This document shows positions 1-64,000 of a stretch of 64,000 nt of DNA, in pieces (within the stretch, counting starts at the first letter, position 1; each line of letters starts with the position of its first letter). The translations under genes were made by a program, and so were the position numbers. A model generated the notes under the pieces. The model saw nothing but the letters and a program-made list of their open reading frames with translations. It ran no database searches and was not told the DNA's origin. This stretch comes from Branchiostoma floridae. Its lineage: Eukaryota > Chordata > Leptocardii > Amphioxiformes > Branchiostomatidae. The stretch lies in the NCBI RefSeq assembly GCF_000003815.2, contig NC_049994.1, positions 7,875,898 to 7,939,897 of the forward strand, given 5' to 3'.

Positions 1-59
1 GCAAAAAAATTGTCCTGTCGAAGACAATTTAATCAAATATTTTGATTGACACCTTTCAG

Positions 60-14540
<14,481 letters not shown>

Positions 14541-15903
14541 TGCTGTGCAATCTGTGTGGAGGGGAAATGAGGTAAGGAAACACTTACGGCTAGGGGTGGG
14601 TGTTGGTATGGTTTTCTTATTGGACCGGTTAAGAAAAAAAATGACCTGAAAATATCAGTGAACCAGATGTTGGACAAATTCGAAAATGAAGAGATTATAT
14701 GAGCAGGCATTCACATGTTTTGGGGCTTACAGGTTCAAAAAAAAAGAACAAAAGCGAAGTAGAGGAGAGTTGATAGTCATTTTACCAAGCTCCTTCTGTC
14801 AAACTTGGTATAAAACAGAGACATTTAACATACACTGTTACTGAATTTTAAAATGCCATTGGACAAAAACTGAATCCTTTTCCCTGTTTTGTACTCTTCT
14901 TTCATTTTAGCTTTATGTTCTTTTGAAATAAGAAACAGTAAACGTTTACTAGAAGTAGACTCTATTCCTAATATGATTATGGACAAAAGTGGCCGATGAG
15001 GACAAAAGAAATGATTTATGAACAGCCGTTATGATTTTAATATTTCTTGCTGTTCACCTTGTCTGAGGCTGTTCACTCACTCACTCAATATATCATTTCC
15101 TGTTAGATGTACATGTAGTCAAATGAAAATACTGATTGTAAGTTGACTTCAATGTTTGTATAAACCTATAAAAACAGAAGTGTTTGATATACAAAAACTA
15201 CATTTTAGAATCTAAGGAATCTGCTTAGAATTCTGGCCACGTATGCATTGTTTAGCACACTCATGCACTCTAACACATTCATGTGTCTAGCTGGAAAAAA
15301 TGCATTTAGTATTTGGTAATTGATAGGTCCAGAAGTACTTAGTAATGTATGCTGTTGTATCTACTAACAGATGTATTGGGCAGTGATTTTACCTTTTACA
15401 ACTTCCCACTCTTATGACTTTTTTTACAGGTTACTTCAGACGTTGTTAAAAAAAATCACCTGACTTTGCCACAAGCCACTGTGTTATAAACTGCAGTACC
15501 TCACCACAGAAGACATTCAACAGAGCCGATTCCTTCTAACCAAATACATTCCTTGTGACACCTTTTTCCAGCATTCTATGACATTTACGTTCTATGTTTA
15601 ATAGAAGACTATGCACTATAGGAAGACCACATGTATATCAGCACATTGTGAGCTGTTAGTTAGTTAGCTAGTAGGTCAAAGTAGGCTAAATTGGTCATTT
15701 CCTCCTCTGATGTGACAACTGCTTTCAAATTTTTTTTATTGCAAATCAAAACAAGAATATCTGTGATAAATATGAAGATGTGGAATGTTCAATAAGATGT
15801 TTAGAGATAAGATGAGATCATAACAGCTTTGTGTGTATTCATATATTTCACATAAGTCTACCAGTACTGCCGTATACAATGCACACTGTGTAATGCATTA
15901 AAT
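14541..15903 (+). other. 3' untranslated region of the CUB gene, probably with one intron
   Basis: Thirty-one bases after the TAG is a strong donor (ATGAG-gtaagg at 14571/14572). A strong acceptor, TTTTTTTACAG, ends at 15429. The short distance between stop and junction would not be expected to trigger decay. An ATTAAA at 15898-15903 is a possible polyadenylation signal. The inferred intron contains a worn CTAGGGGTGGGT element from about 14589. Confidence 0.4.
14588..14880. mobile_element. Worn relative of the 39.8-kb TAGGGGTGGG element
   Basis: It starts CTAGGGGTGGGT, then TTATTGGACCGGTTAAGAAA and ACCAGATGTTGGACAAAT, in the same order as the element at 39805-40111 (GGACCGGTCCAGAAAAA, ACCAGATTTTGTACCGAT). 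The right end is not clear, so the end coordinate is approximate. Confidence 0.45.
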
Positions 15904-18029
15904 ACACCCTACAAAATGCTTAAGAGATGCAGGTATATATTTCTTTGACAAAATATCATCTTAGATCTGTAGCATAAGCTTGCTTTCCTTGCTGATTTTG
16001 GAAAAGTGAAAATTGAATTTGCTGCCCAGTACCAAATGTGTAAGTGCAGAACGTAATAACAGATTTATTGCTAAAGCCAACAAGCTACCCACGTTAAGTA
16101 GTGGATAGTAAGATTTTAGCTATGCCCTATTTGCCAGAGGGTAGCCATTATACACAACTGTTCCTGGTTAGTTGTTAAGCTATCATGATGTCTTCCATAA
16201 CTACACTTGTATATCTGCCTAACTCAAGGCTCTGCTTATGCTACCAGTACATTTGGTTATGCACAGGTCAAGTTCTTACTACAAATAGTATTAGCATCTT
16301 ATGTGCATGTATGCATATGGGTCCTGTTGGTTTTGCTTACAACCACAGCAAGAAGCAACGAGAATGCAGTTTGCTCTTCTACATTCGGCCATGCCAATTT
16401 CATTTCTTATTCTCGGATGATACTAAATCAGAATATCAACATGAAACCAGACTGAGGGGAAAGTCTTACCAAATGGTCATTCTGGCGAGTAAACAGAGTC
16501 AGATTATTGCCATTGCAGCCCTCTATATCTGTTTTCGTGATGTCCTCTTGATGAAATTTTTCATAAGATGGCCGAGAACGAATTCTACTGGTGTGGTCTT
16601 AGAAATTTATAGAATGACTATTATTTCTATTCCGCTTGAATTCCTCCAATTGAGACTTATCTCTGCAGGCGGGGGTACAGTATATGAAGATGTACCATAC
16701 AACGAAGGTCTTTACCGTCAAAGCTGCATTTCTAGACATATACTAGTACTTCCCAATCTTGGTCATTCTTTTGATGTAACGCTCGTTCACTTTTATCCGT
16801 AGTGTAACCTTTATCCGTTCTTTTTAAACACGATGCATTTAGGGATAGCAAGTCGACAGATGGTGGTTTCAAACTGCAATATTTTGAAAATAGTACAAAT
16901 TCAATTTGAAAATATTGTCCGTCAACTTGATATCCCAGGATACCCTGTTTAGCAACACAATGGATATAGGTTACCATACGGATAAAGGTGAATTAAGGTT
17001 AGGTGTGTATGCAAAGATTCCAAGTTGTGTAAAAGCCATGTCCGATTGTCTTGTCCAGTTACTTTTCATGGGAATGGGAGTCAAATCTAAAATGACATGT
17101 ATGTTTGTTATTTGTGAATATTTTAGTTATATCTATGGTATTCACAACATGTTGAAGGGAAAAAAGCATGAATTTTCTCAAAACTTTATGTCATTACAAT
17201 TAGAATATGTTTCGATATATTTCAGTGCAAACCGGGCAAGACAGTGTCGATTTGGCTCATGTAGAGAACATCAATGAAAAGTGTACATTTCTATGAAAAA
17301 CTTGTTTTCCTTCTCTTCCTCTTGTACTATTGCTGCTGAAAGCATCTGCAAACCATTTCTGTGTAATTACGTAAAGGAAAGTTTTCGTCAACAGAGCACA
17401 TAATTATGTTAATTCCTCAACTTGTGATGACAAATATGAACGTTCTTCTAGCTAAGTAGGAATTTATTTTTATAAATGGGGATAAATGATTTTAAACGAA
17501 CTATTGTGTAGTTTAGTTTCAAAGGATTGAATGTGTACAAAAATTGGAGAAAGTTATTCTATTCTTCTGCAATGTGCAATTTTTTATCAATGAATAAAGG
17601 AGCAGGTCATATCAGAATTATTAATCCTCTCTTTGTTCTTTTCTTCTTGACTGTATACTTTCTTGTGTACTTGAGTCCTCATAAGTGTCGTACAAAAGAC
17701 AAGGAAAAGCGCTAAGTATCTAGCCTGAGTACCATGATGGTACTCTGGCTACGTATGAAAGTCCATATGTGCTTGTTTAAAATGACATTCTCATTCTGGA
17801 AAAAAAAAGATAGTTGGGATTTACCGAATCGACGATGACAAATGAGGGTTAATCACATTCTTGAACCAACACCAAATATAGTTTGGATTTACCGAATTGA
17901 GAGTGACATAGTTCTGCAAATTCAGAATCATCCCAGCACATGTACATAGTCTCCGAGACACTCGGTTAGGCTGGATAAAGTCAAAATCCTAGAGTTCTCT
18001 CCGAGAGCAATGAAGGAGGCCATGTACTT
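15904..18029. other. Intergenic region, no supported gene
   Basis: AT-rich sequence between the CUB gene and the zinc-finger genes. It holds foldback copy 3 (16777-17002) and a palindrome at about 17723-17752 (AGCCTGAGTACCAT facing ATGGTACTCTGGCT). A 205-codon open frame from 16185 runs into the foldback copy and has no recognisable domain. Confidence 0.6.
16777..17002. mobile_element. Foldback MITE family A, copy 3
   Basis: It starts TAACGCTCGTTCACTTTTAT, has the centre GTCGACAGATGGTGGTTTCA and ends ATAAAGGTGAATTAAGGTTA. Full length, moderately diverged. Confidence 0.7.
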
Positions 18030-18140
18030 TTGAGCTCACCATCTAGCACTGAATACAGACGGGGGGCGACACAGGTTATCTTACGTTTGAGCTCACCCTC
18101 AAGCACTGAACAGAGACGTGGGCGACACAGGTTATCTGGC
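18030..18140 (+). repeat. Two-copy tandem repeat, about 60 bases
   Basis: GAGCTCACC-x-TCxAGCACTGAA followed by CGACACAGGTTATCT occurs twice in a row (18032 and 18092). It reads SSPSSTE twice in one frame, but no splice context or known domain supports a protein. Confidence 0.5.
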
Positions 18141-18810
18141 ACCTACTACCTGCTGCTGCAGTCGCGTATACGTAGTTCTGATGTCACGGCCCGTAAGCCG
18201 AAGGGCAGTAGGCGGGTCCATTCCGCGAAGAATGCTGGCGGAGTCAGACGAAAATTTGGATAAGTTCCAACTATCTTGAGTGGTACCGGTGTTAAAGTAA
18301 ATTTTTAGATAAATTGGAACCGTGATATGATCTGACGAGGTATCTTGAATTCAAAATAAAATCTATAAATTTTCCCAACAGGTAACCACCGAATAAAATC
18401 AACTATCGCACTCGTGAGTGAAAGGAGGTTGAGTAACTGCGACTCTGGCGTTCTTGGTATTATTCACCTTGTCTCCTCTCACAGAGTCATCTCACTTTTG
18501 GGACTCAGTTTTGGTCTACCGGACTTGAATATATAACTTCCAAATTCAGTTGTTATATTCGCATGCAAACTCACTGGCGATATTAATATAGTGGAGATTT
18601 TAACCCCATATCCGTAAATTACAACTAATTAGCTTTTTTCAACAAGCTTTCTGTCGGTCTCAGAGCCTTCAGAGTGGTGTCATAATAATCTTAAACTTGA
18701 TTGGGGTTTAATTGGTTTAATCAAGAAGCTTTTAAAGTTTCCTTGTCTTAATCAGCCTTTGTTTGTACGGAATCAAGGGTTTGATCTTCAATAAGCACGG
18801 ATCCATGATC

Positions 18811-18945
18811 ATGCAAATTAGTGTATCAAACATCGTACTCTGTTGCACAATCAATGCAAAGTATTTAGATTACCAAACTGGTCTTTTAATGCAGCCGCCC
18901 CGATGATCAGTAGGTATACAAAAGGCTTGTCCACCCTATACATTC
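18811..18945 (+). promoter_or_regulatory. Promoter of zinc-finger gene 1
   Basis: An octamer ATGCAAAT (18811-18818, inside ATGCAAATTAGTGTATCAAA) is followed 104 bases later by a TATA-like TATACAAAAG (18915-18924). The same pair, 102 bases apart, precedes the paralogue at 24.7 kb with much of the sequence between alignable. Transcription would start near 18945. A non-coding first exon then runs to the donor CTTCC-gtgagt at 19025. Confidence 0.55.
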
Positions 18946-19441
18946 TGTCTTTACCGACTCCGGAGACTAGACGTTGTAATCGTTCTTACCGTTTGCTGTC
19001 TGTTGGTTTGGAGAGTTAAACTTCCGTGAGTACCGTTGGTGTTGTTTTACTTCTTGTACTGTATGATTACTTGCATATTGACATATAGAGGAGGGCATAC
19101 GCAAGTATTCTTGTTGTTTCTTCAGCAAAAAAACATATTGGAGTTACTAGTATGAATGCTTTCTTTCTTCAGCCTAGACTAATTTTTCTTCAAATTTTTT
19201 GCCCAACCATGTAAAGTCCTAATATATGAGACCAGTAATCTCTAAGCAGATTGGGTAGGGGCATGCGACAAGGCAGGGGACCTTGTTTAGACTTTTTTTT
19301 GGGATGATGTCTTTGACTTTGCCCCTGATATGTCTTCTTGGAGATTAGAGGTCATAAGATTCGTATATGATTGGGATAGGGGGCTGCGCGTTTCCCTTAG
19401 TGGTTACATAGAGTTGCGTAGCAAATTTTAACGTGAGCAAT

Positions 19442-19541
19442 NNNNNNNNNNNNNNNNNNNNNNNNNNNNNNNNNNNNNNNNNNNNNNNNNNNNNNNNNNN
19501 NNNNNNNNNNNNNNNNNNNNNNNNNNNNNNNNNNNNNNNNN
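19442..19541. other. Assembly gap (100 N)
   Basis: Exactly 100 unknown bases, the usual placeholder for a gap of unknown size. It lies in the first intron of zinc-finger gene 1. The distance between its first exon and the coding exon is therefore uncertain. Confidence 0.99.
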
Positions 19542-20093
19542 AACCCCCCCCCGGGTAATAAAAAACCTCGGTTTATTCCTTTCTCAAGAACCAAAGTTTT
19601 CCTTTTTCCCCGTCGGTATTTCCCGGGATAAAACATCCGCGGCATTCGACAAAAATTTTCGCCAATTGCCCTAAAAGACGTCGATAAAGGAGGGCTACGT
19701 TTTTTCACAGACGCCAACAACGTAATTTTTTGATCGTTAGCATCTTGATAGGGTCGAACGTTTTTTCCTTATCAAGTAGACTGGCCAGAGTCCGCTATTC
19801 CCCACTCAAAATCATTATCATCATCATCATTGTGTTTAAAGGAAAGTACATACATGTATATGTATTGTGCGTCGGCTTTGAGTTGCAAGGAGAGAGATGT
19901 ACAAAAATGCAAATTTTGTGTGTGATCTGTATGGCAAATTGGATAATTGCATCCCCTGTATATTTGTTTGTTTGAATTGACTTCATTATGTGTTTTTGCT
20001 TAATGATAAGAAAATAGAATGTTTCATTTAGCGCGGTAGTTTTCTATGCACCTTGTGTTAATCCAATTAAAAAGGCGGTTCGTTATTCAAATA

Positions 20094-20907
20094 CAGTCAA
20101 ACCTGCCCGAGCGACCACCTCTTCTCAGCGACCACCTGGCCATTTCGACCGCTTTTTCTCGGTCCCGATTTTTTTTCCCATTGACGTAAGCATTAAGAGA
20201 CCTTTTCTCAACGACCACCTGGCCAACGCGACCGCGACCGGCCCTAATTGGGATTGAGGTTTTTATCGATTTTTTTATGATTACTAGCGCGATTTTGTGC
20301 CGAAATAGGCCAGTTTGCGTCGGATTTTGACTGCCATTACAATGTTATGTTTAGAATAAGGATGGCGGTGGTCAATGGGTGGGTCAATCGGGCAGTCTAC
20401 TGTAATATGGGAGGAAATTTCGTTGTAAGAAAATCCGACTTTAGTTGTTACAGAAGTTTAAAAAAAATCTATATCATTATGAAGTGAACGACTGCTGAAA
20501 CGTATATAACCTCATACTTTTTAAAGAAAGATCTGTGTAATGCTTTTGTCCAACTGTACTGTACATTCACCCTCGTGGGTAAGTACGCTATCGGGACGTA
20601 CCGGGCATCGAATTCGAAAGGTGCACCGTAGTTATTTCAGATATGGCGATCAAGAACACAGCGACGCATGAAGGCTTGTATAGTAACTGACAGCATCAAA
20701 GTTCCCTTACTGTCTAAAACGTTAGTGTACAAATATTGAGCTTTAAAACACTGTATCGCATAAAAGCTCGATAAAAGCTTGGGGTTAAATTTACAATTTA
20801 CAGTTTGCATCAGGCATGTTTTAAGTCGATACTCTTCTCAGCGACCACCTGCCCAAATCGACCGTTTTTCCCGGTCCCCGGGTGGTCGTCTTGGGCAGGT
20901 TTGACTG
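20094..20907. mobile_element. TIR transposon family B, long copy
   Basis: Terminal inverted repeats CAGTCAAACCTGCCC and GGGCAGGTTTGACTG are flanked on both sides by TA, the target site of Tc1/mariner-pogo type elements. Subterminal GCGACCACCT motifs recur on both sides. No transposase frame is visible, so it is non-autonomous. A shorter internal-deletion relative lies at 44305-44789. Confidence 0.8.
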
Positions 20908-21070
20908 TACTGTCTGATTGTCAATTAAACAATGGAATGATTGTCAATTAATTATCCTAATACATGTACCCACCGTATCAGGCACGCCGTCACTGACTTC
21001 CACTGTTGTTGTTCCCAGTATTTTGACTTGCGTTTAACTTGTCTCTTTTCTTTTTAGTCGTTGAACCATC

Positions 21071-21853
21071 ATGGAAAGCAGAGCTGAAGTCAGTCAACGC
21101 TCAGTTAAAAACGAGGACACCACTGATAAACCACACAGGGAGTCTGACAAGCCACAAAAAGGACATGAAATGAAGAAGAAACGTGAACACAAATGTGAAG
21201 TGTGCAGCAAGCTATTCTACTTTCCAAAGGATGTAGCCAGACACATGCGGACTCACACTGGGGAGAAACCGTATGGATGTGGTGTGTGTAGAAGACAGTT
21301 TAGTCAGAGTGACTCGCTTAAAGGACACTTGAGGACACACACAGGTGAGAAACCGTACCGGTGTGAGGAGTGCGGTAAACACTTCGGTCAACCGATGAAC
21401 CTAAGACGTCATATGAAGACACACACCGGTGAGAAACCTTACATGTGTGAGGAGTGCGGCAGGCAGTTTGGAACACTTACTACCCTGAAGATTCACATGC
21501 GGACTCACACAGGTGAAAAACCGTACCAATGTGAGGAGTGCGGCAGGCAGTTCGGTAAGGGTACTAATCTGAAAAGGCACATGCGTTCTCACACCGGTGA
21601 GAAACCGTACGAATGTGAAAAATGTGGCAAACGGTTTGCTGGGTTGGGCAGTCTGAAGGTACACATAAAGACACACACTGGTGAGAGACCTTACCATTGT
21701 GAGGAATGCGGTAAACGGTTCGCTCAGCTGAGTGGTCTGACGGTACACACAAAGACGCACACCGGTGAGAGACCGTACCATTGTGATGAGTGCGGTCAGC
21801 AGTTTAGACTGCCTCATCATCTGAGGGCGCATATGCGGACTCACTCAAGATAG
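21071..21853 (+). CDS. C2H2 zinc-finger protein 1 (8 fingers)
   Basis: A 260-residue protein encoded in one exon that begins at acceptor TTTTTAG (21057). The start is ATG in ACCATCATGGAAAG, the same context as the paralogue. Residues 1-40 are a charged, lysine-rich leader with no KRAB, BTB or SCAN domain. Eight C-x2-C-x12-H-x3-H fingers follow, joined by canonical TGEKPY or TGERPY linkers, and the protein ends just after the last finger (RTHSR). It is probably a nuclear DNA-binding protein; its target is not known. Leader positions such as [10 protein letters not shown] and KKKREHKCE match DRPREKFHSP and RKKKQHKCE in the 24.7-kb gene, so the two are tandem duplicates. The 5' non-coding exon is inferred at about 18945-19025. 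Confidence 0.9.
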
Positions 21854-21914
21854 GAGCTGTTCATACAGTCAGCTTATGTGAAGAGACAAAAACGGAGGGT
21901 AAAATGCAGGGCAG

Positions 21915-22200
21915 TTAATGTTAGAAGACGGAGGTCCCGTGTTTGAGGAGAGTCACATCTTGAGCACGTTAAAGACCCCCCCCCCCCCCCCACACACACA
22001 CACTTATCGGAATGAGTAGGAGCCCTTTTTGGTGTGAGTAATTAAAAAATTACGGTACCATGGTCGCACCTGGGACAACTACTGTCGTATTTAGCCCTGC
22101 CTATTGTAAGCTCGATTCTTGCAATTCAGCCCCTGGCTGCGGAAAGAGAGTAGTTAGCCCACCCAATAATAACGGGAAAACTAACTAAACCATGGGTAAC
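21915..22200 (+). mobile_element. tRNA-SINE family 1, 5'-truncated copy
   Basis: It carries the family body GGAGGTCCCGTGTTTGAGGA, GAGCACGTTAAAGACCC and CTTATCGGAATGAGTAGG, interrupted by a C-run and a CA-run at 21976-22003. Other copies are at 36190-36405, 43730-44050 and 45702-46153. It lies just after the zinc-finger gene, possibly in its 3' UTR. Confidence 0.65.
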
Positions 22201-22824
22201 AAAAACAACAGCATTTGTAGAGTAGGCCCCTGAGTTGTGTGCAAAACTGATTTAAACATGTAAAAAAATCACGGTCGCATTGCAAACTTACCATGGGATA
22301 CTATTATAGTATTTATATTATAGTATGTTATTGTCAAGTAGTTTGTGCTGCTAGAATTTGACGATTTCTTGCATTGTATTTTTAACGAAACAAAAACGAC
22401 TGTGATTTCCACATGTAATTATGTTTTTGCTGTTTTTTGTGAGTGAAAGGAGGAGCACATAGACAATTTCATTTGTCAAAGTATACTACGGGGTTTGAAA
22501 TACCTTTCCCCTTATAACTCTTTAATCTGTATCTGAATATTGATACGAACAGTTACTTCACATTTCGTAGAAGATGATAAGATTACCACCGTTGCAATTG
22601 CACTTTAATATCTGGTCGTAGTGAGTTCTGTACTGCAAGCCTAATGTCTATTTCTTGCTTCGCGTGATATCTAATTATACAATAAACAATAACGATTTTG
22701 AAATGCACATGTAATGTTATGCTTATTTTTGTATGAGAGTTTATTTTCTCTTTATCTATTCAGTAATACTTTGTGAATTCATACCTTCTACTATACGGTC
22801 TTGGTTATAGTCCTATTGCGCGCG

Positions 22825-22980
22825 ACACACACACACGTACGCACACACATACACACACACAAACACACACACACACACATACAGACACACAAACACACAC
22901 ACACAGGCACGCACACACATACAGACACACACAAACAAACACACACACACACACACAGTGGCTAGTGGCATACACACACA
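22825..22980. repeat. (CA)n microsatellite
   Basis: An interrupted ACAC run of about 155 bases with G and T interruptions. The 126-codon frame through it (HTHTHT) is a repeat artefact. Confidence 0.95.
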
Positions 22981-23163
22981 GCAAGGCAGACAGACCTAAA
23001 ACGATTCTTAGCACGAATGAAAAAAGGAAAGCTTACACATTCACTCACCTTCCCCAAGATTCCTTGTCGGTTTGGGTGGCACATGTAGGTGGGGTTGATC
23101 CAAGACCAGAGTCCGCTGGTTTGCACGTTACAGTTCTCAACATGTCAGGATGACATCTTCCTT

Positions 23164-23544
23164 ACGCGGCGGCCATGATAGATCTAAAACGAAGTCAATG
23201 AGACAAACAAAAGGCTGTCCATCGTAATTAGCATTCAAACCAATGATGGCCTGGCAGTTAGGATCATGACCAATGAGAGAATGACTGCATGTCCGTCAAA
23301 TATTTGCATTATTATGTTTTAATTTGCATCTCTTATTAAGGGACTATGGGACCAGTTTATGCTGTTCTAAATTGCTACATCTTTCGGTACGTAACATTAG
23401 TTATGATATGTATTATTTGATCTTTTATTGTAAAAATTGTGTGGTTTGGAGGAAAACTAAATGGGAGCTGAATTTAGAAATAAATTTTGTCTGTTTGACT
23501 CTTTGACCTTTTGACCTGTTTAAAATCTATCATGGCCGTCGCGT
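23164..23544. mobile_element. TIR element, about 380 bases
   Basis: The left end ACGCGGCGGCCATGATAGAT and the right end ATCTATCATGGCCGTCGCGT are inverted repeats of about 25 bases with few mismatches. The interior has no convincing frame. Confidence 0.6.
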
Positions 23545-23978
23545 GAGAAATGTGTTCCCTGCTTACTGGATGCCTCCTTTCCTATTTATTCGCTGCTGAG
23601 TTGTTCAGGTTCATACAGTTGCCTTCTTGGAGTAAATACGCACAGATTGGCAGGTAACCCCAAACATTGTTACCCTCAGGGTAGTAAAGATGTTACATGT
23701 TTACAAACAGTCAGTGCAGTTGCAGCTACAGTTATGTAGAAGTGCATATATTTATTCAGCTATTTCTCACTTTTTCGCAATGATGAAGATGTATAGGAGG
23801 ATACAACTTATGCTTACATCGAATCACTTGATTGCATATGTCGCATTTTGTATTATATATCTTTCCGTACCGCTTAAATATCTTAAGACATAATCAGCAT
23901 ATTCTGCACATGCTAAGTTTTCGTGCTTATTTTTCACACTTGACACTGTCAAAAATTAATGTTGTCTGATCTCTCCTT

Positions 23979-24111
23979 ATGCAAATTAGTGTATCAAACA
24001 TTGTACTTTGTTCTGTTCTATAATCAAAGTTAACCTACCAAACCGGTTTTACAATCGCCCACCCATTCATATTATGTAGCTATATAAAAGACTTGTCTCA
24101 TCCGATTCTGT
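23979..24111 (+). promoter_or_regulatory. Promoter of zinc-finger gene 2
   Basis: An octamer ATGCAAAT (23979-23986, in ATGCAAATTAGTGTATCAAA) lies 102 bases before a clear TATA box, TATATAAAAG (24081-24090). Sequence and spacing match the promoter of gene 1. The non-coding first exon would start near 24111 and end at the donor ATTCG-gtgagt (24289). Confidence 0.6.
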
Positions 24112-24717
24112 CATTACAGACTCTGAAGACGAGAAACTCGGTGTTGTCGTTGAGAAGTGTCCTGTAGTCTCTTTGTTTGGCAATCGAAGCGTTACATTTC
24201 TGTTAGCCTGGCTAAAATCGCGCTCCTAGCGACCGGCCCCACAGTTAATCCCAGCCAACGAGACATTGTGTAAAAACAGGCTACATTCGGTGAGTACATA
24301 TCTGTATTGCTTTATTTCTGGTACCTTATGGTTGAATACACGGTATTAGGGGCAGCAAGTCATCATTGCTGTATCTGTGGCATAATATTGGAGTTTTACA
24401 GTAGGGTTGCTAGTACATTATCCGACCGTGCAGTGTCGTGATGTGTATTGAGCCCGCAACATATATGATTTCAGAAGCGCACTCCGATGTACCAAGTTAT
24501 GCATGCTAACGTTGTGTGGAAAGGGCTTATTTAGGTTTTGTCCGCACTCAAATGTCATTGCTGCCAGGAGACGTAATCTATAAATTTAACTGAAACGCTT
24601 TAAAGAACAATATACACAGAGAGAAATATTACCTTTCTTGTTTGTCAATCATGTTTCTGTTGACGCTGTCAAGTCATGTTTTTATTTTCTCTTTTTCTTC
24701 TCAGCCATTCGACCATC

Positions 24718-25800
24718 ATGGAAAGGGCTGAAATCAATCAACACTCAACAGTTGAGAATGTGGGAGAACTAGGAGAAGATTCCATCTGCAACATGGCAAC
24801 AAAGAGCAAGGTGATACAGTCTGACATCGTTGATAGACCACGTGAGAAGTTTCACAGTCCACAAACGGGAAATGAAAGGAAGAAGAAACAACACAAATGT
24901 GAAGAGTGCAACAAGCAGTTCAGCAGACTGGTGGATCTGACCATCCACACGAGGACTCACACGGGTGAGAAACCCTACAGATGTGAGGAGTGCGGCAAAC
25001 AGTTCGGTCAGCCGGGAGTTCTGACCAGACACATGATGACTCACACCGGCGAGAAACCCTACAAATGTGAGGAGTGCGGCAAACAGTTCAGTCAGCTAGG
25101 AAATCTGAAGACTCATATGAAGACGCACACCGGTGAGAGACCTTACCATTGTGAAGAGTGTGGTAGTCAGTTCAGTAGCTCAGATACTTTGAAGCGACAC
25201 ATGCTCACTCACACTGATGAGAGACCCTACCAGTGCGAGACATGCAAGAGACGTTTTAGTCAACAGGGTCATCTGAGGACTCACATGCGAATTCACACGG
25301 GTGAGAAACCTTACCGATGTGAGGAGTGCGGCAAACGGTTTAGTACGCTGGGTGATCTGAAGAAGCACATACGCACGCACACCGGTCAGAAACCGTACCG
25401 GTGTGAGGAATGCAACAAACACTTTAGTCGACTAGATTCTTTAAAGACTCACATGCAAACTCACACTGGAGAAAAACGTTACGGATGTGAGGAGTGCGGC
25501 AAGCAGTTCAGTCTGTTGATGACTCTGAAGGCACACACAGGTGAGAAACCTTACCGGTGTGAGGAGTGCCGCAAACAGTTCGGTCAGTTGTGTAATCTAA
25601 AGAAACACATGCGCACTCACACTGGAGAGAAACTGTATAGATGCGAGGAGTGCGGAAAGAAGTTCAGACAATTGGCTCATTTAAAGGAACACATGAAGAC
25701 ACACACTGGTGAAAAACCATACCGATGTGAGGAATGTGGCAGACAGTTTAGTGTGTCATGTAATCTAAAGAGACACATGCGGACTCACACTGGAAAATAA
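24718..25800 (+). CDS. C2H2 zinc-finger protein 2 (11 fingers, one defective)
   Basis: A 360-residue protein in one exon that opens at acceptor TTCTTCTCAG (24704). I start at 24718 (ACCATCATGGAAAG), matching the paralogue at 21071; an in-frame ATG at 24676 lies in the intron. Residues 1-57 are a leader without a known domain. Eleven C2H2 units follow. Unit 8 (residues near 255-275, ending LMTLKAHTGEKPY) has lost the segment between its two histidines, so it cannot coordinate zinc normally. The linker after unit 4 is TDERPY. The protein stops three residues after finger 11. It is presumed to be a nuclear DNA-binding factor of unknown target. Compared with gene 1 it has three more fingers. Confidence 0.9.
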   Translation: MERAEINQHSTVENVGELGEDSICNMATKSKVIQSDIVDRPREKFHSPQTGNERKKKQHKCEECNKQFSRLVDLTIHTRTHTGEKPYRCEECGKQFGQPGVLTRHMMTHTGEKPYKCEECGKQFSQLGNLKTHMKTHTGERPYHCEECGSQFSSSDTLKRHMLTHTDERPYQCETCKRRFSQQGHLRTHMRIHTGEKPYRCEECGKRFSTLGDLKKHIRTHTGQKPYRCEECNKHFSRLDSLKTHMQTHTGEKRYGCEECGKQFSLLMTLKAHTGEKPYRCEECRKQFGQLCNLKKHMRTHTGEKLYRCEECGKKFRQLAHLKEHMKTHTGEKPYRCEECGRQFSVSCNLKRHMRTHTGK

Positions 25801-25820
25801 CTTAACCAATAAGGACAGTG

Positions 25821-25872
25821 TAGCAGAAGATTCACAATACCGGGTCATCTGAAGACGCACATTGGTGAAATG
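25821..25872 (+). pseudogene. Relic of a twelfth zinc finger after the stop of gene 2
   Basis: Just after the TAA, the sequence reads AGAAGATTCACAATACCGGG then TCATCTGAAGACGCACATTG and GTGAAATG. In one frame this gives RRFTIPGHLKTHIGEM, a recognisable finger end and linker without its cysteine half. The finger array was once longer. Confidence 0.55.
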
Positions 25873-28740
25873 TCACTCATACAACTGTAAGAGTTAACGT
25901 TAGAGTAAATGTAAGTCTGGGGCAAATGAAACACAGGAGTGGATTCATGTGTCGACGAATCTAGATTTGCGGTGCTAAAGCGATAATCTCCAAGCTTCGC
26001 GTGGCCATTTTACTTCTCTACCGGCTAAACTCCTTTCCAGCTTATGATACTGTCTTATGCCATGCAAGATCTGCTTGGAGATAACTAAAGCGATACGAAC
26101 ATGTACAAAGGCATGCATAAGATCGAGAATGCTATGTAACTGCACTGTGGAATATACTGTCACCGTGAATTTTGTAAGCTTTGTAAAACTTCTTGCAGTG
26201 TAATGTTTGTAATGAAAGAAGAAGGATTGTGAATTACGAATTTAACGTTTGTTGTTATAAGAGGGGGTTACCTAAAATGTCACCTCGAAACAAAGCTCAC
26301 AAGTTTCAAATATGTTTTACTTTTCTCCTATTCCTTTTTACCTATTAAGCATTGGTTTCTGATTTTGTAGCTCCTAGTGGCTGTTCTAATAAAGCAAAAA
26401 CGATTCAAAAGATTTTTTATGTCTTTTCTTATCTTTAGTACATATCTTAATGTAAACCATGTTTGTTTATGTATGTACCTGATGTTGTTTATACTAATCA
26501 TATTACCACCTCCAGTGTGACTTAATTTACAACCAACCCATTACAAGTTTTTTTTCATTTGTTCATGATTTTTATTTTTATACTAGATCCAGTATTAAAT
26601 TCGGCAGAATTAAACTACATCTACCTAGTTATCTAAATTTTAAAAGATAATACGATAAACAAATACCACGAGAGAAGTGTTCAGTAAACATTCAATTCAT
26701 TTTCACATTTTAAAAATCATTGTGATGAGAAAAATAGCTTAGCGTTGAGCATGCTATATAGTGCACTATATAGATGGGGAATGCACAACGGTCCTATTTT
26801 CAACTTATACGCTTCTACATAGTTTTAGCTGCACCGCCGAGCAGGATATGCAACATGAAAATTCTGTGTTACAAAACCACGTAAATAGATAAGGTTTTTA
26901 TGTGATAAATGAATAAATCATGATCATACAACAATTGTATGATTCAGTTTGTAATATTCATGACTGCATATTATGTAATACATAAAAACACATTCTGTCT
27001 AATTATACTCGCTAGCTTTTTTTACAAAGCGTGACATTTATGATTACACACACTGCATAACAAAGGTCCTTTAAAATGATATTAATAAGGTACAAACAAA
27101 CATATATATGACATGAAATCCGTCGACAGTATATTGCAAGATATCAAAACGCACCACTGAATAAAACACAACACGAAACCACATTTGTCGATGCTAATGG
27201 TTCCAGTATATTGTCAGTTACCATAAGCTGTATCTTTCGTTGTTTCTTTTCTTAAACTGATACTTACTAGCAGACAAAAGGTAACATTTCTAATCAAAAT
27301 CACATGTAGAAGACAAATGTCGTTCTTGGCTCTCAGCTTAAAATTAAACGCCATTCGTTGTCAGAAGGAAATCCAACATTATTTACAATATTGGAAATGT
27401 ATATACATTGTAAGGGACTCAATTAACATAGAAAGTATTACAACTACTCCATTCATTATTCAATACTACATGTCAGAAGCACCGGTTCAATGGGGATGGG
27501 GGATGGGGGGGGGTACTGTATTTTTGCGACTTGTAACGTAATTTTCATAAGTCAATCGAAAAAAAAAATACCTAGACAAAATCTGTGTAAAAATACCTTG
27601 AACTGTGACGTGTCAGAGCCTCTGTATAATAAGTGTAAATGTCTTTATCAAATGTAGAATAAAGTAAGTGCCTTGTAGACTCAAGTAAGTGCCCTCCTTT
27701 GCCTCATAGACTTCAATCAGTTATTGAGTGACATCCTGCTATCGTCTCTTCGAGGATTTATACTATAAACGTCATTAGATGGACAATAACTTTATAAGTT
27801 CGATGGAGAATTCACGAAGGTATTCTGATGTCGTGGTAGAAGTTGTCGGAGTTTCCTTATAGAAAACGTTGCCACGCATCGTGCTAGTCCGTCACAAAAC
27901 AGGTTGGCTTTAGAGTAGGCTCCGGTGCCACGTACGTACGGCAGAATTCAACCACGTCCTTAGTAGTTACGTTTTCTTGTTAGTTGGTGGAGGCATAGTA
28001 AGTGTAAACATGACGGTACATCACACGTGTCAGTCGGAAAGCCGAGGCCGAGATACAGTCATCTGTGTGTGCTTCCCTGGTGAGCTGTTGTATTGCCGCA
28101 ACCTCAAACGAGAAACTTCACCAGGCTTAACAGTGATTCGAGAGTATGACTCCTACGTTTAGTTCCTGCAGTTGTTGTTTTGCGCCTATTCACAGGGACG
28201 TACGAATTCGTGTCATTGAGTGTAGATCGTCTTCAATGTAGCACAGAAATGGATGCAATACCTGTCCTGTGTTTTGAATGGTCATATACATGTACCGTCA
28301 TAGCTGAGTTGTTATTCCGGAACGTTTAGGCTTCAACCATTGCAGGCCGAGGCGTACACAGCACTGTCTTCAAGAAATGTGTTGGTGTCTTCGAGGTGTC
28401 CTGCCAACCAATGTCTGATGAGTTTCCGACTGGATGTTCCATGTGCAAGATTATTATGCATATTCATAGTACGTTACGCAAGATTCAGTCGTTGATTATT
28501 GTGGGTTCTGTGTTTGACGATTTTGCAGATTGATGTTATCAGAAGTTCTTGTGTTTTTCTCTCTTCGTGAAACCCTTTTGTCTGGTGCTCCGATGTTTTG
28601 AGGCCTGACTGTCACAGCTCATTGGTTCATTTTCACAAAATTTTAGATATAAAGATTATCTTGTAAAATTCTTTTAAAAAAATAGTATATTTTTCAAGCT
28701 TAGTTCCCCATTGGACTGATTGCTGCTGTTTCGTGCCCCT
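25873..28740. other. Intergenic, no supported gene
   Basis: AT-rich sequence with scattered short homopolymers and a G-run near 27495-27510. I see no exon pair, domain, RNA gene or strong repeat in it. Confidence 0.5.
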
Positions 28741-28744
28741 CTAC

Positions 28745-29775
28745 AATTTCTACATATTTACATCTGCTTGCTGCAAGCAATGGAATTTAATCATGTTGCA
28801 GGCACAAGCAATGTTTTCACAAGTAAGCATCTGAAGCACCGCTAGAAACTAAAACTCAATATACTCAGCAAATGTTTTTTTACCCTTTGATTACAGTTTA
28901 TAGTTAGTACATACTGATAACGATTACAATAGGAAAAATACATACTCTAAACCTCTAACACGTGCACAACTTTTTGATTATGCGCGTGATGGAAAAAGAA
29001 GAGTAAAATTGGTGTAGATTTTTAGTTACAATCAAAATCTACCAAACTATAGAATGAATTCGAAGATAAAAACGAAATGAAAACAAATGTAACAAAATAC
29101 TTACTTAAAACTAGTGAATATTAGCTCAACACCTACGTATCAATGTACATCATGTAAGATTCTAGTTTTAGTATTTCTATGAACATTCATGAAAATTGAC
29201 ATCTGCTTGCTAGCTGCAAGCAATGGAATTTAATCATGTTTCGGACACAAGTAATGTTTTTACAACTAATTATAATATAAGCACCTGAAGCACGGGTAGA
29301 TCCATAGGAACTAAAACCCACTAGATTCAGCAAACGTTTTTATCTTTTGATTACAGTTTCTAGTTAGTACAATTTTAATATACTGATATACTGATTACAA
29401 TAACAGTAGGCAAAATCACTACTCTAAAACATGCACAATTTTTAAAACTGTACGCGTGAAAAAGGGAAAAATTAGTGTAGATTTTAGTTAGAATCAAAAT
29501 ATACGAAGCTAAACACAGCTAGATGAAAATGAGAGAAAAAACTAAAGAGCTAATGAAAACTTATGTGGAAGTTTTCAACTGTCAGTCAACACTAAAATTG
29601 CTCCTCTCGAATATTTTCACTTGGATTATACCAACACAGATGAGCTTTCATGCTAATAAGAATTTAGTTAAAACTAAAAAAATCCACTCATCACCCATCC
29701 GTTGAGTAAACAGAGACTGATTACTATCTCTACCCCTACGAATCAATGTACATGTAACATTCTAGCTTTGGCATT
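28745..29775 (+). repeat. Old tandem duplication, about 450-base unit
   Basis: The block from ACATCTGCTTGCTGCAAGCA (28760), through GCAATGGAATTTAATCATGT, CTTTTGATTACAGTTTxTAG and GTGTAGATTTTxAGTTA, recurs in the same order from 29200. The copies differ by many substitutions and indels. No coding content. Confidence 0.65.
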
Positions 29776-30428
29776 TCATTGCTCAAAGTTATAGGAACAT
29801 GAATAGTCTCAGTGTGCTGGCTCCATGTGCTTTGCAAAATAATGTTCAAGAAAATCATTAATGTTACAAAGATTAAGGAAACACCCCACCTTCACCCACG
29901 TTCAGAATACAAACAAGCGACTCAAACACTGCATCTGTGGGTTCTTTTCTTATTATCATTTTCTTTCATTTTCAGTTGTATCTGCGGGATGGCAAGAATT
30001 TCTTTGATGTTCTCATTCAGAAAGTAACTCATTTCATGTTAACATAGCCCACACCAGTCAGCCATATTGCTAAGCTAAAAGAGTTGAATTTTTTTATTCA
30101 ATTTTGTTTGCTGCCTTGCAATTCAAGCTTCCTCTTTATTGTTATAAATGGTCCCAAGTTTTGTGGAATTATAATTTGAAGTAAATTTGAAGTATTTTGG
30201 TGACATTTTTGTTGATAGTTTCGTAGTAAAGTATGAGAAATACGGCATGCTCAAAGTTCAGAAATAGAGGCAAATTAGTTGCCAAAATGTCTGTTAACAT
30301 ATCCAGCCCATCAACACTAAAATAAAAGATTATTCAACTTTGAACTTTGGGAATCTTTTTAGAATGCTACTCCAGTCCTCAGGCGGGCCAGATAGTCCTG
30401 TGACTTGTCGCAATTGGAAGATATGACC

Positions 30429-30538
30429 AGAATACCCTTGATATCCCTGATATCCCTATAAACTTGATATCCCTGAATACCCTGTTTTTACAAACAACTG
30501 ATATAGGTTACCCCTCAGATAAAGGTGAACTAGCGGTA
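30429..30538. mobile_element. Foldback MITE family A, right half only (copy 4)
   Basis: It has ATACCCTGTTTTTACAAACA, ACTGATATAGGTTACCCCTC and AGATAAAGGTGAACTAGCGG, identical in layout to the right arm of the other copies. The left arm is missing. Confidence 0.65.
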
Positions 30539-31339
30539 AACATTGGTCGGTAGGTATTGGGCTGTATTCTAGGCTTTGACGAATGTAAGATCTTTATGTA
30601 CAGTAATAAGATACGCAAGATACATAGACTGCAGCCATATTTCACAGTGCAAGAGAATCATTTTAACAATATTGTAGCCCTGTACTATTTGGTGAGAATC
30701 AAGTCCAAGACGACCGTAATGGCTGCAAAAAGAACTCATTATCTCCATGGAAAATGGAGATATAGTTTTGGATGTATCTGTGCGTGGGCCTGTGCGTGTG
30801 TCTGGATTTTTGTAGTCAGCATAACTCAAGAATCTCTCAATGGATTACGATGATATTCAATATGTAGGTGTTAGGAAGACAAAGGTTAACGCCATGATAT
30901 GTGACCTTGGCGATGCAGCAGAAATTCCATTTTTTAATCTTTTGGGCTGGATGTGCTATGGTCTTAATTTTTTGGTGGCAGATAGCTTGTGACGTAAGGA
31001 ATACGCGGTGTATGTTTGGATCCCTAGCAGGTTGCTCTGGAACTGCAGGGGCGTATTTGTGAAAATCTTCAAAGGAGAATAACTGACCAAATTTACATGA
31101 TATTTGGTATAAAGGCAGCTTAGACAGAGATGTACATCATATAGTGTAAATAATGTACACTGGCACATAATTTGCATATTTAATGAAAAAATAAACAAAT
31201 ACCAATTATTCAAATACTTCCCTAATTTTCATAAACAATGTAAAAACGTCATAATTCTTCTAGGTGGTGAATGATTGGACAACATTGTGACATATCTGTC
31301 ACTAATTTATGTATACTTTCAATACATTGCATTTTAAGA

Positions 31340-31353
31340 TGGGGGGGGGGGGG
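31340..31353. repeat. Poly-G tract
   Basis: An uninterrupted run of about 14 G. It is a candidate quadruplex or sequencing-error site. Confidence 0.85.
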
Positions 31354-31429
31354 CAATGTTGCTGACGTGAGAAAGGCTTATATCTTGAAAGAAAGTATTG
31401 GCCCTGTCGAAAATTATAATTTCTGAACA

Positions 31430-31507
31430 TTGAAACTAACGCAAAACGCTTGAGTTTTAGCATAGGTTTGTTTACTATTGGTTCAATTCTTCGGTGTATT
31501 GCAATGG
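31430..31507 (-). other. Post-stop remnant of a seventh tail repeat
   Basis: The frame ends LPF-T-TAG, whereas the fourth repeat reads LPFTLPNIYCT at the same point. Past the stop, CCATTGCAATACACC still aligns with CCAAATATTTACTGTACC of that repeat. The stop therefore arose inside a repeat copy and the tail was probably once longer. Confidence 0.5.
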
Positions 31508-34500
31508 CTATGTGAATGGGAGGGACGCACGCCGTGGCGTATTGCCGGTACCCTCAGCTGGAATCTGCCAAGGCCAATAAGTGTTGGGCAGTGTTACGAG
31601 GGGGAGGGACGAACCCCTTGGCCCCATACCGGTTCCATCCCCTGGAATCTCCCAAGGCCAGTAGGTGTTAGGCAGCGTGACAAGAGGGAGGGACGCGCGC
31701 CGTGGTGTGTCTCGGGTTCCCTCCCCTTGGGTCCCCATGGTACAGTAAATATTTGGTAATGTGAAGGGGAGGGGCGCGCGCCGCGGCGTATTGCTGGTTC
31801 CCTCAGCTGGAATCTCCCAAGGCCAGTAGGTGTTAGGCAGTGTGACAAGGGGGAGGGAGGCACCCCTTGGTCTCATACCGGTTCCATCCCCCGGTATGTC
31901 CCATGGCCAGTAGGTGTTAGGCAGCGTGACAAGTGGGAGGGATGCGCGCCGTGGTGTGATACGGGTGTCCTCTCCAGTGATCTCCCAAGGCAAGTAGGCA
32001 TTGGGAAATGTTAGGAAGGCGATATGAGCTTCCGTGACGTTTTGGCCACTAGACAGGATTGCATCTGTGACGTTAACGTATGTTCTCAGGCCTTGGTCGG
32101 TAGCTTGGGATACCAAAGCTGTCCTCAGACGTCTACGGGCTTTGATGCCTTGTACCTCGGGAGTATTTCTATAGATGTTGTTACTCTGGGTCTTGGTGTC
32201 GTCATTCAGCCCATATGCGGCAATTGACCTTCCAGGCCTGTGTCTGCTGGAGGCGGTGGTGCAATTCCGGAAGGCCCGTCGATTCTGTCGCCTGTTTGTC
32301 ACGACATGGAGGGAAAACTCTGAAGCATTATCATAGAAAGGCATGGGCCCACTCTCTTCATCATCTGGGATCTCACTGTAGGTGTGTCGTGAGACAGGCA
32401 GGGGGAGCTGTGCAGCGGCTCCGTGGTCAGAGATCTCCCAGGATGAGCGTGGGAGAGTTGGTAGGGGGCGCTGTGCAACGGCTATGTCATCCGGGATCTC
32501 ACTGTAATTTGGGTCGATGGGCTGGAGAACAGCCGGCAATGAACTACAAGAGACCCCATCGTCTGGCATTCTTCCGAGAGTGCATGCAGGGAGGGAAGCT
32601 GACCGCACCACACCGGAGATTATGTTATCTGGGATCTCCCAGTATGTGTGGGGGAGACCAGGCAAAGGCCTCTGAGCAGTGGCTATGTCATCTGGGATCT
32701 CGCTGTAAGTAGGCTCGACGGAATGCAATACAGCGGGCAATGACCTACAAGAGGCGATGTCATCCGACGCTGTATTCCCTGAGCATGCAGGGAGGGAAGC
32801 CGACCTCATCAGGCCGGGGAAGGCAACGCCAGGTGCGATTATCCAAATGTGCGCATCGTCGCTGACACTCCCATCCTCTGCGTTAAGCCTTGTAGAGCGC
32901 AACTTCCATACCAACACTACCAGGGACGCCACCACAACACTGGCCACTGCCGAGACAACAACCGAGATGAGAATGTGATCTGTTGTCAGAGACACCTCTA
33001 GTCCAGGTGTGGTGCTCACCTGAAGCGTAGAGATGTCTCCAGGTCTTGAAGATGTGAAGTCCATTTCTGCGTTTTCAGAGTAGTGTGTCTGTCTGCTGGA
33101 GTGGTCAGTGGTATCTGTGCTGTAAGTGGTTGCTGTTCGGTATGTGGTTGCTGTAGTGTGTGTGTGGGCCGGGGGAACGGTGAAGAACAACTCGGTGTGC
33201 TCACCCTTGGTGAGCAGAATGCAGGTGATGTTTTTTGTGTTGTCATGTGTGGCGTTTGTAAGGGTGTTGTGCTCAGCGGTGGTGAGTGTGTCCGCGTCCT
33301 TTGTCTGAACAAATGACATGGCAGCACCTTCAAAGGCTGTATGCCCTGTGGCCAAGGAAGCTAGCTGGAAGATTATGTTTCCCGTCAGACCCACTGTGAT
33401 GCCGCCATCGTATTCCCAAACCTGCCTGCACTGCTCAAGCCTGTTGGAGACCGTTTCGTCTTCCAGAGAGCCGTCAGTAGCCAAGATAACTACAGGGGCC
33501 TGGATGGAGATAGTGCTCAGATAGTTGTCCAACTCACCACATGACATGCCAGGGTTGACACCACCCACCTGGATGTGACCACGCACTTCCGATGTATCAA
33601 ACATCCACCCAAACGAGAGGTCATACTCAGTGTACCTGGCACAGAAGAGGAACTTGGGCACCTCAACGACCATTGTGGCGGTCCCTCTCAAGTAACTGGC
33701 TAGCCGATGCAGGCTCCACATCATGCTATGTGGCTTTGCATCATGGACAGATGACAACATGCAACTGCTGACACGCAGATTCATTAGCGAGATCTGTCTT
33801 TCCAACACCTCTCCATCTAAACAAGACAGGTCATTGCCACTCAGATCTAACCAAGTCAGCGAAAGGTCCTGAAACGACGCTGGGGAAATGCTATTGATGG
33901 CATTCGAACTCAGATCCAGAAGATAAGAACCATCGAGTCCGAACATCCAGGAAGGGTCTACAACCTGTAACAGGTTGTTCTCTAGATCCAAACCAATAAG
34001 GTACGTGAAGTGCATGAAGCTCCCTGGTTCAATCTGCTTGATGTTGTTGTTGGACAAAATCAGGGCAATGAGCCTCTCCAAGCCAGTGAACCAGACCTGC
34101 TTGACATGTGTCAACCTGTTAGAATCTAGGGACAGTATGCTGAGGCGGGAAAACCCAGCGAAGGTGTTGTTCTCAACATCAGTGATCTTTGCATCTATCA
34201 GAGCCAACGACCTATGGAACTTCGAATGCTCAAGCTGTGCCAGTTTCATGGCCGACAGGACATGAAATGGGTATCCTCTTATTGCCACATCATCGACCTT
34301 AGCAATGTATTGGAATGGTCTTGTAGGCGTATCACCCCGACTCAGGACAGCACACATGACACATGTAAATGTGCCATACGTCCTAAGGCTAAATACTCCC
34401 GGCTTGTCTGTGTTAGGCACACACTCTTGCCATGAACCTCTCTCACACAGAGTAACATTTTGGCCATTTGTAGCAATACAGGCAGCTGCCAAGAGAAGCA

Positions 34501-34558
34501 AGAGCAACATTGTTGCATTTCCTTCACACCCCTTCAAACATACACTTCGTCTGTACAT
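31508..34558 (-). CDS. Single-exon LRR transmembrane receptor with repeat-built cytoplasmic tail
   Basis: A 1016-codon intronless frame. A signal peptide lies at residues 17-33 (MLLLLLLAAACIA), so the second ATG (34510) may be the true start. LRRs run from about 116 to 265 (FSRLSILSLDSNRLTHV, LIALILSNNNIKQI, YLLDLSSNAINSI, LTWLDLSGNDLSCL). An unfamiliar cysteine-containing ectodomain (270-460) and a T/H-rich stalk (460-525) follow. The membrane span is at about 528-551 and the tail at 552-1016. The tail holds two copies of a roughly 68-residue block (585-650, 653-720) with RSASLPAC, YSEIPDD and RPLPxLP. It then has YDNA, IYRN and YVNV sites, and from 847 six copies of a roughly 28-residue unit around TLPNTYWPWEIP. 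YxxI, YxN and RPLPxLP fit SH2 and SH3 ligands by motif; there is no TIR or kinase domain. I infer a cell-surface recognition receptor; the ligand is unknown. Confidence 0.88.
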   Translation of the reverse strand: MYRRSVCLKGCEGNATMLLLLLLAAACIATNGQNVTLCERGSWQECVPNTDKPGVFSLRTYGTFTCVMCAVLSRGDTPTRPFQYIAKVDDVAIRGYPFHVLSAMKLAQLEHSKFHRSLALIDAKITDVENNTFAGFSRLSILSLDSNRLTHVKQVWFTGLERLIALILSNNNIKQIEPGSFMHFTYLIGLDLENNLLQVVDPSWMFGLDGSYLLDLSSNAINSISPASFQDLSLTWLDLSGNDLSCLDGEVLERQISLMNLRVSSCMLSSVHDAKPHSMMWSLHRLASYLRGTATMVVEVPKFLFCARYTEYDLSFGWMFDTSEVRGHIQVGGVNPGMSCGELDNYLSTISIQAPVVILATDGSLEDETVSNRLEQCRQVWEYDGGITVGLTGNIIFQLASLATGHTAFEGAAMSFVQTKDADTLTTAEHNTLTNATHDNTKNITCILLTKGEHTELFFTVPPAHTHTTATTYRTATTYSTDTTDHSSRQTHYSENAEMDFTSSRPGDISTLQVSTTPGLEVSLTTDHILISVVVSAVASVVVASLVVLVWKLRSTRLNAEDGSVSDDAHIWIIAPGVAFPGLMRSASLPACSGNTASDDIASCRSLPAVLHSVEPTYSEIPDDIATAQRPLPGLPHTYWEIPDNIISGVVRSASLPACTLGRMPDDGVSCSSLPAVLQPIDPNYSEIPDDIAVAQRPLPTLPRSSWEISDHGAAAQLPLPVSRHTYSEIPDDEESGPMPFYDNASEFSLHVVTNRRQNRRAFRNCTTASSRHRPGRSIAAYGLNDDTKTQSNNIYRNTPEVQGIKARRRLRTALVSQATDQGLRTYVNVTDAILSSGQNVTEAHIAFLTFPNAYLPWEITGEDTRITPRRASLPLVTLPNTYWPWDIPGDGTGMRPRGASLPLVTLPNTYWPWEIPAEGTSNTPRRAPLPFTLPNIYCTMGTQGEGTRDTPRRASLPLVTLPNTYWPWEIPGDGTGMGPRGSSLPLVTLPNTYWPWQIPAEGTGNTPRRASLPFT

Positions 34559-34713
34559 CCTAACCTTTCGTTCGATGAACTATACGTTACTTACCTGCAG
34601 TCGGTATACTTGATCCACAGATCTGTAAGCACGAAGTACAAATGGCTGCTGTGGACTTTCCCTCGCCGTTTTAAGAAACGTTTCGGCACCTAACAAGTTT
34701 TGCACCGCCGATT

Positions 34714-35700
34714 AGTTATGTTTATATGCAATTAGAGCACCGAAAAGGAATGCTTTTTTGTACAACATCATTACAGGCACTGGCAAATAGAATAACTCCT
34801 TGATGGCATGTTTATATGCATTTAGCGCACTGAGAAGGACTTTTGATGAGAACTAGTCTTTCTGATACTCAGACTAAGCTTATGATGTAAAAAAAAGTCA
34901 GGCTAAAGGGACAGTAGATTGTGTCTAAGGCATTGTGTATTGGAAGACAAAGTCGACCCCTACTATGCCCGTAAAAGAAGTTGTGTACTGATTTTTACCT
35001 ATTACGTTAGTGACGTAAGAAAATCTAAGAATATTTTTGGTGCCCATGCGGTGGTGTCTGTAGGTACACTTTGTCTATTTGACAGTCATTAGTGTTATAT
35101 TTACATGCATCTAGACCATGAAAAAGGGATGCTTTTTTGTACACTATCATTAAAAGCATTTTGCCAAATCTATTATTTACCAGCAGAATAACCAATTCGT
35201 GGTATGTTTATATGCATATCTAGAGCACCGAAAAGGAATAATTTTTTGTACAATATTATTACAAGCGCTGGTAAATCTATTATTTGCCACAAGAATAATT
35301 CCTTGGTGGTATGTTTATATGTATTTAGAGCACTGAAAAGGAATACTTTTGTGTACAATATTATTACAAGCGCTGGCAAATGTATTTAATTTATTTGTCA
35401 ACAGAATAACTCCTTGGTGGTATGTTTATATGTATTTAGAGCACTGAGAAGGAATGCTTTTATGTACAATATTATTACAAGCGCTGGCAAATGTATTATT
35501 TGCCAACAGAATAACTCCTTGGTTGTATGTTTAAATGCATTTAGAGCACTGAGAAGGAATGCTTTTGTGTACAATATTATTACAGGCGCTGGAACTCCTT
35601 AGTGGTATGTTTATATGCATTTAGAGCACTGAGAAGGAATGCTTTTTTATACAGGAGCTGGTCAAAAGTATTCTTTCAGATACTCAGACCAATGTTATGA
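34714..35700 (+). repeat. Minisatellite-like tandem array, about 107-base unit
   Basis: The unit ATGTTTATATGCATTTAGAG, CACTGAGAAGGAATGCTTTT, GTACAATATTATTACAAGCG begins near 34718, 34808, 35094, 35204, 35311, 35422, 35527 and 35607. A second segment (GATACTCAGAC-TTATGATGTAAAAAAAAG) is found at both edges (34865 and 35675), suggesting a larger nested duplication. Short frames run through it but look incidental. Confidence 0.85.
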
Positions 35701-35752
35701 TGTAAAAAAAAGATTGAATGTAGTCCACTAGCCTTTTGAGGCCATATATATC

Positions 35753-35819
35753 GATGAATGGAAGGATGGATGGATGGATGGATTAGATAAAGATAGAGAG
35801 AGAGAGCGAGAGAGAGAGC

Positions 35820-35855
<36 letters not shown>

Positions 35856-35872
35856 GAGAAAGAGAGAGAATT
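35753..35872. repeat. (GGAT)n and (GA)n simple repeats
   Basis: A GGATGGATGGAT run is followed by about 80 bases of GAGAGA with C and A interruptions. Confidence 0.95.
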
Positions 35873-36189
35873 ATATGCCAGGCACTTGTCCATATTGCAA
35901 TATCATTGAGTTGATATTTTCAACAATAACATACAGTTGCAGGATACTTATGGCGTATATAAATGTAACACACGCAAGCACGGATGAGATTAAATCATAA
36001 AAAGTTGACGTATGTACGTTTTCTATACCAGATTTATGTAAGGCTGTATGACAATATAAAGGTAACAAGCCTGTGTAAATCTTTAGCAGATGGACAAATG
36101 AAATAGTCATCTACATACAGAATATGATTCACAATACACCCAACACTTAAAACAGAAACGCATACATATTGAACAGGTATTATGTTTGT

Positions 36190-36405
36190 TCTTAACGCAT
36201 ACTGGGTAAAACATGGCGTAACTTAGCAGGTTTGCACTGAAGAATACAAGCTGCATATCCGGAATCTAAACAGATTTGTTTGATCCAATCACACCGGGAA
36301 GGACCCATACTCTTTTCGATAAGTATGGTGGGTTCTTTTAAGTGCTCAAAGCTAGCGGCTCTCCGCAAACACGGGATCTCCATTTAATGTCCTACACTGC
36401 AAGGA
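36190..36405 (-). mobile_element. tRNA-SINE family 1, partial copy
   Basis: On the minus strand: GACATTAAATGGAGATCCCG, GTGTTTGCGGAGAGCC, GAGCACTTAAAAGAACCCAC, CATACTTATCGAAAAGAGTA, GGTCCTTCCCGGTGTGATTG. This is the body of the element at 45702-46153. The 63-codon frame here is SINE sequence, not a gene. Confidence 0.7.
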
Positions 36406-36680
36406 AATCAGGATTTAACAATGGCGATAAATGCCTAGTAACGGTTGCTTATTGATTATCAGAATTATGTAGGATCTATTGCTATTGGTAGGGCAAACAT
36501 TTCTAGACTTGCCTGGGGCATACTCTCGTAATAGCTTTTTTTAAGCTGCTTTGTACAATTTAGACAATGGTTGAAAACTTTTTTATTTATTTTTGGTAAC
36601 AGCCGAAAATTGGTACGCGCGCGGATGTCATCCATATAATGAAATCAACATGGCCTTATAAACACATCGTAATACACTTA

Positions 36681-36930
36681 AGGTGCACTCTTACTACATT
36701 TGCGTCAAGCTTGCGTCACTGCGGGGTTCGTTTACTGCGTCACTGTTTTGTTATTATCTCCGATTTTTTTTTATAATTTAGATATTGCGTAATACGTAAA
36801 AGTGTGACTTAGAGGACGACAAAATACACAACAAGTGAGAAAACTCGTTCTATATCTCTGAAATTCGTAGAGTATCTTTCGAACCCCGCAGTGACGCAAG
36901 CTTGACGCAAGTGCAGTGAGAGTGCACCTT
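36681..36930. mobile_element. 250-base MITE with about 50-base inverted ends
   Basis: AAGGTGCACTCTTACTACAT, TTGCGTCAAGCTTGCGTCAC, TGCGGGGTTCG at the left is matched by its complement CGAACCCCGCAGTGACGCAA, GCTTGACGCAAGTGCAGTG, AGAGTGCACCTT at the right. The interior is short and AT-rich with no frame. Confidence 0.8.
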
Positions 36931-37502
36931 TACTACAAATGTTTGCGCCGTAGCACGTATCATTCGGTGCCTCCCTCCTACGTGACATGCTTATTCACCG
37001 CATTTGGCACCGCTTCTTTGTGTAATGTTGACCGAGGTATCATGTTCAACTAAGGTGTAAAGAGGGCGTTCTTGTTATGTCACGTCTCCTAGGTAACCAA
37101 GTAATCTATCTCACTGGGGTTGGGTGGACTGTATGACGTCAGGAACAAACTACTTCTTCTAGGGGGTGTTGTTATAGCTAGCTGACGCAGCTAAGTTCTG
37201 TTTTCTTTCTTGTGATTTTTTTTCTAAAACACGGAGACTGAAATGATTATTACACTCGCCCAATTTGGGTACCTACCGATATTGGTATACCGATACCGTT
37301 TGAAATGCGACTTACGTACATATTGATAAAACTGCCCCCCTCCTGCCTAAAATCATATTTGCACTCATCCTTTACTTTTGTACGGATGGTAGCTTCGTCA
37401 TAAGCAGAGATAGGAGTCGACTACCTAAAGGACACGAAACATTGCGACGGCCTTAAAAAGGCCAAATTGTGACATATAAGTGGCACAGACACCCACGTAA
37501 TC

Positions 37503-39454
37503 ATGTCTTCAACAGTGAGTTTTCATTTTAACGTGTTCTATCCTCTTACTAGAAATTTAGTTTGTCATTGGATGATTTGGAAGCACTCGTTACTTTTTCC
37601 TTGTCTTTTTAACCAGCAAATTCGTCCTATATTTGTCTTGAGTTGTTCTTATATTGAACACTTCAGAGCCAGTGTCAAGGAATTTTAAGGATTTGTGACG
37701 TTTAAAAACGCCATGACGGCTTACTTAAGTCACAATTGCTACGCCATATAAGGAAGAATCTTATTCTAGATAAAACGTCACAGTTCAACCATATTTACAT
37801 GTGCATGGCTTTTCGAAATTTCTGGATAATGCAAAATACGTGTTTCATAAACTTCTAGTCGTGACATTCAAAGAATGTAACGTTACCAACCCCGAACAAC
37901 ATTTCTAACTCCTCACGGTTTGTTGTAGTCAGCATATCTTTCTAAATGTAGGCAACGGTTTTTAGGATATTTTGTGGCTTTCAGTGCAATTAATAAATGC
38001 TTATCATTTTGTATAGCACAACTATTAAACGTTACAAATAGTAGCAGTAACCAAACTAGCAAGATTTTAGTCTATAAGGTGCTAGCTATAGAACGTTGCA
38101 TGTTAGTACCAAATACACGAGACAAAAAGGGCATTGTAAGCCGTCAACCGTATACGTAACGCAAATACAAGTCACCCGAGCTGCATACCATACAAGTGAC
38201 CTACCCCATAACACCTACCTAATAATCCCAAGCAACAAGTAACCCTAAACAACAAATCAGAGGGACTTGTTACTTAGGATACCTTGGATTTCCTTTATCT
38301 AGCCTAACGTTTCCTCAAGATGCTATCACTGTTACAGCTAAGACAGGTTTTAACCAAAAGAGCGATTTTGTGCTCACAAAATTGGGTGTAGGTTTCTTTA
38401 CTTTGGCTACTAGTATATCATTTGTGAACGGATTTTTGTCACTAATGTTTTGTGGCCTAACTGCCGATTCAATGATTCTTGCTCTCTCAAAATAAATATA
38501 ACTAGAAGCGTTTAACATTCAGCTCAACTTAGTGTCTCTGGCTCTACTCCAGACAAAATAAGACAAACGCCACTCTCCTTCAAACTTAAATAAATAAACA
38601 AACACGGGCTGAAGTATAAGCTTAGGAGGCTAGTTTGTTTTGGAAGCAAGTTGGTTTATTTTTGCTAGGCAAAGTAGGATTACTACGCTAGCAACCAAAA
38701 TCTAAAACGCTGAAATATTTCAATATCCACGAATGTAGTACATTTCGATGCCTGCGTTTTTGCCAACGCCTTCTATACGGAGCCTAAAACAATTGCATGC
38801 ATTGTGATTGTTGAAACTGTATATACGTAATTCATTAGTAGATGTAGTGACATGCCATATTCCATATAATTTCTACATCAAGTAAATGTTATGGATTACA
38901 TCCACTGTAGACTCCAAATGTAATGAGAGCGAAAACACACACACACACACAGATGGATACAAAAAGCAATATCTCTAGATTTTAAAAATAGACACTTTTA
39001 TATCTACATTCAAGAAACAAACAAAGTGACACTAGTGGGGAAGACTAGTATCACATACCAAGTTGATGCCATCCATAAATTTTCTTGCTGAGGCTCAATT
39101 GTACTTTTGTTTTAACGCAATGACGTGTAAGCAGCTTGTAAGAACATAAATGTATATAAAGTTCTTTATTTACTCATACAATGTCTTGATATCGTTATCT
39201 AGGTGGATATGGCGGTTGTGACAGGGCGGATTGGAACGCTGGACATCATAGCGATCGTCTGCGGATCTCTCATACTGGTTACCCTCGTCATGTCTTTCGT
39301 TCTTGAGGCCGTCTGTGGACCCAAGGAAGAGAAGGGAAAAACCAACAAAAACAAGACTGCTCCCTCGGATGGGAACGAGAATTTCGGTTTCCAAGGAGAT
39401 GGGGACGAGACTGCACGGTCGGTTGAAGACGGCATAGCTTTGCAGCAAAGGTGA
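37503..39454 (+). CDS. Micro single-pass membrane protein 1 (two exons, 87 aa)
   Basis: I join exon 37503-37514 (ATG TCT TCA ACA, donor gtgagt) to exon 39203-39454 (acceptor CGTTATCTAG) at phase 0. The product starts MSST-VDMAVVTG. A membrane segment lies at about residues 16-40 (LDIIAIVCGSLILVTLVMSF). The tail is charged (GPKEEKGKTNKNK) and ends GIALQQR. The region from LDII to the membrane core resembles exons at 41433-41735 and 47534-47749. There is no cleavable signal peptide, so an N-outside signal-anchor topology is likely. Upstream lie an RFX-like GTCTCCTAGGTAAC (37084) and a CRE-like TGACGTCA (37135). The function is unknown. The tiny first exon is supported only by phase, splice consensus and the parallel in the two paralogues. 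Confidence 0.6.
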
Positions 39455-39804
39455 GAGAGAGGGAGAGAGAAAGGCAGCCAAGAAGCTTAAAGATGCATGG
39501 AGAAACTTTGAATAACTAAAATAATCTTTGGATTGTTTTTGTGTATTCTATACTCTCTGCATGCCATCTTAAAACATCTATGGGTAACTACGTTGTAAGA
39601 CTCTTTAGTTTAATGGACAGGGAAAATCTAAGTGTTTGACATCTATTGCCTACAGAGGAGGGATTGATCCTACAACGTCGTTCTAAAGCCCGGACTACTT
39701 CGTGAACGTAGACATTAGAACAACTATCTTTGGTCTGGAGCGGAAACAGCAACATCTATGCATGTTTAAGACAATTGAGGCCTTAAAAGCTGATATGTAA
39801 AGTC

Positions 39805-40111
39805 TAGGGGTGGGTACCGTGCATGGTACCAGTATAATACCTTTTTTTCTTCTTTTTGGACCGGTCCAGAAAAATCGGACATAAAATAAGAAATCAGCGG
39901 ACCAGATTTTGTACCGATTAGATCACGTGTTTGGGAGCTATACCGGCCCAAGAAAATTACAAGAAGAGAGTTTTTGATTGTCATTTATACCAAGTTTCTG
40001 CAATCAAACTTAACAGAAGCATTTGTCATGTAAACTACATGAACCTGGACATGATCCTCTGGCCCTGGACCGTACCTGTACCTGCGTGTTCTGTGACGTT
40101 ACCCATCCCTA
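39805..40111. mobile_element. hAT-like non-autonomous element
   Basis: The ends are TAGGGGTGGGTACCG and TTACCCATCCCTA, in the style of hAT termini. The eight-base flanks GTAAAGTC and GTACAGCC match at six positions and could be a worn target duplication. The 307 bases carry no transposase frame. Confidence 0.6.
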
Positions 40112-40370
40112 GTACAGCCATTGTATGGAAACTCGTATCATCTTGCAATTCTGCTCAAAGTCGATAGAGGTCGCTATCTAACATTGCTTTATGTTCAAAC
40201 ACAAAGAAAACTTAGTGTTAAACTGTCATTTGTATATTTCAACAAAAATATATCAAAGTTGATATGTTTTGTGCCAGACACTGTGCATGAAGATGAAAAC
40301 TTCAATTTTTATATCTGTAACGGTTTTTATCTACACATATTTTTAAGACATTAAACTACATATCAACATG

Positions 40371-40598
40371 TTAACACTTGTTCACCTTTATCCATGGGGT
40401 ACCCTAAATCCATTTTTAATATCCACTGTTCTAAAAAAAACAGGGTATTTACAGATACCACGTCAACGAACGGCGGTTTCAAAATGAAATATATTCAATA
40501 TATTGCAGTTACCTCCGTCTGTCGACTTGATATTCCTAAATCACATATTTTCAAAAACAACAGATATAGGTTACCCCGCGGATAAAGGTGAACAAGCA
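40371..40598. mobile_element. Foldback MITE family A, copy 5
   Basis: It starts TTAACACTTGTTCACCTTTA, has the centre CGGCGGTTTCAAAATG with its complement, then GTCTGTCGACTTGATATTCC, and ends GGATAAAGGTGAACAAG. Full length. Confidence 0.7.
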
Positions 40599-41184
40599 CT
40601 ATGCTGCACTTGTAAATACAATTATATACAACTACATATGTACATATAAATATGTGTAAATATGCCGGTTCTTCAGTATACCTTTGTGAAATCGTCAAAG
40701 ACGTAACGTAACGTACGTAACGTAAAATGAATTTGATTCATTGCAGTGTGATTTTGTACGAAATAAAGTCTAAATATCACTCGTTTATTTTGTTTTCGAC
40801 CAATGACTTGTAGTATGGTCTGTATTATGTAGACTTATAGCATGCAATACGTATGTAATCCTCATAATTATCATTATTTTCCTGATCAACATTTTTTTCA
40901 ATATACATGTACATAAATATCTTAAATTTTGATCAACCCGTTATTCTGACTTACGTTCATTACAACTTATCTTCAAGCAGATGTAAGAAGACACAGTGTG
41001 TTACGCCTCCTTATGTTCTTCTCTAGTACTGCACTTTTGAACGGTTCCAAAAGTGGGATGTTAGAGAACGGTACTAATATAGAAAACAGACGTGTACGCC
41101 GGATTTTTATTTCTGCTTGGAGATAACAATTGGATAAACTGAGGTCTTGCTGATTTGATTATAAGGAAAGTCTTAGAATTCAAA

Positions 41185-41400
41185 GTCAAAGAAAAAGATG
41201 CGAAAGAACAAATTAGATATGCAGAATCAATTTGTTCAGTGTACCATACTCTGTGTGTTTAGCCATTTTTTCCAACTTCTGACCACTTCGAAGTTCATAG
41301 CAAAGGCAACTTCTTTTTAATGGCAAAACTTTGGAGAACGTTTTTGATTAGCCATAAGATGTCATCCATATAATGAAATCAACATGGCCCAAAGATATAA
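41185..41400 (-). repeat. Segment shared with 46150-46390 and, in part, 36630-36660
   Basis: GTCAAAGAAAAAGATGCGAA, AGAACAAA and further blocks up to ATAATGAAATCAACATGGCC align with GGTCAAAGAAGAAAATGCGA and onward to ATAATCAAATCAACATGACC at 46 kb. GATGTCATCCATATAATGAA followed by ATCAACATGGCC also occurs near 36632. All three lie in the interval of the three micro-membrane genes. Confidence 0.55.
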
Positions 41401-41432
41401 CCAACTATGCTGTACACTGAAAACTCTATGGT

Positions 41433-42216
41433 CTATGGCAATCCACCTTCGTCAATGGTTGAAATTGTGTCCGTACTTTCCGCTGTCTGTACGGTTGACT
41501 CTTCTCTGATCTTCGCCTGTGACGCCGCCAGAAAACGCTGCTTCTTGGCGGCTTTCTGTCTCCGTTTCATGGACAGTGCAGTCACCACACACAGGGTTAT
41601 AAAGATGAAAAGGCCGCACGCGATAGCAGCGACATCTAGCGGTCTGATACCTCCCGACATCTCAGTTGTAGATGATATTGATGGCGTTGTTACGGGCAAC
41701 GGTGTCGTCTGTACCCCAGTTGTGGCATTTAAAGCCTGTCAAAAAGATAGTCGGTGTCATACAACCTATCACTCTCCGGGCTGATTTGATCAAGCTAAAT
41801 AAAGATTGGCAAAACCACGCTAATTATATGTTTTCATATAGTTGTTAAAGAAAATATAGCTAGATTTGTATTGCATGTCACATATATGTACGTACGATGT
41901 AAATATCCAAAACTGAAAGAAAACAGATATGACATATGAAGTACGTACGTGTACATCTACACATTTTATGCTACAATTCTAATTTTTAATTTTATGGTCC
42001 AAAATTGGATCATGTTGCCAATTAAAATCAAAGAATATCTAAATCTATCCCTTCTAGAATTCTGTGCAATAAGTAGACAAAAATTCATGTACCATCTGCA
42101 TCTGCATAGGATACCCCCAAATGACCCCGCGAGGGGCAAAAGTAGGGGGGGGAGCTGAGGCTCCCGGGGGGGAGCTGAGGCTCCCATGTACCTACCGTTG
42201 TTGTATTAGATGTCAT
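41433..42216 (-). CDS. Micro single-pass membrane protein 2 (two exons, 107 aa)
   Basis: Exon 42196-42216 encodes MTSNTTT and ends ACG-gtaggt. Exon 41433-41735 starts after TTTTTGACAG, and the join is phase 0. The product has an S/T-rich outer segment (ALNATTGVQTTPLP onward), then IRPLDVAAIACG leading into a membrane segment at about residues 41-63. A basic stop-transfer (KRRQKAAKKQR) and an acidic S/T-rich tail ending IDEGGLP follow. N-glycosylation sequons (NTT, NAT) are in the outer part. The frame upstream of the ATG is also open back to an acceptor at 42316, so a longer N-terminus is possible, though a 5' UTR exon is simpler. The protein is unfamiliar to me; its relation to the other two rests on the P-x-D/E-I/V-A-A-I-V/A-C motif. 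Confidence 0.6.
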
Positions 42217-43729
42217 GTTGCAGTTTGCTTGCGGGGTATTCAATAGGTGCGCTGTTTGGAGAACAATTAAACCATTCAAGACTGAAAACCTCTCCGGTAA
42301 AGTATGATGTAGCCGCCTGTTTAAAAAAAAAAGAACAATATGTACCCCAAGAAAAAATATGGCGACATTTTGAACTAAAAAGAGCAGAACATTTTACCCC
42401 CAAGTTTCAGTGCCATTTCCAATTTCACCCACCCACCTCTACTATCATTAAGTCAGCCAGATATATAATTGCTATCAATATGTGTTTACAAATTGATTCT
42501 GGAAATTGTTAAGCCAAGAACAAATGTATTGAAGACTATATAACGTTAGTAACTACGGTTCTCCTCTTTACGTAACTAATGAATGCCTCCTATATTATAT
42601 AACGTTACACATAGCGTTATAGTTACGTCTTACTAAATTCTAGGTAATGACACAATGTAACATTACACGTAACACCGCTCCTCTTTTATGGGACGATAGA
42701 ATTACAAGATGCAAACCGAAAAGAGCATCAACAGAAGACAGAGCGATTAGTGTAACGCCAACCTTACCTTTGAATAAGTCGCAGATATAATATCAATATT
42801 CGTTCAAATACAGAAATAAATTTAAACATTTTTGGTGGCTAAAATTGCAATAAAAGGGGAGGATATCTAGTCAATATAAATGGGAAAACACACCGTTTAT
42901 ACTATTCCCAGGGCTCGAGTATCATCAAAGAACAATGGTTTGAAGGCCATGAAGGTCATCATAACATGGGCTTTCTGTTTTCAAACGTAAAAGAATGTTG
43001 GGTTATACCATCAGATATCTGAAGGGGGTCCTACCGTCGACCTCAGGGATGTTTTTTTTTAAAGAATTTTCTTTCAGTATCATATCAATATAACAAAAAT
43101 GGAAGCAAAGGGAGAGAAATACGCTGAAATAAACTACTAAAAACGGGTGATAGAACTGGCCACTATCACCCCAATACACAGAATAAAATGGTATAGCCCA
43201 TAGTACAGTATTTATAACACAATGTAGCAATCCTTTGAATCAAGGATCCAAAGCAGAAGTGACATAATCTTCTTGTTTGCACTAAACAAAATATCCATTT
43301 GTGAAAAAAAAGATAAAATCAGACGTCAAATGTCTTTTTGCTGCGACATGAAATTAGAAAGTGGTGTAAAGATATATTTTACAGACTTAAAAATAGCCCT
43401 GTGCAAGTCAGAATCGTTACAAACAATATCTAGCAGACTCCTATTATGTTATGATAAGGGGTGTAACGGCATTGCGTAAGCAAGCGATTGATATCCAAGA
43501 TAGGACTAAATGGCGCATGAAAGGACACCTAATGAATAATTCATAGATCAAAATTCTTGTCCAAACAATTGCTCTGTTGACATAAACTTTGCTTCTTGAG
43601 TGGGGCTTGCCATATAAGGAGAAGGAAGTCACGATAGATATCTTATATGTATCCTCGTCACTTCCACAATGGGTTATACGGAACTTTCTTTTTGTCTTGG
43701 CTTTTCTGGAATGCTCACGATCTTGTTGA

Positions 43730-44050
43730 CAATTCCGGAATGCATGTTACCATACCTGTGTTTTGGAACCACTCAGTTAAGGAAGGGTCCTTTTTCTATA
43801 ACGGTATGGTGGTTCTTTAAATGCTTGAGGTGTGGCCTTCCTCAAACATAAGACCAACGTTTAATGTCTTATCCGGGGAATGTCCCTAAGCGAAGATAGG
43901 TACTCATTTCCAGTGATGTGGGAAAAGTCGTGTAAGGTGTCATTTCAGAGAAAACAACACTGGGGCTTGTCAGGGGATTCGAGCACAGGACCCCTGGGTA
44001 ATGGGCCAAACACCTGAGCTACATGACATGGTCTTAAGACGCCACGTCGC
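43730..44050 (-). mobile_element. tRNA-SINE family 1, near full-length copy
   Basis: On the minus strand it starts with a tRNA-like head (ATGTAGCTCAGGTGTTTGG as A box, GTGCTCGAATCCCC as B box). The shared body follows: GACACCTTACACGACTTTTC, GAGTACCTATCTTCGCTTAG, TTTGAGGAAGGCCACACCTC. Confidence 0.7.
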
Positions 44051-44304
44051 GTCACAATTTTAAATTAAGGTGTAACATTGGTGCCCGTTTTGACACCAGA
44101 CTCTTCATACGTTTCACACTTGTAAAGTGCGTCACATTCGTGTAAATTTTCACATTGAAATTCTAACGTTATATATTATAAGAATGACTCAGTTTTCCGT
44201 TATTTTGTCAAGGCTTTGTCCCTTGCCATTGCTATTTGTAGCTAGATGAGATGTAAAAAAAAAAATATCGCAGCATATATAATTGACAAAAGATAATTGG
44301 AATA

Positions 44305-44789
44305 CAGTCAAACCTGCCCGAGCGACCACCTCTTCTCAGCGACCACCTGGCCATTTCGACCACTTTTTCTCGGTCCCGATTTATTTTCCCATTGGCGTAA
44401 GCATTAAGCGACCTTTTCTCAACGACCACCTGGCCAACGCGACCGCGACCGGCCCAAATTGGGACCCATAACGACCGCATCATTTTCAAAATTGAGGTTT
44501 TCATCGATTTTTGATGATAACTAGCACGATTTTGTGCCGAAATCGGCCAGTTTTCGTCGGATTTTGGGGTTAAATTTACAGTTTACAGTGTGCCTGTTGT
44601 ATTTGAGATTAAAGACCTCGCTTCTTTGCGTGCGTGCAGTGTGCTTGCTTTATGCCAGTAATCACAATGGAAACCATTTATACTTTCCATCGGGCATGTT
44701 TTGAGTCGATACTCTTCTCAGCGACCACCTGTCCAAATCGACCGCTTTTTTCCGGTCCCCCGGTTGGTCGTCTTGGGCAGGTTTGACTG
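44305..44789. mobile_element. TIR transposon family B, short copy
   Basis: It has the same ends as 20094-20907 (CAGTCAAACCTGCCC, GGGCAGGTTTGACTG) and TA on both flanks. It lacks about 330 internal bases relative to the long copy. Confidence 0.8.
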
Positions 44790-45091
44790 TATACTGGACA
44801 CGGCAAGACATGTTAAACTTGAACAGACGCATACATACCACTAGCCATGTTAAAAAGATTGATGTGAAAACTATATGACATGTACATATGTGTTATGTTC
44901 GATTGTGTACATATGCGCTATTGGGGAGGGGGGCAAGTAAAATCCTATTTCCCGTCAGTATTATAGATTCGGTAAACATAAGTATCAAATATGCCAACCC
45001 AAGCTGTTTAAGTCATTTCCCTAAAATCCTACTTAAACGTTACTCTTATGGATTTTGTCTTGTTCTCATGATTAATATGAAGACACTTACC

Positions 45092-45290
45092 TTATTTATT
45101 TTATAGTTGCTTGTAAGAAAAGTAGAACTCCCAACACAACTGAATCTAGACCACGACTGTCTGTGAGTGTGACATGACAATATTAATGTTGGCCGGTACT
45201 ACACGCAATGACAGCTCTTCGTGTGCGGCGTGTTTACACACTTACATTGAACCGGAAGCGGACGTCACGTCTACCCGGAGATTCCTTCAG
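45092..45290 (-). promoter_or_regulatory. Possible promoter and non-coding first exon on the minus strand
   Basis: A good donor (AATAAG-gtaagt, ending at 45092 on the minus strand) follows about 200 bases containing ACCGGAAG (ETS-like, near 45251) and GGACGTCACG (CRE-like, near 45259). It could be the 5' exon of micro-membrane gene 2, whose next acceptor would be at 42316. This is speculative. Confidence 0.25.
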
Positions 45291-45701
45291 GGCCTACCAT
45301 TCCTCACGTGCCTATATTACGTCACTTCCTTTAAACGTTTCTCAGATGAAAAATTCCACTGTTGTTTGAAACCTGCGTTATTTTGCCCATTTTTCTGTGT
45401 TACAATTAGTCACGGCGTCATGATTTCCGGTATCGGAATATCTCAGGGAAAACGACGTCTAAACTTCAAGTTCCGATAAATTCCGCTAGGCGGCTCTGAT
45501 GTACGTGCATTGCAACACTGTATATTTATAGGATTGCGAATGACTGGTAAAGGCCATGCTTACTTCATCATATGGACGACACCAAACGTGCATCGATTTT
45601 CGGCCGATTAAAAAAAATAGACCATACTGCATCGTGCAAAGTATCTACAAAATGAACAAATATATGTCATAGACTGCCAAGGTCAATTCCAAGGTCCCGC
45701 G

Positions 45702-46153
45702 TGGGGCCGCGTAGCACAGTTGTAGTGTATTATTCGGCCCGTGACCGAGAGGTCGCCGGTTCGAGTCCGCCTGCCGTGTTGCCGGTCTTGTGCCCTTGGG
45801 AAAGGCACTTTACACGACTTTCCTCACTTTACTCAAGTGAAAACGAGTCGTCCCTCGGATAGGATCCCGTGTTTGGGGAGAGCCACACCCCGGGCACGTA
45901 AAAGAACCCGCCACATGTGCGATGGTGCGATGTAGCGGATCAAACCATTCCGGCCAAAATGGGGTAGGGAATTTCCCGAGCAGCCTCGTAAACCCCTGCT
46001 TCGCCTATTGAGTCAGTGAAGTCAAGCTTGCTTAAGCTTGATGTTTCTGACTTAGGGAGAAGAGATGCTGCTACAGTTATCGCTATGGGCCGCTCTTCAT
46101 CACCATGATGGTAACATCAGGCCCTACGAACATGATTTAGAAAAAAAAAAAAA
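45702..46153 (+). mobile_element. tRNA-SINE family 1, full-length copy with A-tail
   Basis: It begins with a tRNA-like head: GGCCGCGTAGCACAGTTG (A box) and GGTTCGAGTCC (exact B-box consensus). The body follows (GGGAAAGGCACTTTACACGA, CCCGTGTTTGGGGAGAGC, GGGCACGTAAAAGAACCC). It ends TTTAG followed by an A-run at about 46139-46153. The head does not close into a full cloverleaf, so it is a SINE rather than a tRNA gene. Confidence 0.8.
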
Positions 46154-46390
46154 GGTCAAAGAAGAAAATGCGAAAGAACAAAAATAAAAATCTATTGTTC
46201 TGTATACCTTGATAAACCTTGATACGTTTTGTCATTTGTTGAACCTTCCTAACCACTTAGATTTCATCAGAAATGCAGCTTTTTCTTATCCAAACTTTAT
46301 TTTTCGCACGCTCGTATCAGTTTTGGGGTTCCCAGAGGACATTAGCAATATAATCAAATCAACATGACCTAGACCTAATCTACTAAATAT
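46154..46390 (-). repeat. Copy of the 41.2-kb segment next to the SINE A-tail
   Basis: It aligns with 41185-41400 in the same orientation, with many substitutions, directly after the SINE. Either an older segmental copy or a dispersed repeat. Confidence 0.5.
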
Positions 46391-47324
46391 CGTAACACTT
46401 CTGTCACAACGATCATCAACCGTCATTTTCGTGCAGCTTATTTGGACTGACTCCATCTCCTAGCATTGCATACCCGAATCATACTCCAAACATAATTTGA
46501 AATGAAATAACCCTTTCTAAACTTCCCTCAATTCTTTCGCGTCATAAATTCTAGGTAACATCCACTCGCTATTGTTTGGGGCTATAATTAGGTCTGCAAA
46601 CACAGCTAACGGTTTTACAAGGATGTTATGGTGGACAAATTGATTGTGCCTCATGTAATATACTACCGTTTGAGTTCAACTTTCCGCTTTGAATGAACAG
46701 AAAAAATCTTCACAATGTTTGCTTTGTGTGTGAAGAGACAATGGTAAGGTCGGCTGATTAATATATTCATTAATACATTACCTATTGGAAATTGCACTTC
46801 TTTCTGGAGTGGAATGCACATGTAGGAATATCTCTTTGTGTAAAAATCTATACAAGTTCGTCTGCCATATAAAAGAAACGTTCTATGCATCTATACTCTT
46901 GAGCCGTTTCTGACCATAGTGTACAGTGTTTGTCCATCGATACATTACGTAGTTTCACAACCATGCCCATAACTAGAACGATGCCTCTTGTAACGTCCTT
47001 AGTATTCGGTCAAGTCGGGAGAAAGTTCGCATGGAGAAACATATGAAACACGCTCTAAATGGGTATGGACATTTATAACGTTCAGACACATGTGGGCGAA
47101 GCCATGAGTCATCAATTCCTGCATATCTACAACATTGGAACAGAGCCAAAGCAGATATCCAATTCTCCAAGTATTCTATTCCACTAGTCCCGTATCACAT
47201 CTTGGGAGCCTGCCCAAATGAGATCATACAACAGGATAAAAAAAACTCACTGACTACAATAACTCCGTTTTCATACAGCTAAATATCGTAGGATACAAAA
47301 ATTGATAGTACAATATAATGTTAA

Positions 47325-47460
47325 ACGTTAACTTTATTTCAACACAAATGTATACACGGATCAAACTTTTAACGACCACCGTCGCCTTCTCCAGGATCAA
47401 TACCGATGACAGATCTCTTCAGAACGTAAACTCGCGTTGAAAATTTGATCCGATGTTTGA
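47325..47460. mobile_element. Fragment of TIR family C
   Basis: ACTTTATTTCAACACAAATG, TATACACGGATCAAAC and GACCACCGTCGCCTTCTCCA match the left end of the element at 62843-63252. The right part (GAAAATTTGATCCGATGTTTGAAGAAAG) resembles its right end with the middle deleted. Confidence 0.6.
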
Positions 47461-47533
47461 AGAAAGTTTAGCATTGTACTAAGACGTGTCGATAAGCTTC
47501 TATGATAAATGTTTGAAGTTGTGAGTACGTCTC

Positions 47534-48197
47534 TTAGCGGTTACGGTACCACTCAGGCCCTGGCGCGACCACGCTGGCTTTCTTGACTTGCGTTTGTTTC
47601 CTGGTTTGAAGAATGTCCAAGAGAAGTGTAACCAGGAAGCAGAGAAGTATGAACCCTGTACAAACGATAGCCGCGATCTCGGCTGGGCCAACCGTGCCGT
47701 CAGTGTGAACCTTCCATGTCCACTCCGAGGCGGTAGATATTGTTGGACTCTAGGGGAGAAGTTATACACAATTAGGATATGGAAAACCAGTCACGTTTTA
47801 CATTTATGAGAGACCATGCACTGTACTATAGTTAGGTCAGAACAAGTAAATATTACACCAAGCACTGATTAATTTTCGCCTGATTTCAGAAAAAAATAGT
47901 TGTTTCTTCTTCGGGACGGTCAACACGACAAGAAAATGCCAAATAGGTTGTGCTAGAGCCTTATGATTGTAAATTATTCACTTGTTATAGTAGCCCACGT
48001 TCAATCGCTTCATGTTAGTATGTAAGTATTCAATTTTGTTCACTTGCAACTAGCCCCATGGGCATGAACATTCAAGACACAATCCGTTAATTAACAATTG
48101 GTGTACATTGTAATACAATTCTGTTGTAACATAGTGACAACAAAATGTTAAGTAAAATCAACAAAAACATGAAGACACAAACCTGTGCGGTCGACAT
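47534..48197 (-). CDS. Micro single-pass membrane protein 3 (two exons, 76 aa)
   Basis: Exon 48183-48197 encodes MSTAQ with donor CAG-gtttgt. Exon 47534-47749 begins after TTCTCCCCTAG and ends TAA, and the join is phase 0. The product is MSTAQ-SPTISTASEWTWKV, then VGPAEIAAIVC leading into a membrane segment at about residues 30-49 (many L, F and V), a basic stop (QTRKQTQVKK) and the tail end PEWYRNR. There is no signal peptide. The layout of 5 codons, one phase-0 intron, then membrane segment and tail repeats that of the genes at 37.5 and 42.2 kb. The role is unknown. Confidence 0.65.
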
Positions 48198-51130
48198 TGC
48201 AACTTGTTGAAGTTACGTATGTATGTGCAGGTGGCGGTTTGGTCCAGTAATCGAATTAGCGCTGTCCAATGAGAGGCTTTACAGCGGAGGGGTCTTCGGA
48301 TAACCTACAATCCAGTGATAAGAACTTTGTCAACTCATTTGCATACGAAAAATACACTGGCATGTCAGTAGTAACAGCTTTACTGACTAATCCAGGCTGA
48401 CATTTCACTGCTGAAAATTTACCCGATAATCTTATTTCATTGCATCGTTTTGCAATATTCGGCTAACACATCAAATCGATCTTTCAAATTGTATGCGTCA
48501 CTTCTTGTTACAGTGCAATCTATCTAAAAATTAAGAATTTGAATTTTAAGCTAATTCTTATAAGCTTTTTGCTTGTTTTTATGCTTATACTACTTTATAC
48601 TAGTAGCTAGGTAACATAGGTGTGCGTTTAAGCTTTATAAGGGTGGCATATTTGAATGAGAGGGGGAAAATGTTGACGAGTTTGGGGCGTGTAAAGTGAC
48701 AAAATATTTACCCCTTTGTGACCAAACTGTAACGTTACATATAACACCGTAACTTTCTTTGTTTTCTTCATGATTTGAGTGTATAAAGCCGTACGAAACA
48801 TAAAATATAGCTTAATTTTTCCTGTATGGATTAATTTTCTATAAAAGACGACACTTGGTTGATTACAAAAGATTAGTGACTTATAGCTGGGGGCAGGTAA
48901 CATGGGTTAGAGTCTTAGAGATAGAAGAATTTCTCTGCGTTAGAATAAAGTACTGGTTCGACAACGTCTCATAGTTACAAACACCCAGCCTTCAATATGA
49001 GTTAATGTGCAAGTTAGATTATGTAGAATATGCGTGTTTTCTACTTTAAGGAGTCAACAATACAGTTTATCATTATGTACATGTGGTATACTACTGAAAG
49101 TACGGCACGAAAAAAGGCACGCCTTCCCATGTTCTATCGCCAAAACCACATATTTGCCTCTTAAGGTCTATGTACTCTCCAAGCAGAGGTTGAGCTCCGG
49201 TTGTTGCGTGTTTTAGGCGTTTATCGGACTTTCTATTGTGCTGTTTTCTTTATGACTGGAGGGCATAAACTTAATGATAAAAAAACATCAATAGAAAGCC
49301 ATATAAAACGCCTAAACACGTCAACTAAAGCCAGAATCTACGTGAAAACTCCCCACCCTAAAACCCAATACAAGCGAATATATACCCAAGAAATAATAGC
49401 ATCAAAATAGGTAAATAACAAACATAAGGTTGTGGAAAAAATATGAGGAAAGCGCTTACCTTTACTTCTTTGTCATCGCAAATCTAAGAAGTATGAAATC
49501 TCGTCTCAGACCGACATCGAATGTGGTTTGCAGGAAGTCGTGACTTAATATGACTTGCCTAAGTGTTTTTCTAACTCCGATTTGGGCGTCACCCGTAAAA
49601 CCTTATTACACAGCAAGGTTCGTCAAATAAACTGTTGACACGGGTGACACCATTACATCGTAGGGGTCGGGAAGTGTTAACAAAAAGTTTGCACGCCAAA
49701 ACCTTAGCAAAATTCGTGTCACAAACTTGCTGTGTGTCAAAATATAGCCAAACAGCTATACTTTCTCAGCAGAGGCAATATATGCTACCATGAAATCGCC
49801 CTTCCCCCTCCAAACTTTTTAGACTGACCCTCAACCATAATTCAAACTCGAATTCTTACGTCACAACTTTATACGAGGGGCTCTTTCGTTAATTTCTTTG
49901 TACGGTATAAAAATTTGCCTTTAATAAATTCAAGACAAATGATTCACTAGTTGTTACACCATTGAACTAAATAAATCCCGATTGGCAAAAAAATTAGAAT
50001 TCTAATATGTGCATTGTTATACGTTTTGTTGAAGGTTTATCGTCGTAACTAGCATAAATGAATAGACTTTGTTTAGTGAAGTATTTTGTGGTCATGCACG
50101 ATGCCCCAATGATGTATAACTGGTAACAATGGCATGGGTAACGTGTACATGTGAGTCGTGTACAAGTACTTATCAGTTTTACTGTGTGCTATGCTTGCCC
50201 CTTTGAACTGTTTATAATCCATGATTTAGTGGCTATTGGTTCCCCTGTACGACCTTTTAAGCTAGGGGCACAACCCGCCGTACGTGAAATTTGTCCGTAC
50301 GTTTTCTTTGGGAGGCCACGTCCGCTACGTATTTCTGAAAACGTGGGGAACGACTGGCAAGAGCAGGGAGAGAGTACGTCAACGCACGGCACACAAAGTT
50401 TTTCCTGCACGCAAAGTTTTACGGCGTGTCTACGTGCTCCAAAATCCGTCGGATTCTCTACTAGTTCGAACGGAGGCGGTACTTATAATACCACTTACGG
50501 ATCCCAAAAGATTGCCCACGTTTTGGCACGTAAGGTGGGTTGTACGTGCCCTTAGCTTTACTGATTAAAAACGGATGTAACGGTCCCTTGGAATCTACCA
50601 AGACAACCAAAGAAAAGGGCCGGTTTTATTTTTTCGACGAATTACCCTCCAGTTATGACTTTATGAAAAATGTATGTTAAACCGAGAAGTATGAAATTGT
50701 TCGTGCTGTGAAAAATAACCCATTCCCAGTGTATTAATGCAAATCAATGACAATGTAACATTATATAAAAACGAAATGATAGATATTTTGAAAATCGTAT
50801 ATACATTGTAATTTGACGGAGTAACAACGTTATTGATTCACAACCACATACTTACAAGAGCCTACGTTTCCATGACCGTCTGTCACCCTTCTCATGGCAA
50901 TACTGACAGCTTCCACTAGGTGTCGCTGTTGCAGTGTTGCGCATTCCATATCATTCGTACGTTTTTGCACAGCGATTCGTGCACTTTTGGTAGAATCCGT
51001 ACGTTTTCGCCATGTAATTTATTATTTCATAAAATCCGAACGGGTTTTATGAAATATGTGCAAATGCTTCGGCATCTCTGAAGTTTCAAACTACGTATAC
51101 CACGTAATGTTATTGAAACACAACCAATTC
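48198..51130. other. No supported gene
   Basis: AT-rich sequence. A donor-like GTAAAG-gtaagc on the minus strand (near 49458) could close a non-coding exon, but nothing pairs with it convincingly. A 134-codon frame at 50151 has no recognisable features. Confidence 0.45.
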
Positions 51131-51463
51131 ACTTCCAACGTTTCGGTGTCTATCAGACACCTTTATCAGGGTTAGAATGGCTGGATCTGCTTTTCTCTGC
51201 TACTTATAACCGATGTAGGTGGCGCTGCAGCAGCGAGGTGCCGTCCCAAACGTGACTCAGTTCAGTATCAGTACTAGTGTAGATCAGGAAGTCAGCTCCG
51301 GTCATGAACAGAGATGAGGGGGAATACATGTACAAACTGAGTCACGTTGGGGGCAACATTCTCGCTGCTGCAGCGCCACCTACATCGGCTATAAGTAGCA
51401 GCGAGAAGCAGATCCAGCCATTCTAACGCTGATGATGGTGGTAGACCGAACGATGGAAGTCAG
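51131..51463. mobile_element. Large foldback element
   Basis: The left arm (ACTTCCAACGTTTCGGTGTC..., GTTAGAATGGCTGGATCTGC, GATGTAGGTGGCGCTGCAGC, ACGTGACTCAGTT) is repeated inverted at the right (AACTGAGTCACGTT, GCTGCAGCGCCACCTACATC, GCAGATCCAGCCATTCTAAC, ending CGATGGAAGT). The inner 90 bases of each arm are nearly perfect complements; the outer parts are more worn. The loop is about 80 bases. Confidence 0.8.
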
Positions 51464-52536
51464 TACTATTTTTATGTTTCAAGAATACTATATTTAATAT
51501 TTACCAACCAGAAGGAATCATTTACGTACGTATACTAAGATCTACTAATGACAAAGCTTACGTCACGGTAGTATAGCCATAGTTTAATATCCCCTCGTAT
51601 TCCTGAAATATCGAAAGTCGGACTCCTGAAATATTCGAAGTCCCTCATTTCTGACACACACTATCATGTTGTATTATTCACATAAACAAGCAGCAGATAA
51701 TTCTAGTCGATAATTTCGGATAAAGTTTAATATCTATATTTTTCTTCCTTGCTGCGCATAGTACCTCACACTGTGTCACAAACTCCTTAGTTTTGACACT
51801 ATTAGATTTGCCAATACGCTTATAGTTATGTCAAAATCGTCAAGAATACATGCCGACTGATGTAATTTAGTCGTTTCTATATTTTTTTCGGAGCTGTGAA
51901 CTAATGGAAGCAACCAATGTCTGAGTTCTGCCAGATTTCCGAAAATTTACATAATTTATGCCGAAAATTTACATAATGTAAAACAAACAGTGACTGTTAT
52001 CACACAACATATGTTATCCGCTAAAAGGTGGACTAAGGATGGATAAAGAAATATAACAGTGAGTACTACACCTTACAAAGCTTCTAATCATCAGGCCGTA
52101 TATGCCCAAAAAGTTACATAAATATTTTGTATGATAAAGCAAAATCGAATAAACGTTCAAATGGAACATGCGTTAAAAATGAATGATTGAACTTATAAAA
52201 ACCAGAAAACTTTAAACAAAATGGCATACATATATGATTAATATCCATAATTCTAGTTGTCTATAATTCTGGAAAAGACTTTCAACTAGAATTCAGTATT
52301 TGCAGATATACATAGATACATAGAGAGAGAATTTTGCCATTATTGAAGATGAATAGGGTTTCATACATGTCATCAAATAATACAAATCATAAACATAAAA
52401 TCTGAAACAAAAATGAATGCGTCACATCACAATCCCGCATCAAAATTACATGTACATTGCAATCCGCATATTATTAGCTCTGTACCAATAAATATATATG
52501 TTGATATAGCAAGTAAAGTAACCCTAAGCAAAATTT

Positions 52537-52905
52537 ATGAGAGCCCTATTGACTACAGTCTTCAAAAAGTTCACATTTGTTATGGCAGTGAAAACTGAGA
52601 CTAGAAGTGAGTTCCACAGTTTACGTGATGATATTACTCTTCTCGGTGGAGAACCAAACTGGGAAGAAGATGGCGCCAACATGACGTCACAATCCAACAT
52701 GGCGGCGCCCATGGACGCTGATGAAAACAGTCCATGGATCTCTGAAGGTAATATCCAAGGCTCCAGCCCTATGACCTCAGCGGATAATACCAACGGATGC
52801 AATTGGACAAGAACCCAAAGATGCCTTCAATCCCTGGAAAATCATTTCCTGGAAAATCGTCATCCCAAAGAATGTAAAAAAAGTCAAACTGTAACACTTT
52901 TATGA
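52537..52905 (+). other. Open frame with promoter-like motifs, coding status doubtful
   Basis: A 122-codon frame with an in-frame ATG in a good context (CAACATGGCGGCGCCC). Within it lie TGACGTCA (a CRE, 52682-52689) and AACATGGCGGC (YY1-like), both typical of promoters around start codons. A donor-like GAAG-gtaata lies at 52747. No partner exon on the plus strand is evident, and the minus strand is also open here. It may be a promoter or first exon, or chance. Confidence 0.25.
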
Positions 52906-53283
52906 ACATCAAAACATAGGTGACGTTTCTCGTGCATGATGCGAAGGCTTTGTTGCTTTACGTTACCGCGACAATTTAACATTTACAAATGTCCATTTTA
53001 TCCATTCATGTTTGCTACTGTGTAGAGGAAGACTTATATTGCAACAGTCAGTGCCTCCTACAAAACTTTGTTCTCAACAAATCCGTCCAACTTTGCCGTC
53101 TTGAACAGTGTTTTACAAGCGCGTATATTCGTCGTCCGAAAAAAGCAGCAGTCTCAAGTGAGTATTAAGTAGATGGTCGCCATCACTTGCAGCAGAGGTT
53201 TTTCTCTAACACTTCTATCGATATTTGTATGTTGAAAATGAACTTAAAACGCGTTGATTGTAAGAGGAAGTTGAGTTGTGTTT

Positions 53284-56200
53284 CTAAATGGCCAGTAGGT
53301 ACTTGGCTGGGAAGGAACCCTTGGTGGTTTCCGTCTGCACCTGGAACCAGCCGTTTCCTTCATCCGACAGCTGGACACAAATCTGTAGGGACACATTAGT
53401 CATCAGGTAAGTCATCTAAAATCTGTTACATTGAAGAAGTTAAAAGTCAGATGGGGGGGGGGGGGGCAACAATGTGAGACCACTGGCTACATTTAGCATC
53501 CGAAATTTGACAGATCTTTTAAGCCCATTACACATAGCCGGCCATGGCCTTTCAACGTTTTTCAGACCTCGGTTGGGAGTTAAGCCCCTGTCACATCTTG
53601 TCGACCATACAAACTGCCCGGCTGGGCACGGGTTTTGAAATATAGTCGTTTTTTAAAAAAGCCGTTGCTTGAATGAACTTAAAGTCATAAAAGTCTCAAA
53701 TAAAACTGCTTGTACACATACCCGTATTGCACCTACTGTCAGACAACCGCGTCTTCTGGTGACAATCCTAAATCAACCCTAAAGCAATCCTAAATAAAAC
53801 TTGACAACGCAAAGGTAAATAAAGTCATAAAAACCAGATTGGCGAAACAAGACTATGCCATGACTTTGAAACATGTACATAAAAATCGTAATAACTTTAA
53901 GGAAAAAAAGGACGAAATCAAAGAATCACTTAAACTATGGGTTGGAACAAACAAATTGCGAAAGAAAAGTAAATTGCAATATTTTCTATTCATACTTACA
54001 TCCCCCTTTGTCATTTCTATCTCGCCATACTTAGGATTTCCTCCGAACGTTTCTGTACACTGCAACACTTCGGCACCTGAATTAGAGGGAGACTTTTAGT
54101 AAGAAGGCTTACTTCGAATCTGATTTTTTTCTTCCCTTAATCAAATGATTCATTCTGTAGGTTAATGTTCATAAATACAGTACATAAGAATTTTTTCGTT
54201 GCATAAGAAGAAACAAGAAAAATGGTTGTGTAGGTTACCTACCTGGTGCCACTTTCAAGACATAGTTTGCGGGGAAGAAGCCAATTTTGCCGCTGCATTT
54301 ACCCTAAAATGGAACAGTATATTGTTGTTTTTCGTGAACGTACATGTACGAAGAATATTCTTTTCACAGAGTCTGCTCTGAACTGAAAAGAACAATGTTT
54401 CTTCATGATCATGATACTTCTGTTGTAGCCATATATGAAATGTAGAAAAGAAGCACCCAAATTTTCATGTGTTTATAGATGTAACTCATCACACTGGACA
54501 GTCGTAGAAGCTTCTTGACACACTATTATCAGGAATGTATCGGACAATAACAATATTTGAAATAGATATTGTCGATACTGCTTTGTTTTAAAGCGCAAAG
54601 AACCAGGGTGGGGGACAGTATCAACTTCCAGTCACCTTTGACCTACTTCTGACGTCCGTTTTCGGTAAGTTAATGAATGTCAAAAGTATCAGCTGTCTGG
54701 TACTAAAGAGTCTCGTGTTGATATTTTATTTTGTAGTGAGTGGTGACATGTTCTGTCTTAAATCAAACATTTCACTTGCATGCAGTTTCCTTACCTTCCA
54801 CCAGGTGGTGTCAACATCGTCCGTGATCTGGACTCGATCGCCAGGTCTGTAAGCAAAATGGGACTAAAGGATGAGCTACTGCTTTGATAACGTGTCTAGA
54901 TCTACGATAGGATCCTGGTTGCAACCCAAACGCTACACTGAACGGAGAGGGTACGGTCCAGACTTGTGTAGGCACATTGAAATTATGTGTCCAGTGAGTT
55001 GTTCAAGAGCACGTGTATATAATGAAATGAGGTCACGTGTTCAATGGCCTAAAATCACGTGTCCAACGCATGGTTTCAGGTCATGTGCCCAATGGTTTCA
55101 GATCACGTGCCCAATGCATAATCTAAGACCACGTGTCCAATGGCGGGGGGACCACGTGCCCATTAGTTAAAGTTCACGTGTCCTTTGATTTAGGGCAGCC
55201 GTATTGAAGATGGATGTGGTTAACATCTCTACAATATCAAAGTGACAACAAACACCTTCATCTTTTTATTCCCATACTTTCCCATCCAACACATACCTTT
55301 TCTCAGATATAGGGATTCTGACATACTCTGGACAAAGATGTATTTGGGCAATTTTACGGTTTCAGTTACATTTTTTAACAGACTCTTGAAGGCAACTGTT
55401 GAACAGCAGTATTATTAAGTAGATGGACATGCCATACTACATGTATGTCAGTCACCTTAGCCCAAACTACAGTTAGTGTAAGTGCCAAAGCAGTGCATTT
55501 GCTCAATGTGGTGCCCGTAACAAATGCAACAGGGAAAGATGACAAAGGCCTGGACCAGGATTAGACATATCAGAGTACACACACTACATGCTCTTTTCCG
55601 TAAGGTGTAAGCAACCATGTTATGAACTGGTATCTTGGTGCAAACGATGATTTTGCATAACTTCGTTGATTTTGCTGTAATTTTGCAGTAATCTTCTGAA
55701 TTTAGTGTAAAGTACTGCAGGCATGCAGACCCTCATAACAAACTATGTTCAACTGGTGGGAATTATATATTTTCTCTCCAGGTATAATAATTCCATGGTT
55801 TGTTGGTCAGAGAGCAGGCATAACCATAGATTGGCAAATGTTCTATATAATAATAGTACCTCACTGTCCACAGCACAACACTTTCCACAACACACCACTG
55901 ACAGCTCTGTTCAAAAGTAGCTAGGAAACTACTGCATAATCGTATGTGTCTTTTTCTTTGCACTCGAGCTCAGTCACATGATTTTATTTCTATTATTTCC
56001 TGATTTAAATTTTTGTCTTGTTTTTCTCATTTTTCTCGTTTTTCATAACTTGTTGACAAATTTTCTTATGCTAAGTATTTCCAGAACAAGATTCTCCCAA
56101 TAGAACTTATCGAATTAAGGGAGCATTTTCTAAATTTTCCTAACTTAAGAAATCATTTCTCAACACGATGTTCACTCTCAATGATTCCTAGACATTCAAG

Positions 56201-59200
56201 TCAAAGTTTCTTGTTTTTCTTGCCTAAGAAGATCATTTTTGTAATATCTAAGAAAATATCAGAATTTAAAGAAGAATAGCCATCTTTCACCAAGAAAATG
56301 CTGTTAGAAAACAATCACCTAACTATAATTTTAAGAGAATTTTTCGTTTATAAGAGCACGAAAAATAACAATTTTAAATTAACTTTTGGTAGTGAATATG
56401 CTGGAGAGACTAATGCAGCATGGCTGTCTGACTGTAAACCCTCAGAAATCCTTGAAAGCACAGCTACAGATAGCCACAATCTTATTTGTTTCCAGCGGTG
56501 CAATCTGTTGCTGAGTGTCAAAGAGAAACACATTCAAGAGTATGAAGCAGTTTCAAAGCTACCTTGCAGGGTGGACACATTTGTGACATACCCAACATAT
56601 TTTTTTGAAAGTGCTTTTTTGATTTGAAAACTAGAAGGCACATAGATTAAACCATATAATGCTTCGTATCTTTAGAAGTTTTTTTATATTACTTGTTAAG
56701 GTAAATAACAATATCAACAGCCACAACAAATTATATAGTAACCCTAGACCATGTCCTTTAGATTATTTCCTATAGACAACACTATACCAATGTCATGATG
56801 TGATCTTTTTTACTGATATCACAATATCGCTTTTGTTGGCTATTGTTACAATTTGATTTTCTGACTAATTGTACAAAGTAATCTTTATTGACTAAAGTAA
56901 TATTTTCACTTGTCACAGAGCCAAAATGTTATATTTTTCACTAAATGTCAATTTGATTGTTTGGTTAGTGTCACACTGTTATCTTTTAAGTTGTCATGAG
57001 TTTATTGATTGTCACAATGTCATCTTAATTGACCTTTTTCTCAATTGGATGCTTTTGAACTATGTCATAATGCACATTTTGTTGACTACTGTAATAATTA
57101 GATATTCTTATTTTACGAAATGATATTTCTGAATGTCACAATGTGCCCACCCTTCCAGTCACTGTTGTGCGTCTCACCTCAACATGAGATCTTCCTGTCG
57201 TGTGGGTTCATACTTGTGTAAGGCTACAGCTAGCTTCAGAAGTGGGAAAGGGGTTCTTCCCTTTGGAGGCTGGAGGAGGGGCAACAAAAGGGTCAAAGGT
57301 GAAAAGCGCGAAGCGGTGCAGTGGGGAGCGGCGGTGGCGGGTGGGGGGGCCCGCGTACCAGCCCTTACCTGAGAGTCAGGTCCTTCTCACTCCTGCCCGG
57401 CCAATCGTGGAGCGATACGGCGAGATTCAGGACGGGGAACGGATACTTGGTTTTTTGTTCCTCCGGTTGCTAGGGAAGATTCCATTGCAAGGTCAATTTT
57501 GTTTTGGAAAGCAATTTTTATGGCTAACAGTATTTTAGTGTGTTAGTAACGTTATGCTAGTTCAGAAAATGTATCAATCAATTTGAATATGTATGATGAA
57601 TGTCTTTTAATTGAGACAGAAGAATATTAAGACTGATAAAAACGACTGTAACAGTTTCTTGCTGAGAAGACCTTCAAATGGCGTCCACCCTTTTGTCTTC
57701 AGCTCAGAAAAGGGGCATTCACATGTAAAAGGCTACACAGGTCACCTGAAACAGGGATGTTGTAGCTTGCATATCTTTTCCTATTATTAGGCTCAAATAA
57801 AGTCAATAAAAAATATAAGTATTGATAGAAGTTTCATTTTTATGATACGCCTCCAAATCTATTGTTCAAATATTAAACAAGGCAATAGCATTGACATATC
57901 ATACTTGGGTGAAAAATGCAACAATCGAACTCTTGTACATCGGACCTGTTCCAGTGGGAAAATCGTAATGGTGAGAAATCCTTCTTTAATAAACAAATTC
58001 ATGATGCATAAATTAGTAAGTTAAGCAAAAACGTTACTGTTATTGACATTGAAATATGAATGAAAATGAAGACATATCAGCCATGTAAGAGAAGGCAGTC
58101 AAAATGTCAATAAGGTATTGCAACTGATAAAAATTAGTCATACATGAACTGTAACATTACAGCTTATCACATACTATATCTTTTTCTTTTTCATTTTATA
58201 GCAAATACATCCTTGAAAGTTTTTTTGAGCAGTTTCCTTCAAAATGTGAAAAAATTCTTTTCTGGTCTAAAATTGACAGATCATACATCAAATAAAGAGG
58301 TAACAGATGGTTCCAACAAGTCCATTGTGAAGCAGCAATGTAATGATTAAGTTTTGCATCCTACTAATTTCCTGGCGGAATCGTACACCTGAGTTTCCGC
58401 CCCCCCTCCCCCCCCCCCCACGAAATTGTAATAGAAACTCTGGTGTGATATCTAAGGCAAATTATTCCACAGGAATACTACTCACCATTACAGCTGTGCC
58501 GGTAGATACCACCTTGCCATTGGACTTGGATGCTGGGGGAAAAAACAGACATTCAAAATGTTACTTTATATTTCATTGCATTTCAAATTTTTGCTTTGTA
58601 AAGCTAACAACACCCACTAAAATGTAATATGTTTGTCCATAGTTATTTCTTTCAGTCAGACATAGAATACTGTGTTAAATACAGGCATGCCTACTTGTTA
58701 CCAAAGGTTCTTTTTCCCTTTTGAGGCAACGGCCTTCAACATTTTGGCAAGTATACAAAAGTAACGGGTTCCGCACTGGTGTTCCAGTGCTGAATCAATG
58801 GGTCGAATCGGCCTCAGCACTGGTTTTCCAGTGCTGAAGAAACGTCAGCACTGGTTTTCCAGTGCTGAACGGCCTTGTTCGAGTGCTGAAGCTCCCTCAG
58901 CACTGGAACTCCAGTGCTGAACCCAATGCGAGCACTGGATTTCCAGTGCTGAACTTCTCCGAGCACTGGTTTTCCAGTGCTGAACTGCCGTCAGCACTCG
59001 GGTACCAGTGCTGAACTCGCGGCAGAGGTCATTCAGCACTGGTTACCCAGTGCTGAAACCGCCGTCAGCACTGGAACCGAGTGCTGATATACAAAAGTAA
59101 CGGGTTCAGCACTGGATTTACCAGTGCTCGGGAACTTTTCAGCACTGGGAGACCAGTGCTGTAAAAACTTCAGCTCTGGGCTTCCAGTGCTGACGTTTAT

Positions 59201-62200
59201 AAAGCACTGGAACGTTCCAGTGCTGAACGTAATATTCGTGTACTAGTAGCATGCGTCCGTACGGCTGTCTGAGTTATTTCCTTCAGACTTAGGTATATCT
59301 GTGCGTGTTATTTAATCTCCAAGCAGATCTTGCGTGGCACTAGCTTTTACTAGCAGACTAGAGTAGACACTTGTGATATTGTTAATTGTGTATACAGTTA
59401 ATGGCACTCAAGTTTCTTTTCTTTTGGTCAATTGATACGAAAATTTTAAATCAACAAATCACATATTCTATACTTGTGGCAAAGTAGTATCTTTTTAGTC
59501 AGAGGTAGACAACTAACAGTTGGTCTATCTGTGTGGTAAAGAGATCGCTTTTTTTTTTTTTTTACAAAGAATAGGTAGTTACAGGTGGACGACACAATCT
59601 GCTTGTGCGGCAAAGTAGCATCATTTAAAAAGCAATAGGTACTAGTAGTCAGAGTTAGACAACTAACAGTTGGTCTATCTAGGTCGCTTTTTTTTACAAA
59701 GAATAGGTAGTTACAGGTGGACGACACAATCTGCTTGTGCGGCAAAGTAGCATCATTTAAAAAACAATAGGTAGTCAGAGTTAGACAACTAACAGTTGGT
59801 CTATCTGTGTGGCAAAGAGGTCGCTTGTTTTTTTTTTTACAAAGAATAGGTAGTTAGTTACAGGTGGACGACACATTCTGCTTGTGCGGCAAAGTAGCAT
59901 AATTTAAAAAACAATAGGTAGTCAGAGTTAGACAACTAACAGTTGGTCTATCTGTGTGGTAAAGAGATCGCTTGTTTTTTTTTATTACAAAGAATAGGTA
60001 GTTACAGGTGGACGACACATTCTGCTTGTGCGGCAAAGAAGCATCATTTAAAAAACATTGTATAATACAGTTGTCCATTCACCAACTTTATACATTTTAT
60101 ACTCGGTTTCCAGTGCAGAATATTTGTCAGCACTGGATTTCCAGAGCTGAAATGTCCTCAGCACTGGAAATCCAGTGCTAATTGTAGTCTCAGCACTCGG
60201 TTTCCAGTGCTGACAGGAGGGCTTCGAGTGCTGAAGCTGCCTCAGCACTGGATTTCCAGTGCTGACGCCGGCTCAGCACTGGACTTCCAGTGCTGACGAC
60301 CACTTCAGCACCGGTGTTCCAGTGCTGACAGAGGAGACCGTCACTTTTGTATATTTGCAACATTTTGATACTACATCTAAGTGTACAATTGTCAAATAAA
60401 TAAACTTCATCATAACCCATCAGATTCCAACTATTCTTCCAGGTTTTGCAGTACTGCAAACAAACACTAGGTGGCAGCAATGCACTGAAAAATTATCGCT
60501 TACTGTCTCCACCACTCCCAGGATCAGACTGCCCTTTCTGTGGCTGTGCCTTCAGCTTGTCATCCACCACGGGTTTCGCTGCGTTGTCAGTTTTCACGGG
60601 ACTGCTCTGCGCTCTCCCTACAGTGGATAAGGCAGCTGAGGACGGTATACCAGGCAAGACGCCGGCGTAAGATGGTTAGCAGATAGAGGCAGAGAGAGGA
60701 AAGAAGGCCAGCAAGTTAGAGGGAAGAAGCAAGTTATGAAAGCTGGCAGCAATGATTAGTTTGTAGTTGGAGAAAAGTGATGAAAATGTAGAAAACACAA
60801 ACAACCACTAACGATATCCTTTATAAATTGTCAAGCACTGGTTAGGATATCTCTTTGGCAAAAAGTACTACATTTTGTATCTTCAGTAGTCAATATTAAG
60901 TTAGGAAGGTAAAACATTTTCTTTGAAAGAGAAATAGCAGACGTAGAAAAAGGAATGGCAACTCATTGTAGTGTTAATTTTTTGTTAGGGTCACAACTGC
61001 TTAGTGCCCATAGAGGCTCTAAACCTGACACCACATAGGGGGGGTACATGTATGCATGCTGTTATCCACAGGGCAGCCTATTTTGATCTCTCATTGGTAG
61101 GAAAAGTTGTCTTTTTCATGTAATTTGTAGCAAGGCAACCAAATTTTCCGTAATCGCCTTCCTTGATACTATGTAACGTTATATGGAGAGTCTTCATCTG
61201 AACTCAGCGTATAGCTCGGTTGAGTCCCCCCATGCAGACCCTCACAAATTTGTCCTGGTTGTCTGACGGAGGACACCTCTCATAGTTCAGTGATGTCACA
61301 GTTATAGGTTACAGTGTCTATTTGTCACCGGGTCCCAGGTTGATTTTTAAAAATCTAGGTCCCCACCATGCCCCAAAATAGCTTGGGAACTGCAGGGTGT
61401 CCCACGGGGCTACGTAGGGGGCGTGCCTGGAAGGCTGTAAACTACCCAGTGGGGCCCCTTGATACAGTTGTGACCATAGCATATTATTAACGGGAATAAT
61501 TTCTGTTCATGGTCCAAGGAATTAAGCCTTGGGGCAGCTTTTAGTACCTTAAATATAAATGTTAAATTAAAGCAGGAAACATCAAAGTTGCAAGCTCTTA
61601 TTGATATCAGATCTTCTTGGGACACATGATTATGTTGGAACAGACATGAATTATAAAAGGGTGATTGTGTGGTTCTTTATGCTACTTTCTTCAACAACAA
61701 GACTGTCACATTGATACAACACGACACAAAACAACACGACACAGGAAGACAATGACATTAGACAAGACATGTACAGATCACAACACACAAGCGTAAGTTC
61801 TTACTCTATATTGCACTACAAAAATTAGAATCTCAGTGATTGCCTCAAGCAGGCATTTTTCTACAGGATAGCAATTACAGTACTTAAAAATCTGACGGAA
61901 AAAAATTGCACATTTTGCACACATGATGAAAAACTCTAGTTCACCTTTATCCGCATTTTGCATACCCACTGTTTTCAAAACACCAGGTGATTTATAGGCC
62001 TGGGATTGTTGAAGTTTGCAGATTGGGTTTTCAAATTGCAATACTTTCAAATTATTGCAGTTTGAAACCACCATCTGGTGACTTGATAGCCCTAAATAAT
62101 ATTCTTAAAAACATGAATATTGGTAACGTCACAAATAAAGGTGAACTAGAGTTACTGAGCAATAGCAACTTTCACAAATGCACCATGGATATTTTCCTGG

Positions 62201-63580
62201 TGAAGTAACTCAAGCCAGTCTCACCCAAAGTTTTCATTTGTACTTTAACGGTAACTGGAAATTGTCATACAGTTTAATTTTTTCTAGAAAACTACATTGT
62301 TCATTGTTTATTTCATTGTCATAGAAAAAGGAATGTGGAGGTAATGGGTAACAAATCAAGCTGTACACTCAATGATATTCACTTTATTAAGTTATTCAAG
62401 AAAGGATAATAAAGAGAATAAGACAAGGAGAAAATTACGCTAACTGTTATCATATTGATAATAACTCCTGACAAATAAAGACTTTGACCCAAACAACATT
62501 TAACTTTTAGTTTCATGATGATTCTATTTTCAGTATCTTGAAAACACAAGAACTTAGACAAAAGTCATAAAAGACTAAAGGTACTGTCCATAATAACTAT
62601 TCCATTGTACATTCAGTACCAAACATACTCGGTGTAGCTTCACCCAAATGAGCACACGAGTAAAAATTTGTAAATGCCAACACCTAGTAGCAATTAATCG
62701 GGCCAACAAACTTGGGCAAATGTTAGCAGCCTGGTCACCTCTGTCGTACCATCGCCGTACGATTTCAAGCCAAGGCAATTTTTGGGACTGTCATGCAGTC
62801 ATTTGTGACACCACCGAAAAGGCTGTATACGTACAATGCTAAACTTTATTGCAACACAAAGGTATACACGGATTTTTGATGACCACTGTTGCCTTTTTAA
62901 AGGTCATTGCGTTCTGAAGTGATGACGTAAAGTTGCGGAGTGACGTGATCTTGTTAACACGCAATCTTGCGGATACATAACGTCAGCAATTCGTCAAACA
63001 TCCCAGGTAGATTATAGGGCCCACTGTCTCAGTTTAGTGATGGCTGGAGTGCCCTGATGTTTCTGGCCTCCTTTATACTTCTTACAAAGTAGTTCTTTTC
63101 AGTATTCTGACTTCATCCAGTGAGATGGTATGGCCCGTAGATTCAATATGGATGTCCAGAAGTCACTCTGGAGTGAGTCATTATTAATCCGAAGAAGGCA
63201 ACAGTGGCCATTGGAAATTTGATCCGTGTATACCTTTGTGTTCAAAGAAAGTTACACAATACTGACACAGATGAGCTTTCATGATAATTTTTGGAAAAAG
63301 CTAGGAATCATTTTGATTATCGGTGATTGATTTTGTCCCAGCCTGCTTAAAAATCGTACGACGGCCTACGACGAACGTGACCACGCCATAAGTCGGACAC
63401 ATGCAGCGTCATTGCTGTCAAAAAAGCGTGTAAGCAAAAAACAGGGATCTTGGCAGCTTTGGAGAAGGTTATTGAGAGCTGGATGTTGCCAAAAGTTGGG
63501 GATCACACTTATATTACCCGGTTTGGCCGCTGCAGAATCACCTGAACTGCCAGATTTGAACAGTGAGGTTGGCCTCTGGG
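53284..63580 (-). CDS. STAC-like adaptor protein, C-terminal 203 residues (linker plus two SH3 domains)
   Basis: Eight minus-strand exons in matching phase: 63518-63580, 60504-60617, 58486-58532, 57369-57469, 54795-54846, 54243-54303, 54000-54076, 53284-53382 (TAG). The first three give a Ser/Lys-rich linker (RPTSLFKSGSSGDSAAAKPG, then AQSSPVKTDN...). SH3-1 follows: VSLHDWPGRSEKDLTLRPGD, then WWKGKCSGKIGFFPANYV. SH3-2 comes immediately after (EVLQCTETFGGNPKYGEIEM, GWFQVQ, GSFPAKYLLAI) and ends the protein. Two adjoining SH3 domains with GFFPANYV before a divergent second SH3 at the extreme C-terminus is the STAC layout. The cysteine-rich C1 domain would lie upstream, outside the window. Vertebrate STAC proteins bind and modulate voltage-gated calcium channels. 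In SH3-1 the usual ALYDY is SLHDW. The exon at 60504 could instead begin at 60635 in the same phase. Confidence 0.85.
54984..55182. promoter_or_regulatory. Array of CACGTG (E-box) sites in a STAC-like intron
   Basis: Perfect CACGTG lies at 55010, 55034, 55056, 55104, 55130, 55153 and 55175, with a one-base variant (CATGTG) at 55082 and a weaker relative near 54984. Spacing is 22-26 bases, about two helical turns. The repeat unit is roughly TCACGTGTCCAATGGTTTAA, so it is also a small minisatellite. CACGTG is bound by MYC/MAX, USF, MITF and TFE factors; function here is inference. Confidence 0.6.
58768..59227. repeat. Array of about 13 short hairpins (left array)
   Basis: The unit is TCAGCACTGG, a loop of about 3-6 bases, then CCAGTGCTGA, with 6-15 bases of unrelated sequence between units. 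Loops vary (TTTT, AACT, ATTT, TTAC, GAGA). Some units have paired changes that keep the stem (ACTCGGGTACCAGT), and one half-unit has lost an arm (TTCGAGTGCTGAA, near 58888). Confidence 0.85.
59455..60057. repeat. Four-copy tandem repeat, 120-150-base unit
   Basis: Each unit contains AGACAACTAACAGTTGGTCT (itself a hairpin), AAAGAGATCGCTTGT with a T-run, ACAAAGAATAGGTAGTTACA, GGTGGACGACACAxTCTGCT and GTGCGGCAAAGTAGCATC. Unit length varies mainly in the T-run and small deletions. Confidence 0.85.
60100..60337. repeat. Array of about 7 short hairpins (right array)
   Basis: It has the same unit as the left array (TCAGCACTGG, loop, CCAGTGCTGA), with spacers of about 8-14 bases. It also contains one half-unit in a TTCGAGTGCTGAAGC context (near 60222), as does the left array (near 58888), so both arrays share ancestry beyond the single palindrome. 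Confidence 0.85.
60636..61930. other. STAC-like intron, no further feature
   Basis: AT-rich sequence between STAC-like exons. I see no exon with matching phase, no RNA gene and no clear repeat in it. Confidence 0.5.
61932..62153. mobile_element. Foldback MITE family A, copy 6
   Basis: Its outer ends are perfect complements over 19 bases: AACTCTAGTTCACCTTTAT and ATAAAGGTGAACTAGAGTT. The interior again has GCAATACTTTCAAATTATTG next to GTTTGAAACCACCATC. Confidence 0.75.
62843..63252. mobile_element. TIR family C element, about 410 bases
   Basis: The left end ACTTTATTGCAACACAAAGG, TATACACGGATTTTTGATGA, CCACTGTTGCCTT is matched inverted by AAGGCAACAGTGGCCATTGG, AAATTTGATCCGTGTATACC, TTTGTGTTCAAAGAAAGT at the right. 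There is no frame in the middle. It lies in the STAC-like intron. Confidence 0.75.
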
Positions 63581-64000
63581 CTGGGGAAGGTAATGCAACA
63601 ACTGTTGTACGTTTTGAGATCGCATTGAAACATCAACTGGTAGGTAGGTAAGAATTAGAAAATGTTGTTAACAACCGATGCCAATGTTTCGGCGAGGGGG
63701 AGGCAATACATTGAAGGTCTTCTATTTAGGGAGTTTTTAAAAAAAAGCAATAATTACACTAAAAAGAGAATCAGATTCCTTGTTTTGTCCTTCGTGAGAG
63801 TATAAATTTGGCAATTTCCAATATTAGAAGTTAAAGAAAACAAAGATCCTAAGCCATCGACGGATGAAAAACAACTAAAATGCACAATTTATTTACCAAT
63901 TCTGTGAAATATCTTTCTAAGAATGAAATTTTGCTTTCCAGAAGAAAAAAAATTTAAATTGCCAGAAAAATGTTTTTGACAAATTGGCATCAGGAATAAC

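What the first reader, a model, noticed from the sequence alone, without database searches (positions are those of the whole stretch)
58745..60361. Element built from two arrays of short interspersed hairpins in a STAC-like intron
About 20 near-identical palindromes (10-base arms, 3-6-base loops) are regularly interspersed with short variable spacers in two arrays, about 870 bases apart. They lie just inside inverted tips that contain TATACAAAAGT. Several stems show paired changes, hinting that folding matters, and both arrays contain a half-unit in the same context. This looks like a non-autonomous mobile element, or a structured repeat, that I cannot place in a known class. If transcribed with the gene, the intron would carry a string of small stem-loops.
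Basis: partly seen in the sequence, partly recalled or inferred. Interest (0 to 1): 0.85.

Follow-up and report, generated by a model that had tools for sequence, protein, structure and literature searches.

The report
Jumping element with phased palindrome arrays
The string of little palindromes in this intron is one copy of a family of roughly ninety non-coding jumping DNA elements, whose ends carry rows of palindromes spaced by about whole turns of the DNA helix, probably landing pads for the enzyme that moves them.

Summary
In the window's own genome (513 Mb, unnamed; a lancelet by my inference) the 21-bp tip pattern occurs 182 times, control 0. Of 53 loci examined, 36 have a perfect 9-bp target duplication and 6 have one mismatch. 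The window copy is 58747-60358, 1612 bp, TSD AACATTTTG. Related empty sites support two insertions. A sister family B is caught inserted in a family-A palindrome.

Tips, 9-bp TSDs and tandem-repeat ends fit foldback-type Mutator-like elements. MULE-encoding elements with such ends exist in the same genome, but no transposase with matching tips was found.

Two features are unusual. The repeat unit is itself a palindrome, and the two arrays lie in direct orientation while only the tips are inverted. Palindrome centres mostly lie 3, 4, 5 or 6 helical turns apart (31-32.5, 42, 52, 63 bp; a 44-bp class is 2 bp off).

Stem changes within family A are almost all one-sided, so RNA folding is not supported. 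Between A and B the arms changed largely symmetrically. I read the arrays as phased dimer-binding sites for a transposase acting in trans.

The parts
58738..58746 (.). left target-site duplication AACATTTTG
   Evidence: identical to 60359-60367; exact 9-mer repeats at this separation: 2 of 62084 window positions, this one included
58747..60358 (+). whole family-A element, 1612 bp (the strand is a convention: GCAAG tip first)
   Evidence: 25 of the 40 best genomic matches begin at query position 3 = 58747
58747..58767 (+). left tip GCAAGTATACAAAAGTAACGG
   Evidence: 19 of 21 positions identical to the right tip; exact left tip 72 times in the genome, control 0
58770..59226 (+). left array: 13 palindromes TCAGCACTGG-N3..6-CCAGTGCTGA, mostly 7-20-bp spacers, one half-unit, one internal tip
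58880..58889 (+). half-unit CGAGTGCTGA, left array
   Evidence: same place and orientation in the family-B array
59088..59105 (+). internal third tip TATACAAAAGTAACGGGT
   Evidence: recognisable in 30 of 30 aligned copies, with substitutions or indels in some
59227..60095 (+). non-coding core
   Evidence: many of its 51 genomic matches lie right beside left arrays found (compared by eye); only Pfam matches below cut-off in its longest frame
59496..60057 (+). about 3.6-4 copies of a ~147-bp tandem repeat in the core; core length varies between copies
60096..60328 (+). right array: 7 palindromes plus a half-unit, in DIRECT orientation to the left array
   Evidence: direct match scores higher in 35 of 35 elements of 900 bp or more
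60225..60234 (+). half-unit CGAGTGCTGA, right array
60338..60358 (-). right tip GCAAATATACAAAAGTGACGG (inverted)
   Evidence: the form GCAAATATACAAAAGTAACGG occurs 68 times in the genome
60359..60367 (.). right target-site duplication AACATTTTG

Best explanation
It is a copy of a family (A) of non-autonomous cut-and-paste DNA transposons, most likely of the Mutator-like (MULE), foldback-type kind, young by the 92-99% identity of its 30 best copies. Shown: 21-bp inverted tips with, as a rule, a fixed left/right letter (GCAAG/GCAAA), 9-bp target duplications different at every tabulated site, related empty sites, many near-identical copies, and no coding capacity of its own. Inferred: a MULE-type transposase made elsewhere acts in trans. 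Each palindrome is two head-to-head copies of a 10-bp half-site and binds a dimer. Because centres lie about whole helical turns apart, bound dimers stack on one face of the helix and bring the two tips together for cutting. Because the unit is symmetric, an array works in either orientation, which would explain why the two arrays could be direct copies while the tips must be inverted. Direct arrays also allow recombination that deletes the core, leaving micro-elements of 77-360 bp with both tips.
For: Tips: 94 + 88 matches with up to 1 mismatch, control 0. TSDs: of 53 distinct family-A loci examined, 36 perfect 9-bp, 6 with one mismatch, 1 with two, 10 none, unclear or end not reached; 38 of 38 tabulated TSDs are different. 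Related empty sites: of 38 joined flanks compared with the loci held, L075 aligns without a gap over 122 bp at 80% and 77% to two other loci with a single TSD copy; L080 over 72 bp at 83% with no gap at the junction. Sister family B (769 bp, tips GCAAGGCTACGCGGGTCACGG / GCAAAACTACAGAGGTCAGGG) sits in an A palindrome with perfect TSD AGCACTGGA. Array conserved as DNA: arms show 65 variant letters in 260 columns, spacers 57 in 143 (Fisher p 0.002); A against B inner arm positions 136 of 145 identical, spacers 78 of 123. Phase: 583 of 671 gaps under 90 bp lie within 1 bp of a multiple of 10.5. MULE: MULE-domain elements with 8-10-bp TSDs and tandem-repeat TIRs in the same genome.
Against: No transposase with these tips was found: of 27 MULE-domain loci, 14 were read at least in part and none has A tips (a single 5-mismatch and several 6-mismatch matches read as chance); 13 were not read. 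The long copies (4.2, 7.8, 9.9 kb) seem to owe their length to other inserts: L062 a reverse-transcriptase element by Pfam, L089 the same by eye, L063 no frame over 150 aa. Binding by any protein is untested. The phase statistic rests on few independent spacings: p 0.0016 with 10.5 set beforehand and 0.03 when the period is scanned from 8 to 14; earlier versions with four spacings gave 0.007 and, scanned from 7 to 16, 0.18. The 44-bp class is 2 bp off. Copies are related by descent, so counts over copies are not independent. A copy of 77 bp has only one palindrome. A 9-bp TSD alone does not prove MULE. L080's flank is internally repeated and its TSD has one mismatch.
Confidence: 0.75

Rival explanations
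1. Same mobile element, but the palindrome arrays are passive: a minisatellite that expanded inside the ends by slippage and unequal exchange, with no role in transposition; regular spacing is inherited from one 31-bp ancestor.
For: Unit number varies by whole 31-bp units between copies; array segments move between left and right arrays, as in L046; a 77-bp copy with a single palindrome exists.
Against: Arms are less variable than spacers within A, and inner arm positions are far better conserved than spacers between A and B; palindromic symmetry, half-unit and spacings persist in B although arm letters changed; of 196 gaps outside the 31 class 144 lie within 1 bp of whole turns.
Confidence: 0.2
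2. The arrays act as RNA: transcribed stem-loops that feed small-RNA production or processing, with pairing under selection.
For: Predicted RNA fold of the left array is much more stable than 100 shuffles (z -20), as any palindrome array would be. Of 112 pair cells compared between A and B, 9 were kept by two-sided change and 8 became G-U.
Against: Within A no clear excess of paired changes; the A to B paired changes are effectively one motif change repeated over units, and 13 further pairs were broken; the minimum-energy fold mostly pairs distant arms. No small-RNA data were available.
Confidence: 0.07
3. The element belongs to another cut-and-paste superfamily with 8-9-bp target duplications (for example Rehavkus-like, P/Galileo-like or an undescribed one), foldback-like by convergence.
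For: No transposase found with matching tips; foldback structure has arisen in different superfamilies (PMC3169594 discussion part 1; PMC4079207 section 17). The core minisatellite recalls the Rehavkus minisatellite (PMC6446971 passages).
Against: TSDs are 9 bp, perfect or with one mismatch, at 42 of 53 loci; MULE elements with tandem-repeat ends are present in this genome.
Confidence: 0.2

Closest known systems
Muta1 and other foldback-type MULEs of Aedes aegypti (PMC5225508, passages seen)
   Same: 8-9-bp TSDs without apparent sequence preference; ends with a terminal motif followed by short subterminal tandem repeats (Muta1: an imperfect palindromic 10-bp terminal motif, 9 copies of a 12-bp repeat, spacers 3-4 bp); over 300 non-autonomous derivatives with variable repeat number and varied cores.
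   Different: Muta1's repeats are described as part of a 145-bp inverted repeat; here the repeat unit is a 24-bp palindrome, arrays are direct, and only about 21 bp at the tips is inverted. No transposase known here.
Tm1, Mutator/Foldback family of root-knot nematodes (PMC3169594, passages and discussion part 1)
   Same: Composite ends of tandem short repeats, asymmetric terminal motifs, mostly 9-bp TSDs, MITE-like derivatives, a Phantom-type MULE transposase in one copy.
   Different: Repeats of 13-15 bp in inverted repeats; palindromic units are not mentioned in what I read.
Mcmar, a Tc1/mariner-like element of a root-knot nematode (one sentence in PMC3169594)
   Different: Another superfamily; the paper on it was not seen. 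A Tc1/mariner TSD is TA (recalled), not 9 bp.
Tetris foldback transposon of Drosophila virilis (PMC4079207, abstract and sections 10 and 17)
   Same: Non-autonomous, tandem repeats in the ends, 8-10-bp TSDs, assigned to Mutator by TSD and structure alone, as here.
   Different: 220-bp repeats in long TIRs; palindromic units are not mentioned in what I read.
Galileo (P superfamily) of Drosophila (search listings and a mention in PMC3169594)
   Same: Foldback-like, internally repetitive ends; shows that the look does not fix the superfamily.
   Different: P-type transposase; TSD length there not read.
Plant CACTA/En-Spm ends with TNPA motifs (recalled, no call)
   Same: Works alike: many short motifs in both orientations near the ends bound by the element's protein.
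   Different: TSD of 3 bp in CACTA (recalled), so not a member.

Membership tests
Mutator-like elements (MULE superfamily) | 8-11-bp, typically 9-bp target duplication | tested here: met
   36 of 53 loci perfect 9 bp, 6 with one mismatch
Mutator-like elements (MULE superfamily) | MULE-domain transposase encoded by an autonomous copy with the same tips | tested here: inconclusive
   27 PF10551 hits in the genome; 14 loci read at least in part, none with A tips; 13 not read; compared by eye, none of the 27 lies within 15 kb of an exact A tip
Mutator-like elements (MULE superfamily) | terminal inverted repeats | tested here: met
   19 of 21 bp, window copy
Foldback elements | ends built of short tandem repeats next to a terminal motif | tested here: met
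   13 and 7 palindromic units beside 21-bp tips
Foldback elements | the repeat arrays themselves are inverted copies of each other, so the two ends fold back | tested here: not met
   Arrays match better in direct orientation in 35 of 35 elements of 900 bp or more. They can still pair because the units are palindromes. So: works like and is built like one, but not a strict foldback TIR.
MITE / non-autonomous derivative | no coding capacity, many copies sharing tips with TSDs | tested here: met
Rehavkus | PHD-finger transposase and minisatellite before the 3' TIR, 9-bp TSD | tested here: inconclusive
   9-bp TSD and core minisatellite present; no transposase to test; features from PMC6446971 passages
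Structured RNA element | compensatory changes in stems beyond chance | tested here: not met
   within family A; between A and B two-sided changes exist but amount to about one motif change

The most novel reading that the evidence does not exclude
Transposon ends built as orientation-blind, helically phased arrays of dimer sites: the palindromic unit lets one array serve both ends in direct orientation, only the tips need to be inverted, and the half-site evolves in concert across the whole array (A TCAGCACTGG/CCAGTGCTGA to B TCGTCACTGG/CCAGTGATGA) as site and transposase co-evolve. Direct arrays also create a route, like solo-LTR formation, from full elements to 77-360-bp micro-elements that keep both tips.
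Probability: 0.35. Interest if true: 0.65.

Novelty: new variant of a known kind. Interest (0 to 1): 0.5.

Why it matters
To my knowledge it is unclear how long repetitive MULE and foldback ends work and why they keep being reinvented. Here two sister families keep the palindromes, the half-unit and the near whole-turn spacing while spacers and some arm letters change, which turns 'what are the subterminal repeats for' into a testable question with natural variants from 77 bp upward. It also adds evidence on Mutator-like elements in what I infer to be a lancelet: Dupeyron et al. 2019 (PMC6446971, passages) report limited evidence of MULEs in chordates and could not detect MULE transposases of an earlier reported lancelet element.

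Tried and rejected
Autonomous copy by element length: L062 (4198 bp) holds a nested reverse-transcriptase element, L089 (7.8 kb) frames that read like reverse transcriptases by eye, L063 (9.9 kb) no frame over 150 aa. None taken as autonomous.

Autonomous copy by MULE domain: 14 of 27 loci read at least in part (one cut short by its contig's end); none has A tips. One MULE locus lies about 10 kb from a family-B tip; the stretch read there shows no B tip and no palindromes. One lone palindrome-like match lies outside the L092 element.

Relatives outside the genome: palindrome pattern 0 hits in viral contigs, palindrome-pair pattern 0 hits in genome contigs; the 16-base tip pattern gave 31 viral contigs, one hit each, taken as chance and not followed.

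Covariation as support for RNA structure: not found within A. Arrays as inverted repeats: rejected (the unit-wise orientation test alone gave only p 0.05). String of local hairpins as the RNA fold: not the predicted minimum. L072's apparent empty site has a 2-base gap near the junction and spans only 45 bp; not used.

Papers: searches found no held paper with 'amphioxus' plus 'LanceleTn' or 'Foldback'; searches listed nothing that I recognised by title or abstract as this family. A listed paper on amphioxus transposable elements (PMC5802833) was not opened. Only open-licence papers were searched; Repbase was not available, so the family may be catalogued there.
Full report
CHECK. I moved the limits: 58747-60358, flanked by the direct 9-mer AACATTTTG at 58738-58746 and 60359-60367. 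Exact 9-mers at that separation occur at 2 of 62084 window positions, this one included. With this cut both ends read GCAARTATACAAAAGTRACGG, 19 of 21 positions identical.

COPIES. The window's genome is held as an unnamed 513.4-Mb assembly. Querying the left array gave 133 matches, 40 of 492 candidates scored; 25 of the 40 best begin at query position 3, which is base 58747. The tip pattern with up to one mismatch occurs 94 + 88 times and its reversed control 0 times (which listed only the first 100 places). Exact left tips number 72 and exact right tips 68. As a rule left tips read GCAAG and right tips GCAAA. That suggests about 90 copies.

TARGET DUPLICATIONS. Among the first 30 loci, 20 have a perfect 9-bp TSD, 2 have one mismatch, 2 are unclear and 6 right ends were out of reach (shifts of up to 3 bases were allowed). 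In 20 further regions, 4 of them covering loci of the first set, 13 are perfect, 3 have one mismatch and 4 have none or no second tip. Seven more: L089, L100 and L102 perfect; L097 one mismatch; L096 two; L099 and L101 not resolved. Over 53 distinct loci: 36 perfect, 6 with one mismatch, 1 with two, 10 none, unclear or not reached. The 38 TSDs tabulated from the first two sets are all different, 61% A+T.

EMPTY SITES. Of 38 joined flanks compared with the loci held and the window, three gave matches across the junction. L075 aligns without a gap over 122 bp to two other copies of its host repeat (80% and 77%) with the target once; L080 over 72 bp at 83%, its one gap lying away from the junction, though its flank is internally repeated and its TSD has one mismatch; L072 was not used. 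In L102 a second, sister element (family B, 769 bp) has inserted into the first right-hand palindrome of a family-A copy, duplicating the arm AGCACTGGA; the five A copies printed have that palindrome uninterrupted, with point changes in some. B's left tip occurs 46 times with up to two mismatches, control 0; its left array gave 51 matches, 40 of 213 candidates scored. TSDs of other B copies were not read.

ARCHITECTURE. The unit is TCAGCACTGG-4-CCAGTGCTGA, spacer mostly 7-8, period 31. The right array matches the left array better in direct than in inverted orientation in 35 of 35 elements of 900 bp or more, although the tips are inverted. These 35 share one ancestral state and are not independent. 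In L046 a stretch of left array lies in the right array, in direct orientation. Copies differ in core length and in whole 31-bp units. L096 (77 bp) is left tip, one palindrome, right tip and, but for one base, what deletion between the direct first palindromes of the two arrays would leave; L097 (141 bp) and L100 (360 bp) are similar. Whether such copies moved as they are or shrank after insertion is unknown.

PHASE. Gaps between palindrome centres fall mainly in classes 31-32.5, 42, 44, 52 and 63 bp, about 3, 4, 4, 5 and 6 helical turns. Of 671 gaps under 90 bp in 38 A elements and the one B copy, 583 lie within 1 bp of a multiple of 10.5; of the 196 outside the 31 class, 144 do. Taking the few independent spacings (44, 20, 42, 42, 21), p is 0.0016 with 10.5 set beforehand and 0.03 when the period is scanned from 8 to 14; adding the 31.5 class once gives 0.0004 and 0.006. 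Earlier four-spacing versions gave 0.007 and, scanned from 7 to 16, 0.18. The idea arose from the data. Suggestive, not proven.

SELECTION. In 30 aligned A copies the arms carry 65 variant letters in 260 columns against 57 in 143 for spacers (p 0.002) and 19 in 54 for loops. Changes in arms are one-sided: 60 cells against 1 of 3488; a second count gives 2 pairs changed on both sides, shuffles 1.0, 44 of 500. Between the A consensus and the B copy the inner six arm positions are 136 of 145 identical, the outer four 52 of 96, spacers 78 of 123, loops 32 of 50. At arm position 4 the pair changed G-C to T-A in 7 of 11 units; over all 112 cells 9 pairs were kept by two-sided change, 8 became G-T and 13 were broken. 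Since units are homogenised, this amounts to about one symmetric motif change, and it rests on one B copy. Symmetry is what a dimer-binding site needs.

WHAT IT IS. Tips, 9-bp TSDs and tandem-repeat ends are those of foldback-type Mutator-like elements such as Muta1, Tm1 and Tetris. In the same genome, of six MULE loci read, four (L092-L095) are bounded by TIRs made of tandem repeats of about 21 and 23 bp (by eye) with 8-10-bp TSDs. All four hit the MULE model; of the two whose frames were scanned, L093 shows MULE and L094 MULE plus FLYWCH. None has A tips. The superfamily is therefore inferred, not shown.

MECHANISM. Shown: insertion with 9-bp duplication, non-coding, many similar copies. Inferred: a transposase supplied in trans; dimers on each palindrome; stacking on one helix face; tips cut. 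The direct arrays are explained by the symmetry of the unit.

VERDICT. New variant of a known kind, interest 0.5. It is ordinary in being a non-autonomous transposon, and unusual in its palindromic, phased and direct arrays.

Noticed in passing
window 59315-59339 and 26058-26082: 25 bp at 96% shared between the element's core and the right arm of a MITE-like inverted pair near 25980-26085; perhaps a captured MITE tip.
   Followed up: partly
L102:71-839: Sister family B, 769 bp, same layout with different palindrome letters, inserted in a family-A palindrome; 40 of 213 candidate places scored in the genome.
   Followed up: partly
L092, L093, L094, L095: MULE-domain elements with tandem-repeat TIRs (about 21-bp and 23-bp units) and 8-10-bp target duplications in what looks like a lancelet genome, where one study could not detect MULE transposases.
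   Followed up: partly
L046 right array: A stretch of left array, with the 18-bp spacer, sits in the right array in direct orientation: array segments are exchanged between ends.
   Followed up: no
L098 and L099: Two near-identical tip loci on one contig share the flanks seen in the stretches read, so probably a segmental duplication carrying the nested A/B pair.
   Followed up: no
window 13497-13852: A 122-bp unit that reads by eye like the start of a CUB exon, repeated 2.9 times at 92%: possible recent partial exon duplication.
   Followed up: no
window 35092-35592: About 105-bp tandem repeat, 4.7 copies.
   Followed up: no
window 3337-3379, 16954-16995, 30500-30532, 40563-40593: A short dispersed repeat (GTTCACCTTTATCCG...) in at least four places, also in the flank of one family-A copy.
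   Followed up: no
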